Below are positions 1 to 64,000 of a stretch of DNA of 64,000 nt, one piece after another. The number at the start of each line of letters is the position of its first letter. The stretch's first letter is position 1. The DNA lies in assembly GCF_030915505.1 (NCBI RefSeq), contig NZ_CP133265.1, forward strand, positions 2,570,001-2,634,000, written 5' to 3'. The translations under genes and the position numbers were made by a program. The notes beneath the pieces are model-generated. The model did not search any database. It was not told the origin of the DNA and worked only from the letters and a program-made list of their open reading frames with translations. Source of the DNA: Neobacillus sp. OS1-2 (GTDB lineage Bacteria; Bacillota; Bacilli; Bacillales; Cytobacillaceae).

Positions 1-2
1 AA

Positions 3-755
3 CATAGAGGGGTTCATGCCATTATGGGCGGCCGTCATGAAAATTGGGGCACCTATAATTCCCTAACGTACTTTGGTCTAAGTTATATTGAATTTTTAGG
101 GATTGAAACTTTGTCAGTAGCGGAGAAGCAGGTAGAAAATCGTCTGGTTACACATATTGTCGAGCAATTGGCAAGGAAGGGACAGGAGGGGCCTGCTAGA
201 ATAGCCATCCGTACCAATCAAATTGATCAATTAGCAATAAAGCTGAAAGCAGAGGGGTTCAAGGTTTATGGCCCGTTTCCCGGTGAACGAACTCGTGGGG
301 ATGGACAAATTATTAAGTGGTCGTTGCTTTTTCCGGAAACCACGGCGAATGAACTTCAACTGCCATTTTTTATTCAATGGGAAAAGTCAGATGAGGAGAG
401 ACTTTTAGAATTTAAGGAACAGGGATTGGTTGGATCACATCCTGCCGGAAATTTACTGTTTGAAAGTGTCGGCTTTGTTGTTCATAATCTGGAGCAAACT
501 TTAACCAAGTGGGGAAGATTATTTGATCTTAACCAAGGGGAAGAATTTGTAGATTCGTCTATTAATGCGCGGTGCAGGAAATTAGAATTGGCTGGAACCA
601 AGCTGTTGTTTTGTGAACCACTTGGAGAGGGAATCGCCGCAACTGTATTAAAAGAAAAAGGGGAAACCCCCTTCTTAGTAAACTTGACCGAGAATAAACA
701 AAGCGGGATTTTTGAATGGATGAATGGATTCTGGAGATTTCAATCAAGTCTGTAA
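3..755 (+). CDS. VOC/glyoxalase-like family protein, 5' partial
   Basis: The reading frame is open from the left window edge, and the residues before the first ATG (HRGVHAIMGG) read like the interior of a glyoxalase-like (VOC) protein, so the true start lies outside the window. The visible part has two beta-rich halves, consistent with paired VOC modules, including GTYNSL and YIEFLGIE, a common edge-strand pattern of the glyoxalase-like domain found in Bacillus. No substrate can be named; metal ligands are not obvious. It ends just before a perfect hairpin shared with the convergent MFS gene. Confidence 0.75.
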   Translation, partial: HRGVHAIMGGRHENWGTYNSLTYFGLSYIEFLGIETLSVAEKQVENRLVTHIVEQLARKGQEGPARIAIRTNQIDQLAIKLKAEGFKVYGPFPGERTRGDGQIIKWSLLFPETTANELQLPFFIQWEKSDEERLLEFKEQGLVGSHPAGNLLFESVGFVVHNLEQTLTKWGRLFDLNQGEEFVDSSINARCRKLELAGTKLLFCEPLGEGIAATVLKEKGETPFLVNLTENKQSGIFEWMNGFWRFQSSL

Positions 756-760
756 AGAAA

Positions 761-796
761 AAATGGCGAACAGTGACACCGCACTGTTCGCCATTT
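761..796. terminator. Bidirectional terminator, GGCGAACAGTG hairpin family copy 1
   Basis: Perfect 15-bp inverted repeat (AAATGGCGAACAGTG and its complement) with a 6-nt loop, flanked by A and T runs, between two convergent genes. The same core recurs four more times in the window (near 2585, 6326, 22775 and 28737). Confidence 0.85.
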
Positions 797-804
797 TCAA
801 TACA

Positions 805-2019
805 TTACGCTGCATTTGATATTTTAATTTCTGCCTTTGCAGCCTGTTCCTTTTTCCCATGTAAAAAGTAGTAGAGAATGGAAGAGACAAGAGTAACAAC
901 CCCAAGGATCACATACAGTTTACTGTAGCCTGTTACCGGGATAATGAATCCAAGTAAATAGGGTCCAAAGCCAAGTCCAGCGTCAAGGAAAATAAAAAAG
1001 GTTGAAGTGGCCAATCCCATACGATGGGGAGGAGTCAGCTTAACCGCAACGGCCTGGGTACTGGATTGGATATTACCAAAGCCAAGTCCAATAAGGGCAC
1101 CGGCTATTAACAATGTAATACCTGTGTTTACAGAACTTAGAATGACCATTCCACCTGCTAATATAATAAAGGCCGGATACATAACATAGTTCGCACCCTT
1201 TACATCCATCAAGCGGCCTGTGAATGGGCGTGAAAGTAAGACAGCAATGGCATATACTAGGAAGAAAAAGCTAGCAGTACTAACTAGATTCAATTCAATT
1301 GCATAGAAATTGATATAGGATAGGACGCTTGAATAACAAAAGGCGATCACGAGAGTGACAATGGAAATTGGCAGTGCCTTTGGTTCAATAAAATGTGAAA
1401 GCTTGAAGCCTTTGTGTCCAGAGACCTGTGCGATTCCTTCTAATGCCGGCACGTAAACAAAAATGGAGGTGATAAAGCTTATAACACTTAAGGCAACTGA
1501 GAAAATAAAGATAGTTTGAAAATTTGTATGTTGAGTCATATAAAGGCCGATAAACGGACCAATGGCAGTAGACAGTGCGGCACTCATGCTGAAGTAGCCG
1601 ATTCCTTCCGCTTTACGGGTTGCCGGGATAATCTGGGCTGCGATGGTTCCTGTGGCGGTACCTACTATACCGGCGGCAATACCGTGCAATAAACGGGTAA
1701 TGAGTAGAACGCTGATATTCATATTTAATAAATATAAAAGGGTTGTTAAAATAAAAAACATTAGACCAATGTATAATGTTTTCTTGCGGCCAAGCGACTC
1801 AATAAAGCGTCCAGTAAAAAGCCTTCCAATTAATGATCCGATGATAAAGATTCCTGTAACAAGTCCAGCCTGACTTGTAGAAGCATGGAATTGATCAACA
1901 GCGTACTTACCAATGATTACGATTAATAAATAGAAGATGAGATTGATTAAAAAGTTGATCGTGGAAACGATGATAAAATCCTTTGTCCATAATTTAGGTC
2001 GTGTTTGATTCACTTTCAT
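805..2019 (-). CDS. MFS transporter (drug/sugar efflux type)
   Basis: A 404-residue protein with about 12 hydrophobic segments. It carries the MFS loop 2-3 motif GRLFTGRFIESLGRKK and a related motif between TM8 and TM9 (SRPFTGRLMDVKG). It probably exports small molecules by proton antiport. It starts 6 bp after the stop of the MarR-type regulator, so the two form an operon that the regulator likely controls. RBS: AAGGGG sits very close to the ATG; a GTG two codons later has better spacing. Substrate unknown. Confidence 0.85.
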   Translation of the reverse strand: MKVNQTRPKLWTKDFIIVSTINFLINLIFYLLIVIIGKYAVDQFHASTSQAGLVTGIFIIGSLIGRLFTGRFIESLGRKKTLYIGLMFFILTTLLYLLNMNISVLLITRLLHGIAAGIVGTATGTIAAQIIPATRKAEGIGYFSMSAALSTAIGPFIGLYMTQHTNFQTIFIFSVALSVISFITSIFVYVPALEGIAQVSGHKGFKLSHFIEPKALPISIVTLVIAFCYSSVLSYINFYAIELNLVSTASFFFLVYAIAVLLSRPFTGRLMDVKGANYVMYPAFIILAGGMVILSSVNTGITLLIAGALIGLGFGNIQSSTQAVAVKLTPPHRMGLATSTFFIFLDAGLGFGPYLLGFIIPVTGYSKLYVILGVVTLVSSILYYFLHGKKEQAAKAEIKISNAA

Positions 2020-2025
2020 ATCCCC

Positions 2026-2454
2026 TTATCGTGCAATGTTTTTCTGTATTTCTCCCATGATCCGGATGGCTTCGTTTTGTTCATCCTCCGAGATCCCTTT
2101 TAAACTTTCTTGTTCGAATCGGTCAATCGTTACACGGACGTCATTATATACATGCCTTCCCAACTCTGAAAGCTGCATTCTTTTTTCCCGTTTGTCTTTA
2201 CCAGGAATATGCTCAACATATCCTAGTTCTTCTAAGCGGTTGATCGTTCTAGTAACGGTTGGTTTCTCGACACTCATATAATGAGATAGCTCTACAAGCG
2301 TAGTCGGGCCGATAGTAGCGAAGTAGTACAAAATGGACCACTGGGCTCTATAAAGCTGATGTTCAGCGAGATGGATATTTAACCTGTTTTCAAAGGGCCT
2401 GTAAAGCATCAATAATTGATGAAAGAATTTTTGTGAAGTCTGAATGGTAGACAC
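2026..2454 (-). CDS. MarR family transcriptional regulator
   Basis: A 142-residue winged-helix protein. The pattern TTLVELSHYMSVEKPTVTR (recognition helix region), then RLEELGYVEHIPGKDKREK (wing), is typical of MarR repressors, which bind palindromes as dimers and release on binding phenolic or drug-like ligands. It is the first gene of an operon with an MFS exporter. An interrupted palindrome upstream is a candidate autoregulatory site. The start is a GTG with the AAGAGG run directly adjacent, so the exact start is uncertain. Confidence 0.88.
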   Translation of the reverse strand: MSTIQTSQKFFHQLLMLYRPFENRLNIHLAEHQLYRAQWSILYYFATIGPTTLVELSHYMSVEKPTVTRTINRLEELGYVEHIPGKDKREKRMQLSELGRHVYNDVRVTIDRFEQESLKGISEDEQNEAIRIMGEIQKNIAR

Positions 2455-2473
2455 CTCTTTTTTTAAAAAAATA

Positions 2474-2508
2474 TAGTTAGTGAAAGTAATTGTTACTCAA
2501 GGTAACTA
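2474..2508. promoter_or_regulatory. Candidate MarR operator
   Basis: Nested inverted repeats upstream of the MarR gene: an inner AGTAA-TTG-TTACT and an outer TAGTTA...TAACTA pair. The position is right for autorepression; binding itself is inference. Confidence 0.4.
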
Positions 2509-2584
2509 ATAGAGTGTATCACATTTGTCCGTTATATATCCAGTGTATGGTAATAATTGGAATACCTAAAGCGTACAACAAAAA

Positions 2585-2612
2585 AACGAACAGTGATTGG
2601 CACTGTCCGCCT
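2585..2612. repeat. GGCGAACAGTG hairpin family copy 2 (degenerate)
   Basis: CGAACAGTG, five bases, then CACTGTCCGCC: the same core as the other copies but with mismatches in the stem and a weak T-run. It lies in the gap upstream of the MarR gene and downstream of the guanylate-kinase-like gene. Confidence 0.55.
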
Positions 2613-2691
2613 TAATTTTATGGGATAAAAGTATAAATTTTGACTTTGGGAAAGGTTCAGCTCAAGCGTCCAAGGCACTTCCGCTTTTCTC

Positions 2692-3282
2692 TTAATAATC
2701 CGTTACGGTAAGATCTCTGTCTAAAAAGGTTTCAATTAATTCACTGACTTGGTATGCCACCTGCGGGGAATCGAAGTTTTCAAAGGCATGTTCGCAGCTG
2801 TTTTTATAGCCCATGATTTCATCATAATGACTCATATGCCGCTCAATCACTTCATCACTATCTTTCCGTTCCTTTTGGCGACGGATGACGGTATCACGAT
2901 TGGCATATATAAAGATTCGGACGACCCCATCCCCATACATCGTTTTTAACTTTTCCGTTCCCTCAGGGTTTAATGTCAAATAGACGTAATCATGGTTTTG
3001 AAAGGCTTCCACAATATCTTGTTCACGAATGCCATAATGAATGCCATCGATTTCGACACTTTCGAGAAATTCTTGTTGCGCTTTCATTTGTGTGAAGGAT
3101 TCTTCTGTAACAAAGTGGTAGTCTTCGCCATCCTTTTCATAGTGGCGGGGAGAACGAGTGGTGTATGAAAGAACAGTTTCCATATCAAAAGCGGTAGCAA
3201 CCATTTTGCTTATTGTTTTTCTGCCGGAACCATCGGGACCAGTGTACACGAAGATCTTTTCTTTTCCTTGGATATTAAACAT
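2692..3282 (-). CDS. Guanylate kinase-like protein
   Basis: A 196-residue guanylate-kinase-fold protein. The P-loop is GPDGSGRKT instead of the usual GPSGVGKGT, so the position of the second glycine-lysine differs. The GMP-binding region is conserved as SYTTRSPRHYEKDGEDYHFV, close to canonical TTRxPRxGExxGxDYxFV. It has a good RBS (AAAGGAGG). It stands alone, not next to rpoZ or coaBC as the housekeeping gmk does, so it is likely a paralog; activity on GMP is uncertain because of the altered P-loop. Confidence 0.75.
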   Translation of the reverse strand: MFNIQGKEKIFVYTGPDGSGRKTISKMVATAFDMETVLSYTTRSPRHYEKDGEDYHFVTEESFTQMKAQQEFLESVEIDGIHYGIREQDIVEAFQNHDYVYLTLNPEGTEKLKTMYGDGVVRIFIYANRDTVIRRQKERKDSDEVIERHMSHYDEIMGYKNSCEHAFENFDSPQVAYQVSELIETFLDRDLTVTDY

Positions 3283-3527
3283 AGAGGGCCTCCTTTTATT
3301 TTTACATACCCCTTTATCTGCGGAGACTTTTTACTAAAGGTGAAGGGTTGATACTATCATTATACAAAACGTTATCCGAATAATCTATTATTAGAAAGAA
3401 AACAGTCCCTTAGGTAAATAAAGTGAAGACGGGTACAAGGGATTTGGCGTAAAGTAAGATAAAGGAAATATCCGGACTTTTTCAAAGATATCTAGTGGAT
3501 TAAATGCTTAAAATCGGAGATGAAAAG

Positions 3528-5018
3528 ATGAGTAAGCTAGAGGAATTTATCAAAAATGAAGGAACTGCTTTTCCGGGTAAAACGTATGTAGAAGAGCTGT
3601 TAAAGCCAGTATTTAACGATCAGCGGGATTTTTTATTCCATTCGATGTTTGATATTCATCGTGCCCATGTCATCATGCTTGAAGAACAGAACATTATAAA
3701 AACCGATGAAGCAAGAGAGATGCTAAGGGGCATTAATAAAGTAGCAAAAACAGATGTGAGTCAACTATCTTATCAGCCGCAGTATGAGGACTTGTTTTTC
3801 ATGATGGAGGCAAAAATTGGCGAAGAAATTGGGCCGGAATTAGCCGGCAAGATTCATATCGGCCGGAGTCGGAATGATATGGGTGTGGCCATGTACCGGT
3901 TAGTATTAAGGGAGCATTTTGTGGAGTTGCTGCAAAGTGCTTATCGGCTAAGTGATGCCCTATTAGTACAGGCGGATCAGCATACGGAAACGTATATAAC
4001 TGGCTATACCCATACCCAGCCAGCCCAGCCTACTACGTTGGGACATTATTTATTGGCGATTTATGATGTCCTGCAGCGGGATATTAAACGGTTGTGGTCA
4101 GCCTATGAAACGGTCAATCAATCGCCACTAGGCGCTGCTGCTTTGACCACAACGGGTTTCCCGATTTGCCGTGCACGGACGTGTGAGCTGTTAGGATTTG
4201 ATAAAATCATTGAAAACTCTTATGACTCCATTGGCGGCGCCGATTATTTATTAGAAACATCTTCGGCTTTAATGACCTGCATGGTAAACATGGGCAGATG
4301 GATTCAGGATTTCCTGCAGCATGTGACAAGAGAATTTGGTTCCTTCTATGTGGCCGATCCCTATGTGCAGGTTAGCAGTATCATGCCGCAGAAGCGAAAC
4401 CCAGTTTCGATTGAACATTCGCGCTCGATCGCCAGCAGTGCTTATGGAGATGCCTTAGCTGCGATGAATATGATTCATAATACGCCTTTTGGTGATATTG
4501 TCGATACAGAGGATGATCTGCAGCCCCATTTATATCGTGCTTTTACGAATGCCAATCGGGTCATGAAATTAATGTATGCCGTGATTACGACCTTAAAAGT
4601 AAATGACGAACATACGAAGAAAATGGCGCATAAATCAAGTGTGACGATTACTGAATTAGCAGATACGTTAGCGCGTGATTATGGTATTTCCTTTAGAAAA
4701 GCACATTCCATAGCCAGTTTTATTTCAAAGAAAACAATCAGTGCCGGGAAGGAATTATATGAGTGGACTATCGATGAGATAAACGATATGATTAGCGGGT
4801 TTGTCGGCGTGGCATTAACAGAGCAGGAATGGAAAAAGGTCATTTCACCGGAGTATTTTGTGGAAATCAGGAGCATCCAAGGCGGCCCCAGCCCAAAAGA
4901 AGTCGCCCGCATGATTAGTGAGAGGAGGCAGAAGCTGGGGATTCAGATGAATGATTATGAAAGTCTTGTAGAAAAAATAGTGATTAAAAGGAAAAGGTTG
5001 GTAGATTATTCTATCTGA
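3528..5018 (+). CDS. Argininosuccinate lyase-family enzyme
   Basis: Fumarase/aspartase-superfamily lyase, 496 residues from the chosen ATG, which has GGAGAT 7 nt upstream; an ATG 24 nt earlier has no RBS. The superfamily signature is present as SSIMPQKRNP (about residues 283-292) and the substrate loop as GRSRNDM (about 112-118). In true ArgH the latter is normally GRSRNDQ and the former is followed by a different sequence. These enzymes eliminate fumarate from an N-succinyl-type substrate. No argG is nearby. It may be ArgH or a relative with another substrate. Confidence 0.75.
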   Translation: MSKLEEFIKNEGTAFPGKTYVEELLKPVFNDQRDFLFHSMFDIHRAHVIMLEEQNIIKTDEAREMLRGINKVAKTDVSQLSYQPQYEDLFFMMEAKIGEEIGPELAGKIHIGRSRNDMGVAMYRLVLREHFVELLQSAYRLSDALLVQADQHTETYITGYTHTQPAQPTTLGHYLLAIYDVLQRDIKRLWSAYETVNQSPLGAAALTTTGFPICRARTCELLGFDKIIENSYDSIGGADYLLETSSALMTCMVNMGRWIQDFLQHVTREFGSFYVADPYVQVSSIMPQKRNPVSIEHSRSIASSAYGDALAAMNMIHNTPFGDIVDTEDDLQPHLYRAFTNANRVMKLMYAVITTLKVNDEHTKKMAHKSSVTITELADTLARDYGISFRKAHSIASFISKKTISAGKELYEWTIDEINDMISGFVGVALTEQEWKKVISPEYFVEIRSIQGGPSPKEVARMISERRQKLGIQMNDYESLVEKIVIKRKRLVDYSI

Positions 5019-5063
5019 TTTTTCTATGATGGTTATAACAGTAAAGTGAAATAAGCTTTTCAT

Positions 5064-5217
5064 TAGCTGGATGAAGGACAAATCCCAGTGATTCCTTAAA
5101 AGATAAGTCCTTCATAGCCTTGATGAAAGACAAATCTCAGTGAATCTTTAAAAGATAAGTCCTTCATAGCCTTGATGAAGGACTAATCTCAGTGATTAAT
5201 AAAAGATTAGTCCTTCA
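5064..5217. repeat. Three tandem 51-52 bp hairpin units
   Basis: Three head-to-tail copies (5064-5114, 5115-5166, 5167-5217), each an inverted repeat of about 15-bp arms built on ATGAAGGAC...GTCCTTCAT. In unit 3 the arms ATGAAGGACTAATCT and AGATTAGTCCTTCAT are perfectly complementary. Units 1 and 2 have a few mismatches. They lie between the lyase and the quinone oxidoreductase genes. Confidence 0.85.
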
Positions 5218-5355
5218 TTGGCAAACGAAGGTGGTTACTTCGTGATTTCCTCCAAATGAGGTATTAGACCAATCAACTGCTTCATTTGCATTTCACGTCT
5301 TAATTATATTAAATAATAGCGTAATGAAAAATTAACATAGAATGAGGTCAAACAT

Positions 5356-6321
5356 ATGAAAGCACTAGTGTTTAATAAATTTGGCGGGCCAGATGTACTG
5401 GAATATCGTGAAATTGCCGATCCGGTCATCGGGCCTGATGAAATATTGGTACGAATGAAAGCAATTGGCTTGAATTTTGCAGACATATATAGAAGAAAAG
5501 GAAATTATCATCTTGCAGGCGAGCCCCCCTATATTTTGGGTTACGAAGGGGCTGGTATCGTAGAAAAGACGGGTGCAAATGTCCGAGGAATAGGTGTTGG
5601 AGACCGGATCGCATTTGCCGATGTTCCATACGCCAATGCTGAATTAGTCGCCGTTCCAACTGAAAAAGCCATTCCCGTTCCGGAAACCATCTCGTTAAAT
5701 GAGGCAGCATCTGTATTATTACAAGGCCTGACGGCGCATTATTTAACACGGGATAGTTATGCAGTGAAAAAGGATGATACTGTGTTAGTTCATGCAGTAG
5801 CAGGCGGTGTCGGACAGCTTCTCCTTCAAATGGTTAAACTGCAGGGTGGGAAAGTAATGGGCTTAACTTCCTCTGTGGAAAAAGCAGCGGCTGCGATGGA
5901 AGCTGGCGCAGATCAGGTTTTCTTGTATAAAGATAATTGGATCCGAGACGTGTTAGAGGTAACAAACAATAAAGGCGTAGACGTGGTGTATGAATCAGTA
6001 GGTTCAACGCTTCAAGACAGTTTTGCAGTAACTCGGATCGGAGGATCAGTTGTCTTTTTTGGAATGGCAGGGGGAGACCCGGTTCCGATTGATCCTAGAA
6101 TGTTAATGGATACGTCAAAAACACTGACTGGCGGGGATTTATGGAATGTCCTCACTTCTCGAGAAGAACGAGAGAATCGCGCAGCCGAGTTATTCCAATG
6201 GATGGAAGAGGGAAAAGTAAGAGTAACCGCGCCGAAGGTATTTGCATTAAGAGAGGGCCAGGAAGCACATCGCTTGCTCGAAAGCCGCAAAAGTACGGGT
6301 AAAATTCTGCTAATTCCATAA
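5356..6321 (+). CDS. NADPH:quinone oxidoreductase, zinc-independent MDR family
   Basis: A 321-residue medium-chain dehydrogenase/reductase. The N-terminal catalytic domain begins MKALVFNKFGGPDVLEY. A Rossmann nucleotide-binding stretch follows (VLVHAVAGGVGQLLLQMVKL, about residues 143-162). Zinc-ligand cysteines are absent, as in QOR/zeta-crystallin relatives that reduce quinones or enones with NADPH. Cytoplasmic. It stands alone between the tandem hairpins and a GGCGAACA-type terminator. The physiological substrate is unknown. Confidence 0.88.
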   Translation: MKALVFNKFGGPDVLEYREIADPVIGPDEILVRMKAIGLNFADIYRRKGNYHLAGEPPYILGYEGAGIVEKTGANVRGIGVGDRIAFADVPYANAELVAVPTEKAIPVPETISLNEAASVLLQGLTAHYLTRDSYAVKKDDTVLVHAVAGGVGQLLLQMVKLQGGKVMGLTSSVEKAAAAMEAGADQVFLYKDNWIRDVLEVTNNKGVDVVYESVGSTLQDSFAVTRIGGSVVFFGMAGGDPVPIDPRMLMDTSKTLTGGDLWNVLTSREERENRAAELFQWMEEGKVRVTAPKVFALREGQEAHRLLESRKSTGKILLIP

Positions 6322-6325
6322 GTAA

Positions 6326-6354
6326 GGGCGAACAGTGCCGATTAATGTTCGCCC
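6326..6354. terminator. Terminator, GGCGAACAGTG hairpin family copy 3
   Basis: GGGCGAACA and TGTTCGCCC arms with an AT-rich tail, between convergent genes (quinone oxidoreductase and YggT). Confidence 0.75.
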
Positions 6355-6361
6355 AATTTTC

Positions 6362-6652
6362 TTAGGCCCCGATCATATTCAATGATTGGCGGAGACCTTC
6401 TAGCGCAAATCTACTTATAAATCGGAAAGCAAATAATGCGATGATGGGTGAAAAGTCAATTGCCCCTAGCGGCGGAATAAACCGCCTAAAAAGGCCTAAG
6501 TACGGTTCGACTAGTTTGTACACCCATACTCCAACCTTAGATGATTGAAATTGAGGAAACCAGGAACCAAAAATGGCTATCAGGATGAGCCAATAATATA
6601 CATCAAATAGAAACTGTCCAAATTGTAAAATGGTAGAGCCCACTAAGATCAC
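6362..6652 (-). CDS. YggT family integral membrane protein
   Basis: A 96-residue protein with two hydrophobic regions and the family core RFIPPLGAIDFSPIIAL (about residues 58-74). The YggT/YlmG family is usually encoded next to sepF in the division cluster of Bacillus; here it stands alone, so it is likely a second copy. The family is linked to membrane or division functions, but no biochemical role is established from this sequence. Confidence 0.85.
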   Translation of the reverse strand: MILVGSTILQFGQFLFDVYYWLILIAIFGSWFPQFQSSKVGVWVYKLVEPYLGLFRRFIPPLGAIDFSPIIALFAFRFISRFALEGLRQSLNMIGA

Positions 6653-6745
6653 CCGTTTATTTTATTTTTTAAACTTCAATATAGTACATATACGATTATG
6701 TCCCAATAAGGTTTCAATAAAACCATGGTTTTTATGGTGAAATAA

Positions 6746-6777
6746 AAAAGATCCAGTTTCTGCTCACTGGATCTTTT
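6746..6777 (-). terminator. Terminator of the branched-chain aminotransferase gene
   Basis: AAAAGATCCAGT and ACTGGATCTTTT arms, loop of 8 nt, followed on the minus strand by a T-run; just beyond the ilvE stop. Confidence 0.8.
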
Positions 6778-6797
6778 GGAATTTCATTCGATTTCTT

Positions 6798-7880
6798 TTA
6801 CACTTCAACCGGTGCCACTTTAACAATCCAATGAAATGGATCTTCTTTTTTTCCAAGCTGTATGGCGGTCATTTCATCATAAATACGCTGTGAAAGTTGG
6901 CCGATCTTATAATCATTAATGGTAATTGAACGATCATTCCAATATAACTCGCCAACGGGTGAAATAACAGCAGCAGTACCTGCACCGAAGACTTCTTCCA
7001 ATTCACCGCGTTCATGTGCAGCATATACCTCTTCAATTGAAATTTTTACTTCACGAACAGGAATATTCCAATATTTTAATAGTTCAATTACTGAATCACG
7101 TGTTACACCTGGTAAGATGCTGCCATTTAATCGTGGTGTCACGACTTCACCATTGATTTTGAAGAAAATGTTCATACTGCCGACTTCTTCGACATACTTA
7201 TTCTCTTTCGCATCGAGCCATAGGATTTGAGCGAAACCGTCCGCATCAGCCTTTTCTTGTGCCTTCATACTGGCGGCATAGTTGCCAGCAGTCTTCACAT
7301 GGCCGACGCCGCCAATAACAGCACGAACATATTGCTCTTCTACCTTAATTTTGACAGGGCTTAATTGGTCACCGTAATAGGCCCCAGACGGCGAAAGGAT
7401 GACAAGTAGCTTATATTGGTCGGCAGGACGGACTCCAAGGTAGGGTTCCGTTGAGAAAATAAACGGGCGAATGTAAAGGGAAGTCCCCGTACCCTCAGGT
7501 ACCCAATCCTTTTCTGTGAAAATCAACTGTTTAATGGCATGTAATAAAAAGTCCTCGTCGATTTGGGGGATACATAGCCTGTCGCATGAATCATTAAATC
7601 GCTTCATGTTTTTTTCTGGACGGAAGAGTTGAATCGAACCGTCGGCTCCTTTATATGCCTTCATTCCTTCAAAAATGGCTTGTCCATAGTGGAAAACCAT
7701 CGCGGAAGGATCCAGTGTTATCGGTGCATATGGAACAATCCGGGGGTTATGCCAGCCGATTTCACCGTGATAATCCATCTCAAACATGTAATCGCTAAAA
7801 TATCTTCCGAAACCTAGTGAAGCCGCATCGGGTTTTTCCTTTAAAACTTCTCTTTGAAAAAAAGCAATTTCCTGTTGCAT
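6798..7880 (-). CDS. ilvE: Branched-chain amino acid aminotransferase
   Basis: A class IV PLP aminotransferase of 360 residues, the length of the large Bacillus-type (YbgE/YwaA-like) enzymes. It carries FHYGQAIFEGMKAYKG near residue 65 and GHVKTAGNYAASM containing the PLP lysine. It interconverts leucine, isoleucine and valine with their 2-oxo acids. The ATG is preferred over a GTG two codons upstream because AGGTG lies 5 nt before it. No T-box or other leader was recognised upstream, unlike many branched-chain genes. Confidence 0.92.
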   Translation of the reverse strand: MQQEIAFFQREVLKEKPDAASLGFGRYFSDYMFEMDYHGEIGWHNPRIVPYAPITLDPSAMVFHYGQAIFEGMKAYKGADGSIQLFRPEKNMKRFNDSCDRLCIPQIDEDFLLHAIKQLIFTEKDWVPEGTGTSLYIRPFIFSTEPYLGVRPADQYKLLVILSPSGAYYGDQLSPVKIKVEEQYVRAVIGGVGHVKTAGNYAASMKAQEKADADGFAQILWLDAKENKYVEEVGSMNIFFKINGEVVTPRLNGSILPGVTRDSVIELLKYWNIPVREVKISIEEVYAAHERGELEEVFGAGTAAVISPVGELYWNDRSITINDYKIGQLSQRIYDEMTAIQLGKKEDPFHWIVKVAPVEV

Positions 7881-7914
7881 GATCACACCTCATCTCAAGT
7901 TCTGTTTATTTTTT

Positions 7915-7943
7915 AGAGTACGCTTTATTTAGAAAAAACTCAA
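7915..7943 (-). promoter_or_regulatory. Possible sigma-A promoter for ilvE
   Basis: On the minus strand TTGAGT, 17 nt, TACTCT upstream of the aminotransferase. The -35 is good and the -10 is poor. Confidence 0.3.
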
Positions 7944-8021
7944 GATAAATGTAGGGAGTTTTTTAAATATTCATTATTTTAATATAGGTCAGGCAGTCAT
8001 GCTTGAGCAGGAGGGTGGCAT

Positions 8022-10058
8022 TTAATGGGTATGGACGCTCTTTTCTTCCATCCAATAGGCTTCCCTGATATTAATCTGTTTACGAATTTTGCGGAGGACA
8101 TCGGTGTTGATTTCGCCCTCTTCATACAGATTCTGAATTTCATCCCGTTCTGCTTGAAACGCTTTTGCACGGAACTCTCTTTTCCATTCGGTGTATTGGC
8201 GAGGATCCGCGCTTTTTTTCGCAAGCTTAAATTTCATCATCATGTCATTATATTCCCCAAGAATAACCAGATAGATATGTTCATTTTCCGGAGTCATATG
8301 TTCCTTTAAATACTGAATGGCGGCTTTGGCCATGTTGACTTTTAGTTGAATCAGCTTTTTTGCCTTTAGCTGACGACCTTTAAGCCGTTCCGTATTTTTA
8401 GGAGAAAGTAGTCGTAAAAGCCTGTACAACCCCCTTTTCATTAGGGACCAAAAGAACAATCTTCGATAATGCATTCGATTTGTTACCGCCAGCCTCATTC
8501 GTTGGATATGTTCCTCCGTTACATACAAAGTATCCCGGTCAATTCGTCCAGATTTATGCAATTGTTCAACGTAATAGGCTTCCGCATCAAGGGCCTGCAT
8601 GCGAATTTCCGTTTCTGCTAATTTCAGCTTCTCGGAGTTTTCGCCCTTTGCATTTGTAAGTTGATTTCGGATTTGATTATAGGCAGTGATAACCGTTACG
8701 GCGGCCCCGCGGTTGTCATCATTCATCATTTCGCGAATCGATTGAATGGCGGCATCAATGGTTCGAAGCCTAGCCGACGTCTCCATTTCCACTTTCAACT
8801 CTTCTATATTTTCCTTTTCCGTCTTCGCAAGAATTGGCAAGAAAATACTTGCTGCTATTAGCGTAACCAATATAACGCCGGCAGCAATGAAGATGATTAA
8901 CGAGCGCTCAGGAAATGGACTACCATCCGCAAGCACATAGGGGATGGTAAAAGCACCAGCAAGAGTGACAGCTCCCCTAACGCCAGATACAGTAATAATA
9001 CTACAATATTTTATCGATGGCCTTTGGGGTTGCTTTTTAAATAGCGATCCCCACTGCAAAGCTGTCCAAACCCAAAGGAAGCGAAGCAGTAAAAGTGCGG
9101 CAGTAATAACCATAATGTATTTGCTGACCACCCAATTGTTAAACAACGGGTCTTTAATAATTTCACTTAAAACGCTGGGTATTTGCAACCCTAACAATAC
9201 AAAAACTAAGCCATTTAAAATATAGATGAGTACCGTCCATGTACTTTGGGAAACCACCTGCAGCTGCATCGCGGGCGATTGGTCGCGATCCCGGCATATG
9301 GTATGCACAATTCCTGCTGCTACTACCGATAAAATACCTGAGAGATGAAAATGCTCGATAATATAAAAAATAACAAAAGGTGTAAGGAGCTGGATTAGCA
9401 TGTGAATCGTTACATCCTCCATGCCCAACCGGCGTATGGAAATTTTTAAGCGAATAATAAGGAAAGCGAGAATGGAACCGCCCGCCAAACCACCAATGGA
9501 AATGACTAAAAAGCTCCAGCTTGCTTCTGCTAATGAAAAAGCGCCGGTTACGGTTGCGGCTACAGCAAATTTAAACGCCACTAAACCAGAGGCATCGTTC
9601 ATCAGTCCTTCCCCTTCAAGCACATGCATAATCGTTTTTGGTATCTTTACCCTGCTTGAGATGGCACCAACTGCAACAACATCCGTTGGAGAAAGAATGG
9701 CAGCCAATGCAAATGCTGCAGGTGATGGAATGGACGGGATTAACCAGTGGATTAAGTAACCAACGGCGAATACGGTAACAAATACTAAACCGAGTGCAAG
9801 TAATAAAATCGGTTTCCGTAATTTCCATAATGCCTGCCTCGAAACATTTTTTCCATCGTGAAAAAGTAAGGGGGCAATAAAGAGAACGAAGAACAGTTCA
9901 GGCTCCATCGGGATGTGAATTCCTAATGGAAGTGATACGAGCAAAACGCCCAAGGCAATTTGAATGAGCGGTACCGGTATATAGGGTGAAAAGTGATTGA
10001 TAAAACTAGATAGGCCGATGATGGCAAGTAGTAATAGAACGAGTAGAAAAAATTCCAT
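8022..10058 (-). CDS. nhaK: CPA1 Na+/H+ antiporter, NhaP/NhaK type
   Basis: A 678-residue protein with about 12 transmembrane segments in the first 410 residues, then a long charged cytoplasmic tail. Family motifs: SPTDVVAVGAISSRV, GEGLMNDASGLVAFKF and SGVRGAVTLAGAFTIPY. The length and architecture match Bacillus subtilis NhaK (YvgP). It exchanges protons for Na+ or K+ across the plasma membrane. The tail probably senses ions or pH. Monocistronic. Confidence 0.88.
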   Translation of the reverse strand: MEFFLLVLLLLAIIGLSSFINHFSPYIPVPLIQIALGVLLVSLPLGIHIPMEPELFFVLFIAPLLFHDGKNVSRQALWKLRKPILLLALGLVFVTVFAVGYLIHWLIPSIPSPAAFALAAILSPTDVVAVGAISSRVKIPKTIMHVLEGEGLMNDASGLVAFKFAVAATVTGAFSLAEASWSFLVISIGGLAGGSILAFLIIRLKISIRRLGMEDVTIHMLIQLLTPFVIFYIIEHFHLSGILSVVAAGIVHTICRDRDQSPAMQLQVVSQSTWTVLIYILNGLVFVLLGLQIPSVLSEIIKDPLFNNWVVSKYIMVITAALLLLRFLWVWTALQWGSLFKKQPQRPSIKYCSIITVSGVRGAVTLAGAFTIPYVLADGSPFPERSLIIFIAAGVILVTLIAASIFLPILAKTEKENIEELKVEMETSARLRTIDAAIQSIREMMNDDNRGAAVTVITAYNQIRNQLTNAKGENSEKLKLAETEIRMQALDAEAYYVEQLHKSGRIDRDTLYVTEEHIQRMRLAVTNRMHYRRLFFWSLMKRGLYRLLRLLSPKNTERLKGRQLKAKKLIQLKVNMAKAAIQYLKEHMTPENEHIYLVILGEYNDMMMKFKLAKKSADPRQYTEWKREFRAKAFQAERDEIQNLYEEGEINTDVLRKIRKQINIREAYWMEEKSVHTH

Positions 10059-10172
10059 GGCATAACTCCTCTCGAGTGTATTTTGTGTAATAGTCGTTAT
10101 TTTTTACACCCGTTATGTGAACTTTTTCTTGATTTTCGTTACAGGGATTTCTTTCAGTTGGAATTAATCTAC

Positions 10173-10201
10173 TTGACAATAAACCCAATTTCTTTTATCC
10201 T
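10173..10201 (+). promoter_or_regulatory. Promoter of the riboswitch-add unit
   Basis: TTGACA, 17-nt spacer, TATCCT, placed so that transcription would start just before the purine aptamer. Confidence 0.5.
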
Positions 10202-10215
10202 TCCTTTATAAATAA

Positions 10216-10333
10216 TTTCTCGTATAACTCCAATGATATGGTTTGGAGGTCTCTACCAGGAACCACTAAATTCCTGATTACGAAGAAAATACACTTTCCT
10301 GTATTTTCTTCGTAATCAGGAATTTTTTTTTTG
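10216..10333 (+). promoter_or_regulatory. Adenine-type purine riboswitch with terminator
   Basis: Aptamer features match the purine class: ATAACTCC...GATATGG...GGAGG for P2/L2, TCTCTACCAGGAACC for J2/3 and P3, and TTCCTGATTACG for P3/J3-1. The specificity base in GATTA is U, which in this class selects adenine (guanine aptamers have GACTA). The 3' half of the aptamer is also the left arm of a perfect 26-bp terminator (10268-10293 with 10300-10325) followed by a long T-run. Adenine binding would therefore prevent termination and turn the downstream gene on, like pbuE. Confidence 0.9.
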
Positions 10334-10368
10334 CATAATTTAAATAATAAAATTGGAGGTTACGACCC

Positions 10369-11364
10369 ATGAATATAGCTACATTACCTAAAATTGAACT
10401 TCACTGCCATTTAGATGGCAGTCTAAGACCGAATACAATCCTTGATATTGCGAAGAGAGAGGGAATTAAGTTACCTTCCTTTGATTTGGATGTGCTTCAA
10501 AAAGAGCTTATTGCACCGCTAGAATGTGAATCGCTAGATGAGTATTTAGAAAGATTCACGATTCCGAATCTGGTCATGCAGTCAAAGGAGAATCTAAGAC
10601 GAATAACGTTCGAGCTTTTTGAGGATGCAGCACTGGAAAATGTGAAATATATGGAAGTGAGATTTGCCCCATTGCTGCACACCGTGAAGGGTCTAGATGT
10701 GGAAGAAATTATTCAAAGTGTAATAGATGGCATGAAGGATGCTGAACATCGATATGAGATCAAAGGAAACGTAATTTTGTCATGTATGAGGACGATGTCG
10801 GCAGAGAGTGCCTTTGAGGTTGTCGAGAAGGGGAAGAAATTCCTTGGAAAAGGTGTGGCTGCCATCGACTTATGTGCATCTGAGGAAGCAGGGTTTAGCA
10901 GAAGGTTTGTCGAACCAATTGCGTTAGCAAGAGAGTATGGATACAGAGTAACCATCCATGCGGGTGAAACAGGAATTGGCGAAAATGTTTTGGAAGCAGT
11001 AGAGCTTCTAGGGGCGGAAAGAATTGGTCATGGTGTTTTTATTAAAGACTGTAAAGAGGCTTATAACCTTGTTAAGGAAAAAAATGTTACCCTCGAAATG
11101 TGCCCAACAAGTAACGTACAAACCAAGGCAGTCAATCGCTATTCTCAGCATCCGATAAATGATTTCCACAAGGATGGAATAAAGGTAACCATTAATACGG
11201 ATAACCGGACGGTATCTAATACAACGATGGAAAATGAGTGCAATATAATCTTCCGGGAATTTCACCTAGATGGAGAGGATTACCGACAAATCTACCTAAA
11301 TAGCGTAGAAGCAAGCTTTGCAGATCCGGAAACAAAAGAAAAATTGAAAACCTATTTAAAATAA
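10369..11364 (+). CDS. add: Adenosine deaminase
   Basis: A 331-residue amidohydrolase-superfamily enzyme. It shows the metal-binding HxH near the N terminus (LHCHLDGS, H12 and H14), HAGETG (H197, E200), the GHG region and NTDNR (D278). The residue after the metal aspartate is Asn rather than Asp, as in a number of bacterial Add sequences. It converts adenosine to inosine; adenine as substrate cannot be excluded. It is controlled by the adenine riboswitch directly upstream. RBS TTGGAGG. It is convergent with a purine permease. Confidence 0.9.
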   Translation: MNIATLPKIELHCHLDGSLRPNTILDIAKREGIKLPSFDLDVLQKELIAPLECESLDEYLERFTIPNLVMQSKENLRRITFELFEDAALENVKYMEVRFAPLLHTVKGLDVEEIIQSVIDGMKDAEHRYEIKGNVILSCMRTMSAESAFEVVEKGKKFLGKGVAAIDLCASEEAGFSRRFVEPIALAREYGYRVTIHAGETGIGENVLEAVELLGAERIGHGVFIKDCKEAYNLVKEKNVTLEMCPTSNVQTKAVNRYSQHPINDFHKDGIKVTINTDNRTVSNTTMENECNIIFREFHLDGEDYRQIYLNSVEASFADPETKEKLKTYLK

Positions 11365-11370
11365 CAAAAA

Positions 11371-11401
11371 AAGGAAAATGGTGCCTGACACCATTTTCCT
11401 T
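11371..11401. terminator. Bidirectional terminator containing GGTGCCTGACACC
   Basis: AAGGAAAATGGTG and CACCATTTTCCTT arms, 5-nt loop, flanked by A-run and T-run, between convergent add and the NCS2 permease. Its core belongs to the dispersed GGTGTCAGGCACC family. Confidence 0.9.
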
Positions 11402-11408
11402 TTTTTAC

Positions 11409-12710
11409 CTATCCGACTGAATGCAGCAGGAAGTTGGTTAAGAATAATATGGATATGATAAACATGGAAACGGTAAGCTGTTTTTGTTTATTTGTAAATA
11501 GCTTGACTAGCGGGTAAGCGATGAATCCGAAGGCTATTCCATCGACAATGCTATAGGTTAATGGAATCATGATAATCACGAGAAAAGCCGGAAACGCTTC
11601 GGTAAAATCCGTAAAGTCGATATTCGTTATATTTGTCAGCATTAACCCACCAATAATAATGAGAATAGGGGCGATTGCTGTATTCGGAACTAATTTAATA
11701 AAAGGCATAAAGAAAAGAGATGCTAGCATCAATATACCTGTTACCACAGAAGTTAAACCGGTTCTTCCACCTGCCGTAATACCTGCTGCTGTTTCAACCG
11801 TTGAAACAGCTGGACTTGTGCCAAAAAACCCACAAACAATGGTGGAAATGGAGACCGCTTTTAGTGACTTTCCGTTTTTTTCAGGTGCTTGCAGCATTCC
11901 GTTCACTTGGGAATGAAGCAGACCGATATTTTCAAAAACGAGTACTAAAACCAGTGAAAAGGCCGCTGCCCAAAAGGGAATAGTCGCCATTTTTCCAAAA
12001 TCAGAACTCATAAACACATCCTTGTAGTCCGCAAAGGAGATAAAGCTTGTATCCATTCCTGAAAAATGAACAATCCCAAAGAAGTAGGATATAATCGTAC
12101 CGGCTATAATGCTGATTAAGAAATTCCCCGGTACTTTCTTCAAAAATAGGAATAAAGTGAGGATTAAATTAATAATCGACGCCAGAACAATTGGTGAAGA
12201 CAAATTTCCAAGCGCTACAAAGTTTGTTGGATTCTCGACAATAATGCCACTCTTTTGCAGGCCAATGAAGGCAATAAATAAGCCTATTCCGACTGAAATC
12301 GATTCTTTTAATGATGATGGAATCGCATTTGCTAAAATACCTGCTAATTTTGTAAAGGCTACAATCACAAAAAGAATCCCTGATACGATAACGGCTGCTA
12401 AAGCTTCCATATAATTCAGCCCCATCGAACCGACAATCGTGTAGGTGAATAAGGCATTAATCCCCATTCCTGGAACGAGAATTAAAGGTGCGTTTGCGAT
12501 AAACGCAACCAACAAACAGCCAATTAGTGACGCTAGAACGGTTGCGATTATTCCGGCCTCAAGCGGTATCCCTGCATCTTGAAGAATATTGGCATTTACG
12601 GCAATAATATAGATAATGGAAAAAAATGATGTTAACCCTGCGATAACCTCCTTTTTTATGCTTGTTCCGTGCTGTTTAAGTTTGAAAACTCCCCTCATAT
12701 TTGTAATCAC
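11409..12710 (-). CDS. NCS2 family purine permease (AzgA/PbuG type)
   Basis: A 433-residue protein with 12-14 hydrophobic segments. It has the AzgA-type landmarks PGMGINALFTYT, FENIGLLHSQVNG and GTSPAVSTVETAAGITAGGRTG (in two parts around residues 290-315). It takes up adenine, hypoxanthine or guanine by proton symport. It lies convergent to adenosine deaminase, so both genes handle purine salvage. No purine aptamer was found upstream of it. The GTG start has GGGAGAGGG about 12 nt upstream, and an in-frame ATG four codons later lacks an RBS. Confidence 0.88.
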   Translation of the reverse strand: MITNMRGVFKLKQHGTSIKKEVIAGLTSFFSIIYIIAVNANILQDAGIPLEAGIIATVLASLIGCLLVAFIANAPLILVPGMGINALFTYTIVGSMGLNYMEALAAVIVSGILFVIVAFTKLAGILANAIPSSLKESISVGIGLFIAFIGLQKSGIIVENPTNFVALGNLSSPIVLASIINLILTLFLFLKKVPGNFLISIIAGTIISYFFGIVHFSGMDTSFISFADYKDVFMSSDFGKMATIPFWAAAFSLVLVLVFENIGLLHSQVNGMLQAPEKNGKSLKAVSISTIVCGFFGTSPAVSTVETAAGITAGGRTGLTSVVTGILMLASLFFMPFIKLVPNTAIAPILIIIGGLMLTNITNIDFTDFTEAFPAFLVIIMIPLTYSIVDGIAFGFIAYPLVKLFTNKQKQLTVSMFIISILFLTNFLLHSVG

Positions 12711-12939
12711 ACACTTTCGTGTATCCCTCTCCCACCCGCATTAAGCTAATGTTTCGATTCAACTTATGCCGGAAATCATTATATCACAGAAACGGCTCAA
12801 GGAAGGATAGGAAATCGCAGGGAGATCGGAATCATTTTGTCAGGTGATTCGGAAAGAAGAGTACCCTCCTTGAAAAAATGTGTATACATTTTTACTGATT
12901 TACGTTATTCTAATTATTACAAATTATTAAGAAAATGCG

Positions 12940-13172
12940 TTGATAGGTTTTTAGTAGTCTTTTTATCCCTGTTTTAGAGAGCTAGTGGCCGGTGAAAACT
13001 AGTACCAAATAGAAAGATGAAATTCATGCCTGGAGTATCTTTTTCGACCAGTGGAAGGGAAAGACGGTTTGTCCTCGATACGGACAGCAAAGTGGAGAAT
13101 GGGGCAGCCGATTCTCAATTAGGGTGGTACCGCGATATAGTCGTCCCTACGTTTAGACGTAGGACGGCTTTT
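12940..13172 (+). promoter_or_regulatory. T-box leader
   Basis: The T-box core AGGGTGGTACCGCG (13121-13134) is intact and followed by a terminator (CGTCCCTACG/CGTAGGACG then T-runs). Stem I elements are visible: AGTA at 12953-12956 and a distal stem CTAGT...ACTAG with loop GGTGAAA. The specifier lies in GAAATTCATGCCTGGAGT (13018-13035): TTC (Phe) or CAT (His) fit the rule that a purine follows; the sequence alone does not decide. Uncharged tRNA would promote readthrough into the transporter gene. Confidence 0.9.
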
Positions 13173-13208
13173 TTGTTTTTTTAAGAATGTTAGGAAAGAG
13201 GGAATAAG

Positions 13209-14549
13209 TTGAAAAATACGGAGCAATGGTCATCTAAGATTGGGTTTATTTTAGCAGCAGGCGGTTCCGCCATTGGACTGGGGGCGATATGGAAGTTTCC
13301 TTATATTGCCGGAGTAAGCGGTGGAGGGGCATTCTTTTTTATCTTTATCCTATTTACTTTATTTTTGGGCTTGCCCTTGCTGATAGCTGAATTCGTAGTA
13401 GGAAGGAAAACGCAGAGGAACGCCATAGAAGCGTATAAAGAACTTGCGCCGCATTCCAAGTGGCATTGGATTGGGTATTTAGGAATTGTCACCTGTTTTA
13501 TTTTGCTTTCATTTTATAGTGTCATCGGCGGGTGGATTATTAGTTATATATGGAAAGCTGTTTCCGGTCAGTTGAATGGGCTCGATCAGACGGGATATGC
13601 ACAGTTGTTCGGTGAAACGATTTCAAAGCCAATAACTAGCGTCGGGGTGCAGTTGATCTTTATGCTCCTTACGATTGTCGTCGTGGCAAAAGGTGTTCAA
13701 AAAGGAATTGAAAAAGCGAGTCAGATCATGATGCCAGTTCTTTTTATCCTTTTTATTGTCCTAATTATACGCTCCTTGTCACTAGACGGTGCGATGGAGG
13801 GTGTTACCTTTTTATTTAAGCCGGACTTCGGGCAAATCACACCGGAAACCATCCTTTTTGCCTTAGGCCAATCCTTTTTTGCCTTGAGTGTCGGTGTCTC
13901 GGTGATGGTGACGTATAGCTCCTATTTATCGAAGGAGGAGAGTCTCTTTCGTTCTGCTTTTTCGATTGTTGGAATGAACATTTTTATCATTGTTTTATCA
14001 GGTCTTGCGATTTTCCCAGCCGTGTTTTCATTTGGATTAAAGCCTGATGCCGGGCCTGTTTTACTTTTTAACGTATTACCAAATGTGTTTAATCAAATGC
14101 CGTTTGGAATGTTCTTTTTTGTTGCTTTCCTCGTTTTATTCTTATTTGCAGCTCTAACATCAGCCTTTTCCATGCTGGAAATTATTGTTTCAGTTATCGC
14201 AAAGGGTGAGAACAAGAAAAGGGCAAAGTGGTCGTGGATCATGGGGCTAGCCATCTTCATTTTTGGGATCCCTTCCGCACTATCCTATGGTGTTTTAAGT
14301 GATGTTCAAGTGTTTGGCAAGACGATCTTTGATGCGGCGGATTATCTAGTTAGTAACGTATTAATGCCGATCGGTGCACTGTTGATCTCGATATTTGTGC
14401 CGCTAAAAATTAAAAAATCTGCACTATATGAAGAATTAGCATTAGGAGGAGGAGTATCCTTTGGCATGTTTCAAGCCTGGTTCTTCCTCATTCGCTATGT
14501 AGCACCCATCGCTATTTTGTTTGTTTGCTACCATGTTATTAGAGGATAA
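13209..14549 (+). CDS. Na+-dependent amino acid transporter, NSS (SNF) family
   Basis: A 446-residue protein with about 11 transmembrane segments. TM1 carries the unwound Na+/substrate motif ([13 protein letters not shown], about residues 23-35). The length matches bacterial NSS members such as MhsT and TnaT, which import hydrophobic or aromatic amino acids with Na+. The T-box leader directly upstream makes import of a proteinogenic amino acid likely. The start is a TTG with AGGAAAGAGGG upstream. Confidence 0.88.
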
Positions 14550-14592
14550 GGTGACAGGCACCATTAATAATACGATGGTGGTAGAAAGGGTG

Positions 14593-14618
14593 ACAGGCAC
14601 CATTTATGGTGCCTGTCT
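14593..14618. terminator. Terminator hairpin of the GACAGGCACCAT family
   Basis: Perfect 12-bp arms GACAGGCACCAT and ATGGTGCCTGTC with a 2-nt loop, between convergent NSS and GNAT genes; a single half (GGTGACAGGCACCATT) lies at 14551-14566. Confidence 0.75.
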
Positions 14619-14627
14619 AGTGTTTTC

Positions 14628-15422
14628 TTATCCGCGGTACATGGTCCACCTTCCGATATCCTTAAAACCAAGTCGCTTATAGATGCGGCCTGCTTCAGGG
14701 TTATCGTAAAAGAGGCAGAGAGTTTTGCCTTCGTCTAGGACATCCTGAAATAGGTTTTGCATGATTGCTGTTGCCAAGCCTTGACGGCGAAACTCCTTAC
14801 GGGTGCAGACACCGACGATCATAGCGGACATGGAAGTTTCCGCTGTTGTTGAAACACATGAAGTCATGACATCGTGATCAACAGTAAAATAGGTTCTTGC
14901 TGTATGGGATTCCATTGATTGAACTAAAATATCCCGTGCATCACTTCTAATAGGAAATTCTTCAATCGATTCGCGAAGTTCAATGATTTGATCGACATCC
15001 TCGATCGTAGCCTTTTTAATCGTGGTGGACTGATCCACGGTACTAAGGAATTCATCCGTCAGACACTCTGCAAAGAATGTTACCTGTTTCTTACCAAGCT
15101 GTAGGTCAGCGAAGGCTTCGAATTTCTCCACTATATCAGACTTTCCCGATAATAAAACCGGCTTTTTGTACCGTTTCATAATTGAAACAAAGCCCTCCAA
15201 ATCAAATTCTCCTTTACCATATGGAATAAAGGATTGATGAAATCTTAGAAGAACGGCCTTGATTGTGTTATTCAGCTCATCAAACTCAGCCCAAATTTCC
15301 TGGAATTCAGAAGAGTACCCGAATACTTCTAAATCGCCAATAATAAATAGATTAATAGACGGCTCCTCACTTAAAAAAGCGAGAACCTGCTCATGATCTT
15401 GCTTTGTAAGCTTTCTAATCAC
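14628..15422 (-). CDS. GNAT family N-acetyltransferase
   Basis: A 264-residue protein. The C-terminal GNAT domain has the acetyl-CoA motif VGVCTRKEFRRQGLATAIM (motif A, R/Q-x-x-G-x-G/A) and FYDNPEAGRIYKRLGF near the end. The N-terminal half resembles a second, degenerate GNAT fold. The GTG start is chosen because AAGGGGGG precedes it by 6-7 nt; a longer frame upstream lacks an RBS. The acceptor substrate is unknown. Confidence 0.82.
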   Translation of the reverse strand: MIRKLTKQDHEQVLAFLSEEPSINLFIIGDLEVFGYSSEFQEIWAEFDELNNTIKAVLLRFHQSFIPYGKGEFDLEGFVSIMKRYKKPVLLSGKSDIVEKFEAFADLQLGKKQVTFFAECLTDEFLSTVDQSTTIKKATIEDVDQIIELRESIEEFPIRSDARDILVQSMESHTARTYFTVDHDVMTSCVSTTAETSMSAMIVGVCTRKEFRRQGLATAIMQNLFQDVLDEGKTLCLFYDNPEAGRIYKRLGFKDIGRWTMYRG

Positions 15423-15530
15423 AGTACATCCCCCCTTGCTATTAAATAGAATATACACACAATTAAAAAATTTCAAGTTCCAATTCCAGAAAGTAACACA
15501 TAGGCAGTAGTAAGGGTGTCAGGCACCATT

Positions 15531-15547
15531 AGTTTCCTTAAATTTAA
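15531..15547. promoter_or_regulatory. Possible MntR-like half-conserved site
   Basis: AGTTTCCTTAAATTTAA; its complement ends in TTAAGGAAACT, identical to the right part of the MntR consensus as I recall it, while the left half is poor. It lies about 80 nt upstream of the CDF gene. Known family regulation: Bacillus subtilis MntR activates the Mn-exporting CDF genes mneP and mneS. Confidence 0.3.
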
Positions 15548-15623
15548 CGATGCAATAAGGTTGCGCTAGACCCACCCATATTTGTGATATCATAGGGATG
15601 TACAGTGGTGGGAGGCAAGAAGG

Positions 15624-16493
15624 ATGGATACTGAAAAATATCAAAATCTTAAGCTTGGTGAACGTGGCGCAATCATAAGTATGCTTGCCTACATATGTCT
15701 TTCCATTATTAAACTAGCGATTGGGTATATAAGTGATTCTGCTGCATTAAAAGCAGATGGATTAAACAATACAACCGACATCATTGCTTCTTTTGCGGTA
15801 TTTGTTGGACTTAAGCTTTCCCGAAGACCCCCCGATGGTGATCATGGATATGGTCATTGGAAAAGTGAAACGATTGCCTCCATGATCGCCTCTTTTATTA
15901 TGTTGGCCGTCGGTATACAGGTATTTGAGGATGGCTTTACCTCTATATTCCACGGCGGAAAAGAGTCCCCGGACATGCTGGCTGCCTATACAGGGCTTTT
16001 TTCAGCCATCGTCATGTATTTTGTTTATCGCTATAATAAAAAACTGGCTGCCAAAATTAAGAGTAAATCCGTGCTAGCTGCCGCTAAAGACAATATATCT
16101 GACGCATGGGTTAGTATAGGAACAGCCACTGGTATATTTGGTGCCCAATTAAATATGCCTTGGATGGACACTGTTACAGCTATGCTTGTAGGAGTAATAA
16201 TTTGTAAAACAGCTTGGGATATCTTTAAGGACACGTCTCATGATCTTTCGGACGGATTCGATGAAGATAAAATTCATCTTTATCAAGAAGTCATTACAAA
16301 AGTAGATGGTGTGAAAGGAATAAAAGATATTAAAGGAAGAAACTATGGTAGTAACGAGGTCATTGATGTTGTGATCCTTGTTCAATCGACCATAGATATT
16401 CGTGCCGCCCATGATATCGCGACACATGTGGAGAAAGTCATGATGAAAGATTACGGAGTCTACGATGTTCATGTACACGTCGAGCCAATTTAA
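15624..16493 (+). CDS. Cation diffusion facilitator, MneP/MneS-like
   Basis: A 289-residue CDF protein with six predicted membrane spans. The metal-site signatures are SDSAALKADGLNNTTD (TM2) and HGYGHWKSE, and there is a cytoplasmic C-terminal dimerisation domain ending in HVHVEP. The ADGLNNTTD pattern is the one seen in Bacillus Mn2+ exporters of the MneP/MneS (YdfM/YeaB) type. It probably exports Mn2+ in exchange for protons. RBS GGGAGG. Monocistronic. Confidence 0.85.
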   Translation: MDTEKYQNLKLGERGAIISMLAYICLSIIKLAIGYISDSAALKADGLNNTTDIIASFAVFVGLKLSRRPPDGDHGYGHWKSETIASMIASFIMLAVGIQVFEDGFTSIFHGGKESPDMLAAYTGLFSAIVMYFVYRYNKKLAAKIKSKSVLAAAKDNISDAWVSIGTATGIFGAQLNMPWMDTVTAMLVGVIICKTAWDIFKDTSHDLSDGFDEDKIHLYQEVITKVDGVKGIKDIKGRNYGSNEVIDVVILVQSTIDIRAAHDIATHVEKVMMKDYGVYDVHVHVEPI

Positions 16494-16606
16494 TTTCCCT
16501 GGTGGCTTATGAAGCATTTTTCAAAAACAGCTCTCGCTCAACTAGCATTGAAACTAATTCTGTCTTTATCCGTATAAATAGAACATGATTAAAAGGAGAG
16601 TGTGTA

Positions 16607-16996
16607 ATGTTCCTAGCAGAACTTTACCAAGAGGAAAGAGAAGCGTTTCTTGAGTTGGCTGCATTGATAGCCAAAGTTGATGGGAACCTATCTGTATATG
16701 AAAATTCCTTTCTTACCAAATATAAAAAGGAAATGGACCTTGAGAATTATAAAATAAAGAATCTTGCCATGGAAGATATTCTTAAGATATTTAAAACGGA
16801 ACGATCCAAAAATATTGTCTTAGCTGAACTCTTTCAACTAATCTATTCGGATGGGGTTTTTGCTGTACAAGAAAGCGAATCTGTTCAAAAAATAAAATCG
16901 CTCTTCGGATTTGATTCAAGTGAATTTGGAAGTTTCAAGGATTGGATTGTGAAGATAAAGGAATTATCGGCACAGCAGGGGAAAAATGATCAATAG
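16607..16996 (+). CDS. TerB-like tellurite-resistance-fold protein
   Basis: A 129-residue, all-helical, acidic protein. The repeated pattern LAALIAKVDGNLSVYE and LIYSDGVFAVQE resembles the paired Asp-Gly motifs of the TerB-like fold. The function of this family in Bacillus is unknown. It overlaps or abuts the next gene, so the two form an operon. RBS AAGGAGA. Confidence 0.55.
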   Translation: MFLAELYQEEREAFLELAALIAKVDGNLSVYENSFLTKYKKEMDLENYKIKNLAMEDILKIFKTERSKNIVLAELFQLIYSDGVFAVQESESVQKIKSLFGFDSSEFGSFKDWIVKIKELSAQQGKNDQ

Positions 16997-17024
16997 GAAA
17001 TCTATTACTTCTAGGAGCAAACAA

Positions 17025-17675
17025 ATGGATACAAAAGAGAAATCATTAGTAAATTATTACTATCATAAGTTAATGAATAATACGTTTGATGAGAAGGATA
17101 TCTATGCCTTTTTGCCATTAATCCGTCATCGGAATAAAGAGATTCACTGCATCAATGAGCTGGCAGATTTTGTTGCGCAGCGGGAACGGTATCAAGGGTA
17201 TATCAAGGACCATCTTTTTGAGACGAGGAAAAAGTTTTCAAACCTCGGAAAGACAAACTCAGCCCTTCGGATTGAAGATGTATTTTCATTTAAGGAAATG
17301 AAAAACGGCATAAACAAAGCTTTGGAGGACTGGCAGTTAACCGGTCTGACAAACGAAAAAATGAATGATCTAATCACATGTCTTATTTCCATCCTCCAGC
17401 AGATCCCCATTATTGATGGTGACAGGGAAATTGGAAAGCTCTTTTTTGCCATTTCTAGTAAACAGATGATACTTATGGCCGAAATAGAGGTTACTCAAAA
17501 TCTTTTTAAGAAAACTAACGCTGTATTCCCAGTCCTGACTGCCAATAACCACTATTTAGATATCAAAAAGCAGGATCGCTTCGATACTCCTTATTTGTTC
17601 GCAGATAAGGTGGTTGAAATCACTCACCATGAAGGAAAACTGGAGTTAATTGTCCCCGATTCATTTTCCTTTTAA
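17025..17675 (+). CDS. Hypothetical protein
   Basis: Not recognised. A 216-residue soluble protein, helix-rich and charged, with no signal peptide or membrane span. The chosen ATG has TAGGAG 7 nt upstream; an alternative ATG 13 codons earlier overlaps the end of the preceding TerB-like gene. It is probably co-transcribed and co-translated with it. No catalytic motif is visible. Confidence 0.6.
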   Translation: MDTKEKSLVNYYYHKLMNNTFDEKDIYAFLPLIRHRNKEIHCINELADFVAQRERYQGYIKDHLFETRKKFSNLGKTNSALRIEDVFSFKEMKNGINKALEDWQLTGLTNEKMNDLITCLISILQQIPIIDGDREIGKLFFAISSKQMILMAEIEVTQNLFKKTNAVFPVLTANNHYLDIKKQDRFDTPYLFADKVVEITHHEGKLELIVPDSFSF

Positions 17676-17680
17676 ACAAA

Positions 17681-17730
17681 AAGAGACGGGTTTTGTCCAT
17701 CCTTGGCAGGATGTGCAAGACCCGTCTTTC
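17681..17730. terminator. Bidirectional terminator
   Basis: AGACGGGTTTTG...CAAGACCCGTCT arms with a smaller inner stem, flanked by A and T runs, between convergent genes. Confidence 0.75.
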
Positions 17731-19173
17731 TTAATAAATGACAACCGGCTCGTATGTACTGAGATTATCATACACGGCTTTCATTACACTTGGAGGCGTG
17801 TTGACACAGCCGCCTGAACCCGCCGTAAGATAGGCGTTACTTCCCCAGTTTGACCGCCAGCTGGCATCGTGGAACCCTTGACCGCTGTTTGTGAACGGAG
17901 CCCAATAATTAACCTTAACGGCATAATCGGCTTTACCTACTGCGCTTCCCCTAAGTGTATACTGTGGTCGTTTATAAAGGATATACCATACGCCAGGTGA
18001 AGTATCTTCACGGGTGCTGTGCTTACCTGTCACCACATTGGTTGTGAGGACTAATTGTCCGTTTTTATAAATCCAGATCCGCTGTTCCGCAATCGACACT
18101 TCAGCATATGTGTCGCCAATGCCATTATTCGCAGTAGTTTCATAGCCGATCCCTTCATTGCTCCAGCCTTTACCGTAAATATTTGAAGCGGGAATCGCTT
18201 GCTCTCCTTTTTCAAAAGCTTCCTGAATCCGTGCTGTTTCTTTCTCACTATCTAATGCCCAGCCATAGCCTTGACCCTTTACCGAAATGACAGAACCCGA
18301 ATGGGTGGTAAAAGAGAAATCTTTATTTAGGGTGGATTGAGAATGATTAATTTCATCTATTTTGCTCTTAATGTCAGTTAGGGTGATGGAAATCTGTTTA
18401 TCTTTTGACACCGAGGCGTTTTTAATTAATTCACTGGCGTTTAACGTATGCACTTTGTCTTGCACCTTGTAATCAACTTTACGGCCGAGTAGGTCCTGCA
18501 GCATTTTCTCCTCTTCCTTGATAATCGGGCTGTCCGCTGCAATGGGCTGTAAAAATACCGGTTTTAAATGGATATCACTCGTGTATTTCTGTTTTGTATA
18601 CTCCTTTAATAGAGCAGCAATATCATACTGTTCACCATTCACACCATCGGAGATGACAATTTTGCCCTGTTCCAATTTCGCCGCTGCATCTACGGGGACC
18701 TTTAAGCTTTGATTCATGGTAATCAGCTTTTCTTCTACTTGCTTTTTCATCGTTTCACTTCGAAACTGATCTGCATTTTTGGGTAACAACGAATAATCTT
18801 TTGCCTTTGAGGAAGGAAAAAGGGTCCACTGGCTTTTCAATAATTTTTTCACTTCAGGCAAGTCATTATCCGTAAAAAGCATCTGTGTATCTTTTTCATC
18901 TAAAATTTGCTGACTTCCAATATATACTCTGTTTTGTAATTTTGCTGTTTTTAATTTATGGATCACTTGATCAGCCGTTAGCCCGCCGACTTTTGTATCA
19001 TTAATCGTAATCTGCGAATTGAAACGGGTTAGCTGATAATAGGAAAAACCTGCAAAGATAAGTGCAATAATAATGATACTTCCAATGATAATCATATTAC
19101 GGTTTCCAAGCCGTTTAAATCGGTTAGCCCGCCTAGTATCCATTTCTACAACAGTTTCGTTTACCGTACTCAT
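17731..19173 (-). CDS. L,D-transpeptidase (YkuD domain) with peptidoglycan-binding domains
   Basis: A 480-residue membrane-anchored cell-wall enzyme. It has a short cytoplasmic N terminus, one TM helix at about residues 27-47, a region resembling putative peptidoglycan-binding domains (about 50-330), then a YkuD domain (about 355-480). The active site shows H435 in GFHDAS and C456 in SGGCVNTP, the usual His-x(n)-SxGCxN arrangement. It forms or remodels L,D-crosslinks outside the membrane. The ATG two codons into the frame has GGAGGG at good spacing. Confidence 0.9.
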   Translation of the reverse strand: MSTVNETVVEMDTRRANRFKRLGNRNMIIIGSIIIIALIFAGFSYYQLTRFNSQITINDTKVGGLTADQVIHKLKTAKLQNRVYIGSQQILDEKDTQMLFTDNDLPEVKKLLKSQWTLFPSSKAKDYSLLPKNADQFRSETMKKQVEEKLITMNQSLKVPVDAAAKLEQGKIVISDGVNGEQYDIAALLKEYTKQKYTSDIHLKPVFLQPIAADSPIIKEEEKMLQDLLGRKVDYKVQDKVHTLNASELIKNASVSKDKQISITLTDIKSKIDEINHSQSTLNKDFSFTTHSGSVISVKGQGYGWALDSEKETARIQEAFEKGEQAIPASNIYGKGWSNEGIGYETTANNGIGDTYAEVSIAEQRIWIYKNGQLVLTTNVVTGKHSTREDTSPGVWYILYKRPQYTLRGSAVGKADYAVKVNYWAPFTNSGQGFHDASWRSNWGSNAYLTAGSGGCVNTPPSVMKAVYDNLSTYEPVVIY

Positions 19174-19388
19174 AAACATTCCCTCCGCTACCTGGTAACT
19201 CAGTTATCCATCTTTCCAACTTTAAACTGGTGGATTTTCGTCAATGACTTTTGATTGATTTACCTTACTCTTAAATTATTACTATTATACTACTAGATTG
19301 GTTGGTGTGGAATTTGTCACTATTTGTAATAGCATGAAATTTAATATTTTGTTCGGCTTTTGTGTGGAGTATGAGGGCAAAAAAAAAC

Positions 19389-19403
19389 CCGGCCATATGC
19401 CGG
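19389..19403 (-). terminator. Possible minus-strand terminator or small hairpin
   Basis: CCGG...CCGG with ATATG between; on the minus strand it runs into nine T residues. No minus-strand gene was found to its right, so its role is unclear. Confidence 0.3.
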
Positions 19404-19440
19404 ATTAAAAAGTATATATTAAAAGGGGGTTGAAAGGCTA

Positions 19441-19569
19441 TGAAAAGTTCATGTCCGTTTCATAAATCTATCTTAACCCCTAAAGATGAACAAATTATGA
19501 ATAAACCATTAATAATTGAAATTTTAGGGGAGCAAGAACCATTTACTAAATATTTTGTTGAAAGATAGG
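19441..19569 (+). CDS. Small ORF, 42-residue peptide
   Basis: MKSSCPFHKSILTPKDEQ then a mixed hydrophobic-acidic tail ending FTKYFVER. It is preceded by GGGGG and GAAAGG, plausible ribosome sites. It is followed after 11 nt by a second small ORF, and the pair ends in a perfect terminator, which supports both being real. Not recognised; it has no obvious signal peptide or membrane span, so an exported-peptide role is only a guess. Confidence 0.5.
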
Positions 19570-19580
19570 GAAGAGTATGA

Positions 19581-19745
19581 TTGTCACAAAATAACAAAAT
19601 ATCTAAAATGGGTGATAATATGAAGGAAGAAGAAAGAGATCATCTTGCTGAAGCTCTTGAAAAGTTTGAACAATTGGAAGCCCAGGCAGTCGATGGAATA
19701 ACAGCGGATCAAATTGAGAGTATCATTAAACAATGCTTTGAATGA
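19581..19745 (+). CDS. Small ORF, 54-residue charged helical peptide
   Basis: It starts at a TTG with GGAAGAG 6 nt upstream; internal ATGs at 19608 and 19620 are alternatives. The peptide is acidic, helix-forming (EEERDHLAEALEKFEQLEAQ) and ends IIKQCFE. It is the second gene of a two-ORF unit ended by a terminator. Family not recognised. Confidence 0.5.
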   Translation: MSQNNKISKMGDNMKEEERDHLAEALEKFEQLEAQAVDGITADQIESIIKQCFE

Positions 19746-19772
19746 GCTTAGGATTTGAATCCTAAGCTTTTT
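19745..19772 (+). terminator. Terminator of the small-ORF pair
   Basis: AGCTTAGGATT and AATCCTAAGCT, perfect 11-bp arms with a 2-nt loop, then T5. Confidence 0.85.
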
Positions 19773-19826
19773 AATGCCTGCTCCCACTTTGTGGTAGGCG
19801 TTGATGGGAAGCAGGCACAGTTTTGA

Positions 19827-20072
19827 TTACTTTGTTACTTTAATATAGAAGTAGATATCCTGGTTGACCTTTGTCGGTTCAGCGATAAGCTGGTAACCAT
19901 GCTTGACTACTTCTTCTGGGACACTTCTAAATGATTGTGGACAATCGGCGATGACTAGCAAAGTTTCCCCAACCTTCATATTTTTTAGCGCATCCAGCGC
20001 ATAAATGACAGGATATGGTCATGGCTCACCGCGAATATCTAAAGTGTAATTAACGTCCATTACTTGTGACAA
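19827..20072 (-). CDS. yedF: YedF/TusA-like protein with in-frame TGA at the CPxP cysteine (candidate selenoprotein)
   Basis: An 81-codon frame from a TTG (AAAGGAGG 8 nt upstream, inside the end of yedE) to TAA. It reads LDIRGEP-TGA-PYPVIYALDALK and continues to YFYIKVTK without any other stop or shift. In the TusA/SirA/YedF family this exact position is the conserved, functional cysteine of CPxP. A single TGA at 20019-20021 (complement) on that residue, with a hairpin at SECIS distance, suggests selenocysteine. The alternative is a one-base nonsense mutation of TGC. It is translationally coupled to yedE. The family works in sulfur or selenium relay. Confidence 0.8.
19988..20000 (-). promoter_or_regulatory. 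Candidate bacterial SECIS hairpin
   Basis: It begins 18 nt downstream of the TGA: GCGC, loop UGGAU, GCGC, extendable after a 2x2 internal loop by UUU/AAA pairs. The loop starts 23 nt after the TGA and carries G at its second position. Both fit the published type of bacterial SECIS consensus (loop 16-37 nt downstream, G in the first two loop bases). The 4-bp stem is at the lower limit, so this could be chance. Confidence 0.5.
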
Positions 20073-20075
20073 TTT

Positions 20076-21305
20076 TTATGCCTCCTTTGTTTGATGAGTA
20101 ACCTTTGCTGCTTTTTGCTGCTTAATCCCAGTTCCATAGCGGAATCGTTTTTCCCACCAGTTTGAAAGGATAAACCAGACAGCCAGCATCGTAAGTGTAC
20201 CAATTAAGGCTCCGGCAGGTCCCCATAATTCGATTAAATTTACCTTAGTCCAATTGGCCGTAAGGGCATTATAGATTCCGAGGTGGTCCCAGCCGTATGC
20301 TAAAATAGTGGCGCCAATGATATTTCCTGCTCCTACTACCCAGAATAACAACTGACCTTCCATCGCCCGGTACATCATACCTGTTTCACAGCCGCCAGCG
20401 AGAACAATGCCGAAGCCGAATAGTAGTCCGCCAATAACAGTGCTTGGGGCAGCCACTTTAATAAGGGCAACGGAACCGTTTTGAATATAGAAAAAGGTAA
20501 TGACTACACTAATCATCATACCAACTGCGATTGCTTTCGACATAACCGCACGTCCGCTAATCCATAAATCGCGGAAGGCTGAGGTGAAACAAATCTGTCC
20601 GCGCTCTATTAGAATGCCAAATAGTGCACCCGCAATCGAAGCGACAGCTAATAGATTTTTACCGACAACGAAAAAGTAAACGATCACACCGCAATAGAGA
20701 ATAAATAGAAGTAGTCCTAACTTCGGTTGAATGTTTGACTTTTGAGTTTTCGCTGCCGCAATGGGGTTAATTGCACCCATTCGTATGTTGGGCTTTCCGC
20801 GCCACCATTTCGTATTTACTACCTTCACACCAAAGTAGGTCCCGATTGCTGTTGCAAGCATAAATATCCATGAATGGAAAGAAAACTGGGGAACACCAGT
20901 GAAAAAGGCGGCTAAGTTACAACCAAGTGCTAGGCGTGCTCCAAACCCTGCGATAATACCGCCAATAAACCCTTGAACTAAGCGGCGCTTTTGCTTCGGA
21001 ACGCGGATTTTAAAGCTGTTGCTGAGTAAAATGGTAATAAGTGCACCAATGAGCATTCCAATGACAATCCATCCGTCTGTACGGCTTAGTGGGGTCCCTT
21101 GGAAGCCAACTAATTGAAAATAGGCCCAATCTGATACATCTATACCAAACCAGCCCAAAATATGGGCGCCTAATCTAGTGAATTCCCCTGTTACGGCCCA
21201 GACAGTCCCGGTAATCCCGAAATACAAAGCACTAACCAAACCGGCAATACCAACGGCTATGTAGGGATTCCAATATTCTTTAAAGATTTTCCGATATAAA
21301 TTCAA
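20076..21305 (-). CDS. yedE: YedE family membrane transporter (putative selenium transporter)
   Basis: About 409 residues and about ten membrane spans in two YeeE/YedE repeats. Repeat landmarks are GARLALGCNLAAFFTGVPQF and LAGGCETGMMYRAMEG, each with the conserved cysteine of this family, plus ERGQICFTSAFRDLWISGR. The overall order closely resembles what I know of Escherichia coli YedE. Related YeeE moves thiosulfate; YedE is linked by genome context to selenium. The TTG start is preferred (GAGGAG upstream); a GTG 13 codons earlier lacks an RBS. First gene of the yedE-yedF operon. Confidence 0.88.
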   Translation of the reverse strand: MNLYRKIFKEYWNPYIAVGIAGLVSALYFGITGTVWAVTGEFTRLGAHILGWFGIDVSDWAYFQLVGFQGTPLSRTDGWIVIGMLIGALITILLSNSFKIRVPKQKRRLVQGFIGGIIAGFGARLALGCNLAAFFTGVPQFSFHSWIFMLATAIGTYFGVKVVNTKWWRGKPNIRMGAINPIAAAKTQKSNIQPKLGLLLFILYCGVIVYFFVVGKNLLAVASIAGALFGILIERGQICFTSAFRDLWISGRAVMSKAIAVGMMISVVITFFYIQNGSVALIKVAAPSTVIGGLLFGFGIVLAGGCETGMMYRAMEGQLLFWVVGAGNIIGATILAYGWDHLGIYNALTANWTKVNLIELWGPAGALIGTLTMLAVWFILSNWWEKRFRYGTGIKQQKAAKVTHQTKEA

Positions 21306-21480
21306 CGAAATTCTCAACTCCTCATAAAAAAGATTTATATGCACAATAAATAATTTTAATTATTTTTCAGATGAACATCAATAGCATTTTGATGGTAAAG
21401 TGTGAACAAATAAATAAAGAAAAAACGCGAGGAACGAAACAAATCGAAAAACTGGTTCCCCTTGCATTTCATCTTGTATA

Positions 21481-22767
21481 ATGAAAAATAAACATGCAAA
21501 CATGAGGATTATGATGAGAATGAGAATGAATTTTCCCTTTAGTATCCCCCCAGTTTCTCTTGAAAAACAAAAATTACTGGAAAACCATTTATTTAATGAA
21601 AATCTTCAACGCTGTAAGCTTTTTGCGAAAATTGTTATTCTATTTGAAGTTATTTTGATTATGATGAATGTATCTTCATCGGTAGTGGATAACGGTCACT
21701 TTAGGATCAATACCTATTTAGTTTTATATTTCATTTTGCTCATTATGAGTATAACAATGCTCCTCTATATGCGTTGGTTTGAAAAAAGGCCAGAGTGTAC
21801 AAAGAGGCAGTATGAAAGATTTCGTTTCGGACTTTTAGGATTTGTGAATTTCTTTTTGGTTTGGGGAGCGGTTGTCACACTTGTTGATCAAAGAGATTAT
21901 GGGCATGTGATGGCTTTTGCGGTTAACTTGATGTGTGTATCGATTCTATTTCACGCCTCCAATCGAACCATTTTGTTTTTGTATGTATTACCAATCGCTG
22001 TGATATTTATCGGTTTACCTATTTTTCAACCTTCAAATGTGATTGTCATGGGGCACTATATTAATCTCACTGTCTTTTTATTTTTTTGTTGGTTGGCTTC
22101 AAGAATGTTATATATCAGTGTTTCAACCACTTTTTATCATAAATTGCTATTAACAGAGACGAATAATAATCTTGCGGCAAAAATAGCAGAAAATGAAAAA
22201 ATGAATAAGGAATTGGCAAAAGTGAATCACCAACTTAGGCAATTGACAATCATTGATGAATTAACGAAAATTCCAAATCGGAGAGGGTTTCAGCAATTTA
22301 TTCGAGAAAGACTGGACCACTCCAATACAAAGCAAAATCTATCCTTGATGATGCTGGATATTGATGCCTTTAAATTATTCAATGATAACTATGGACATCT
22401 TGAAGGTGATAAAGTAATCACAATCGTTGCTCAAACAATCCAAACCTGTATCGACACCACTACTAGTTTTACTGCTCGTTTTGGCGGGGAGGAATTTGTG
22501 ATTGCTGCATTTGATCTGGATGATCCAGAAATGTATCAGGTGGCAGAAGCTATTAGGGCGACTGTTTGGGAAAGGCAGGTCCCTCACGAATATTCTCCGG
22601 TTTCCAACCAAATTACTGTGAGTATCGGCATTGCCTCAGGGTATGTTCACAATGAAGCAGAAGTGGAACAGTTACTCGAGAACGCAGATCATGCCCTTTA
22701 CAAATCTAAATCCCGGGGACGGAATCGTGTAGAGTATTTTGAAGACCAATTCAATAATATAAGCTAG
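21481..22767 (+). CDS. Membrane-anchored diguanylate cyclase (GGDEF)
   Basis: About 428 residues. The N-terminal half has about six hydrophobic segments (about residues 45-215), then a coiled-coil linker (about 225-250), then a GGDEF domain with the active-site GGEEF at about residues 335-339 and the DELTKIPNRRGF entry motif. It makes c-di-GMP from two GTP. The RxxD inhibitory site normally five residues before GGEEF is not present (TTSFTARFGGEEF). The start is ambiguous: several ATGs cluster in the first 18 codons. Confidence 0.88.
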   Translation: MKNKHANMRIMMRMRMNFPFSIPPVSLEKQKLLENHLFNENLQRCKLFAKIVILFEVILIMMNVSSSVVDNGHFRINTYLVLYFILLIMSITMLLYMRWFEKRPECTKRQYERFRFGLLGFVNFFLVWGAVVTLVDQRDYGHVMAFAVNLMCVSILFHASNRTILFLYVLPIAVIFIGLPIFQPSNVIVMGHYINLTVFLFFCWLASRMLYISVSTTFYHKLLLTETNNNLAAKIAENEKMNKELAKVNHQLRQLTIIDELTKIPNRRGFQQFIRERLDHSNTKQNLSLMMLDIDAFKLFNDNYGHLEGDKVITIVAQTIQTCIDTTTSFTARFGGEEFVIAAFDLDDPEMYQVAEAIRATVWERQVPHEYSPVSNQITVSIGIASGYVHNEAEVEQLLENADHALYKSKSRGRNRVEYFEDQFNNIS

Positions 22768-22774
22768 ATTGAAA

Positions 22775-22805
22775 ACGGCGAACAGTGACTAACACCGTTC
22801 GCCGT
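22775..22805. terminator. Bidirectional terminator, GGCGAACAGTG family copy 4
   Basis: ACGGCGAACAGTG and CACCGTTCGCCGT arms with one mismatch, loop ACTAA, between convergent genes. Confidence 0.8.
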
Positions 22806-22818
22806 AAAATAAAGGTAT

Positions 22819-23178
22819 TCAATCCTTTGATGGCTTGTTATATCCTCGATCCCCAAATGGCTGCAATTTCTCCAGCCACGGCTTTTTTAGTTGTTTAACT
22901 TCCCAACGTGGATCGATAACTTCGCTTGCATCTTTCTTTTCTAGCACCTCGAAATCAAATGCATCCTTGCCAAGATCCTTCCAATCCTTTTGGACCTGAA
23001 AATTGGCGAACATGCCCATTTCGAGCTGCGCCTGTAAAGTAAGCCACTTATTTTTTAAGTTAGGGCAGCTATCAATGTAAATTTTCCCGTTGGTTTTGTT
23101 TGTGATTTGGTACACGCCCATGTAGGTTTTCACCTGTTTGTATTCCTCTTTTAGTTCCTTACGCCTGTTCTGATCCAT
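22819..23178 (-). CDS. GIY-YIG domain protein
   Basis: A 119-residue protein. GVYQITNKTNGKIYIDS (about residues 21-37) corresponds to the GIY...YIG strand pair of the GIY-YIG nuclease fold, with GVY for GIY and IYI for YIG. The usual catalytic arginine after YIG is not clear, so nuclease activity is doubtful. A similar short protein is common in Bacillus. It follows the DUF6530-like gene after 33 nt, likely in one operon. Confidence 0.75.
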   Translation of the reverse strand: MDQNRRKELKEEYKQVKTYMGVYQITNKTNGKIYIDSCPNLKNKWLTLQAQLEMGMFANFQVQKDWKDLGKDAFDFEVLEKKDASEVIDPRWEVKQLKKPWLEKLQPFGDRGYNKPSKD

Positions 23179-23211
23179 GATACCTCTCCCCTCAAGTTCA
23201 ATAAAGGATAG

Positions 23212-23691
23212 TTAATACCCCATGTCTTTTAAAATTTTTGCTAAGACACGCAATCGCTCGCCCAGTAGTTCATCATCATCACTGAGAGCCTGGTTGAATA
23301 ATTTTATATCCTCATCAATTTTTTCATTGTCCGTACATACGGCGACCGTCATGGCATCACCTTGTATACCGACCCGATCGATAACAGGGTTTTCGGTATC
23401 ATATAATTTTTCATACCGATAGGCCTCGCGAAAATGCTGTTGTGTTCTGCAAACGAGAATGGCAAGATCAATGACACGGTGTAGGGGCAATTCCTCAGAC
23501 TGTCTAGACCATTTTTCTCCTGTATGTCTCCATACTTTTGCTGAAATATCTACCTTTCCACGGTCATTCCACTGAGCCAGTCCTAATGAAAGTCCTTTGG
23601 CATCTGTATGATAAGCATTTCTGCCATCAACATTTTCATAATTATCGGAAACAATAACGGGTTTATGTTTTAAAGTAGTTGGGATTTTCAT
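23212..23691 (-). CDS. DUF6530-like conserved protein
   Basis: A 159-residue soluble protein. The segment GLSLGLAQWNDRGKVDISAK followed by VWRHTGEKWSRQSEELPLHR matches my memory of a Bacillus family of unknown function (DUF6530). First gene of a likely operon with the GIY-YIG protein, behind a long perfect palindrome. No catalytic motif is seen. Confidence 0.65.
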   Translation of the reverse strand: MKIPTTLKHKPVIVSDNYENVDGRNAYHTDAKGLSLGLAQWNDRGKVDISAKVWRHTGEKWSRQSEELPLHRVIDLAILVCRTQQHFREAYRYEKLYDTENPVIDRVGIQGDAMTVAVCTDNEKIDEDIKLFNQALSDDDELLGERLRVLAKILKDMGY

Positions 23692-23720
23692 TAGTTACTC
23701 CTTGTCAAAATTGATGATTT

Positions 23721-23747
23721 AGTCATTTAGTAAATTACTAAATGACT
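23721..23747. promoter_or_regulatory. Perfect interrupted palindrome, candidate operator
   Basis: AGTCATTTAGTA, AAT, TACTAAATGACT: two 12-bp perfect arms directly upstream of the DUF6530-like gene. It has no T-run, so it is more like an operator than a terminator. Confidence 0.6.
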
Positions 23748-23889
23748 ACTTAGAATTTATCATTTTTAAAATGAATAGTCAATTTCACTTATGGTATAAC
23801 TAAAATTGGGTCTTATTCAAAAAAACGTATGCTTCTCGGGGTAGCGTCAGGAAAATGCGGATTTACAATGTTAAGGAAATTTCAATAGT

Positions 23890-23934
23890 AAAAAGCCTAA
23901 TTTCTCAATTTAATGTGAAGAAACTAGGCTTTTT
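23890..23934. terminator. Hairpin terminator
   Basis: AAAAAGCCTA...TAGGCTTTTT with an inner TTTCT/AGAAA stem; symmetric, so active in either direction. Confidence 0.7.
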
Positions 23935-24131
23935 CATTGCTCTATTAATACCGGAATGATGACAGTCTATATTTTCCATAGTACACCGTTACAAGAGGCA
24001 ACACTTAGATTTACTGAGATCGTTGATTTAAGAGACAGGAACATACATACACCAATGAAGATCTTCGTTTCCATCAACATGGGTAGCAGAATGAATACGG
24101 AATTTATGGATTTGATTTTGTTCGACATTTA

Positions 24132-24368
24132 TCTAGAGGTTGTATCACTCATTGAAAAAATGGCTATGCGAAAAAGCTGTACCCCTGCCCAACTCGCACT
24201 GTCATGGGTGTTAGCCCAAGGAGACCAAATCGTTCCCATTCCAGGAACCAAATATTGAGATCGTGTCAAAGAAAACCTGGGTGCACTAAAAGTTTCCCTT
24301 TCAGAGGAGACCTGACAGAAATTGAACATATAGTACCGAAGGGGATAGCTTCTGGAAGTAGGTTCTAA
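24132..24368 (+). pseudogene. Aldo/keto reductase, 3' remnant
   Basis: The translation shows the C-terminal part of an aldo/keto reductase: [18 protein letters not shown], then IVPIPGTKY, a TGA in place of a basic residue, DRVKENLGALKVSLSEE, and after a frameshift DLTEIEHIVPKG to the stop. The 5' half is not recognisable. It is a dead gene with at least one nonsense change and one frameshift. The sequence between 23935 and 24131 holds nothing I recognise. Confidence 0.75.
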
Positions 24369-24558
24369 TTTATTTATGGTTTGAAGTATTTAATACTAGC
24401 ATCTATAAATAGTACAAAAGGGCTTTACACCAATAAAAAAATGAGTGTCAATTCCATAAGTAAATTGGCATTCATTTCAACTTCCATTTTTATGTTTGCG
24501 ACAGGAAGGAAGCGGAACCTGTTAATTATAGTGCGTTATTTTGTTATAAAAGATTGTT

Positions 24559-24642
24559 TTCGCTCATTGAATGGTAAAATTCGCTCATTAAACATCGAAA
24601 TTCGCCCATTGGATGTCATAATTCGCCCATTGAGGAGGTAAG
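24559..24642. repeat. Four tandem 21-bp repeats
   Basis: Four consecutive units with exact 21-bp period, consensus TTCGCYCATTGAATGTNAWAA. The first ten bases (TTCGCTCATT or TTCGCCCATT) are the conserved part. It lies in a gene-poor stretch after the aldo/keto reductase remnant. Confidence 0.85.
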
Positions 24643-24783
24643 TCGCTTAAATGAATCATGAAATGTAATTATCTAAGTATAAATTGCAAGTCCTTAAAGT
24701 TCTTTCGGATGATGCCATTTTAATAGGTCTCCTTTCCTTTTCTTTCCGTAGTCCAATGATCCCCAATACGGTAATGATCTGGT

Positions 24784-24966
24784 CTAAAAATCTCCTCTTC
24801 GCAATGCTTCGTTAAGTGAATGGAGTTCAGCCTCGATGTCAGCTAATTGTTTTTCTAAAGGAGAAAGAATCCCTTTGACGTTTTCCAACTTTTCTAAGTC
24901 ATTCTGCAGTCTGACATATTCAAATTTTAATTCGCGGATTTTATATTCAATTTCTTTTTTATTCAT
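24784..24966 (-). CDS. Small coiled-coil protein (SE1832-like)
   Basis: A 60-residue, highly charged helical protein (KKEIEYKIRELKFEYVRLQN, then QLADIEAELHSLNEALRR) predicted to form a coiled coil. I associate it with the SE1832 family of short Firmicutes proteins of unknown function, from memory. The ATG with AAAGGA 8 nt upstream is chosen over one three codons earlier. Confidence 0.7.
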   Translation of the reverse strand: MNKKEIEYKIRELKFEYVRLQNDLEKLENVKGILSPLEKQLADIEAELHSLNEALRRGDF

Positions 24967-25063
24967 GTTCCCCATCCTTTGTTCCTAATGTAAGTTAGTA
25001 TGATTATACCAAACCAATTTTTATTAAACCCTTTTTTGTATGTATTAGTAAAGATTTCTGAAA

Positions 25064-25096
25064 ATTCCTTGACATTGGTTCAGGAAATTATATAAT
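25064..25096 (+). promoter_or_regulatory. Sigma-A promoter of the sulfonate ABC operon with overlapping inverted repeat
   Basis: TTGACA at 25069-25074, 16-nt spacer, TATAAT at 25091-25096. The -35 region lies inside an imperfect inverted repeat AATTCCTTGA / TTCAGGAAATT (25064-25090), a possible operator for a sulfur-responsive regulator. Confidence 0.65.
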
Positions 25097-25130
25097 TATT
25101 ATCATTAATCCGATTAAATTAATATGAATT

Positions 25131-25937
25131 ATGGGTAAAGTGGGTGGCGATTTGTTTCTCCAAATAAATAATATTAACAAACAGTTTACCAATCAAAAGG
25201 TTACTAGTGACGTTCTTACCAATATAAATCTCGATATTAAAGAAGGAGAGTTTGTCTCAATTCTTGGACCTTCGGGTTGTGGGAAATCTACCTTACTCTC
25301 GATTGTTGCCGGTTTAACAAAGCCAACGAGCGGTGAGATCTTGCTCAAAGGGGATTCCATCAAAAAGCCGGGGAAAGACAGGGGGATGGTTTTTCAAGAG
25401 GCTGCCCTATTTCCTTGGATGACGGTGGAGGAAAATGTGATGTTCCCGCTTCGCAAGGAAATGAAGAAAAAGGAAGCAAGGGAAGTTGCCCATCAGTATT
25501 TACAAATGGTTCAGCTAAGCAACTATACCAAACATTCCCCACATGAGCTTTCAGGCGGAATGCAGCAGAGGGTCTCCATTGCCAGGGCACTTTCAATGAA
25601 TCCCAAGGTATTACTCATGGATGAACCTTTTGGTGCTCTAGATGAACAGACACGGGCAAGACTTCATCATGAATTAGAGAAAATCTGGTTTGAAACCAAA
25701 AAGACGATTCTTTTTGTCACCCATAGTATTAGCGAGTCAATTAAACTATCAGACAGGATCATTGTTATGGGAACAAGGCCAGGTGTGGTTCTTGAGGATA
25801 TTCACGTGAAAATTCCGAGACCGCGGAATGCGCATCCGCAAGCAGTGGCTAAAGTAGAAGAGAAAATCAATAGCCTATTAAAATTAGAGATTGATAAAGT
25901 GATAAAAGAGGAACTGTCATATGCAGCGAACAATTAA
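25131..25937 (+). CDS. ABC transporter ATPase, SsuB/TauB type
   Basis: A 268-residue nucleotide-binding protein: Walker A GPSGCGKST, Q-loop FQEAALFPW, signature LSGGMQQRVSIARAL, Walker B VLLMDEPFGALD, and the switch histidine in FVTHSI. The closest type is the nitrate/sulfonate/taurine importer ATPase. First gene of an operon followed by permease, binding protein and cysteine synthase. The ATG has no good RBS; a TTG seven codons downstream, after GGGTGG, is a possible true start. Confidence 0.9.
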   Translation: MGKVGGDLFLQINNINKQFTNQKVTSDVLTNINLDIKEGEFVSILGPSGCGKSTLLSIVAGLTKPTSGEILLKGDSIKKPGKDRGMVFQEAALFPWMTVEENVMFPLRKEMKKKEAREVAHQYLQMVQLSNYTKHSPHELSGGMQQRVSIARALSMNPKVLLMDEPFGALDEQTRARLHHELEKIWFETKKTILFVTHSISESIKLSDRIIVMGTRPGVVLEDIHVKIPRPRNAHPQAVAKVEEKINSLLKLEIDKVIKEELSYAANN

Positions 25938-26682
25938 ACGAATTATATTTTTTGCGCTTTTACTCGTCATTTGGCAGGCTGCTGTGAAGATATTGAATGT
26001 TTCTCCGGCCCTTATGCCTGCTCCGACTGACGTTGTGAAAGCTCTAGGAACAGGTTTTGAAGATAAAACCCTCATATACGATATTCTTGCAAGTTTTAGA
26101 AGATTAGCCATTGGTTTATTTATTTCCATTATCATTGGCTTCTGTTTAGGTATTCTGTTAGCAAAAAATAAAACCGCTGATGAAACATTAGGCACCTTGA
26201 TTCTAGCACTGCAGAGTGTCCCAAGTATTGTCTGGCTGCCAATCGCCATTATGTGGTTTGGCCTAAATGAAAGCTCTGTTATCTTTATCGTGATTCTCGG
26301 GGCAACACTTGTTATTACCATTAATATGAGGATTGGAATTAAGAATGTTCCGCCTCTTTATATTAGGGCAGCCCAAACGATGGGGTCGGGAGGAATTGAT
26401 CTGTTTGCAAAGGTGATACTTCCTGCTTCCGTTCCATATGCCGTTACTGGAATTAGACTTGGCTGGGCCTTCGCTTGGCGTGCGCTGATGGCAGGAGAGA
26501 TTTTGAGTACTGGACCTGGGTTGGGTTACACACTCAAGTACGCATCCGATTTCGGAAATATGAGTATGGTCATCGGTATTATGATCATTATTGGTGTCAT
26601 TGGTACGATTGTAGATCTTACGTTCTTCCAACGAGTCGAACAGAATGTCATTCGCCGTTGGGGATTAGAAACGAGTAAATAA
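25921..26682 (+). CDS. ABC transporter permease, SsuC/TauC type
   Basis: A 253-residue inner-membrane protein with about six TM helices and the EAA-type loop (IRAAQTMGSGGIDLFAKVILP) that couples to the ATPase. It overlaps the ATPase gene by 17 nt, so the two are translationally coupled. It forms the channel of a sulfonate-type importer. Confidence 0.9.
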   Translation: MQRTIKRIIFFALLLVIWQAAVKILNVSPALMPAPTDVVKALGTGFEDKTLIYDILASFRRLAIGLFISIIIGFCLGILLAKNKTADETLGTLILALQSVPSIVWLPIAIMWFGLNESSVIFIVILGATLVITINMRIGIKNVPPLYIRAAQTMGSGGIDLFAKVILPASVPYAVTGIRLGWAFAWRALMAGEILSTGPGLGYTLKYASDFGNMSMVIGIMIIIGVIGTIVDLTFFQRVEQNVIRRWGLETSK

Positions 26683-26696
26683 GGGGGAGAAAGTAG

Positions 26697-27698
26697 ATGA
26701 ATAAAAAGTCAAAAATCATTGGAATGTCAATATTACTTAGTATGGGAATATTAGCTGGCTGTGGTTCAAACGAAACGAGTGGCAGTGCTGGTTCCGAAAA
26801 GGTCGTGATTGGCTATTTTCCAAATATTGATCATGCACCTGCTATGATCGCAAGAGAAAAAGGGTATTATGAAAAAGAATTAGGTAAAAACGTGAAAGTG
26901 GAGTACAAAACATTTCCTGATGGCGGTGCCTTTATGACAGCATTAAAAACAGGTGATATTGATGCTGGTTTGGTAGGTCCCGGACCGGTTATGAATAACT
27001 TTACAAACGGTGCAGATGTTAAAATTATTGCGGGGGCATCATCAGGTGGAACAGCAATCATTGCAAGTGAAAAAAGTGGCATCAATTCTGTTGAGGATTT
27101 CCAGGGTAAAACGTTTGTCACACCTGGTATCGGATGCACACATGATGTCCAAATGGAAACATTCCTGCAGGACTACGGTATTTCATCGGCTAGAATTGGG
27201 GGGACATTAAAGCATGTAACCGGAAATCCCGCTCAATATGCCAGTATGTTTGAATCAGGTAAGGTCGATTTAGCTGCAGTACCTGAGCCGTGGGCAACTC
27301 AATTAGTAAAAGAGGCAGGCGCGAAAATTATTGTCGATAGCTCCCAAATTTCTTACGGGAATACATTACCGAATACGATTTTAGTTGCTAGTGGCAAGAA
27401 AATTAAAGCCGATAAGGGAGTGATTGCTAAAATTGTGAAGGCACAAAACGAAGCGATCAACTTTATCAATAAAAACCCTGATGAAGCAAAGGAAATTACC
27501 GTCCAAAGCATCAAAGAAATCACGAAGCAAGGACTTGATCAAGACGTAGTGGATACGGCTTGGACCCACATTCACTTTACTAAAGATGTTAATAAAGATG
27601 TGATTGAACAATTTGCCAATTCTTCTGTTTACCTAAAATTTTTAAAAGAGCTGCCAGAGTTTAAAACATTAATTGATACGCAATTTATTAACTTATAA
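26697..27698 (+). CDS. ABC transporter substrate-binding lipoprotein, SsuA/TauA type
   Basis: A 333-residue lipoprotein: lipobox LAGC with the modified C22, then an NMT1/SsuA-like domain (VIGYFPNIDHAPAMIAREKG near residue 37; EPWATQLVKEAG near 201). It binds the substrate outside the membrane for the importer encoded just upstream. The linked cysteine synthase points to a sulfur compound such as a sulfonate, but the sequence does not identify it. It is third in the operon, which is less common than the binding-protein-first order. Confidence 0.88.
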   Translation: MNKKSKIIGMSILLSMGILAGCGSNETSGSAGSEKVVIGYFPNIDHAPAMIAREKGYYEKELGKNVKVEYKTFPDGGAFMTALKTGDIDAGLVGPGPVMNNFTNGADVKIIAGASSGGTAIIASEKSGINSVEDFQGKTFVTPGIGCTHDVQMETFLQDYGISSARIGGTLKHVTGNPAQYASMFESGKVDLAAVPEPWATQLVKEAGAKIIVDSSQISYGNTLPNTILVASGKKIKADKGVIAKIVKAQNEAINFINKNPDEAKEITVQSIKEITKQGLDQDVVDTAWTHIHFTKDVNKDVIEQFANSSVYLKFLKELPEFKTLIDTQFINL

Positions 27699-27700
27699 GG

Positions 27701-27750
27701 AGCAAAGGGATACTGAGGACGTTTTGGTCAGCATCCCTGCTTCTGTTTTT
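27701..27750 (+). terminator. Intra-operon terminator or attenuator before cysK
   Basis: AGCAAAGGGATACTGA and TCAGCATCCCTGCT arms (three mismatches), then TTCTG and T5. It would reduce readthrough from the ABC genes into cysK. Confidence 0.6.
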
Positions 27751-27778
27751 ATCAAAATGATCTTGAAAGGTGAAGAAA

Positions 27779-28702
27779 ATGAAACTCTATCGTTCCATTC
27801 TTGATTTAATAGGGAATACGCCAACTGTCAAACTTAATAAAATACCGGAACCATCCGGTGCTGAAGTATTTGTAAAACTTGAATCCTTTAACCCAGGGGG
27901 AAGTGTAAAGGACCGTGCCGCGCAGAAAATGATTGAGCGGGCCGAGGAAACAGGAAAGCTAATCCCTGGAAAAAGCACGATCATTGAACCGACATCCGGA
28001 AATACGGGAATTGGCATTGCTATGGTAGCGGCCGTGAAAGGTTATCGCTGTATTATCACCATGCCTGATAATGCTACCCAGGAGCGAGTGAAAATCTTAA
28101 AAGCGTATGGAGCAGAAGTTTATTTAACTCCTGGAAAATTGCGTATGCAAGGGGCGATTGATGAGGCTGGTCGTTTGGCACGCGAGCTTCCTGACAGTTT
28201 TATTCCCATGCAGTTTGAGAATCCAGCAAATGCCGATGCTCATCGTGAAACGACTGCTGTCGAGATTTTAGAAGCTTTTGAAGGAAGGCTGGACGCCTTA
28301 GTGGTCACGGCTGGAACGGGCGGTACCGTTACCGGTGTAGGAGAAGAATTGAAGAAATCGATTCCCAATTTAAAAATATATGTGGTCGAGCCATTTGGAT
28401 CACCGGTCCTATCAGGTGGTAATCCTGGGCCGCATAAAATCCCCGGAACAGGTCCAGGGTTTATCCCGAAAATCTTAAACCGTGAAATATTTGATGACAT
28501 CCTGCTCATTAAAGATGAGGATGCAGAAGCAATGGCTCGCCGACTTGCGGCAGAAGAAGGTATCTTCGTTGGTGCATCAGGTGCATCGACTGCCCATTTT
28601 GCAGTTGAGATTGCGAAGGGACTTCCAGCTTCAGCAAGGGTACTGTGTTTGGCCCCTGATACAGGAGAGCGATATCTTTCTTCCGACCTATTTCCAGGAT
28701 AA
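27779..28702 (+). CDS. cysK: Cysteine synthase (O-acetylserine sulfhydrylase)
   Basis: A 307-residue fold-type II PLP enzyme. The PLP lysine is in GGSVKDRAA, the substrate loop is PTSGNTGI, and the phosphate loop is TAGTGGT. SGGNPGPHKIPGTGPGFIP is the usual CysK C-terminal region. It makes cysteine from O-acetylserine and sulfide in the cytoplasm. It lies downstream of the sulfonate-type ABC genes, fitting a sulfur-assimilation unit. The ATG is preferred over GTG three codons earlier (GAAAGGTG 6 nt before). Confidence 0.93.
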   Translation: MKLYRSILDLIGNTPTVKLNKIPEPSGAEVFVKLESFNPGGSVKDRAAQKMIERAEETGKLIPGKSTIIEPTSGNTGIGIAMVAAVKGYRCIITMPDNATQERVKILKAYGAEVYLTPGKLRMQGAIDEAGRLARELPDSFIPMQFENPANADAHRETTAVEILEAFEGRLDALVVTAGTGGTVTGVGEELKKSIPNLKIYVVEPFGSPVLSGGNPGPHKIPGTGPGFIPKILNREIFDDILLIKDEDAEAMARRLAAEEGIFVGASGASTAHFAVEIAKGLPASARVLCLAPDTGERYLSSDLFPG

Positions 28703-28736
28703 TGTATGATCGTGATCATCCATTTAATAGGCAAAA

Positions 28737-28769
28737 GGCGAACAGTGATTAGCATTGTTCGCTTTTTTT
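28737..28769 (+). terminator. Terminator, GGCGAACAGTG family copy 5
   Basis: GCGAACA and TGTTCGC arms followed by a long T-run downstream of cysK. Confidence 0.85.
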
Positions 28770-28816
28770 TATGATATTCTGTTTCTAATTAGTATTCTTA
28801 ATATGGGGGGATGAAA

Positions 28817-29269
28817 ATGGGTTACATTGAAGAGTTAAGAGAAATAATTGGAAATCGGCCGATCATTTTAGTCGGTGCAGTCGTGGCAGTCCTTGATGCA
28901 AAAGGGAAAATTCTTTTACAAAAACGCCCTGAAGGCATCTGGGGACTGCCGGGGGGCCTGATGGAATTAGCCGAATCTGCTGAGGACGCTGCAAGAAGGG
29001 AAGTCTTTGAAGAAACAGGGATTGAAATTGGCCAGCTTCAGTTAGTGGATGTATTTTCAGGTAAGCAGTATTTTAGAAAATTAGCAAACGGTGATGAGTT
29101 TTATCCTGTTACCATTGCTTATACCTCTAAGGACATGAAAAATAACATCATTAAAATTGATGGGAAAGAATCAATTGATGCAGGTTTCTTTGATAGGCTA
29201 GAGTTACCGGAGAACACAAGTCCTTTAGTCAAAACACTGATCCAACGGTATTCTCATTTCCTCAACTAG
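28817..29269 (+). CDS. NUDIX hydrolase
   Basis: A 150-residue protein with a complete Nudix box, GGLMELAESAEDAARREVFEETGI in two parts (about residues 47-70), so it should hydrolyse a nucleoside-diphosphate-linked compound using Mg2+. The second ATG is chosen because GGGGGG sits 6 nt before it and abuts the first ATG. Substrate unknown. Monocistronic. Confidence 0.88.
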   Translation: MGYIEELREIIGNRPIILVGAVVAVLDAKGKILLQKRPEGIWGLPGGLMELAESAEDAARREVFEETGIEIGQLQLVDVFSGKQYFRKLANGDEFYPVTIAYTSKDMKNNIIKIDGKESIDAGFFDRLELPENTSPLVKTLIQRYSHFLN

Positions 29270-29302
29270 AACGTCCAAGAAGAGTCCTTTAAGAAATAGG
29301 AT

Positions 29303-29351
29303 GGCCTGCCTCCCGGTGCGAAAAAAGCTGGGGGTTAGGAATCTTTTTTTT
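29303..29351 (+). terminator. Terminator after the NUDIX gene
   Basis: CCTGCCTCCCGG and CTGGGGGTTAGG arms (imperfect), then T8. Confidence 0.5.
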
Positions 29352-29385
29352 GAAGGATAAAGGAAATCTTATCGATCGGATAAAT

Positions 29386-29496
29386 TTAATCCTCCTCCGT
29401 ATAGGCTTCTACCGTCGTATCTCTGCACTCCCAGCATTCCGTTCTATTCCGCTCCATAATGGATAATTCCTTTCCACAAGAAATGCACGTATCCAT
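29386..29496 (-). CDS. Small zinc-ribbon-like protein
   Basis: A 36-residue ORF with two CxxC knuckles (CISC at 4-7 and CWEC at 21-24), typical of a minimal zinc ribbon. An AGGGG motif lies about 10 nt before the ATG. It ends with an acidic tail, YTEED. Short zinc-ribbon proteins of this size are common in Bacillus but this one is not named. Located between the NUDIX and IclR genes on the opposite strand. Confidence 0.6.
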   Translation of the reverse strand: MDTCISCGKELSIMERNRTECWECRDTTVEAYTEED

Positions 29497-29765
29497 GTCT
29501 ATGATCCCCTTTCTAATGAAAATGTTATATAAATATATGTGTTTATTTTTCTACTTATGCTACCTGGTAAAAATAAGTGCCAGACCTGCCGTGTAGTAAA
29601 TTAGTACCATCATGTGGGGACAGACTCTGCTTAGTATCTTTAATAGATATAAAATTCAGAATTTTATTGACAAATAGGAAAAGTCTTCGTTACTATAGGG
29701 TTATGAATGATGATATTTACGAATGCGATTCGGTAATGTCGAATAACGAGCACGGAGGGGAAGTC

Positions 29766-30545
29766 ATGGCTGAACGACTTATTCAATCGATTGAAAGAGC
29801 TGCGGGTGTGCTTGAATTGTTTTTGACCTCGGATCAGGAACTAAGTGTGAAAGAAATAAGTGAAAAAATGGGTTTATCGAAAAGTACCGTTCACGGAATC
29901 ATTAAGACCCTTGAGGTTAGAGGTTATCTTCAGCAAAACCGGGATGATTCAAAATACAAGCTGGGCATGAAGCTGTTTGAATTAGGAAATAGGGTTAGTC
30001 AGCAATTTGACCTTGGGAAAATCGCTCGCCCGATCATAAAAGAACTCGTTGAGGAGCTAGAGGAAACGGTTCACTTAGTTGTTTTCGAACGTGAAGAAGT
30101 TATTTACATTGAAAAATTGGACGGTCCTAGGCAATTAAGGATATACTCCCAAATTGGCAAGAGGGCACCCATCCATTGCACAGGGGTAGGAAAGGCGATT
30201 CTTGCCTATCAAAGCGAAAAAGAGATCAATCGACTCTTATCAAATAGCGAAATGGAACCGTTTACGGAATATACGATCACCGATAAAGAAGAGTTAAAAA
30301 GACACTTACACCAGATACGAGAAAAGGGCTATTCAATCGATGATGAAGAAATCGAATTGGGACTCAAATGTGTGGCGGCCCCAATATTCGATCATCATGG
30401 AAAGGTGTTAGGTGCGATTAGCTGTGCAGCACCTAAAGTAAGGATGAACAATGAGAGGCTTGGGGAAGTCATTAAGGGGATTAAACAAGCTGCATTGAGG
30501 ATTTCAGCTAGTATGGGCTACGAAGCTAAACCAACACATATGTAG
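29766..30545 (+). CDS. IclR family transcriptional regulator
   Basis: 259 residues: an N-terminal winged helix (about 5-65, LSVKEISEKMGLSKSTVHGI) and a C-terminal effector-binding GAF-like domain (about 80-250, with PIHCTGVGKAILA). ATG with GGAGGGG 5 nt upstream; the longer upstream frame is not used. It directly precedes the acetaldehyde dehydrogenase and aldolase genes and probably controls them in response to an aromatic or short-chain acid metabolite. Confidence 0.9.
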   Translation: MAERLIQSIERAAGVLELFLTSDQELSVKEISEKMGLSKSTVHGIIKTLEVRGYLQQNRDDSKYKLGMKLFELGNRVSQQFDLGKIARPIIKELVEELEETVHLVVFEREEVIYIEKLDGPRQLRIYSQIGKRAPIHCTGVGKAILAYQSEKEINRLLSNSEMEPFTEYTITDKEELKRHLHQIREKGYSIDDEEIELGLKCVAAPIFDHHGKVLGAISCAAPKVRMNNERLGEVIKGIKQAALRISASMGYEAKPTHM

Positions 30546-30592
30546 GTTTGGACTAACAAATAAATAAACAGGTTTGAAGGAGGAGAATGGTT

Positions 30593-31480
30593 TTGTCTAA
30601 AGTGAAAGTGGCAATTTTAGGTTCTGGAAATATTGGAACAGATCTGATGATTAAGCTTGGTCGTTCAGAGGTTTTAGAGCTAACTGCAGTGATTGGGATT
30701 GATTCGGAGTCGGATGGATTGCGTCGCGCCAAAGAATTAGGCTATTTAGCGGTTGACACAGGCCTGCAGGGATTCCTTGAAGACCATTCTGCATTAGCAG
30801 ATATTGTGTTTGATGCTACTTCAGCAAAGGCACACGTAAGACACGCCAAAATGTTAAAAGAAGCCGGAAAAAAAGCGATTGATATGACTCCGGCAGCTCG
30901 CGGTCCTTTTGTTGTTCCAGCAGTTAATATAGGCTCAAATATGGAGGAGGAGAATATCAACCTGATTACCTGCGGCGGTCAGGCGACGATTCCAATGGTC
31001 CACGCAGTAAATCGTGTAAGTAGGGTAGAGTATGCAGAAATAGTGGCGACAATTTCCAGTCTTAGTGCCGGTCCTGGTACACGAGCAAATATAGATGAGT
31101 TTACTGAAACCACTTCTCGGGGAATTGAGGAGGTTGGGGGAGCAAAGAAAGGAAAGGCCATTATTATTTTAAACCCAGCGGAACCACCTATTTTGATGCG
31201 GGATACCGTGTATGCCCTCGTTGAAAAAGGAACGATGGACGAAGCAAAGATCACTCAATCTATTAAAGAAATGGAACAAGTTGTTCAATCATATGTGCCT
31301 GGGTACCGTCTGCGGACAGAACCCATTTTTGAAGGGAATCAGGTAACCATTTTTATCGAAGTAGAAGGTGCTGGCGACTACCTGCCGAAATACTCCGGTA
31401 ACCTTGATATTATGACGGCAGCAGGAGTCAAAGTAGCAGAAGAGTTTGCCAAAAATCAATTAGCAAAACAACTAGTTTAA
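30593..31480 (+). CDS. Acetaldehyde dehydrogenase (acylating)
   Basis: 295 residues from the TTG (AAGGAGG 9 nt upstream; an ATG two codons earlier is too close to that RBS). Rossmann NAD site [12 protein letters not shown], catalytic cysteine C127 in [10 protein letters not shown]. It belongs to the DmpF/MhpF family, turning acetaldehyde, NAD+ and CoA into acetyl-CoA. It normally forms a channel-linked complex with the aldolase encoded next. Confidence 0.93.
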
Positions 31481-31501
31481 TAGAAAGGAGATTTTGACAA
31501 A

Positions 31502-32530
31502 ATGACAAATGCCCGGGATATTTTTATCACAGAGGTAGCATTGCGTGATGGAAGCCATGCGATTGCCCACCAATTTACAGTAGATCAAGTTCTGAAAGTA
31601 GCAAAGGCTTTAAATGATGCGGGGGTTCCTTATATTGAGGTATCACATGGAGACGGTTTATCTGGTTCGTCTCTACAATATGGGATTTCCAGGACTAATG
31701 AAATGGAATTGATCGAAGCAGCTGTTTCTGTGGTGGATCAGGCAAAAATAGCCGTTCTCTTGATTCCTGGAATTGGCACAGTGAAGGAATTAAAAGAAGC
31801 AGCGAAATTAGGGGCTAAAATGGCGCGTATTGCTACACATGTGACGGAAGCAGACGTTGCCCCGCAGCATATCCAAGCGGCAAAAGATCTAGGGATGGAA
31901 ACGGTCGGATTTTTGATGATGTCCCACATGGCAGAGGTGGGCAAATTAGTCGAGCAAGCAAAATTAATGGAAAGCTATGGGGCTGATACGGTGTATGTGG
32001 TGGATTCAGCGGGTGCCTTACTCCCAGACCAGGTCCGCACGAGGATCCGTGCCCTGAAACAGCATGTTGGAGTAAATATTGGATTCCATGGCCACAACAA
32101 CCTGTCCCTTGCCATGGCCAATTCCTTAGTCGCGATGGAAGAAGGGGCGACACGAATTGACGGGAGTGTCCGCTGTTTAGGTGCAGGAGCGGGTAATACG
32201 CAAACAGAAGTGCTTACAGCGGTGCTGGACCGAATGGGGATCCAGACAGGCATAGATGTTTACAAAATGATGGACTTAGCGGAAGCTGTGGTGGCACCGA
32301 TCCTGAAAACGCCGCAAGAGATTACCAAGGATAGCCTTGTTCTCGGTTATGCCGGTGTCTATTCAAGCTTTGCCCTTCATGCTAAAAGAGCCGCGGCCAA
32401 GTTCGGAATCGATTCACGTGATATTTTAGTAGAATTAGGAAAACGTAAGGTTGTCGGTGGTCAAGAGGATATGATTGTCGATGTAGCAGCCGAAATTGCT
32501 AAAGCAAAGGCAGAAGTGATGATAAGATAA
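31502..32530 (+). CDS. 4-hydroxy-2-oxovalerate aldolase
   Basis: A 342-residue DmpG/MhpE-family class II aldolase. It starts with the conserved VALRDGSHA, has the Mn2+ ligands HGHNN at about residues 196-200, and carries the DmpG-specific C-terminal communication domain. It cleaves 4-hydroxy-2-oxovalerate to pyruvate and acetaldehyde, the latter channelled to the preceding dehydrogenase. The hydratase that usually supplies the substrate is not in the window. Confidence 0.93.
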   Translation: MTNARDIFITEVALRDGSHAIAHQFTVDQVLKVAKALNDAGVPYIEVSHGDGLSGSSLQYGISRTNEMELIEAAVSVVDQAKIAVLLIPGIGTVKELKEAAKLGAKMARIATHVTEADVAPQHIQAAKDLGMETVGFLMMSHMAEVGKLVEQAKLMESYGADTVYVVDSAGALLPDQVRTRIRALKQHVGVNIGFHGHNNLSLAMANSLVAMEEGATRIDGSVRCLGAGAGNTQTEVLTAVLDRMGIQTGIDVYKMMDLAEAVVAPILKTPQEITKDSLVLGYAGVYSSFALHAKRAAAKFGIDSRDILVELGKRKVVGGQEDMIVDVAAEIAKAKAEVMIR

Positions 32531-32546
32531 TGATGAATATAATTCT

Positions 32547-32581
32547 GGATAGTCTGACAAAGGGCTATCCTGTTTTTTTTT
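32547..32581 (+). terminator. Terminator of the IclR-dehydrogenase-aldolase operon
   Basis: GGATAG and CTATCC arms, then TG and T9. Confidence 0.85.
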
Positions 32582-32670
32582 AGTAAGGAAGTTTCTGCTA
32601 TACTTAAAATAATTACCAATAACCCTATTCAAAAAGTGTTAGGGACAGACCATGTACAAGGGAGATAAAG

Positions 32671-33111
32671 ATGAAAATTTATGTTGATGCGGATGCATGT
32701 CCAGTTAAAGATATTGTTATTTTTGAAGGGACGAAAGCGGACATTCCTGTCATCCTTGTTACGAGCTTTTCCCATTTTTCTAGTGCGGAACAGCCAGCAG
32801 GAGTGGAAACCATTTATGTTGATGATGGAGCAGATGCTGCCGATTACCGGATTATGAGGTTAGTGGAAAAGGGGGACATAATGGTTACGCAAGATTATGG
32901 TCTTGCATCGCTAGGTTTAGCAAAAGGATGTATCGTCCTCCACCATAAAGGGTTTATCTATACAAATGAAAATATTGATCAATTATTACAAACTCGCTAT
33001 TTTAGCGCCATGGCGCGAAAGGGCGGAAAGCGGACTAAAGGGCCAAAACCTTTTACAGCGGAAGATAGGGAACAATTTAGGGAGCTGTTTAAAGGGGTAA
33101 TAAGTGAATGA
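32671..33111 (+). CDS. yqxD: YaiI/YqxD family protein (DUF188)
   Basis: A 146-residue PIN-like protein. It begins with the family motif [10 protein letters not shown] and has [11 protein letters not shown] (about residues 70-80). The family is universal in Bacillus but has no established activity; the fold suggests a nuclease. RBS GGGAGA. Monocistronic. Confidence 0.9.
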
Positions 33112-33285
33112 GGTTTTAGACAGGCGATTCCTAATGACATCTATGGGCATCGTCTTTTCATAATTGTGTACGTTATCTATGTGGGTAAGTGCTACCCTTT
33201 TAGGGATATGGTTGGAAATGGATGACACTTCCATTATTCTTAAGTATAATTCATATAAAGAAGGCTATTAGGACGGTGAGAATAG

Positions 33286-34221
33286 GTGAAGAAAATAACG
33301 GTTGAAAACTTAGTTCGTAAGTTTTCATTGAAAGTAGTGGCAGGTGAAAATAAGCTGCAGAAAATGATTACACAATCACGGGTACATCGTCCTGGCTTGG
33401 AATTTGTTGGCCATTTTGATTTCTTTCCAACAGAACGGGTGCAAATTTTAGGGGAAAAGGAAGTTACCTACTTACATAAATTAAGTCATGAAGAACGTAG
33501 AATACGAATTGGGAATATCGTCCATTATCATCCGCCATGTTTTATCGTAACAGCTGGGGAAGAAGGACTTACCTATTTAACCCACCATTGTATAGAACAG
33601 GGAATCCCTTTGTTAGTAACAAACAAACCGGAGATAACCTCAGAATTTATCTCCAAATTAGATGCGTATTTGGTGAAAGAATTAGCTCCGGAAATTGCTG
33701 TGCATGGAGTTTGTGTCAATGTGTCCGGTATTGGCATCTTACTTCGTGGAAATTCGGGGGTAGGGAAAAGTGAGACGGCACATACGTTAATTCGCCGGGG
33801 ACACCGCCTGATTGCTGATGATATCGTTGTCCTAAAGAAGCTTAGCGCGCAAACCATTCTTGGGACTCATGATGGGAAAACCAGGGAATTTTTGGCGCTT
33901 CGCAGTATTGGACTGTTAAATGTGGTTCGTCTGTACGGTCGCAAAGCTTTTCAAGATGAATCACGAATTGCTCTTGATATTAATTTAACGAAGTGGGAAA
34001 AAGATGCTTTGTATAATGATTTGGACCAGAAACTTCAATACACAGACTATATGGGTGTGAAGATTCCATCCATGGAGATCCAACTCCAGCCGGGGCGTGA
34101 TGTGGCGGGGTTAATTGAAGCAGCCGCAAATAACTGGTATTTGAAGCAGCAAGGATACAGTGCAGTAGAAGAGTTCATGAGCAGGATTGAGGCCGATATT
34201 TCAAATTCCGGCATGGAATAA
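33286..34221 (+). CDS. HPr kinase/phosphorylase paralog
   Basis: 311 residues, same length as HprK. It has the N-terminal domain (RVHRPGLEFVGHFDFFPTER), HGVCVNVSGIGILLRGNSGVGKS with Walker A at about residues 155-162, and GHRLIADDIVVL. The C-terminal family signature is changed: usual EIRGLGIINVMTLFG reads ALRSIGLLNVVRLYG. The true hprK of Bacillus sits next to lgt and ppaX; this copy stands alone after yqxD. It may phosphorylate HPr or Crh Ser46, or another target. GTG start with GGACGGTGAG. Confidence 0.85.
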   Translation: MKKITVENLVRKFSLKVVAGENKLQKMITQSRVHRPGLEFVGHFDFFPTERVQILGEKEVTYLHKLSHEERRIRIGNIVHYHPPCFIVTAGEEGLTYLTHHCIEQGIPLLVTNKPEITSEFISKLDAYLVKELAPEIAVHGVCVNVSGIGILLRGNSGVGKSETAHTLIRRGHRLIADDIVVLKKLSAQTILGTHDGKTREFLALRSIGLLNVVRLYGRKAFQDESRIALDINLTKWEKDALYNDLDQKLQYTDYMGVKIPSMEIQLQPGRDVAGLIEAAANNWYLKQQGYSAVEEFMSRIEADISNSGME

Positions 34222-34278
34222 CAAGTAATGAACTAGTTAGCTAGCTTAAAAGTAACGAGTATACGGGAGGGGAATTTG

Positions 34279-35136
34279 ATGGGACAGTTCATACTTGATC
34301 ATCTTGGGCGGCAAGTGAATCTTTCTACTGTGCCGAAGCGTATTATCTCTATTTGTCCAGCCATAACTGAGACACTATTTGCCCTAGGACTGGAGAAAGA
34401 AATCGTTGGCCGAACAAAATATTGCATCTTTCCTAAAGGGATGGTGGAAAGCATCCCGATCGTGGGCGGTACAAAAGAAGTGAATATGGAAACCATCCGT
34501 GATTTACAACCTGATCTGATACTAGCGGAAAAAGAAGAAAACACAAAAGAGATTGTGCTAGCACTTGAAAAGGTTGCCCCTGTTTTTGTCTCGGAGGTAC
34601 AAAAGATAGATGATTCCTACCGGATGATCGAAGCGCTGGGATTACTGATGAATAGAGAAAAGGCGGCTGAGCATCTCATCGCATCCTGCAAAACATCCTT
34701 CCCAAACCCTTCATGTAAGCAGAAGCTAAATGCCGCCTATGTGATTTGGAGAAAACCATATATGGTGGTTGGCGGAACGACATATATTAATGATGTGTTA
34801 GATACACTGGGTTTCCAAAACCCTTTCGCAACGGAAGAATCAAGGTATCCCATGGTTACAAAAGAGGAGCTAACTAAAGCAAATCTTGATGTGCTATTGC
34901 TTGCTTCTGAACCTTTTCCCTTTCAAGTAAAACACCTCGCCGAATTTCAATCCTTTCTTCCCAATACAAAAATCTTGTTAGTGGACGGTGAGATGTTTTG
35001 GTACGGAGCGAAAATGGTGGAAGCAGGGCTATATTTAGAAAGATTAACTAAAAAAATAGAGGAGATCACTTCGGGTGGTTCCAGTAAACAGAAGGAATGT
35101 AGGAATGTCAAATTTACCAAAGTGTCCAAAATGTAA
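34279..35136 (+). CDS. BtuF-like metal/cobalamin-binding-fold protein without signal peptide
   Basis: 285 residues from the ATG after GGGAGGGG (a TTG one codon earlier is less likely). It has the helical-backbone metal-receptor fold: KRIISICPAITETLFALGLE and VGGTKEVNMETIRDLQPDLI. Family members bind cobalamin or siderophores for ABC importers, but here no signal peptide or lipobox is present and no importer is adjacent, so it acts in the cytoplasm or is exported otherwise. Its last 32 nt overlap the PhnA-like remnant. Confidence 0.8.
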   Translation: MGQFILDHLGRQVNLSTVPKRIISICPAITETLFALGLEKEIVGRTKYCIFPKGMVESIPIVGGTKEVNMETIRDLQPDLILAEKEENTKEIVLALEKVAPVFVSEVQKIDDSYRMIEALGLLMNREKAAEHLIASCKTSFPNPSCKQKLNAAYVIWRKPYMVVGGTTYINDVLDTLGFQNPFATEESRYPMVTKEELTKANLDVLLLASEPFPFQVKHLAEFQSFLPNTKILLVDGEMFWYGAKMVEAGLYLERLTKKIEEITSGGSSKQKECRNVKFTKVSKM

Positions 35137-35233
35137 TTTGGAATATACGTATGAGGATGGGGATCTTCTGGATTGTCCTATGGGTATTCGCCGTTTCATA
35201 CTGAAAATGCCTACATATTTTATAGGGAATTAA
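35105..35233 (+). pseudogene. PhnA/YjdM-like zinc-ribbon N-terminal remnant
   Basis: It encodes MSNLPKCPKCNLEYTYEDGD, the typical start of the PhnA (YjdM) family, then diverges after DCP, where the second knuckle CPEC is expected, and stops at residue 42. It overlaps the preceding CDS. Most likely a truncated copy. Confidence 0.6.
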
Positions 35234-35254
35234 TCCAAAAGGAGAGATGCCCAA

Positions 35255-35524
35255 ATGTATCCATATGGAAACTATCAAGTTCCACAAACTCAGTTCGAGT
35301 ATTACCCATATGTCCAGCAGGATCAATATAGCCCTGACAGGCAACTATCGCAAATATCGCAACTATTTCAACTCCCACAATGGCGACAGTTTGAACGAAG
35401 ATTAGATCTGCTTGAAAGAGATTTTAACCAACTTAATCGCCGTTTAAATCGAGTAAATCAGAGGCTTCGTGCCGTGGAAAATAGATTACACATTCCATTT
35501 AATCAGTTTGATGGAGACTTTTAA
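35255..35524 (+). CDS. Hypothetical Tyr/Gln-rich coiled-coil protein
   Basis: 89 residues: a Tyr/Pro/Gln-rich N terminus (MYPYGNYQVPQTQFEYYPYV) and a C-terminal coiled coil rich in Arg and Leu (FERRLDLLERDFNQLNRRLN). This composition resembles small spore-coat or spore-associated proteins, but the family is not recognised. RBS AAGGAGAG. Confidence 0.6.
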   Translation: MYPYGNYQVPQTQFEYYPYVQQDQYSPDRQLSQISQLFQLPQWRQFERRLDLLERDFNQLNRRLNRVNQRLRAVENRLHIPFNQFDGDF

Positions 35525-35592
35525 CACTTACTGCTGAATGGAAAAGTCTGTTGATTCAGTAGCAGGGTTCATAAAAGAAAAGGGTGCAAGAG

Positions 35593-35626
35593 AAGCAACG
35601 CTTTCGTGAGATGCGTTGCTTATTTT
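35593..35626 (+). terminator. Hairpin terminator
   Basis: AAGCAACGC and GCGTTGCTT arms followed by ATTTTATTT. Confidence 0.7.
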
Positions 35627-35801
35627 ATTTCTAAATGGCTCCCTAAATTGATTCGCAGCCCCTTTATTCATTTACTTCAATCATATTTTCTACTAGTATT
35701 GATTTATACTAAAATCAACTTCATAAGCTTACTTACTTTAGAGTATGTTGGTTAGGACAAATACATGTTCTTGGAATGGCAGCATCAGGAGGAATATGGG
35801 C

Positions 35802-36641
35802 ATGATGGCAGAAGGTACATTTAATGGTGTCGATGGAATCGAGTTATTTTTTCGTGTGATCGAACCATTAACAGCTCCAAAAGCGGCGGTTATCGTCGTT
35901 CATGGACATGGGGACCACAGCGGCGGGTTACAGAATATAAGTGAAAGCTTGGTTAATAACGACTATATTGTCTATGCCCTTGATTTGCGTGGTCATGGAA
36001 AAAGCTCCGGTAAAAGGGGTTATATACAATCTTGGGATGAATTTAGCGGGGATTTACACGAGTTTCGCAAGCTTGTTTCACTCGATCAGCCCGGGGTGCC
36101 CTTGTATATTGTGGGACATAGTATTGGCGGCCTGATTACCCTCGAGTATGCATTGGAGCATAGTACGGGTATTTCAGGAATAATAGCAATTTCCCCCGCT
36201 ATCTCTTACGAAGTCACACCATTCGAACAGTTAGGGATTAACCTATTGGGGAGGGTTAAGCCAGACTATCGCATCAAAAAACCCGGCAGGATTCGCTTAT
36301 TAAAGAAAAAATCAGCGATTCGTGTTAAATACGAATCAGACAGGTTACGCCATAATATCGTGACCCCTGGTTTAGGACGCAGCCTAATCCAAACGATTAC
36401 ACGAGTGGTAAATGAAGCACCAGCGATTACGCTGCCGGTCTTATTACAATACGGCCTAGAAGATAAGATTACACCCCCCACAAAACTGCGCCATTTTTTT
36501 ACCCTTTTGTCCTCTCCGGATAAAGAGCTAGTTGAGTACCCTTCAGCTAGGCACCGTCCATTTGATGAGGTGGGAAGAGAGAAGTTTTTAGGAGACTTGG
36601 TCGGTTGGTTAGACCACCATATGATACACAACAAATGGTAA
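35802..36641 (+). CDS. Alpha/beta hydrolase, monoacylglycerol-lipase-like
   Basis: 279 residues. Oxyanion region VVHGHGDHSGG, nucleophile elbow GHSIGG (catalytic Ser), acid in YGLEDKITPP, and catalytic His in SARHRPFDEV. The lid and order match the monoacylglycerol lipase/lysophospholipase group (serine aminopeptidase S33). Soluble. ATG with AGGAGG upstream, chosen over a longer frame without RBS. Substrate unproven. Confidence 0.88.
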   Translation: MMAEGTFNGVDGIELFFRVIEPLTAPKAAVIVVHGHGDHSGGLQNISESLVNNDYIVYALDLRGHGKSSGKRGYIQSWDEFSGDLHEFRKLVSLDQPGVPLYIVGHSIGGLITLEYALEHSTGISGIIAISPAISYEVTPFEQLGINLLGRVKPDYRIKKPGRIRLLKKKSAIRVKYESDRLRHNIVTPGLGRSLIQTITRVVNEAPAITLPVLLQYGLEDKITPPTKLRHFFTLLSSPDKELVEYPSARHRPFDEVGREKFLGDLVGWLDHHMIHNKW

Positions 36642-36719
36642 CGAATGGGGAGCCCATTAAGAGGGGGCTGTTGAGCATCCGCTTAAAGTGTTAAACCATT
36701 GGTGTATGCCCTTTTAGGC

Positions 36720-36747
36720 AAAGACTCGGATTCCGAGTCTTTTTTTA
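36720..36747 (+). terminator. Terminator of the hydrolase gene
   Basis: AAAGACTCGG and CCGAGTCTTT, loop ATT, then T-run. Confidence 0.9.
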
Positions 36748-36891
36748 CTTCAAGAGAGAGTTGTTATTTAATTAAAGTCAGAGTTAAATAAATTAACTTT
36801 TTACTAACTTTTTATAAAATATTTTAATTACCTATTTTAAATAATTAATAACTGTTGTATGATTGAGGTAAATAAAGGAAGGGAGAAAAAG

Positions 36892-37263
36892 ATGGCATAC
36901 CCATTAATTACAAATTGTCCCGTTTGCAGCAAACAATTGAAAATTACGAAGTTACAGTGTAACCATTGCCATACGATCGTGGAAAATGAATTTGAGGTAT
37001 CAAAGCTAGCGGCCCTTGCCCACGAACAGCTTCATTTTATTGAAGTTTTTCTAAAATGCCGTGGAAATATCAAAGAAGTGGAGAAAGAATTGGGGATTTC
37101 CTATCCGACTGTAAGAGGAAAGTTAGATGACATTATTTCTGCTCTCGGCTATTCCACGCAAAAGAAAACGGAAGTGGATAAGAAAAAGGTAGTCGCCATG
37201 TTGGAAAAGGGAGAAATCACTGCGGAAGAGGCTATTCATTTATTAAAAGAGGGGGAATTATAA
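36892..37263 (+). CDS. DUF2089 family protein
   Basis: 123 residues. Two zinc knuckles (CPVC and CNHC) at the N terminus, a helix-turn-helix-like segment (NIKEVEKELGISYPTVRGKL), and a C-terminal LEKGEITAEEAIHLLKEGE of the SHOCT-like type. It could be a DNA-binding regulator. ATG chosen with GGAAGGGAG upstream. It is followed with no gap by a gene whose N terminus has the same SHOCT-like motif. Confidence 0.85.
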   Translation: MAYPLITNCPVCSKQLKITKLQCNHCHTIVENEFEVSKLAALAHEQLHFIEVFLKCRGNIKEVEKELGISYPTVRGKLDDIISALGYSTQKKTEVDKKKVVAMLEKGEITAEEAIHLLKEGEL

Positions 37264-37653
37264 ATGAAAGAGGAAATTTCAAGAGTGTTAACAATGGTCG
37301 AAGAGGGAAAAATCGATAAGGAAAAAGCAACAGAATTGATTCATATCCTGCAGGGTAAAGACCAGCTACAGTCAATCCCATTAAAAAAGGAAATCCCCTA
37401 TGGCAACAAAATGCTAAAAATTCAAATTACCTCCGAAAAAGGTGATAATATCGCTGTGAATTTGCCAATTAATCTTATAAAGGCAGTTTTAAAGGTTGGT
37501 TCGAGTATCGCGGAAAGAATTCCAGAGGCTGAAAAATATGTGAAGGATATTAATGTGGATCTTTTAATCACAGCAATCGAAAATGAACTGGACGGTCAAA
37601 TTGTAGATGTTACTTCGGCTAATGGTGATAAAGTTTTTGTGGTGATTGAATAG
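37264..37653 (+). CDS. SHOCT-like-domain protein
   Basis: 129 residues. The N-terminal VLTMVEEGKIDKEKATELI is a SHOCT-like helical hairpin as found in YvlB/LiaX-type proteins. The rest is a mixed alpha/beta region ending VTSANGDKVFVVIE. It starts 1 nt after the DUF2089 stop, so the genes are co-translated. Function unknown; possibly envelope stress related by analogy only. Confidence 0.7.
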   Translation: MKEEISRVLTMVEEGKIDKEKATELIHILQGKDQLQSIPLKKEIPYGNKMLKIQITSEKGDNIAVNLPINLIKAVLKVGSSIAERIPEAEKYVKDINVDLLITAIENELDGQIVDVTSANGDKVFVVIE

Positions 37654-37656
37654 TTT

Positions 37657-37926
37657 ATGCTAAAAGTCAGGATAAAAGTAAAAGATAAAAAATTCTCTGT
37701 TCCAATTCCATATCCATTGTTAAATATGTTTAGTTTGATTATTACTTCAAAAAGAGTAAATCGCATGATTAATACGGCAATCAATAAAGATGGAAGTAAA
37801 TTTACCTTCCCTCAAATAGACAGAAATGACTTGAAACCACTATTGCAAAGCCTGTCTAAGCACAAGGGTATCGTATTAGTGAATACAAAATTAGTTGACG
37901 GTACAGAAGTCGAAGTAAGATTGTGA
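37657..37926 (+). CDS. Hypothetical protein, third gene of DUF2089 operon
   Basis: 89 residues, basic, no membrane span. The ending LSKHKGIVLVNTKLVDGTEVEVRL resembles the C terminus of the preceding protein, suggesting related beta modules. It starts 3 nt after the preceding stop. Not recognised. Confidence 0.65.
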   Translation: MLKVRIKVKDKKFSVPIPYPLLNMFSLIITSKRVNRMINTAINKDGSKFTFPQIDRNDLKPLLQSLSKHKGIVLVNTKLVDGTEVEVRL

Positions 37927-37956
37927 GGCATTATTCCAATTGGGTAATGTCTTTTT
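37927..37956 (+). terminator. Terminator of the DUF2089 operon
   Basis: GGCATTA...TAATGTC with inner CCAATTGG, then T5. Confidence 0.75.
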
Positions 37957-38065
37957 AAAATGAATGGTGTCAGGCACCGTTTACCAATATCTGGATTCCT
38001 ATATATAATGATTTAATCATGCTATACTTGGGGAACGGATTGAGGTTCTGAAAGGAGTTACACAT

Positions 38066-38257
38066 ATGAAGTATAGTAAATCGCAGATGCAACAGCTCAT
38101 CAAGGATCATAAAGACTTGCATACACGCTTAAAAGAGTTGAAGGTCGAACACGGCCTTGAAAAAAACAATGCCCTCAAGGCTTTGTACCATTCAGAAGTA
38201 GCTGACGGGGGGAAATTCCAGTTAGCTTATCAAGCGCTTGATCTACCAAAAAAATAG
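38066..38257 (+). CDS. Hypothetical small charged protein
   Basis: 63 residues, rich in Lys, Leu and His (QLIKDHKDLHTRLKELKVEH), helical. GAAAGGAG upstream and a plausible TATACT -10 near 38020 support expression. Not recognised. After the stop, the same frame continues with a hydrophobic stretch (WYLSIPAMILSIVFIGLLVD, to a stop near 38371) that has no standard start except an internal ATG. Confidence 0.6.
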   Translation: MKYSKSQMQQLIKDHKDLHTRLKELKVEHGLEKNNALKALYHSEVADGGKFQLAYQALDLPKK

Positions 38258-38459
38258 ACTCACATAAGCATTAGAAACACAGGGATTTGGTATTTATCTA
38301 TACCAGCAATGATCCTTTCGATTGTATTTATTGGGTTATTAGTAGACTTATTATTTTCAGTAACAGATTAAGATGTGAATAATCCGACAAAATGGTGCAC
38401 AGAATGTCGGACTGAACGATACGACTCCTGTTATTCTATTGTTGAAAGGAGGTCATTTA

Positions 38460-39332
38460 ATGGATTCGCTTACTAGCATGAATGATGCAATGAGGTATAT
38501 CGAGGATAATCTCACTGACGAAATAGACTTCAAAGTGGTGGCAAGGATCGCTCAGTGTTCCGAATATCATTTTAAAAGAATGTTTTCTTTTCTTGCGGGT
38601 ATTACATTATCAGAATACATTCGCCGTAGACGACTGAGCTTGGCAGCATTTGAACTTACCAATAGTAGTTTGAAAATAATTGATATTGCGGTTACCTATG
38701 GATACAATTCACCGGACTCTTTTACTAGAGCTTTTCAAAATTTACATGGTGTAACACCATCAGAAGCAAGAAACAACGGACAGCCATTAAAAGCCTTTCC
38801 ACCAATGACCTTCCAATTATCAATTAGAGGAGGAAATGAAATGAATTACCGAATCGAACAAAAAGAGGCATTTAAGATAGTTGGTATTAAGAAGAGAGTT
38901 CCAATTATCTTTGAAGGAGAAAACCCAGTAATTACTGAAATGTGGAAATCCTTGACTATGGAAAAAATAGATCAATTAAAAAAACTTTCTAATGTTGAAC
39001 CTAAAGGGATGATTCAAGCATCTACAAACTTTTCGGATGGACGTATGGAAGAAAAAGGAGAGCTTGATCAGTATATTGGAGTGGCAACAACACAAGAATG
39101 CCCGGAAAACTTTTTAAGTCTTGGAGTTCCTGCTTTAACATGGGCGATCTTTGAATCAGCAGGACCTTTTCCTAGTACTCTACAAGAAACTTGGGGCAGG
39201 ATTTATTCAGAGTGGTTTCCATCTTCCAATTATCAAGTTACTGAAGGACCCGAAATCTTGTCGATTAAAACAAAAGATTTAACTTCACCATCTGTGAAAA
39301 GCGAAATTTGGATACCAGTTTTGAAAAAATAA
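38460..39332 (+). CDS. AraC family regulator with GyrI-like effector domain
   Basis: 290 residues. An N-terminal pair of AraC helix-turn-helix motifs (about 8-105; [21 protein letters not shown] sequence present as [16 protein letters not shown]) and a C-terminal GyrI/BmrR-like drug-binding domain (about 130-290). Such Rob-like proteins activate genes after binding small molecules. AAGGAGG 7 nt before the ATG. No obvious target gene is adjacent. Confidence 0.9.
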
Positions 39333-39344
39333 TTAAAAATCACT

Positions 39345-39368
39345 GAGCTGTTAGGCAGCTCCTTTTTT
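39345..39368 (+). terminator. Terminator of the AraC-type gene
   Basis: GAGCTG and CAGCTC, 5-nt loop, then CTTTTTT. Confidence 0.8.
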
Positions 39369-39435
39369 AATCAGGATATCTTTAGAATATCGACATATGC
39401 TTAAATAAATACTGATGGAAGGGAGCTGTAACCTC

Positions 39436-39701
39436 ATGCAACGAATAAAATTTATGTTTAATGTGTTTCTGAATGAACCATTATGGTTCAAAGCACTAAT
39501 TTCGATAACTCTCCTTACCTCAATTATTTTAAGCAGTTCAATTTTTTCAAATCATGCTTATTTGCGAAGTGGTTCCAAATTAGCGGCTGCTCTCTTCTTT
39601 TGTGTTACGGCATTAAATTCAGGAGGAATGTTAAATTAGCCGTACTCTTTTATGCTTGTTCGGTATTATGTATTTTCCTATCGATAAGGTTATTATTTTA
39701 G
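39436..39701 (+). pseudogene. Small membrane protein, probably frameshifted
   Basis: Frame 1 gives MQRIKFMFNVFLNEPLWFKA and two hydrophobic segments to LNSGG, then stops. A second frame overlapping it continues with KLAVLFYACSVLCIFLSIRL, a third membrane span. Joining them with a one-base shift near 39620 gives a coherent protein of about 88 residues with three spans. It may instead be two separate short genes. Family unknown. Confidence 0.4.
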
Positions 39702-39906
39702 TTTTATCCTTTAAGGCAAGAAGACTCCATCTGATTTGTGTTACGGGGGTTGCCCAACAATTCAGGTGGAGATGAATTGCCGTCAGCCACTAGGCTGAAT
39801 TTTTTTGTATTATTTTTTAAAAATTTAAGAGCAAACGTTCGCTTTTTTCTTCCGTTTGTCATATAATTAAGTATAGAAAATTCTTTAAAATTTAACTAGG
39901 AAGGCG

Positions 39907-41271
39907 GTGAAAACAATGACTAGAAAAAAAGCCGTCAAAGTGCTGCGAAAACAAAAGAAAAGTGAAAATATTCAACGGTTTACACAGAAACAAAATATTG
40001 GACGAGCTAGCCTTACGGCTAAAGAATTTCGTCTGCTTCAGAGGATGTCACATAGCTCCAAGGCGTTGCGAAATGTTGGGTTGTATGCAATTAAACAAAG
40101 CTATTTGAACACCAACAAGATGGCAACTGTAAAAGAAGTAGATGATGCCATGCAAGCTGATGTGAACTATTGGGGTGTTCAATCAAACTCGGTTCAAGCT
40201 ATTCGTAGAACGTTGTATGCAGAAGCGAAGAGCTTTTTTAAAGCGTTAGAACAGTGGAAGAAGAACCCTGAAAAATTCACTGGTCGTCCGAAGTTTCCGA
40301 AGTATTCTGGCTCTACTGAAAAGCGAATTATTGAAATCTATCAAGTTCCGAAAGTAGATGATAACGGATATTGGTCTATTCCCATGAATGTTGAATTCAG
40401 AAAAATATTTGGTTCTATTAAAATACGTATGCCAAAGAATTTGTTAAACAAAAAAATATCCTATATTGAAATTGTGCCCAAACAAAAAGGTCGGTTCTTT
40501 GAGGTGCATTACACTTATGAAGTGCAAAAACCTCAAATGAAAAAGCAACTAACGACCACAGTTAATACTTTGAGTTGTGATTTGGGTGTAGATAGATTGA
40601 TAAGTTGTGCAACAAATATGGGCGATACGTTCTTAATTGATGGTAAAAAGTTGAAGTCTATTAACCAATACTTCAACAAAACAATAAGTAACTTACAACA
40701 AAAAAATATCGAAAATGGTCTTTCGAAACGTGTGGTAACAAATCAGATGGCAGCTCTTTGGAAAGAACGTGAAAGCCAAATCAACGGATATATTTCACAA
40801 ACCGTCGGTTTGTTGTTCAAAAAAGTGACTGAACTTAATATTGATACCATTGTTGTTGGCTATAACGCCGGTTGGAAACAAGAAGTTGATATGGGAAAGA
40901 AGAACAATCAGAAATTTGTTCAAATCCCTTTTCGAAAACTGATTTCTGCCATTGAAAACAAATGTTTGAAAGAAGGTATTCGATTCCTCAAACAAGAAGA
41001 AAGTTATACATCAAAAGCTAGTTTTCTAGATAGAGATGCGATTCCTGTTTGGTCAAAAGATGATAAAACAAACTATCATTTTAGTGGCAAACGAATCAAT
41101 CGTGGTCTGTATCAAAGTAAATCAGGCAAATGTATCCATGCTGACATTAATGGCGCATTGAATACGTTACGAAAATCAGAAGTTATAAAATTGTACGAAA
41201 ACCTCAAAATTAAAACTCCAATTCTATTAGAAGTGCAAAAACGTAAGGCTGTTGCTTCGCGCATAGCTTAG
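39907..41271 (+). CDS. tnpB: RNA-guided endonuclease TnpB
   Basis: 454 residues, long for TnpB. An N-terminal helix-turn-helix/WED-like region, then a RuvC domain with catalytic D225 (SCDLGVDRL), glutamates E364/E365 (QEESYTSKASF) and D413 (HADINGAL). The four-cysteine zinc ribbon of many TnpB proteins is missing; this subfamily has SGKRINRGLYQSK instead. TnpB cuts DNA guided by an RNA from the element's right end. All catalytic residues look intact. The chosen start lies after GAAGGCGG. Confidence 0.9.
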   Translation: MKTMTRKKAVKVLRKQKKSENIQRFTQKQNIGRASLTAKEFRLLQRMSHSSKALRNVGLYAIKQSYLNTNKMATVKEVDDAMQADVNYWGVQSNSVQAIRRTLYAEAKSFFKALEQWKKNPEKFTGRPKFPKYSGSTEKRIIEIYQVPKVDDNGYWSIPMNVEFRKIFGSIKIRMPKNLLNKKISYIEIVPKQKGRFFEVHYTYEVQKPQMKKQLTTTVNTLSCDLGVDRLISCATNMGDTFLIDGKKLKSINQYFNKTISNLQQKNIENGLSKRVVTNQMAALWKERESQINGYISQTVGLLFKKVTELNIDTIVVGYNAGWKQEVDMGKKNNQKFVQIPFRKLISAIENKCLKEGIRFLKQEESYTSKASFLDRDAIPVWSKDDKTNYHFSGKRINRGLYQSKSGKCIHADINGALNTLRKSEVIKLYENLKIKTPILLEVQKRKAVASRIA

Positions 41272-41553
41272 TGGGTGTGTCAACCATCCATGTGTACTCG
41301 ACTTGTCGGGGCTTGTAGCACACGCCAGAGTAATCTGAGCGGTGGCTTTTTCCGTAAGGAAAAACTGCTCGAAAGGGTGGTGCAAGTGGGAAAACGATAG
41401 TTCGTTGCCAGTACCAACCAAAAACTTACTTGGGGTGTTACCGTAAGGTGACATGAATTTTAGAGCGTCAAAATGTCTAGCAATAGACGAGAAGACCTAG
41501 AGTTCTAACTCAAGCCCCCACTGAAAGGCTTCACCTCAGTGGGGGTAGTTGAC
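41272..41553 (+). ncRNA. Right-end omega RNA (reRNA) region
   Basis: A noncoding stretch between the tnpB stop and the element end, rich in local hairpins (for example TTTTTCCGTAAGGAAAAA and GTTACCGTAAGGTGAC) and ending in the right-end hairpin plus GTAGTTGAC. By analogy with TnpB systems it forms the guide scaffold; the guide would be the next 16-20 nt in the flank, beginning CATAGATTGAAACAGG. Confidence 0.65.
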
Positions 41554-41580
41554 CATAGATTGAAACAGGACATGATAGTA

Positions 41581-42069
41581 ATGAAGGTGAAAAAATTGAA
41601 TTCAATCCATTTTGAGGAAATAACAGTGGAAACACTATATATAGCCGTTGAAATCATCAATTCAAATCCAGAATATAATCAGCTGGAGAATGGAAAGGAA
41701 AGACGAAACCTTGGGGAAGTAAAAGATGACTTGTTAAATGGCAGAACAAAGAGCCTATTTATTAAGCTTGATGACACTTATATTGGTATTATCGACTATT
41801 TACTGTTAAATGAAAAAGACCAATGTCCATGGCTTGGGTTGTTAATGATTCATGCTGATTATCAAGGGTTTGGATTCGGAAGGCAAGCCTATTTGACTTT
41901 TGAAAAAGAGATGGTTGAAAAGGGATTGAGGGTTTTACGGATTGGCGTTTTAAAAGAGAACCATACAGCTCAAAGATTTTGGCATTCTGTTGGTTTTGAA
42001 TATTTTAAAACCGCTCGAACAAATCACGCAAGAGAAGTGGATTGTTATGAGAAAAAGGTAAAGAACTAG
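41581..42069 (+). CDS. GNAT family N-acetyltransferase
   Basis: About 162 residues. Acetyl-CoA motif MIHADYQGFGFGRQAYLTF (Q/R-x-x-G-x-G/A type) and a second motif VLKENHTAQRFWHSVGFEYF. The start is uncertain because the TnpB element ends only about 30 nt upstream: ATG at 41581 has AGGA at 9 nt, and a TTG at 41599 follows AAGGTG. The insertion may have replaced the original promoter. Substrate unknown. Confidence 0.82.
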   Translation: MKVKKLNSIHFEEITVETLYIAVEIINSNPEYNQLENGKERRNLGEVKDDLLNGRTKSLFIKLDDTYIGIIDYLLLNEKDQCPWLGLLMIHADYQGFGFGRQAYLTFEKEMVEKGLRVLRIGVLKENHTAQRFWHSVGFEYFKTARTNHAREVDCYEKKVKN

Positions 42070-42258
42070 AGTTTAGTTAATTTCTCCAATAAATTTCAAG
42101 GATGGGAATTTGTTAGTAGAAATAACTAAAGGTTGATTAGGATGGTAAAAAGGCAGATTCAAAGATTGCCACATTTAATGGTGATCCTACCTGCATTACA
42201 ACCATGCAGTTGAAGTAGTTTTGACTTGGTAAAAATGAGTAGATTATTTGAACTGAAA
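42070..42258. other. Intergenic stretch with no recognised gene
   Basis: AT-rich sequence without a supported ORF; it precedes a terminator hairpin. Confidence 0.5.
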
Positions 42259-42306
42259 AAGGTCAGACCCCATCACGTAAAAGTGGAGGGATCTGACTTT
42301 TCTTTT
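42259..42306. terminator. Hairpin terminator
   Basis: AAAGGTCAGACCCC and GGGATCTGACTTTT arms with one mismatch, then CTTTTTT; between convergent genes. Confidence 0.7.
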
Positions 42307-42343
42307 TTGAAAGTTTGTTTCTGAACATTAAACGAATGTTACA

Positions 42344-43528
42344 TTATCCTTGTTCCCCTAGGCCGCAGGAATCATCCACCTTTGCAGTTAATTTTCGATA
42401 GAAGATCGCAAGTACCATCGATGGGATGGTACAAATGATCATCCCGATAAAAGCGTATCTTGGCTCGATTTCATACAAATATCCGCCGAAGAATGTGAAC
42501 ACCGCTGTGCTCCAACTTAATGCCAATGCTGAATACATCCCTTGAGCATTCGGAATCTGTGCTTGTGGTATATGCTTAGTTAAGTATTTCATAAAGGCAT
42601 AATGGCCCATCGCAAATGAGCAGGCATGCAAAGTTTGCGCGATGCAGAACACAATAATAGAGGGAAAGAGGAATATGAGGATCCATCTTACTGTTGATCC
42701 AAATGCTGCAAGTGTCAGCAAGGCGCCTACTGAAAATTTATGAAAGAACCGATCAGCGATTAAAAAGAAAATGATCTCTGCCAGCACAGCAATGTTAAGA
42801 ATCATACCGATTAAATACTTGGGCGCATGGATTTCTTGTAAGAAAATATAGCCATAGTTGTAATAGGATGCGTGTGCCGCTTGTAGTAAAATCACAATCA
42901 CCAGCACGAGGCCAAAGTATTTGATGCGAAATAATTGCAGCATACCGCCTTTGTTCATTTTGGTAGCTTGTGGTTTTTCCATTAATATAATAGGGGCAGG
43001 TAAGAAACAAAGAGAAATGAATACCAATATGCCGAGTAACAACGCCCATAAAATCACTTGATCGCCAAGTGCTCCTGTAAAGACCGTTAACATCATCCCC
43101 GATACGACAAAGCCAATAGATCCCCACGAGCGGCTCTTCCCATAATCTCGTAATTGCCTATTTTGTACAAGAACGCCTGCTGCGCTATCCAATGCCGGCA
43201 TTAAGCTTGGATAAAAGACATGCAACAGTAAAGTAACAACTAATAAACTCATGTATGAATTCGCAGGAAAACTGCATAGAAGAGATAATAAGGTGCCAAT
43301 CGCCATTCCGTTGAGCAACGTTCTACTGCTAAATTTCCCTGATAAATAAGGAAAGACAAATAATGTAGAAAGACCGCGGACAACCAGCCCTAGACTCATA
43401 ATTAAACTAGCTTGCGAAACCGTCATCCCTTTTGTATGAATCATCCACCCTGTCCAATACGGTAGAAAAACACCCCAGGTGATAAAAAAACTAAAAAATT
43501 GTCTGTTCATCCATCGTTGCGAATCCAT
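42344..43528 (-). CDS. MFS transporter, HcaT/YwbF-like
   Basis: 394 residues and 12 membrane spans. It belongs to the MFS_1-like group (LacY/HcaT/nucleoside symporter relatives), recognised by the N-terminal FFSFFITWGVFLPYWTGWM and RSWGSIGFVVSG. It probably takes up a small organic molecule by proton symport. ATG with GGAGGGGG 5 nt upstream. It is divergent from a Crp/Fnr-type gene with a perfect palindrome between them. Confidence 0.85.
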   Translation of the reverse strand: MDSQRWMNRQFFSFFITWGVFLPYWTGWMIHTKGMTVSQASLIMSLGLVVRGLSTLFVFPYLSGKFSSRTLLNGMAIGTLLSLLCSFPANSYMSLLVVTLLLHVFYPSLMPALDSAAGVLVQNRQLRDYGKSRSWGSIGFVVSGMMLTVFTGALGDQVILWALLLGILVFISLCFLPAPIILMEKPQATKMNKGGMLQLFRIKYFGLVLVIVILLQAAHASYYNYGYIFLQEIHAPKYLIGMILNIAVLAEIIFFLIADRFFHKFSVGALLTLAAFGSTVRWILIFLFPSIIVFCIAQTLHACSFAMGHYAFMKYLTKHIPQAQIPNAQGMYSALALSWSTAVFTFFGGYLYEIEPRYAFIGMIICTIPSMVLAIFYRKLTAKVDDSCGLGEQG

Positions 43529-43575
43529 TCGATCCCCCTCCAATGGTTGCATCATAACATGGAGAAACGTACAAT

Positions 43576-43595
43576 AATATGAGATATCTCATATT
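43576..43595. promoter_or_regulatory. Perfect 20-bp palindrome between divergent MFS and Crp/Fnr genes
   Basis: AATATGAGATATCTCATATT, just upstream of the regulator start and of the divergent MFS gene. A natural site for the Crp/Fnr-type dimer encoded next to it. Confidence 0.6.
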
Positions 43596-43608
43596 TTGGA
43601 GGAGATTG

Positions 43609-44280
43609 ATGGAAATTTACAACAATGAGAAAAGGCAGCGCTTTTTAGAGGAATATTCGATTAGCTATTTGTTTTCTTTTCCGATTGAAGAGTTTCTGGA
43701 AGTGCATGAATATGAACGAGATGAATGGATTATCCAAGAAGGCATGCGTCCGGATTTCTTGTTTTATGTCATTGAAGGAAAAGCGAAAATTTATGTGACG
43801 CATCAAAATGGAAAGGTTTCCTTAATTAATTTTATCAAGGAGGAAGATTTTTTCGGGGAAATGGAATTATTACATCCAATTTATTATACGAAAGGAATTC
43901 AAGCCTCCACGACGACGATTTGTTATGCGATTCCTTATCATCGCTGCCGCACCAAAATGCTCGAGGATGCTGCCTTTCTTCGTGAACTGGCGAAGTTCTT
44001 AAGTATAAAATCTACACAAATGGCGGCAAAATACACACAAAGCCTTTCTTTCCCGCTAGAAAACCGACTTGCTGAGTTTATTTTGCAAACGGCAGATGGG
44101 GAGATCTATAAGGAGAAACACGTCACTGTTTGTGATTTTTTAGGCGTCTCCTACCGTCATTTATTATATGTACTGGCACAATTCTGCGATAAAGGCTATT
44201 TGCAAAAGGAAGGACGTCACTATCGCATCTTACAGCCCAACGAATTAAATATGCTTGCCAGGGTGTTGATGAATGAATAA
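43609..44280 (+). CDS. Crp/Fnr family regulator, YeiL-like
   Basis: 223 residues. A cyclic-nucleotide-binding-like beta barrel (about 25-125; HEYERDEWIIQEGMRPDFLF, then FFGEMELL) and a C-terminal winged helix (about 155-215; VCDFLGVSYRHLLYVLAQF). It lacks the N-terminal cysteine cluster of Fnr. YeiL of Escherichia coli is the nearest named type I recognise. It likely regulates the divergent MFS gene and itself. RBS TTGGAGGAG. Confidence 0.85.
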   Translation: MEIYNNEKRQRFLEEYSISYLFSFPIEEFLEVHEYERDEWIIQEGMRPDFLFYVIEGKAKIYVTHQNGKVSLINFIKEEDFFGEMELLHPIYYTKGIQASTTTICYAIPYHRCRTKMLEDAAFLRELAKFLSIKSTQMAAKYTQSLSFPLENRLAEFILQTADGEIYKEKHVTVCDFLGVSYRHLLYVLAQFCDKGYLQKEGRHYRILQPNELNMLARVLMNE

Positions 44281-44333
44281 CTCCGTTTTTTTTAACTATA
44301 AGTAAGTTTCCTTATATTATAAACATTTCTAGG

Positions 44334-44388
44334 AAGGGTTTGACCCGATTCGTGGCGAAGTAAGAATCGGAGTCATTCCCTTTTTTGG
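44334..44388 (+). terminator. Terminator or attenuator in the EamA leader
   Basis: AAGGGTTTGACCCGATTC and GAATCGGAGTCATTCCCTT arms (few mismatches) then T6. A TATATTATAA box lies just upstream, so it may be a leader attenuator rather than only the end of the preceding gene. Confidence 0.6.
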
Positions 44389-44405
44389 AAATAGAGGTGC
44401 ATAAA

Positions 44406-45356
44406 ATGGAAAAACGGACGAGTATTAGAGTGTATATCATGACAATTACCGGTGCGGTATGTTGGGGTCTAATTGGTTTATTGATTGCTCCATTGTATGC
44501 ACGTGGCTTCACGGCTTGGGACGTAGTGGCCATTCGGGGCATTTTTACCTTTGTGATCTTAATTCTAGTGATGACAGCATTTTATCGTGAGCAGTTACGT
44601 ACCAGATTAAAAGATCATCTTTTTTTCGCTTGTGCAGGAATTTTTAGTATCGCTTTATTTAATTTTTTTTATTTTGAAGTTTTTTCTCAGTCGAGTTTAT
44701 CGCTTGCAGTAACACTTTTATATACTGGCCCGCTGTTTGTAACCATTCTGTCTCGTATCTTTTTTAAAGAGCCCTTGACCATTCGTAAAGGCTGGGCACT
44801 TGCACTTGCTATTACAGGGTGTGCATTTGTTGTCGGTCTACTGCCATTTGGCCAAGACGAGATACAAATGAAAACCTTGTTAATGGGGATTCTATCTGGA
44901 TTTTGTTATGCGTTGTACAGTATTTTCAGTAAACCTGTTACGAAGCGGTATTCTGCCTTGACCATAACAACCTACACATTTCTTTATACGAGTCTATTTA
45001 TGCTATTGACAAGTGATATAAGAAACAAGCTAGATCAATTTCAATATATAGATGTTTGGGTATCAGCGGTGTTGTTAGCGTTAGTGGCAACAGTTGCAGC
45101 TTTTCTTTTGTACACATCAGGACTTAAACATTTAGAAGCAAGTAAGGCTTCCATTTTGGCAACGATGGAACCCATCATTGCAGTCATAACGGGTGTCCTT
45201 TTTCTTGGGGAACATCTACGGGGCTGGCAGGTGTTAGGGATCGCTCTGGTTTTGTATTCGGCCATCCTTGTTGCAGGTGGACGATCAAAGGTACAGAAAA
45301 GTGAGAAGAGGAAAGTCCAGGATGAGAGTAATAGAGCAGGAAATGAGTGTATATGA
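44406..45356 (+). CDS. EamA/DMT family transporter
   Basis: 316 residues with ten membrane spans in two EamA repeats (GAVCWGLIGLLIAPLYARG in the first; LKHLEASKASILATMEPIIA in the second). Drug/metabolite transporter family; usually exports amino acids or other metabolites. The ATG with AGGTG upstream is chosen over one seven codons earlier. The cytoplasmic tail is basic. Substrate unknown. Confidence 0.88.
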   Translation: MEKRTSIRVYIMTITGAVCWGLIGLLIAPLYARGFTAWDVVAIRGIFTFVILILVMTAFYREQLRTRLKDHLFFACAGIFSIALFNFFYFEVFSQSSLSLAVTLLYTGPLFVTILSRIFFKEPLTIRKGWALALAITGCAFVVGLLPFGQDEIQMKTLLMGILSGFCYALYSIFSKPVTKRYSALTITTYTFLYTSLFMLLTSDIRNKLDQFQYIDVWVSAVLLALVATVAAFLLYTSGLKHLEASKASILATMEPIIAVITGVLFLGEHLRGWQVLGIALVLYSAILVAGGRSKVQKSEKRKVQDESNRAGNECI

Positions 45357-45440
45357 TGTGGTAGAAGAATTAAATATCGCGTTTACAAGGAATGAATGAA
45401 AATACTAGATTTCCTCGCAAGTTTATTTTTGCCCATTCAT

Positions 45441-45479
45441 AAGAGAATCCCCATCTGTCAACCAGATGGGGATTCTCTT
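45441..45479. terminator. Bidirectional terminator
   Basis: Perfect 17-bp arms AAGAGAATCCCCATCTG and complement, loop TCAAC, between convergent EamA and TetR genes. Confidence 0.85.
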
Positions 45480-45506
45480 ATGGCTAAGGATCGGTCCCTT
45501 TTTATT

Positions 45507-46109
45507 CTACCTCTCAACCTTATTCCCATTTGTCATAGCTGGCAGCAAAACATGATCCACTAACTGCTTGATGAATGGATCATCGACCGCATCCTTCATA
45601 AAAACGAGATGGTAACGTAATATCTCAAAAGGCAGCAACTTCACCATATTACTAACCTCATGCTTGATTTCACCTCGTATACTAGCTCTCTCAATGATTT
45701 TTTCAATAACCAGCAAGTTGGAGACTGTCACCTTTTCTGACAAATAGGTAAATTCCGGATTCTCGATTATTTCGGTTAAAAAACCTTTCAAGAATTCTGA
45801 GGAAAAGGCCAGTGAGTTTCTAACCCAATGTTGGCATAATGCTAGTAAATCACCACGAAGACTGCCTGTATCAAAAGAGGCATTACCAACGCTTCCATTC
45901 CCGTCTTGAAAGGTCTTCCACCTGACTGCCTCATATAAAATGATGAAGGGTGATGACCAAGATCGATATAAGACACTTCGACTCGTTTGTGCCTTTTTAG
46001 CTATATTTTGAAACGTGATGGCTTTGTAGCCTTCGCTTTCTAATAGTTCAATGGCGCTTATATAAATCGCTTCTTTTAGTTCGTTACCACGACGTCGTTG
46101 CTGAACCAT
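45507..46109 (-). CDS. TetR family transcriptional regulator
   Basis: 200 residues with an N-terminal helix-turn-helix (about 10-55, ITFQNIAKKAQTSRSVLYRSW) and a C-terminal ligand-binding region of the TetR_C type. Divergent from a DHA2 drug exporter, with two matching palindromes in between, the usual layout of a local repressor of drug efflux. RBS GAGGTG. Confidence 0.9.
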   Translation of the reverse strand: MVQQRRRGNELKEAIYISAIELLESEGYKAITFQNIAKKAQTSRSVLYRSWSSPFIILYEAVRWKTFQDGNGSVGNASFDTGSLRGDLLALCQHWVRNSLAFSSEFLKGFLTEIIENPEFTYLSEKVTVSNLLVIEKIIERASIRGEIKHEVSNMVKLLPFEILRYHLVFMKDAVDDPFIKQLVDHVLLPAMTNGNKVER

Positions 46110-46133
46110 TTATATCACCTCGAAAAAGCATTA

Positions 46134-46216
46134 AGATACAACATGTATTTTATTTGTATTTTAACAAATTTTGTTGTATATTACTACTTGTAGTATTTAA
46201 GATACACCTTGTATCT
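46134..46216. promoter_or_regulatory. Pair of TetR-type operators
   Basis: Site 1 (46134-46150) AGATACA-ACA-TGTATTT and site 2 (46200-46216) AGATACA-CCT-TGTATCT: two 17-bp inverted repeats of the same design, one near each divergent start. Site 2 is perfect. Confidence 0.7.
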
Positions 46217-46234
46217 AAAGGGGGAGGGATTGCG

Positions 46235-47647
46235 ATGAAAAAGGAAAAACAAGAAAAGCTTCCAAAAGAAGTAACCAGCGCAGCATGGGCAATCGCGATG
46301 GCGGCCATCGCACCAATGCTTGACACGACCATGGTCAATATTGGAATTAACAAATTAGGGCTGGATTTTCATACATCACTCGAGATTATACAATGGGTAA
46401 TTACAGGTTATATGCTAGCACTTGCTGTAGCAGTGCCGGTGTCAGGCTGGCTTATGGATAAGTTTAACGGAAAAAAAGTATTACTATATGCAGAGCTTGG
46501 CTTTATTCTTTCCAGTGTACTTGCGGGAATAAGTTGGAATATTGAGAGTTTAATAGCTTTTCGCCTATTACAAGGGGTCAGTGCGGGGATCATTATTCCA
46601 TTAATGACTACTTTATTGATGAAAGTCGCTGGTCCCGATAAGCTTGGCCGATTGATGGCGGTGATTGGAACGCCTATTATTCTTGGTCCACTGTTAGGGC
46701 CTGTTATCGGCGGGTTTATCATTCAATTAACGTCATGGCGTTGGATTTTCTTCATCAATATACCGTTTGGTTTAATCGCATTGTATCTAGTTTCCAAACG
46801 CCTTGATGATTTTGAACCATTTAATTCAGACAGCAAAATTGATTGGGTAGGAATTATCCTCTTGGCGATTATGAGTTCATCTATGATATTTGGGATTACA
46901 CGAGCTGCCCACTTTGCTAGTTTTCATAACCACCAAACCTATTGGTATGTGGGTATTGGGTTAGTAACGACTATCGCCTATGCCATTTATAATGTGAAAA
47001 GAAATAACAAAACAGTCATGCCACTCAATCTTTTTAAGCATAGAAGTTTTTCTGCAGCCATTATTGGGATGTTTTTAGCCGGTTTAGCCACAAATGGTCC
47101 GATGCTTTTGCTTCCGCTGTTCTTCCAGAATATAAGAGGTTTTACACTAATTGAAGCTTCACTCGCTATGATTCCACAAGGGGTAGGAATGCTTATTGCA
47201 AGGCCGATTATTGGGAAACTGATTGATAAGCTTGGTGCAAAGTTAGTTGTAATTGTGAGTCTAACCGTTTCACTAGTTGGTTCGATTCCATTTATCTTTA
47301 TTGATGAAAAAACAAATTTTGTTCTGATCGCCATTGTTTTAGTTATTCGTGGAATCGGGGTTGGGGGTATTACGATGCCTTTAATGAGTGATGTATATAC
47401 GGGGCTTCAACAAGAACAAATTCCACAAGCCAGTATCGGTAGTCGAATTATTCAAAATGTCGGCTCGAGTTTTGGTTCAGCGGCTTTAGCTACTGTCGTG
47501 GCCACAGTCGTATCGGGGTTGAAACCAACGATTCCAACTATCCTTCATGGTTATCAAGTTGGTTTTCTCATTTCAGTTATTGTGATTGGGGTTATGTTTA
47601 TTCCTGCCTTGTTTTTAACGAATAAAAGGAAAGCTACAAATAATTAA
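46235..47647 (+). CDS. DHA2 family MFS drug exporter
   Basis: 470 residues with about 14 membrane spans. TM1 has the DHA2 motif APMLDTTMVNIGINKL (LDxTxVNxA type), GWLMDKFNGKKV is motif A, and RLLQGVSAGIIIPLM is motif B. It exports drugs or toxic metabolites by proton antiport. GGGGGAGGG precedes the ATG; a longer upstream frame would run across the operators. Probably repressed by the divergent TetR. Confidence 0.9.
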   Translation: MKKEKQEKLPKEVTSAAWAIAMAAIAPMLDTTMVNIGINKLGLDFHTSLEIIQWVITGYMLALAVAVPVSGWLMDKFNGKKVLLYAELGFILSSVLAGISWNIESLIAFRLLQGVSAGIIIPLMTTLLMKVAGPDKLGRLMAVIGTPIILGPLLGPVIGGFIIQLTSWRWIFFINIPFGLIALYLVSKRLDDFEPFNSDSKIDWVGIILLAIMSSSMIFGITRAAHFASFHNHQTYWYVGIGLVTTIAYAIYNVKRNNKTVMPLNLFKHRSFSAAIIGMFLAGLATNGPMLLLPLFFQNIRGFTLIEASLAMIPQGVGMLIARPIIGKLIDKLGAKLVVIVSLTVSLVGSIPFIFIDEKTNFVLIAIVLVIRGIGVGGITMPLMSDVYTGLQQEQIPQASIGSRIIQNVGSSFGSAALATVVATVVSGLKPTIPTILHGYQVGFLISVIVIGVMFIPALFLTNKRKATNN

Positions 47648-47706
47648 CCTTCCAGGCCTCACTTAAAAATAGATCTGGGGAGGAATCTCATAGAACTGTA
47701 TTAAAA

Positions 47707-47735
47707 ATAGAAAACACCATCATGGTGTTTTCTAT
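47707..47735. terminator. Bidirectional terminator
   Basis: ATAGAAAACACCAT and ATGGTGTTTTCTAT, perfect 14-bp arms, 1-nt centre. Confidence 0.8.
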
Positions 47736-47837
47736 ATTACTTTGGTCGGAGTCATATTGTTTCCTCACTGCAGTGTGCCTACATCTAATTGTTTACTAAT
47801 TTTTCAGGCTTAACTCCTCTACCATTTACCAACACGA

Positions 47838-49379
47838 CTACTCTACGAAATTTTCTTCATCAGACTTCGTGGACAGTACTTCTTTTTTCAAAAACCAACT
47901 CAAGATAAACGCAAGGATCGCAATGACAAACGAATACATGTATATATGCTGAAATGATTCAATGTATAAGGTTTTAATTTGTGTTAATATCCCTGCCGGT
48001 AACCCGTGAGGAACCCCCGCAGCAGCTAAACTTTTCATATTTGCTGCCATACTTTCAGGGAGTTTATCACCTAAGCTTTGCAATTTGGATGTCAGCGTGG
48101 ATGATAACAAATTTCCAAAAAGACTAACTCCTACTGTAGCACCTATAGTTTGGAATAACGGAACCGTCGCAAGGGCAATTCCTTTATGTTCCTTTTCGAC
48201 AGACTCCTGAACAATGAGGTTATCCCCTCCAAATAAAACGCCTAACCCAAGACCTGTTATGAATAAGAAAATAATAATTTGAACAATAGTTGTATCAATG
48301 CTCATATGAGAAAATAAGTAGAATCCGATCATTGGCATGATAAAGGCAATTCCAAATAGTTCCCGGTAGCGTACTTTTGTTAGTAGAAATCCACTAAGCA
48401 TAGCCGACCCAACTGCTCCTACCATCATTGGCAATGTCAAGTAGCCAGCCTCTGTTGGAGTAAGTCCCAGCACGTTTTGTGCAAAATAGGGGAAGGAGGA
48501 AAAGGAGCCCATTAAGCCGATTCCTACAGTAAAGACAATTAATGATAATACAAGGATGTTGCGGTTTTTAAATAAATGCAATGGAACAATGGGTTCTTTT
48601 ACCTTTGTCTCGACCCAAATAAAAAGTCCAATTAAAACGGCACCCATGCAAAGCAGACCAATAATGACCGGTGATCCCCATGTGTAACCATTATTTTCAA
48701 CAAGAACGGGGGTGATCAGCAAGGAGACAATAGAAGCTACTAATAAAAATGCCCCACCCCAATCTATCACCACTTGTTTCTTGATTGCCGTCTCACGTAA
48801 TCCACTTGCCAGAAGAAGTGCAGCAATGATTCCTACAGGAATATTAACAAAGAAAATCCAATGCCAACTTACCTGATCGACAAAATATCCCCCCATTAAT
48901 GGCCCTAATAACATGGGAATGAACATAATCGGCCCCATAAATCCTTGTACTTTTGCCCGCTGCTCAACGGGAAATAGATCACTTGAAATGGTCATAGCAA
49001 GCGGCATTAAGCCTCCAGCCCCCAAACCTTGAATCCCGCGTCCAATAAGGAGAAGAGTCATCGATTGTGATAATCCGCAGACAATAGATCCACCTATGAA
49101 AAAGGCCATACTCATTAAATATATTTTTTTTCGGCCCATTAAATCCGCTAATTTCCCCAAAATGGGCATGAAGGCAGACATGGTTAACATATACACACCT
49201 CCGACCCATCCATACATAGCTAATCCGCCTAAATCACGAATGATTGTCGGCATGGCTGTATTCACAACGGTTTCATCCAACTCGGAAAAAATCAGTCCAA
49301 TGATTAAACCCAGCATCACCAGAATTTTATTGCTCTTATCAGCTAAAGCGGGTTCTTTATACTTTGTAATACTTTCCAT
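47838..49379 (-). CDS. DHA2 family MFS drug exporter (EmrB/QacA type)
   Basis: 513 residues with 14 membrane spans. TM1 IFSELDETVVNTAMPTI matches the family motif D1, GKLADLMGRKKIYLM is motif A, and GRGIQGLGAGGLMPLA is motif B. It is a multidrug or metabolite exporter. It is convergent with the first DHA2 gene but different in sequence, so this is a local pair rather than a recent duplication. No adjacent regulator. Confidence 0.9.
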   Translation of the reverse strand: MESITKYKEPALADKSNKILVMLGLIIGLIFSELDETVVNTAMPTIIRDLGGLAMYGWVGGVYMLTMSAFMPILGKLADLMGRKKIYLMSMAFFIGGSIVCGLSQSMTLLLIGRGIQGLGAGGLMPLAMTISSDLFPVEQRAKVQGFMGPIMFIPMLLGPLMGGYFVDQVSWHWIFFVNIPVGIIAALLLASGLRETAIKKQVVIDWGGAFLLVASIVSLLITPVLVENNGYTWGSPVIIGLLCMGAVLIGLFIWVETKVKEPIVPLHLFKNRNILVLSLIVFTVGIGLMGSFSSFPYFAQNVLGLTPTEAGYLTLPMMVGAVGSAMLSGFLLTKVRYRELFGIAFIMPMIGFYLFSHMSIDTTIVQIIIFLFITGLGLGVLFGGDNLIVQESVEKEHKGIALATVPLFQTIGATVGVSLFGNLLSSTLTSKLQSLGDKLPESMAANMKSLAAAGVPHGLPAGILTQIKTLYIESFQHIYMYSFVIAILAFILSWFLKKEVLSTKSDEENFVE

Positions 49380-49549
49380 TCTATATCTCGACCTTTCAAC
49401 AATTGATAAACGGATTATACAAATTGTTTATGAACTGAATATGAACTTTAAACATAATAAAGGCATATATTCAAGAAGGATTATGCACCTGGTTGTTGAA
49501 GGTAGTAATTGAAAGAAGTAATATGGCTAAAAAAGGAAAAAACTAACAG

Positions 49550-49675
49550 ATGGGAGTTAACCATCTTGAACAAATGGGCGTACCTATTGAAAAGAAAGAA
49601 GAGAATAGTGAATTTGGAAAGTTTATTTGGATAAAAGATCCTGAAGGTCGACTGATTGAGCTGTGGGAGAAATAG
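49550..49675 (+). pseudogene. VOC/glyoxalase 3' remnant
   Basis: A 41-residue frame, VNHLEQMGVPIEKKEENSEF then FIWIKDPEGRLIELWEK, is the last beta-alpha-beta-beta-beta portion of a VOC protein, including the metal-binding Glu of IELWE. The first half is gone. Confidence 0.65.
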
Positions 49676-49745
49676 CGAATTTCCAATCTTCTAGATTTTG
49701 AGCTAACGACGTGTAATACAACAAAGGTATAAAAATAAAGAGCCA

Positions 49746-49797
49746 AAAATAGGCAAGACTTTATGCGCGTCTTGTATAGGTAGGCTCTTTTTTCATT
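49746..49797. terminator. Long hairpin terminator
   Basis: AAGAGCC...GGCTCTT outer arms with inner CAAGAC...GTCTTG, then T-run. Confidence 0.7.
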
Positions 49798-49828
49798 CAT
49801 ATAAGATATTGCCATAAGAGGACACAGG

Positions 49829-50812
49829 TTAATGGCAAACAATCACTTCTCTACTAAATAATCCTTTTTTAGCGACACCGCGGTCAATAATCGAAAAACC
49901 TGCTTTTAAGAGGATTTCATCGACGGGCTCAACGGTCACCACGACTACCTTTTCTGCAAACCCACGTGCACTTTGAAGCATTTCCAGCTGCTCTTCCGGG
50001 GTGATGACCGAACACAAATTATAAGGTAAATCAATAATGGCTACATCATAATGGCTAGTTATGTCATGAATATCCGCAACGTTTATTTCTCCTGTAAGAC
50101 CAAAGTGTGCCATGTTTTCCCGTGCTCCGGGGATGATTAGCTGATTTCTGTCGCTCCCAACTATATCAATCCCCATTGATCGGGCTTCAACTAGGACGGT
50201 GCCAATTCCGCAGCAAGGATCAATGGCTTTAATCCCGGTTGGATTGGGGATAGCGATATTCACCACCGCCCTGGCAACACGTGTGCTAAGGGCAGTGGAG
50301 TATCCATTTGGCTTCTTTTGATGTCGGAACCAAACCGATTCGCTTTTCAGATACTCCCCAAATACCCATTTTCTGTTTACATGCATGATGCCAAAAGACT
50401 GGTCAGGGTGACGAAGGTCTGCTAATCCGTTGATGTGTAATCCCATCTCTCGTTCAATGGCACGCCGTCGCTCGAATCCCTCATTTTCACTTTTCATCTG
50501 ACCATTATTTTTCACATAAGTGACTTTAAAGGTTGCCCCGTTTAGTTGTAATGTTTCCACCTGCTGATAAAGATCATCCAGACATTCCGCATCATATATC
50601 ACACTCATTCTTTCTTTAATAAAAGGGCTTCGACTTGGATCCATTTTTACGAAGGTTTCCAAGACATTAGATGGGGACGTCTTGCCGAATAATGAACGCA
50701 TTTCCAGCGCACATAAAGAGCGTTCATCCTCAGAGCAGGCAAACGTATATATATAGGTCGTTTCATTTTGTGGAGTTAAATTTATGGCGGGATCAATCAG
50801 TAATTTATCTAT
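49829..50812 (-). CDS. RNA/SAM-dependent methyltransferase-like protein (UPF0020/TRM type), start codon unclear
   Basis: A Rossmann methyltransferase with the SAM-binding motif AIDPCCGIGTVLVEA and the catalytic-type motif IDLPYN, preceded by a THUMP-like N-terminal half. It resembles tRNA/rRNA guanine-N2 methylases. The first ATG would give 290 residues, but the frame reads on upstream with family-like sequence (YIYTFACSEDERSLCALEMR) for 37 more codons, to an ATA with GAGGTG 8 nt before it. No ATG, GTG or TTG occurs there. Either a rare start is used, or the gene is damaged. Confidence 0.8.
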   Translation of the reverse strand: MDKLLIDPAINLTPQNETTYIYTFACSEDERSLCALEMRSLFGKTSPSNVLETFVKMDPSRSPFIKERMSVIYDAECLDDLYQQVETLQLNGATFKVTYVKNNGQMKSENEGFERRRAIEREMGLHINGLADLRHPDQSFGIMHVNRKWVFGEYLKSESVWFRHQKKPNGYSTALSTRVARAVVNIAIPNPTGIKAIDPCCGIGTVLVEARSMGIDIVGSDRNQLIIPGARENMAHFGLTGEINVADIHDITSHYDVAIIDLPYNLCSVITPEEQLEMLQSARGFAEKVVVVTVEPVDEILLKAGFSIIDRGVAKKGLFSREVIVCH

Positions 50813-51038
50813 TTTGTCTTCACCTCAAAAGTTATCATTAACATTTATCTATTATACCAAGAAATGAGGCATTATAAAAAAACGTTTAAGAAGGAGAAAT
50901 AATCACCTGCAAAGAATGTTTCATAAACTCATTTACAAGATTTAATATTACGTGGTGGGGTATTAGGGAACCTCATACATACTATGGGTGATTTCTGGGG
51001 AAGGTATTTTTTAGGATAACTTTTTTTGGAGGCTACTC

Positions 51039-52061
51039 ATGGAAGAAAAGGAAAAACAGATTAGGCTAACAGCGGGTGAAATTGGTCAACTTTGGCTTCA
51101 GTACCTAAATGATAGTTCTAGCATATGTATCCTGACATTTTTTCTGGAAAAAGTTGAGGATAGTGAAATTAAGCCTATAATTGAATTTTCTTTAGAATTA
51201 TCAAAGTCACATATTCAAAAGATTACTGCCATTCTGACAGAGGAAGAAAATGTAGTTCCGCATGGTTTTACTATTAAAGAGGATGTGGATTTATCTGCTC
51301 CTAGACTTTATTCCGACAGTTTTGTCCTAAATTTTATAAACCATATGTCTAGGGTTGGGCTTACAACGTATGCTGGTAGTGTTGGAACATCTGTAAGAAG
51401 TGATATTAAAGCCTATTACATGGATTGTCTTACAGAAACCATGAAATTATATGATAAGTCAACGGATTTATTATTGTCTAAAGGATTGCTTATCAGATCT
51501 CCAGGGCTGCCTAATTTAGAGAAGGTTGAATTTGTAAAAAAACAATGGTTTATGTTAGATGTGTTTGGAGAAAAAAGGCCCTTAGTTGCTGAAGAAGTCG
51601 GTAATTTATTTGCGAATATGCAAAGAAATGCTTTGGGAGTAGCTACACTTACGGGATTCAGTCAGGTTGCAAAGGATAAGGACGTAAAACAATTCTTTTT
51701 AAAAGGTTTAGAAATTGGGAATAAACATATTAGATTATTTAGAGGTAAGCTTGAGGAAAGTAAACTTCCAGCACCTATGGGATGGGATTCAGAAATAACA
51801 AATAGTACTTCCCATACCTTTTCTGATAAACTGATGATGTTCTTTACAAGTGGGCTGAATGCTCTTAGCGTTGGCTATTATGGTACAGCTGTTAGTCAAA
51901 GTCCTAGAGGTGATCTTAGTGCAATGTATAACAGACTATCCTTAGAAGTCCAAATGTTTTCTGAAGATGGAGCTAATATCATGATAAAGAACGGATGGTT
52001 GGAACAGCCTCCAATGGCATCCGATAGAGATGAATTAATAAGAAATAGGAATCAATTGTAA
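51039..52061 (+). CDS. DUF3231 family protein
   Basis: 340 residues made of two similar all-helical halves (about 1-165 and 175-340), each with a pattern like GTSVRSDIKAYYM or GTAVSQSPRGDLSAMY. This duplicated DUF3231 layout is widespread in Bacillus. Ferritin-like or spore-related roles have been suggested for such folds, but nothing is established. RBS TTGGAGG. Monocistronic. Confidence 0.88.
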   Translation: MEEKEKQIRLTAGEIGQLWLQYLNDSSSICILTFFLEKVEDSEIKPIIEFSLELSKSHIQKITAILTEEENVVPHGFTIKEDVDLSAPRLYSDSFVLNFINHMSRVGLTTYAGSVGTSVRSDIKAYYMDCLTETMKLYDKSTDLLLSKGLLIRSPGLPNLEKVEFVKKQWFMLDVFGEKRPLVAEEVGNLFANMQRNALGVATLTGFSQVAKDKDVKQFFLKGLEIGNKHIRLFRGKLEESKLPAPMGWDSEITNSTSHTFSDKLMMFFTSGLNALSVGYYGTAVSQSPRGDLSAMYNRLSLEVQMFSEDGANIMIKNGWLEQPPMASDRDELIRNRNQL

Positions 52062-52072
52062 ATCGTAGGTAA

Positions 52073-52107
52073 AGTCCTTCTGTGTTTAACAGTAAGGATT
52101 TTTTTTA
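52073..52107 (+). terminator. Terminator of the DUF3231 gene
   Basis: AGTCCTT...AAGGATT arms with inner CTG/CAG, then T-run. Confidence 0.7.
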
Positions 52108-52246
52108 TCAATTGAATTATCTCTTATATAGTTTGAAAAGGTGCATGTAAATCTGAAAATCTTGAACAACAGAAGTGGTATAAAGTTTATTTTTTTGGGA
52201 TAAAGTTTTATGGAAGATATATAAACGGATTGATAAAAAGAGAAGA

Positions 52247-52765
52247 ATGGCGGAAAAAATAATGGCCGATAAAATCACTTATTCGGATAATTCATTTCGT
52301 TCTGCATTCTTAGCCCGAAATGTATGGTCAGGTTTTTTGTTCGGGCTAGGGGTTGTTGCTTTTTTGGACGAAACGGTTTTTCATCAAATTTTACATTGGC
52401 ACCATTTTTATGACAAGAGTACATTGAATATTGGTTTAGTCTCAGATGGTCTGTTTCATGCCTTTAGTTGGTTTGCAACCATCGGGGGATTATTCCTTCT
52501 AGCAGATCTAAGACGCAGAAAGGGATTTTGGTCAAAAAGGTGGATAGGTGGAATGTTTCTTGGGGGTGGGGGATTCCAGTTATATGATGGCACAATCCAG
52601 CACAAACTTATGAGAATCCATCAGATTCGTTATGTGGAAAATGTGCTTATGTATGACATAACCTGGAATATAATCGCCACTGTTATGGTCATAATGGGCA
52701 TTATACTAATTATTAGAACACAAAAGGAACTAAAACAGATAAAGGTAGCTACTAATGCACAATGA
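52247..52765 (+). CDS. DUF2243 family membrane protein
   Basis: 172 residues with four membrane spans and His-rich conserved positions (FHQILHWHHFYD, about residues 45-56; LYDGTIQHKLMRIHQIR), suggesting metal or haem contact. DUF2243 genes are often followed by a CtaG-like gene, as here, so both probably act in respiratory-enzyme assembly. It overlaps the next gene by 11 nt. Confidence 0.88.
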   Translation: MAEKIMADKITYSDNSFRSAFLARNVWSGFLFGLGVVAFLDETVFHQILHWHHFYDKSTLNIGLVSDGLFHAFSWFATIGGLFLLADLRRRKGFWSKRWIGGMFLGGGGFQLYDGTIQHKLMRIHQIRYVENVLMYDITWNIIATVMVIMGIILIIRTQKELKQIKVATNAQ

Positions 52766-53549
52766 GCACATCCATACCGTGATAAAAAACCCCTATGAAC
52801 ATTCCCTTTTTGTATGGTTTGCACTGTTATTGCTTGTTTACTTTTTTGCTACTTTCTTATCTAGCCGACATTTCAAACGCTGGTCGGTATATCGAACTAT
52901 TTTTTGGATTCTCGGTGTTCTCTGTATGGCAGCAGCTGTGATTGGACCTATAGCCAAACACGCTCATACTGATTTTACAGCCCATATGTTAGTGCATGTC
53001 CTTCTTGGGATGCTTGCTCCACTTCTTCTGGTCCTTTCTGCACCAATGACCCTTTTTCTCCGTACAGTCAATGTGAGGATTGGACGGCACTTTTCAGTGG
53101 TTCTAAAGAGTTTTCCTTTTCGCTTTCTTAGTGAACCCTTTGTTGCTTCAGCGGTTAACATGGGAGGTTTATGGATACTTTATACTACGCATTTATATTC
53201 TTTGATGCATCAGAACATTTTTCTTTATTTGTTCATGCACCTGCACGTTTTCATTGCAGGCTACCTCTTTACAGTATCAATGATTTCTATTGACCCAACA
53301 CCACATAGAACTCCATTTATGTACCGCGCGATTGTCTTAGTAATTGCTTTAGCAAGTCACGGAATATTATCAAAATACATTTACGCTAACCCGCCATTAG
53401 ATGTTCCTGTAAAGCAAGCAGAAATGGGAGCCATGCTAATGTATTATGGGGGAGATGTTATTGATACCTTTGTTATATTTATTTTTTGCTTGCAATGGTA
53501 TAGGTCTAAAAGGTCAAAATCGAAGATTATGAAAACTGTCAGTACATAA
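52755..53549 (+). CDS. Cytochrome c oxidase assembly protein, CtaG (caa3) family
   Basis: 264 residues with about seven membrane spans. Conserved histidines in FTAHMLVHVLLGMLAP and LYLFMHLHVFIAGYLF match the caa3_CtaG family, thought to help copper insertion or assembly of caa3 oxidase. No oxidase subunit genes are in the window, so it is probably a second copy beside DUF2243. Confidence 0.88.
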   Translation: MHNEHIHTVIKNPYEHSLFVWFALLLLVYFFATFLSSRHFKRWSVYRTIFWILGVLCMAAAVIGPIAKHAHTDFTAHMLVHVLLGMLAPLLLVLSAPMTLFLRTVNVRIGRHFSVVLKSFPFRFLSEPFVASAVNMGGLWILYTTHLYSLMHQNIFLYLFMHLHVFIAGYLFTVSMISIDPTPHRTPFMYRAIVLVIALASHGILSKYIYANPPLDVPVKQAEMGAMLMYYGGDVIDTFVIFIFCLQWYRSKRSKSKIMKTVST

Positions 53550-53689
53550 CGATTAAAATCAACCGAACTCCTTTACGTCATTTTTTTGTGAATGATATTC
53601 TGATAAGAGATTCCCTGTAAAAATGGTTGTGTTTATGTTTTCTTGCAAATACTTTAATAAACTGTTAAACTTTAGAAGAATTATTTTTG

Positions 53690-53792
53690 TTCGGTGTAAA
53701 GGATAGTATAAGATTAACTTTTCGTCTTGATGATCACTGAGTGCAAGGATAGTAACACATTGTGTGCAAAGCACACAGCAGGAGGAAACAAA
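53690..53792 (+). promoter_or_regulatory. Cold-shock gene leader
   Basis: A long untranslated leader with a small hairpin TGTGTGC/GCACACA ending 1-2 nt before the AGGAGG ribosome site. Such leaders commonly give cold-dependent translation; here this is inferred from position only. Confidence 0.5.
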
Positions 53793-53993
53793 ATGGAACA
53801 AGGTAAAGTAAAATGGTTTAACGCAGAAAAAGGATTCGGATTCATCGAGCGTGAAGGCGGAGAAGACGTATTCGTTCATTTCTCAGCAATCCAAGGCGAA
53901 GGTTTCAAATCTTTAGACGAAGGTCAAACAGTTACTTTTGACGTTGAGCAAGGTCAACGTGGAGCTCAAGCAGCTAACGTTCGTAAAGCTTAA
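53793..53993 (+). CDS. Cold shock protein
   Basis: 66 residues: [16 protein letters not shown] contains RNP1 (KGFGFI) and [10 protein letters not shown] is RNP2 (VFVHF). A single OB fold that binds RNA and single-stranded DNA as an RNA chaperone. Closest to Bacillus CspB/CspD by length and sequence. AGGAGG 8 nt before the ATG and a long leader suggest post-transcriptional control. Confidence 0.95.
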
Positions 53994-54010
53994 TATTAAG
54001 CACAAAATAA

Positions 54011-54041
54011 GGCAGGCTCTTCATAGAGTCTGTTTTTTTCT
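54011..54041 (+). terminator. Terminator of the cold-shock gene
   Basis: GCAGGCTC and GAGTCTGT arms (one GU and one mismatch), then T7. Confidence 0.75.
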
Positions 54042-54222
54042 TGTTGAAAAAACAGGAGCCCCACTCACGAATGAGTAGGGCACAAGCGAACAAGTAAATT
54101 AAATGGTAAATAAAGTGTATCATATAATCAAAAATTATCCTAATTATCTTTGAATAAAAATTATAAAGACCATTTGTAGGGAAACTGTATAAGATTGTAA
54201 TTATTGAGCCATCCTCAGCTGT

Positions 54223-54256
54223 GAGCATTATTCCAAACGGGATAATGCTTTTTATG
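54223..54256 (+). terminator. Hairpin terminator
   Basis: AGCATTAT and ATAATGCT arms, then TTTTTATG; upstream of the PadR promoter. Confidence 0.65.
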
Positions 54257-54281
54257 ATGGCTTTTTTTGCGATTTATATCA

Positions 54282-54332
54282 TTGACAGATATATCGTCTG
54301 TTGATATATTATATATCAACAGACGATATATC
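54282..54332 (+). promoter_or_regulatory. PadR promoter with double operator
   Basis: TTGACA, 17-nt spacer, TATATT. A perfect inverted repeat of two 22-bp arms around one base (54288-54332) begins right after the -35 and covers the -10. Each arm is itself ATATATC-N7-GATATAT, so two palindromic sites lie side by side. Confidence 0.75.
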
Positions 54333-54355
54333 GGATGACGATAGGTGGTGTAATA

Positions 54356-54673
54356 ATGGATGAGAAAGTGCTTTTGACAGAAGGGGTTTATTACATTCTT
54401 TTATCTCTGTATGAGCCAAGACATGGATATGGAATTATGCAATTTGTTTCCGAACTGAGTAACGGTCGTGTTGAGCTGGGACCTGGGACTATTTATGGAG
54501 CGATCAAAACATTAGTGAAGCGAAAATGGATTATTCCTTTAGATGAGGATGGACGAAAAAAAGAATATGTGATAACGGATGCCGGGAAGATAATGGTTGA
54601 AAATGAAATGAAGCGAATGTATGAGTTGTATCATAACGGGTTGCTAATTACGAAAGGGGAGAGCCGACTGTGA
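54356..54673 (+). CDS. PadR family transcriptional regulator
   Basis: 105 residues. Winged helix with the family pattern LLTEGVYYILLSLYEPRHGY and LGPGTIYGAIKTLVKRKWI. These regulators repress their own operon and respond to small molecules. It overlaps the DUF2812 gene by GTGA and sits behind a striking double operator, so autoregulation is very likely. The second ATG is used (AGGTGG upstream). Confidence 0.92.
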   Translation: MDEKVLLTEGVYYILLSLYEPRHGYGIMQFVSELSNGRVELGPGTIYGAIKTLVKRKWIIPLDEDGRKKEYVITDAGKIMVENEMKRMYELYHNGLLITKGESRL

Positions 54674-55206
54674 AGAAAGTCATGTATCGCTTTTATTTAG
54701 ATTATGAAAAGGAAGAAAAGTGGATTAATGAAATGGCCTTGCAGGGATGGCACCTAAATAAGTTTTCATTGGGCCGGTTCACGTTTACAAAAGGAGAACC
54801 GGGTGCATGTATTTACCGCAATGAATTTCTTAGTGGAATGTCTACTAATGAAAAGAAGGATTACTTGGATTTCCTTAAAGATAGTGGTATTACCGTTATT
54901 AATGAATTTGGCGGCTGGGTGTACATGAAAAAAGCAGCTACAGAAGGACCGTTTGAAATATATACAGACTCAAAATCAAAAATAGCCTATTATCAGCGCA
55001 TGTTGAATATCTTTCTCTTACTCTTTTTCGTAAATGCATGGCTGGGTATTTCAAATGTAAGTTTTTTTAATCAATCAAAGACGGTGTTCTTTAACCAAGC
55101 TATTGGTGTTCTAAACATAGCGGCTGCATTCCTCATAGCAGTTCCGATTATAAAAATAATTCGGCGGAAAAGAGAATTAAAGAAAAATCAGCAGTTTTTT
55201 GAATGA
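54670..55206 (+). CDS. DUF2812 membrane protein
   Basis: 178 residues. A soluble N-terminal domain (MYRFYLDYEKEEKWINEMAL; GWHLNKFSLGRFTF) typical of DUF2812, then two membrane spans (about 112-130 and 143-163). It is paired with a PadR regulator, as is usual for the family; function unknown, possibly envelope related. Starts with GTG overlapping the PadR stop. Confidence 0.9.
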   Translation: MKKVMYRFYLDYEKEEKWINEMALQGWHLNKFSLGRFTFTKGEPGACIYRNEFLSGMSTNEKKDYLDFLKDSGITVINEFGGWVYMKKAATEGPFEIYTDSKSKIAYYQRMLNIFLLLFFVNAWLGISNVSFFNQSKTVFFNQAIGVLNIAAAFLIAVPIIKIIRRKRELKKNQQFFE

Positions 55207-55297
55207 ATGATAGGGACCTCGTAGGTGTAAAAAGTTCTCATTTAAATGAGGTAGGGTGAACCGTTTTATTAGTCAATTAGTTTTTTAGAGACATAAA

Positions 55298-55341
55298 AAA
55301 CCAAGAATGAACAAGTTATGAATAAGACTTGTTCATTCTTG
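55298..55341. terminator. Bidirectional terminator
   Basis: CCAAGAATGAACAAG and CTTGTTCATTCTTGG, perfect 15-bp arms, 14-nt loop, flanked by A-run; between convergent genes. Confidence 0.8.
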
Positions 55342-55385
55342 GCCTTTATATGAAAGATCCACATCCGTTACATGAATATAGCTTT

Positions 55386-56633
55386 CTAATTAAAAATGAA
55401 AGGAAAAGTAAATGTAATGATAGCTGCCCAAAGTCCGTAGACTGGCAAATACTTCGCAACCGCATTTTGGATGGGGGAAGGTCCAGTCTTGTTTTGTAGA
55501 AAACGCATATAGGAGACCATAATCCAAATAAGATTTCCCCAGATAAGAATGTTTACACCTAAAACAGCAAGTCTGTTTGGTGTAATCCCGTAAGAAGAAA
55601 GTCTGAACACTATGGCTGACAATGCCACACTGTCAATGATAAGAGCAAGAACAATTAGGGCGAAATTTATATAATCGGAAATGTTCTTTTTATCGTCAGT
55701 GCCGCTTTCGGTAATCGAGAATATGGTAACGGCTAAGACACCAAGGAGTATGCCATTAAAGGCTATCAGGAAATTTCTGTCCAAGAATGGATTTTTTCCG
55801 ACTGAAACAACCGTTATAAGATAGACTACCAATGTGATCAGGACAAGAGGACTAAAAATTTTAGCTATATATGGTGTAATATTCTTAGCAAGTTTAAGAT
55901 TCATAGACACCAGGTAGGTAGTCACAATTGCGAGAGCGGCAGCACCAAATAACACTACATTTCTAAAATAAAAGTCTTCTATATCCAAATCAATAAAACT
56001 AAATAATCGCATTGTTAATGCTGCTAAAAGCATGCCGCTAATGGCCATGCTGGCGTAGAGTATACAGAATTCCAAATTAAATTTTAGATAAGCTAATCTT
56101 GTTCTGCTGTTTGAATATTCATTTCCCGTAAACGCAAGCCCCATCAATCCCCATAAGAATATGGGAAGGTGTAAGTAAACAAGAATAATACTGTCTTTAT
56201 TACTTAATGGGAGCATATTTAGATACAACCCGGAGATTAAGAACAACAGTGCAAGTGTGTAAAGAACCTTCTTTTGAGGTTTATTTTTATATATAAAATA
56301 GGCTCCAATAAAGGGAAGAATCCCGAAGGCCAGGTTAATGGGAGCAATTGTATGTTGTTCGACAAAATGGAATATGATCCTTGCGCTTATTCCGGCCAGA
56401 ATGGCTAAAATGCCCATAAATAAGAATCCTTTTTGCAGCAAGGTGGCTTTTTCTGATTGAGCAGTCTCCTTGAAATTCAATCTTTCATACCAAACAGCAA
56501 GAACCTGAGAATCAGGATTTTGTTCCCATGCGTGTGAGAATAACTTTTTAAAGGCTTTGGAGTCATATCTAAACATTCTCTCCAGCTCATGGGGTTTAGC
56601 TATATTTTCAATAATAAAATTATTCTTATCCAC
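55386..56633 (-). CDS. Polytopic membrane protein, DUF4153-like
   Basis: 415 residues. A soluble N terminus of about 75 residues (YDSKAFKKLFSHAWEQNPDS) then about 11 hydrophobic segments. The layout recalls DUF4153-type membrane proteins, but I am not certain of the family. GTG start with AAAGGAGG 7 nt upstream rather than a farther ATG. Last gene of an operon after DUF2975 and XRE genes. Confidence 0.6.
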   Translation of the reverse strand: MDKNNFIIENIAKPHELERMFRYDSKAFKKLFSHAWEQNPDSQVLAVWYERLNFKETAQSEKATLLQKGFLFMGILAILAGISARIIFHFVEQHTIAPINLAFGILPFIGAYFIYKNKPQKKVLYTLALLFLISGLYLNMLPLSNKDSIILVYLHLPIFLWGLMGLAFTGNEYSNSRTRLAYLKFNLEFCILYASMAISGMLLAALTMRLFSFIDLDIEDFYFRNVVLFGAAALAIVTTYLVSMNLKLAKNITPYIAKIFSPLVLITLVVYLITVVSVGKNPFLDRNFLIAFNGILLGVLAVTIFSITESGTDDKKNISDYINFALIVLALIIDSVALSAIVFRLSSYGITPNRLAVLGVNILIWGNLIWIMVSYMRFLQNKTGPSPIQNAVAKYLPVYGLWAAIITFTFPFIFN

Positions 56634-56706
56634 GGTTATACCTCCTTTAATATTTGTCATCATACATCCTACTTTCCTCAACAATAGTTATTACCCGTAT
56701 CTGTCA

Positions 56707-56913
56707 TCAGTCACTTTTGTATTCTAAAATATCTCCAGGCTGACAATCTAATGATTTACAAATTGCCTCTAGAGTTGATAATCGAATTGCTTTTGCCTTT
56801 CCGTTTTTCAATATAGACAGATTCGCCATCGTGATACCAACCTTCTCCGAGAGTTCCGTTACGCTCATTTTCCTTTTAGCCAACATCACATCAATGTTGA
56901 TAATAATCGCCAT
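56707..56913 (-). CDS. XRE family transcriptional regulator, YozG-like
   Basis: 68 residues. A helix-turn-helix (MSVTELSEKVGITMANLSIL, about residues 16-35) and the ending TLEAICKSLDCQPGDILEY common to short Cro-like repressors. It lies between a DUF2975 gene and a membrane protein gene; XRE-DUF2975 pairs (YozG-YoaS in Bacillus subtilis) are common. RBS GAGGTG lies across the preceding stop. Confidence 0.88.
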   Translation of the reverse strand: MAIIINIDVMLAKRKMSVTELSEKVGITMANLSILKNGKAKAIRLSTLEAICKSLDCQPGDILEYKSD

Positions 56914-56923
56914 TGGGTTCACC

Positions 56924-57403
56924 TCATATCGTTAAATCATTTTCTGATTTTATATTGATGGCATTTTTTAATAGCTTTTGAAGAACAGCTGCAAAAACTG
57001 CAATCACAATTGAAGCAAAAGGAACAACCAATCCGACAAGGATAACCCCTGGGGCGTCGTCTTTCTCCGCAAAGAGATAGAAAAGTGGCAAGACTAGCAC
57101 GTGCAAGGTACTGATTGTGATGGCACAAAACTTTATATTCCTCAAAGAATTTACAGATAGTTGCGAGAAAGCTTTATTTTTGTCAATATAGCGTAAAAGT
57201 TTAAAAGCCTGATACAAGGCGAAGTAAAAGGGAATCGCCGATGCATCAAAAACGATAGAAACGAGGTATTTGATCAAGGGAAACTCTGGAAGCAATTTTG
57301 TTGCAATAGTACCTAACTCAGGTACCAAAAAAATGCATAAAGCAAGAACTGGAAAGCCCATAAGAACAACAGCTAATTTTAAAAATAGTGTTTCAGGTTT
57401 CAT
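56924..57403 (-). CDS. DUF2975 family membrane protein
   Basis: 159 residues with four membrane spans, including FYFALYQAFKLLRYIDKNKA, the family's hallmark (LLRxIDxNxxF). First gene of the operon with XRE and the large membrane protein. ATG chosen after GTGGGGTG; a longer frame upstream has no RBS. Function unknown. Confidence 0.88.
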   Translation of the reverse strand: MKPETLFLKLAVVLMGFPVLALCIFLVPELGTIATKLLPEFPLIKYLVSIVFDASAIPFYFALYQAFKLLRYIDKNKAFSQLSVNSLRNIKFCAITISTLHVLVLPLFYLFAEKDDAPGVILVGLVVPFASIVIAVFAAVLQKLLKNAINIKSENDLTI

Positions 57404-57560
57404 GGAAAGCACCCCACTTACATATTGTTTATTAGATAGTAACATGTAATTTATTGATAAACAATAAATTTTTATTCTCTTTTATAATATTTTTGTTGTT
57501 AATAAATTAGTGAGGCGATGATGAAAGAATTCTAACGTGCTTCTTGATACTGGTGCCTGA

Positions 57561-57629
57561 CCCCCAGCGCTGGGGAGGCTCCCCGAACCGCCCGCGGAAA
57601 GCGAAGCCGCCTGGAACAGAAATCAACAG
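57561..57629. repeat. GC-rich REP-like Bacillus repeat
   Basis: A GC-rich block in AT-rich surroundings containing GCTGGGGAGGCTCCCCGAAC, CCGCGGAAAGCGAAGCCGCC and TGGAACAGAAATCAACAG. It matches my memory of a repeat found in many copies in Bacillaceae genomes. It can form short hairpins (GGGGAG/CTCCCC). No gene is present between 57446 and 57799 apart from this and a terminator. Confidence 0.6.
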
Positions 57630-57655
57630 ACTACTTTAATGTAGCCAAACAAAAA

Positions 57656-57702
57656 AGACTGTCGATTTAAAACCCGAAATCCTTCGGATTTGTCGACAGT
57701 CT
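57656..57702. terminator. Hairpin terminator
   Basis: AGACTGTCGA...TCGACAGTCT arms with an inner ATCC/GGAT stem; A6 upstream serves the minus strand (germination operon). Confidence 0.65.
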
Positions 57703-57799
57703 GGGGCGTTCTATTTAAGGAGAACGCCTTTAGAGTCCAAATATTAATTAGTAACAAAGAATTGGTTACGTGAAACGAAGTTTAATATTTAAACAAGTG

Positions 57800-58915
57800 T
57801 TATCGTTTATAATTTATCGTTTCATCAATGAGTATCTTTACATTTATGTCCTTTACTAACTCCTTCTTAAAATGGTTGATTGTATTTTCATCCCACGTTT
57901 TATTGTGATATCGATATGGTTTTTCACTTATATTTAGAAGGTCAACCTTCATTTCATCCCCTTTATTCAACGTTTTGACAATTTGATTTTTTATTTGTTG
58001 TGCTAATTCTTTTTTGATTTTATTTACACTAATATTTTCTTCATTATGGACGATTACCGCATGGGTTTTTACGTTTAATTGATAGGAAGGATTTCTCCCA
58101 TTTAGTACGTTTATGGACCCTTTAGGATTCTCGATTATTACACTCACACGTTCCTTAAATAATGAGAGTGGGATGTTAATAGCATCTTTTGAAAACCACT
58201 TTAACCCTACAAGGTCTTGTTTATTCGCCCATCCTTTGTATTTTTGCTGTGAAATAGCATATCCGCCAGTAAGAGTAACAATATCCATTGGTTTTTTATT
58301 CTTTAAAAATTTTCCTTTCTTTATTTCAAGAGAGGGGATGATATAGCTGCCTGCCGGTTCATTGTATTTGGAGATGAACCGATTGTATTTTTCAATAGGC
58401 ATGAAAAAGTTATTTTTAATTAAGGGTTCTGGGCGGTGCAGGATGGAAAATAAAGATGGAAGATTGAAGAAACCCTCCCCTGAAAAAACCTCTTTTATAT
58501 CTGCGTTAGTTCCATAAAGCCAGCAATTGTATCTAAGATAGGGATTTTGCCCTATAAAATCGATAACAGATGGCAATTTTTGCTCTAACACATTTTTACT
58601 TAAGAGGATGGTATTCACATGCCCATAGTAAAGGGGCATAGTAGCATTTTGCTCTAAACTGCTTAGTGCTGCCTGGATACTTTTCCCTTTTGATCTTCCG
58701 ATTAGAATGGTTGTAGATTTCTCCAGTCCGGAACCGCCCTCTTGTTTAGAGGTATTGGAGAAATTCATCGCCTGAGTATACAAGATATATTCACCTCTGG
58801 AATAATCGAGTCCCAAAGCCGTGATATACGTTTCATATTGAATTTCTTTAACGCCAGAACAACCGGCAAGGGCTAAAAGCAAACAACCTACATAAAGAAA
58901 TAATTTTTTTTGCAT
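57800..58915 (-). CDS. Spore germination lipoprotein, GerC family
   Basis: 371 residues. Signal peptide with lipobox LAGC (modified C19), then a GerAC-type domain in the outer face of the inner spore membrane; YDYSRGEYILYTQAMNFSN-like sequence is present as LDYSRGEYILYTQAMNF. C subunit of a germinant receptor. Third gene in the operon, 3 nt after the A subunit gene. Confidence 0.92.
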   Translation of the reverse strand: MQKKLFLYVGCLLLALAGCSGVKEIQYETYITALGLDYSRGEYILYTQAMNFSNTSKQEGGSGLEKSTTILIGRSKGKSIQAALSSLEQNATMPLYYGHVNTILLSKNVLEQKLPSVIDFIGQNPYLRYNCWLYGTNADIKEVFSGEGFFNLPSLFSILHRPEPLIKNNFFMPIEKYNRFISKYNEPAGSYIIPSLEIKKGKFLKNKKPMDIVTLTGGYAISQQKYKGWANKQDLVGLKWFSKDAINIPLSLFKERVSVIIENPKGSINVLNGRNPSYQLNVKTHAVIVHNEENISVNKIKKELAQQIKNQIVKTLNKGDEMKVDLLNISEKPYRYHNKTWDENTINHFKKELVKDINVKILIDETINYKR

Positions 58916-58918
58916 ACG

Positions 58919-60388
58919 TTACTCCTTTTGACTATCAGAGTCAATTGGACTATAAGCTTGATTTCTCTTCTTTCGAAATCGGGATGGCAGCATAATAAAA
59001 TTTTTAATAATATCCATTTTATGGGGTTTGGATAGATAGGAAACATAGGGTTCGCCAAAGCTTTCCAAAGAAACCACCAATGTTGTGATGAGAAAGAAAG
59101 AAACAAAGAAGCCAAGCAATCCTAGAAATCCTGAAAATAATAGGACAATAAAACGGAGAATCGCGATATTGCCTGCCAAATTTTGATTAATCAGTGTATA
59201 TCCTGAGAGGACCGTAATGGCGATAATCACTAACATGGTTGGTGAAGTTAATCCTGCACGAATCGCTGCGTCACCGATGATTAAACCGCCCAAAACAGCT
59301 ACAGTTTGACCAACCGCTTTTGGAAGTCGCAACCCTCCCTCTTTAAATAATTCAAAAAGGATTAACATAATAAGGGCTTCTGCGGCTGCGGGCAAAGGGA
59401 GACCAAGTCGAGAAACGGTGATCGTGGCTAAAAGAGAATAAGGAACTTGATCGATTTGATAGGTAATTAACGCAATATAAAATCCTGGTAAATAGACGGT
59501 GGCAAATACTGCAGTAAGTCTTAGGATACGAACTAAACTAGTATAGAAAAAGCTTTCATGTACGTCCTCAGGCGAGTAAAGAATCTGATTAAAATTGGTC
59601 GGGCCAATTAAGCAAGTTGGATTTCCTTCGACAAGAACGACGAATCTTCCTTGATTTAAAGATTGAACCGCAAAGTCCGGCCTCCCAATATAGTCGGTAA
59701 GGGGAAAAATAGAAAATACTTTGTCATAGAGATGCTCTTCAATTTCATAACTGCTCACGACGATATCTATTTTAATGGATTCTAATCGTTTTTTTACGTT
59801 TTCGAGAATGGAAGGGTTCATAATGTCATCGATATAAAGCAAGATTAATTTCGTTCTGCTTCTTTCCCCAACCGTATATTCTATGCTTTTTAAGGAGGAG
59901 GTCTTTAACCTCTGGTGAATTAACGCCAAATTATCTGATATGTTTTCTACAAATCCATCCCTTGGCCCCCTTACAGAAGGCTCTAAGTTTGACTCTTCTG
60001 GACTCCTCTTTGGAATGGCTGATGCAGGGATAAAAAAAAGCTCGTTCATTTTATAACTAAAAATGATTAATTCGCCAGAAAACAGCTTCTGTTCTACTTC
60101 AGTTTTTACGTTCTTTTTATCTTTAAGGCCGCTTACCTCGATCAAATTTCTTAATTGATCAATATTTAAATCATCTTCCACTTCCACTACTGTATGAATG
60201 CAGGGAAAAATGACTTCGTTTATATATTTCATATCCACTAAATTGGAGCAGTACAAAAATTCCAAAGAAACAGGAGATCCTTTTTCTTTATACGTTCTTT
60301 TCGTCATGACAATATCGGAAGAACCTTCGAACCAGCTTTTTAATTCGTTAATGTAGGGCACTTTACTTGTTGCTTGATGCATATTCAT
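58919..60388 (-). CDS. Spore germination protein, GerA family (A subunit)
   Basis: 489 residues. A long soluble N-terminal part (about 1-240), then about five membrane spans. Landmarks: FVVLVEGNPTCLIGPTNF, RLGLPLPAAAEALIMLILFE and GGLIIGDAAIRAGL. Part of the receptor that senses germinants in the inner spore membrane. Its ATG overlaps the stop of the B-subunit gene (ATGA). Confidence 0.93.
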   Translation of the reverse strand: MNMHQATSKVPYINELKSWFEGSSDIVMTKRTYKEKGSPVSLEFLYCSNLVDMKYINEVIFPCIHTVVEVEDDLNIDQLRNLIEVSGLKDKKNVKTEVEQKLFSGELIIFSYKMNELFFIPASAIPKRSPEESNLEPSVRGPRDGFVENISDNLALIHQRLKTSSLKSIEYTVGERSRTKLILLYIDDIMNPSILENVKKRLESIKIDIVVSSYEIEEHLYDKVFSIFPLTDYIGRPDFAVQSLNQGRFVVLVEGNPTCLIGPTNFNQILYSPEDVHESFFYTSLVRILRLTAVFATVYLPGFYIALITYQIDQVPYSLLATITVSRLGLPLPAAAEALIMLILFELFKEGGLRLPKAVGQTVAVLGGLIIGDAAIRAGLTSPTMLVIIAITVLSGYTLINQNLAGNIAILRFIVLLFSGFLGLLGFFVSFFLITTLVVSLESFGEPYVSYLSKPHKMDIIKNFIMLPSRFRKKRNQAYSPIDSDSQKE

Positions 60389-61464
60389 GGCTTCTCACCT
60401 TTTATTTTCGTGAATAGTAATAGGAACAGCATGATGAAAATTTGAAAGAAAAAGCTGATAGGAAAATAAAATTTCTTCAAAAGGTAATTAAACGTGGTGG
60501 AATCCAATGGAAGGCATGCTGCCGTGATTAAAATGAGGTAAAGGATTGGAAGTACCCACCATTTTTCTTTTTTATAGGAAAGAACTTTGCCAGCCATAAA
60601 TAGGGATAAACTGATTCGGATATATGCACCGGAAAGCCACTGGAAAATAGATAGAAAATCAAGGCGAGTGATATGTTGGCCAAGTGTTAGTAATTTCCAT
60701 TCCTCATATGCGGGATTCCTTAATTTTTCCGTTTCTACTGAACCAAATTCGGCTAAAGCTCCTGCTAAAGGGCCAAAGGTTAAACCGATGAGAAATAATC
60801 CAACTAAAATGAGCCATTTTAACCTTAGCTTATTTGTAAGATTTTTGGTTAAAAATAGAATAAAGAAAACCTCAAAGAAACTTGCACAGGCATAGGCTAT
60901 CCCTTTAAAAAAACCCTTATAGCCATTCTCAAATAAAGGAAATAATTGCTCATAATTTTTATTTGGGATATTTCCCGTTCCCACTAGAATTCCAAAGAGA
61001 ATGACAAGGGGGAGTACCAGAAATGCCATCGTTGCAATCGTCCGCACCCCTTTTACTGATGCATAATAGCAAACGAGCGAAAACAGTAAAACAACGACAT
61101 AATTAGGAAAATCAAGTGTGTAGTTGTCTTTTGCCCAATAACTCGTAAATTTAAGGGTAATAAAGGCAGTTGTTAAAAAGTAACTACAAAACATGGTAGA
61201 AAAGATAACAAAAACCCATTGACTAAAGGAATTCTTGAAAAAGGAAATCAAATCGTGATGGTTTAGTTTTTTATAAAGATAAAAAACTAAAAGAATCCAA
61301 AGCGTGACTGGAATGGCACTAGAGATAACACTTAACCAAGAATCCCTCTTAGCAACAGAAAATAAAACAGGAAGACTGAGAACATGTACCATGAAACCTG
61401 TAGAAATAATCATTAATATATAAATGTGAACAGCATAAATAACCTTTTGATTCATCCAATCCAC
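60385..61464 (-). CDS. Spore germination permease, GerB family (B subunit)
   Basis: 359 residues and ten membrane spans of the APC-fold endospore-germination permease family. This subunit binds the germinant in characterised receptors. It is the first gene of the operon, giving the order B-A-C rather than the common A-B-C. RBS AGGTGG 5 nt before the ATG. No clear sigma-G promoter was found upstream. Confidence 0.92.
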   Translation of the reverse strand: MDWMNQKVIYAVHIYILMIISTGFMVHVLSLPVLFSVAKRDSWLSVISSAIPVTLWILLVFYLYKKLNHHDLISFFKNSFSQWVFVIFSTMFCSYFLTTAFITLKFTSYWAKDNYTLDFPNYVVVLLFSLVCYYASVKGVRTIATMAFLVLPLVILFGILVGTGNIPNKNYEQLFPLFENGYKGFFKGIAYACASFFEVFFILFLTKNLTNKLRLKWLILVGLFLIGLTFGPLAGALAEFGSVETEKLRNPAYEEWKLLTLGQHITRLDFLSIFQWLSGAYIRISLSLFMAGKVLSYKKEKWWVLPILYLILITAACLPLDSTTFNYLLKKFYFPISFFFQIFIMLFLLLFTKIKGEKP

Positions 61465-61604
61465 CTATGGAAATTTTTTATTAGTTTACCCATTCAAATA
61501 GGGGTTATGTACTAATTTCCATCGACTCAAAGGCAGAAGTGCCTGTCACCACCCGCAATTGTTCAAATTCTTATCAGAATATTTTTTAATGAAAACATTA
61601 AATT

Positions 61605-61659
61605 GGCGCCTGTCCACAGCGCGTTAAAGCCTTAGCACAGTGAGGACAGGCATCATTTT
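61605..61659. repeat. GCCTGTCC inverted repeat, terminator-like
   Basis: GCCTGTCC and GGACAGGC arms about 30 nt apart, then ATCATTTTT, with a further family half-site GTGCCTGTCACC at 61539-61551. Related to the GGTGTCAGGCACC family. Confidence 0.5.
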
Positions 61660-61761
61660 TAATAGGAGATGTACTCCAAGAAAATTACCTAATGATACCT
61701 CCAACTTTTATCCAAGTAGTTTGTTAAAATAATAGTATAAAAAGATAGATGAGGTATCGGT

Positions 61762-63081
61762 ATGATAGAAGAGTCATTTCATAACTATATTAAAGATTTT
61801 CTTCTTAAAAGCGGCGAGGAGCTGGAGTGGGGTCAACCTAATTATGATAACTTTTTACTAGAAGTAAAGATTATCAAACGTTCAGAGCGGACCTATCGAA
61901 TTCTTGGGATTTTAACATTTTCAATCCAACACGATAAAAAAGGAGAAACGACAAACCATCCTAAATTGGATGATTTAAAATTTACCCCCAGGAAAAAGGT
62001 GAATCTAAATGATGACGATCGCCAGACCTTTAGATGGCTGGAGGAAGGGTGGATTTTGAAAGAAGTGCGGTTTGAAAAGGATGAAAAAACGGTCCGTTCT
62101 TCCCATTATCGGATGGGATTTCGATTGTACAAATATGAACAAGTAAAGATTAAACAAAAGATGGATCAAACTCGTCATGAATTTCTTCAACTGAAGAACG
62201 ACATTCTAGCAACTCTATCAACACAAGTAGTTCATCCAGGTGAATTTTCATATAAAAAAGAGCTTGGATTACAAAATATAGCAAAAATAATGAATCAGCT
62301 TAACCAGAATGAATTAAGCTCATCGGACTTTTTTCCACATAAGTGGCATTTGGGCAGCAGGTTAAGGTATTTACACTTTGTCCATGCCTTTAGTCAATTA
62401 TGTCTTCACAAGAAGGAATTTGATTGGAAGGAAATCGGTGCAGCTTATTATCGAAAAATTGGAGGGTCAAAGGAATTTGATTCTTATAAGTCAGAGTTTA
62501 TTGACCAATTAGAAGAGTGGACCAATGTTCCTGCCATTGAGTTAGGCTTAACAAGCCTTGGTCAAATTACGCCAGTTTTTTTCGCTGGACAGTTGAGCGG
62601 GAAATATGCTGCCTATGAGTGGGGACCAGTTCATGCCTTAACAAACTTATCGATAGCAAATGAAATGTACCAAACAAAAGCGAAGACACTTTGGCTCGTC
62701 GAAAATCGCGCGATTCTGACGCGAATGTCTGCTACTGAGCATTTCCTGAAAGAAACCAATTCTCTCATCATTTGTGTCGATGGGCATTTACGTTCCGCCC
62801 ACAAAAATGCCATTGTACAAATTTTGGACAATAGCGATATTGAACAAGTATTGATATGGTGTGACTACGATTGGGATGGCCTGCAAATCTCAAAGGAAAT
62901 CCACGCAACAGTCTTTAAACACAACGATCTTACGATAAAGTTCATTTTGCCAGAACAGCAAGTAATCTGTGATTGGTACCAATTTGAACAATATCTTATG
63001 AATTTTTTAGAAAATAACAAAATGGAGCAGGAACAAATGATGGGAGGTGTAGATCATTGGAAACAGTGGATTCAGGATTAA
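61762..63081 (+). CDS. jetD: Wadjet-like JetD Toprim nuclease
   Basis: 439 residues. The C-terminal third has the topoisomerase-VI/Toprim arrangement: a glutamate in LVENRA (about residue 314) and the metal site CDYDWDG (D368, D370, D372). Such DUF2220/DUF2399-type proteins are the nuclease subunit JetD of Wadjet defence systems, which cut plasmid DNA. The N-terminal two thirds are helical and probably form the arm that binds DNA or partners. It overlaps the next gene by 25 nt. In many Wadjet loci jetD is last; here it is first. Confidence 0.75.
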   Translation: MIEESFHNYIKDFLLKSGEELEWGQPNYDNFLLEVKIIKRSERTYRILGILTFSIQHDKKGETTNHPKLDDLKFTPRKKVNLNDDDRQTFRWLEEGWILKEVRFEKDEKTVRSSHYRMGFRLYKYEQVKIKQKMDQTRHEFLQLKNDILATLSTQVVHPGEFSYKKELGLQNIAKIMNQLNQNELSSSDFFPHKWHLGSRLRYLHFVHAFSQLCLHKKEFDWKEIGAAYYRKIGGSKEFDSYKSEFIDQLEEWTNVPAIELGLTSLGQITPVFFAGQLSGKYAAYEWGPVHALTNLSIANEMYQTKAKTLWLVENRAILTRMSATEHFLKETNSLIICVDGHLRSAHKNAIVQILDNSDIEQVLIWCDYDWDGLQISKEIHATVFKHNDLTIKFILPEQQVICDWYQFEQYLMNFLENNKMEQEQMMGGVDHWKQWIQD

Positions 63082-64000
63082 TCTCAATCTTTCAATCAAC
63101 AGGATCGGCACCGGAAATCATGCAGTCGATGAAAGATATTTCATCATTAGCAGGAGTTCTAAGTGATTTAGGAGCGCAAAACTTCTTTCAAACGCCAGGA
63201 GAAATTTTGAGATTTCTAAGGATCATTCAACTTTTAAATGAAGAGGCACTTGGCCTAGATGATCCGATTGAAAATGAAGATACCGTCTATTATCGCTATC
63301 GAAATCGTTACGATGACACAGAACCCCCTTCGAAAAAAAGGGTTGAACAAATCATAAATATCTTAGTAAAAAACAATTGGATTTCAAAACAAACGAGAAA
63401 AATCAAAATGCGGGATGTCGGAAAGCGGATGATGGATGCACTTATCCGCCTTGCTAACGATTCTCTTGCTTATTATATGAATGATGATATCGGGCGATCA
63501 TTATTCCAAGCAAGGCGTGATGCAGAAATTAGTGAAGCTTATGATGACAATGGAATTTCGGGTGGAAATAAAATTGCAAGCATGATTCGGAATGTGGAAA
63601 ATGCGATTGCCCTTTTAAGAGAACGCGAGTTAGAGATGCTTGCGGATCGTAACGCTCTGCCGCAGCTTGAACTAATTCATCAATTAATGAAGGAATTAGA
63701 GGTAAAGTTAGAGGAGAGATTTAGACAATTCCAAACAGTGGAAGACAGTTTAGTACTGACAGATTTAATGAAAAGGGGGACGGCTGTTCTCGCTGAAGGG
63801 ACGAACCTTAGTTTAGGAATGATCAATAAGTATGTTAAGTTCACCAATATGCAAAAAACACCGTTGACCTCGACGATTCAACCTGAGAAAGTCAGAGCCT
63901 TCATTTCAAAAATGTTTGATCCCCCGCTCAATTCCGATATTCCCAATGCCCACCAGTTGTTAAGCTTTATGGAGCAAAATCAATATGAAGAGGAAGCTTT
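63057..64000 (+). CDS. jetA: Wadjet-like JetA (kleisin-type) protein, 3' partial
   Basis: The frame starts at TTG with GGGAGGTG 7 nt upstream and stays open to the window end (314 complete codons). It begins METVDSGLISIFQSTGSAPE, continues with a winged-helix-like segment (KKRVEQIINILVKNNWISKQ) and a long helical region (ALLRERELEMLADRNALPQL). This layout resembles the MukF/kleisin-type JetA subunit of Wadjet, and the overlap with a JetD-like gene supports it. Downstream jetB and jetC should follow outside the window. Confidence 0.65.
   Translation, partial: METVDSGLISIFQSTGSAPEIMQSMKDISSLAGVLSDLGAQNFFQTPGEILRFLRIIQLLNEEALGLDDPIENEDTVYYRYRNRYDDTEPPSKKRVEQIINILVKNNWISKQTRKIKMRDVGKRMMDALIRLANDSLAYYMNDDIGRSLFQARRDAEISEAYDDNGISGGNKIASMIRNVENAIALLRERELEMLADRNALPQLELIHQLMKELEVKLEERFRQFQTVEDSLVLTDLMKRGTAVLAEGTNLSLGMINKYVKFTNMQKTPLTSTIQPEKVRAFISKMFDPPLNSDIPNAHQLLSFMEQNQYEEEA

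Follow-up and report, generated by a model that had tools for sequence, protein, structure and literature searches.

Comparative evidence for a selenocysteine-containing YedF encoded beside yedE in Neobacillus and related bacteria

What does an in-frame TGA signify when it falls on the CPxP cysteine codon of a TusA/SirA/YedF-family gene: a broken reading frame or selenocysteine (Sec)? The question is raised by a short gene in a 64,000-nt stretch of DNA (hereafter, the window) from the single-contig, 4.73-Mb genome of Neobacillus sp. OS1-2. This gene, yedF (19827..20072, minus strand), starts with TTG, encodes 81 aa followed by a TAA stop and contains one in-frame TGA (20019..20021, minus strand). 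An earlier note, made from the letters of the window alone, had described an otherwise intact frame with its single TGA exactly at the CPxP cysteine, and both parts of this description held. When the TGA is read through, the product scores 69.3 bits against PF01206 (TusA; cut-off, 28.6) and 95 bits against the curated YedF equivalog model PRK11018 (cut-off, 79), and 16 TGA rows and 6 Cys rows align at the CPxP position. The scores against the TsuB/YeeD family model (32.4 bits), the TusA equivalog model (41.2 bits) and the two-domain YedF model TIGR03527 (23.6 bits) lie under the respective cut-offs of 147.5, 78 and 110. The last of these describes a SirA plus DsrE architecture; the window protein, with only 81 aa, shares the TusA-like N-terminal domain but has no DsrE domain. 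In the mechanical ORF list, the region is represented by just a 50-aa downstream piece, and we infer that yedF has presumably been missed or called truncated by annotation in many Bacillaceae and related genera.

Directly upstream of yedF lies yedE (20076..21344, minus strand), which encodes an fdhT-type YeeE/YedE membrane transporter (PF04143; 569 bits against NF033796, the selenium-metabolism YedE/FdhT model). Its start at 21344 is that given in the ORF list, and its open frame contains no TGA. The ribosome-binding site of yedF, AGGAGG (20081..20086, minus strand), is a direct reading of the sequence and lies within the 3′ end of yedE, as the earlier note had stated. The TTG codon (20072-20070), which had also been placed inside yedE, is instead located three bases past the yedE TAA stop (20078-20076). 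This TTG comes 8 bases after the end of the AGGAGG motif, and the aligned start position is occupied by M (so ATG) in many relatives and by L or V in some; the TTG start is credible because of this spacing and the M found at the same point in many relatives.

When 84,980 species genomes were scanned once with the window protein, 116 relatives emerged, and the 80 best of these were analysed further. In all 80 of these loci, as in the window, yedE is upstream of yedF. The CPxP codon is TGA in 49 loci and TGT or TGC in 31, a ratio that is no population frequency because the loci were selected by their match to the window protein. According to the record titles, the TGA carriers include Neobacillus, Cytobacillus, Robertmurraya, Mesobacillus, Litchfieldia and Schinkia, with Siminovitchia, Calidifontibacillus, Aneurinibacillus, Brevibacillus and Tumebacillus as further carriers; 25 of the 31 Cys forms belong to Paenibacillus. 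The earlier note had proposed looking among homologues for Cys/TGA exchange at this codon and for further damage to the frame in close relatives. The exchange is plain from the counts above, and no further stop occurs within the aligned stretch in any of the 80 yedF loci. In the TGA genes, pN/pS is 0.08 for the nine codons that precede the TGA and 0.11 for codons +12 to +44 downstream of it (49 of the 50 TGA rows, L029 being excluded as a near-copy of the window), values that point to purifying selection alike on both sides of the TGA. The excluded row, Bacillus sp. MM2020_4, is a near relative in a separate record and has the same TGA; therefore, a sequencing error is very unlikely. A pseudogene or an assembly error, with the TGA arising from a simple nonsense mutation or from a miscalled base, would fit the single in-frame stop in an open frame and the lone 50-aa piece in the ORF list, but is extremely improbable because the TGA recurs in 49 of the 80 relatives, across many genera and separate records, and pN/pS downstream of it is about 0.1.

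In a midpoint-rooted YedE tree of 79 of the 81 rows (L068, which is cut short, and L107, which is split in two pieces, were left out), the YedEs with predicted Sec partners and those with Cys partners fall on the two sides of a fully supported branch, L072 excepted, and two changes, the older of which may have run in either direction, explain all Sec/Cys states. A second cysteine of YedF, at alignment position 40, is invariant in 22 YedF rows, and in two more distant TGA genes (L181 and L182) it is found a few residues further along. This cysteine might resolve the adduct formed at the CPxP site. One genome of the window's own family (locus L132, G022:C1:4111500-4119500) has two predicted Sec-yedF copies approximately 2.4 kb apart, both with TGA and the same hairpin.

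The hairpin in question, UUUA-(bulged U)-GCGC-UGGAU-GCGC-UAAA (19984..20005, minus strand), is defined by its fold and by comparative data. Its core stem-loop extends from 20000 to 19988, with the bulged U at 20001 and the loop at 19996-19992, and GCGC-UGGAU-GCGC starts 18 nt after the TGA, where the earlier note had placed a SECIS-like hairpin. The 41-nt fold of the yedF sequence from the window has an energy of -9.4 kcal/mol (z -2.18), which is modest evidence as a single-sequence fold because 6 of 200 shuffles fold as well. It is on the comparative evidence, not on the single fold, that the hairpin is judged to be far beyond chance. Codons +7 to +10 after the TGA are GCG CTG GAT GCG in the TGA genes; CTG and the second GCG occur in all 50 of them, GAT occurs in 48 and the first GCG in 47. 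Over these four codons, the pairwise synonymous difference (pS) is 0.0002 in 49 TGA genes versus 0.72 in 31 Cys genes, which indicates selection on the hairpin at the RNA level in the TGA genes only. The four codons are also kept in 19 of 20 more family members.

We further examined pairing in a SECIS alignment of 57 rows, consisting of the 50 TGA rows and 7 of the 15 class-sample TGA loci described below (the other 8 repeat the window or earlier loci). Among the 54 distinct TGA sequences, 95.5% of the cells are paired and the four core pairs are present in 54 of 54, whereas only 44.3% of the cells are paired in the same columns of the Cys genes, no better than in shuffles. Four rows, of which three are closely related, have A-U instead of G-C as the outermost core pair, and UA, GC and CG replace one another in the lower stem among the TGA genes. 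Two-sided changes counted by cell, as well as the covariation score, were above the values of all 500 shuffles. For two of the five covariation measures, namely the number of pairs showing two-sided change and that of additional pair types, 241 and 311 of the 500 shuffles were as high, because most core pairs never vary and compensatory changes are few. In the remaining one of the 20 additional family members (L180), the codons read GCA CTG GAT GTG, so that an inner core pair is changed from G-C to A-U on both sides and the amino acid is changed as well; the lowest-energy fold of this sequence by itself is a different one.

The exception in the YedE tree adds to the SECIS case as a natural experiment. 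Aneurinibacillus sp. Ricciae_BoGa-3 (L072) has TGC at the CPxP codon, although its YedE sits within the TGA clade beside a TGA sister. Its codons now read ACG CTC GAT GCC, and the hairpin codons are no longer kept. The SECIS of E. coli fdhF has a bulged U and a G in its loop. Rfam, searched at permissive E-values, gave no SECIS family at the yedF site; with its bulged U and UGGAU loop, the yedF hairpin is nevertheless, as far as comparison of sequences can tell, a bacterial SECIS.

Decoding of UGA as Sec depends on the sel genes, whose presence the earlier note had suggested checking. All four were found in the window genome: SelA (561.7 bits), SelB (349.5 bits) and SelD (400.7 bits) are all above the model cut-offs, and ARAGORN called a selC tRNA-Sec with a UCA anticodon. 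This genome also appears to use UGA in other genes. In selD, a TGA lies in frame within KAG-U-GCK, and UxxK is the motif listed for Sec-SelD (PMC9312934); FdhA has a TGA ahead of HAP (U-HAP). In a second frame resembling a formate dehydrogenase large subunit (L134, G000:C1:1768000-1773000), a TGA precedes HS, and this is probably another Sec protein. Five further TusA-family frames in the window genome are all stop-free.

Co-occurrence of TGA-yedF with selA was assessed in a class sample of 398 genomes, in which the YedF search scored at most 14 candidates per genome and the selA search at most 4. YedF was found in 31 genomes, 18 with one TGA and 13 stop-free. Although selA is present in only 86 of the 398 genomes, it is present in all 18 TGA-yedF genomes versus 3 of the 13 without TGA (Fisher p 6e-6; 1e-5 when the window genome is left out). 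Reading of the site confirmed TGA at CPxP in 18 of 18 and Cys in 11 of the 13, and selA is found in 3 of 11 when just the genomes with Cys at the site are counted. In the remaining two stop-free relatives (L149 and L150, in G285 and G243), no motif with TGA or Cys followed by P-x-P was seen. In the window's own family (193 genomes), selA accompanies 45 of 47 TGA-yedF and 8 of 8 Cys-yedF, but co-occurrence is uninformative there because selA is nearly universal (172 of 193). The two TGA-yedF genomes without selA are both 80-81% complete. The site was read in 22 of the 47 TGA genomes (20, the window genome and G022 with both of its copies), and all 8 of the others have Cys. No matching genome of the family and class samples has a TGA copy and a stop-free copy of this yedF together, G022 having TGA in both. 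A phylum sample of 398 genomes gave 7 matches besides the window genome, all with TGT or TGC, and tblastn of plasmids gave 24 records, all below 60% identity. In 2 of the 80 loci, selA and selB adjoin yedEF, and selD does so in none: the gene order is selA-selB-yedE-yedF in Siminovitchia fortis (L098), and selA and selB flank yedEF on either side in Brevibacillus massiliensis (L077).

The sel genes, the Cys/TGA exchange and the hairpin selection confined to TGA genes bear out the proposal of the earlier note that the UGA of yedF is read as Sec. With a probability that we put at roughly 0.95-0.97, yedF would be a functional selenoprotein gene. UGA at CPxP would be decoded by SelB, tRNA-Sec and the SECIS 18 nt downstream, and the product would be a YedF/TusA-type carrier with a selenol as its acceptor thiol. 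It is very improbable that the UGA is a true regulated stop, or that it is read as another amino acid (e.g. Trp or Cys) without the Sec machinery; the hairpin is kept in TGA genes only, selA occurs in every TGA genome of the class sample, and Cys is the sole exchange partner among the 80 loci. Pseudogene, sequencing error and plain read-through were rejected on comparative grounds, namely the 49 of 80 loci with TGA, the hairpin and pN/pS.

A selenoprotein of this kind is absent from the lists that we consulted. TusA, SirA and YedF do not appear in a May 2026 inventory of 119 prokaryotic selenoprotein families (PMC13188914, Table 1) or in a selenoprotein list of 2022 (PMC9312934), both of which contain a YeeE/YedE protein, a DsrE-like protein, rhodaneses and SelD. 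The available portions of the deep-Sep paper (PMC12013277), a 2016 survey (PMC5029168), selenium-gene papers of 2015 and 2008 (PMC5322559, PMC2432076) and an epsilonproteobacterial survey (PMC4607533) describe no Sec-containing TusA or YedF, and none was found in the open-licence literature. NCBIfam 20.0 gave no match to a model named as a Sec form of YedF. Sec-SelD and the YeeE/YedE-family selenoproteins (PMC13188914, Table 1) are likewise selenium- or sulfur-handling proteins that hold Sec, but they belong to other protein families, and the YedE of the window has no TGA. Like YedF of E. coli (yedF, PRK11018) and FdhU of C. jejuni, the window protein has a single TusA-type domain with CPxP and is encoded after yedE; unlike them, it is predicted to have Sec in place of Cys and a SECIS within its coding region. 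As judged from sequence comparison, Sec-YedF thus adds to a known family a new branch that contains Sec; the branch was found here in the window's class only, and TusA belongs on selenoprotein search lists.

What might a selenol accomplish at this site? The YedF model, built with Cys at the Sec site, has the TusA fold (pLDDT 90.7). Its Foldseek matches are TusA, YeeD and SirA-like structures, and the best PDB match is the YeeE-YeeD complex 8j4c (TMq 0.92, 35% identity). The TusA sulfur carrier (PDB 3lvj) has the same fold and CPxP acceptor site, but the window YedF is under the TusA cut-off and would have Sec for Cys. YedE was aligned to the YeeE structures 6leo, 6lep, 8j4c and 8k1r. The two halves align in swapped order (query 236-344 with chain 6-116, and query 78-169 with chain 229-320), as if YedE were circularly permuted relative to the solved YeeE. 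By count along the alignment, C252, C319 and C142 of YedE match YeeE chain positions 22, 91 and 293, and all three are kept in 79 of 79 YedE rows. The YeeE cysteines at chain positions 91 and 293 presumably take part as relay cysteines. The pair therefore resembles YeeD/TsuB with YeeE/TsuA, the thiosulfate uptake system (8j4c, 8k1r), in the fold, the paired membrane protein and the three cysteines, but differs from it in the YedF score under that family's cut-off, the predicted Sec acceptor and the swapped halves of YedE.

According to the part of the YeeE-YeeD study at hand (PMC11073785), that system imports thiosulfate; the CPxP Cys of YeeD binds and breaks down thiosulfate relayed by conserved YeeE cysteines, of which C22 is named, and its replacement by Ala left no significant activity. 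By analogy, YedF probably docks on YedE as the acceptor, at the cytoplasmic mouth. The three YedE cysteines would relay a species from which the Sec of YedF takes one atom of selenium (or sulfur); the Sec would thereby form a perselenide or a selenenylsulfide and would hand the chalcogen on, probably to SelD, towards Sec biosynthesis. That selenium rather than sulfur is the main cargo and is moved inward is an evenly balanced proposition, selenium being favoured because the family travels with selenium genes. The role of Sec-YedF is accordingly best described as a well-founded guess.

Export is the first alternative to be weighed. If abundant selenium is needed for YedF to be completed, the pair could act as a safety valve that exports or detoxifies excess selenium. 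Full-length YedF would indeed require selenium, and export by YedE was suggested as a hypothesis by Lin et al. in 2015, in the text available from that paper (PMC5322559). We nevertheless consider export distinctly unlikely. YeeE-YeeD, the homologue of solved structure, is an importer of thiosulfate (PMC11073785, in part). FdhT and FdhU, the C. jejuni names of the YedE/YedF pair, control formate dehydrogenase activity according to the excerpts of two papers (PMC4178425, PMC5322559), the first of which cites a title calling the effect selenium-dependent, and this control in Campylobacter suggests supply. In addition, SelD, which is required at low selenium too, may likewise be a Sec protein.

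The second alternative, that sulfur is the cargo, through thiosulfate-like uptake or through sulfur transfer, and that Sec is just the better nucleophile, seems improbable but deserves somewhat more weight. It draws on the three cysteines that YedE keeps from the thiosulfate channel YeeE and on the decomposition of thiosulfate by the CPxP Cys of YeeD, as given in the accessible part of PMC11073785. However, the protein passes the YedF model (95 versus 79) and fails those of TsuB/YeeD (32.4 versus 147.5) and TusA (41.2 versus 78), and selA and selB stand beside yedEF in two genomes.

The inward selenium reading can be taken a step further, tentatively and with doubt on our side. Sec-YedF may be a dedicated perselenide carrier and at the same time a selenium gate, forming a selenium-selective route from the membrane to SelD. 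YedF would be completed only with charged Sec-tRNA, and the YedE-YedF pathway would therefore be switched by the selenium that it handles. If this is true, a feedback loop is built into translation, and the selenol picks selenium from a large excess of sulfur. In the matching genomes of the family and class samples, no stop-free copy of this yedF accompanies a TGA copy, but the five other stop-free TusA-family frames of the window genome could stand in for yedF.

These considerations bear on how selenium is taken up and delivered to SelD without mixing with sulfur. The available portion of one study (PMC11097638) states that a dedicated selenium transporter is known in no organism. It also describes Methanococcus maripaludis lacking the yedE locus, in which selenium transport was not clearly altered and at most a mild effect was seen with selenocystine, a result that weighs against the function proposed above. 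The in-vivo selenium form and donor of SelD remain unclear, according to part of the 2026 inventory (PMC13188914). Sec at the acceptor site of a suspected transporter's partner would tie YedEF to selenium more directly than gene neighbourhood does, and Sec-YedF offers a small soluble protein for probing both the cargo and its direction.

Two minor observations concern RNA genes and elements. The window genome contains a second tRNA-Sec-like sequence (L002, G000:C1:4192062-4192166) with a UCA anticodon and 83% identity to the true selC; it is above the Rfam cut-off and has no ARAGORN call, and its acceptor stem looks broken by eye. Of 60 genomes examined in the genus, 59 carry sequences resembling selC (the true selC included), at up to 11 places per genome. 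Many of them cover the 3′ part alone, and the sequences resemble remnants of attachment sites left by mobile elements with selC as their insertion target. Across the window, Rfam at its own cut-offs gave two elements and nothing else: a purine riboswitch at 10200-10300 and a T-box leader at 12931-13151, the latter immediately preceding a 446-aa ORF (13209) for a membrane protein that, on visual inspection, resembles a sodium-dependent transporter.
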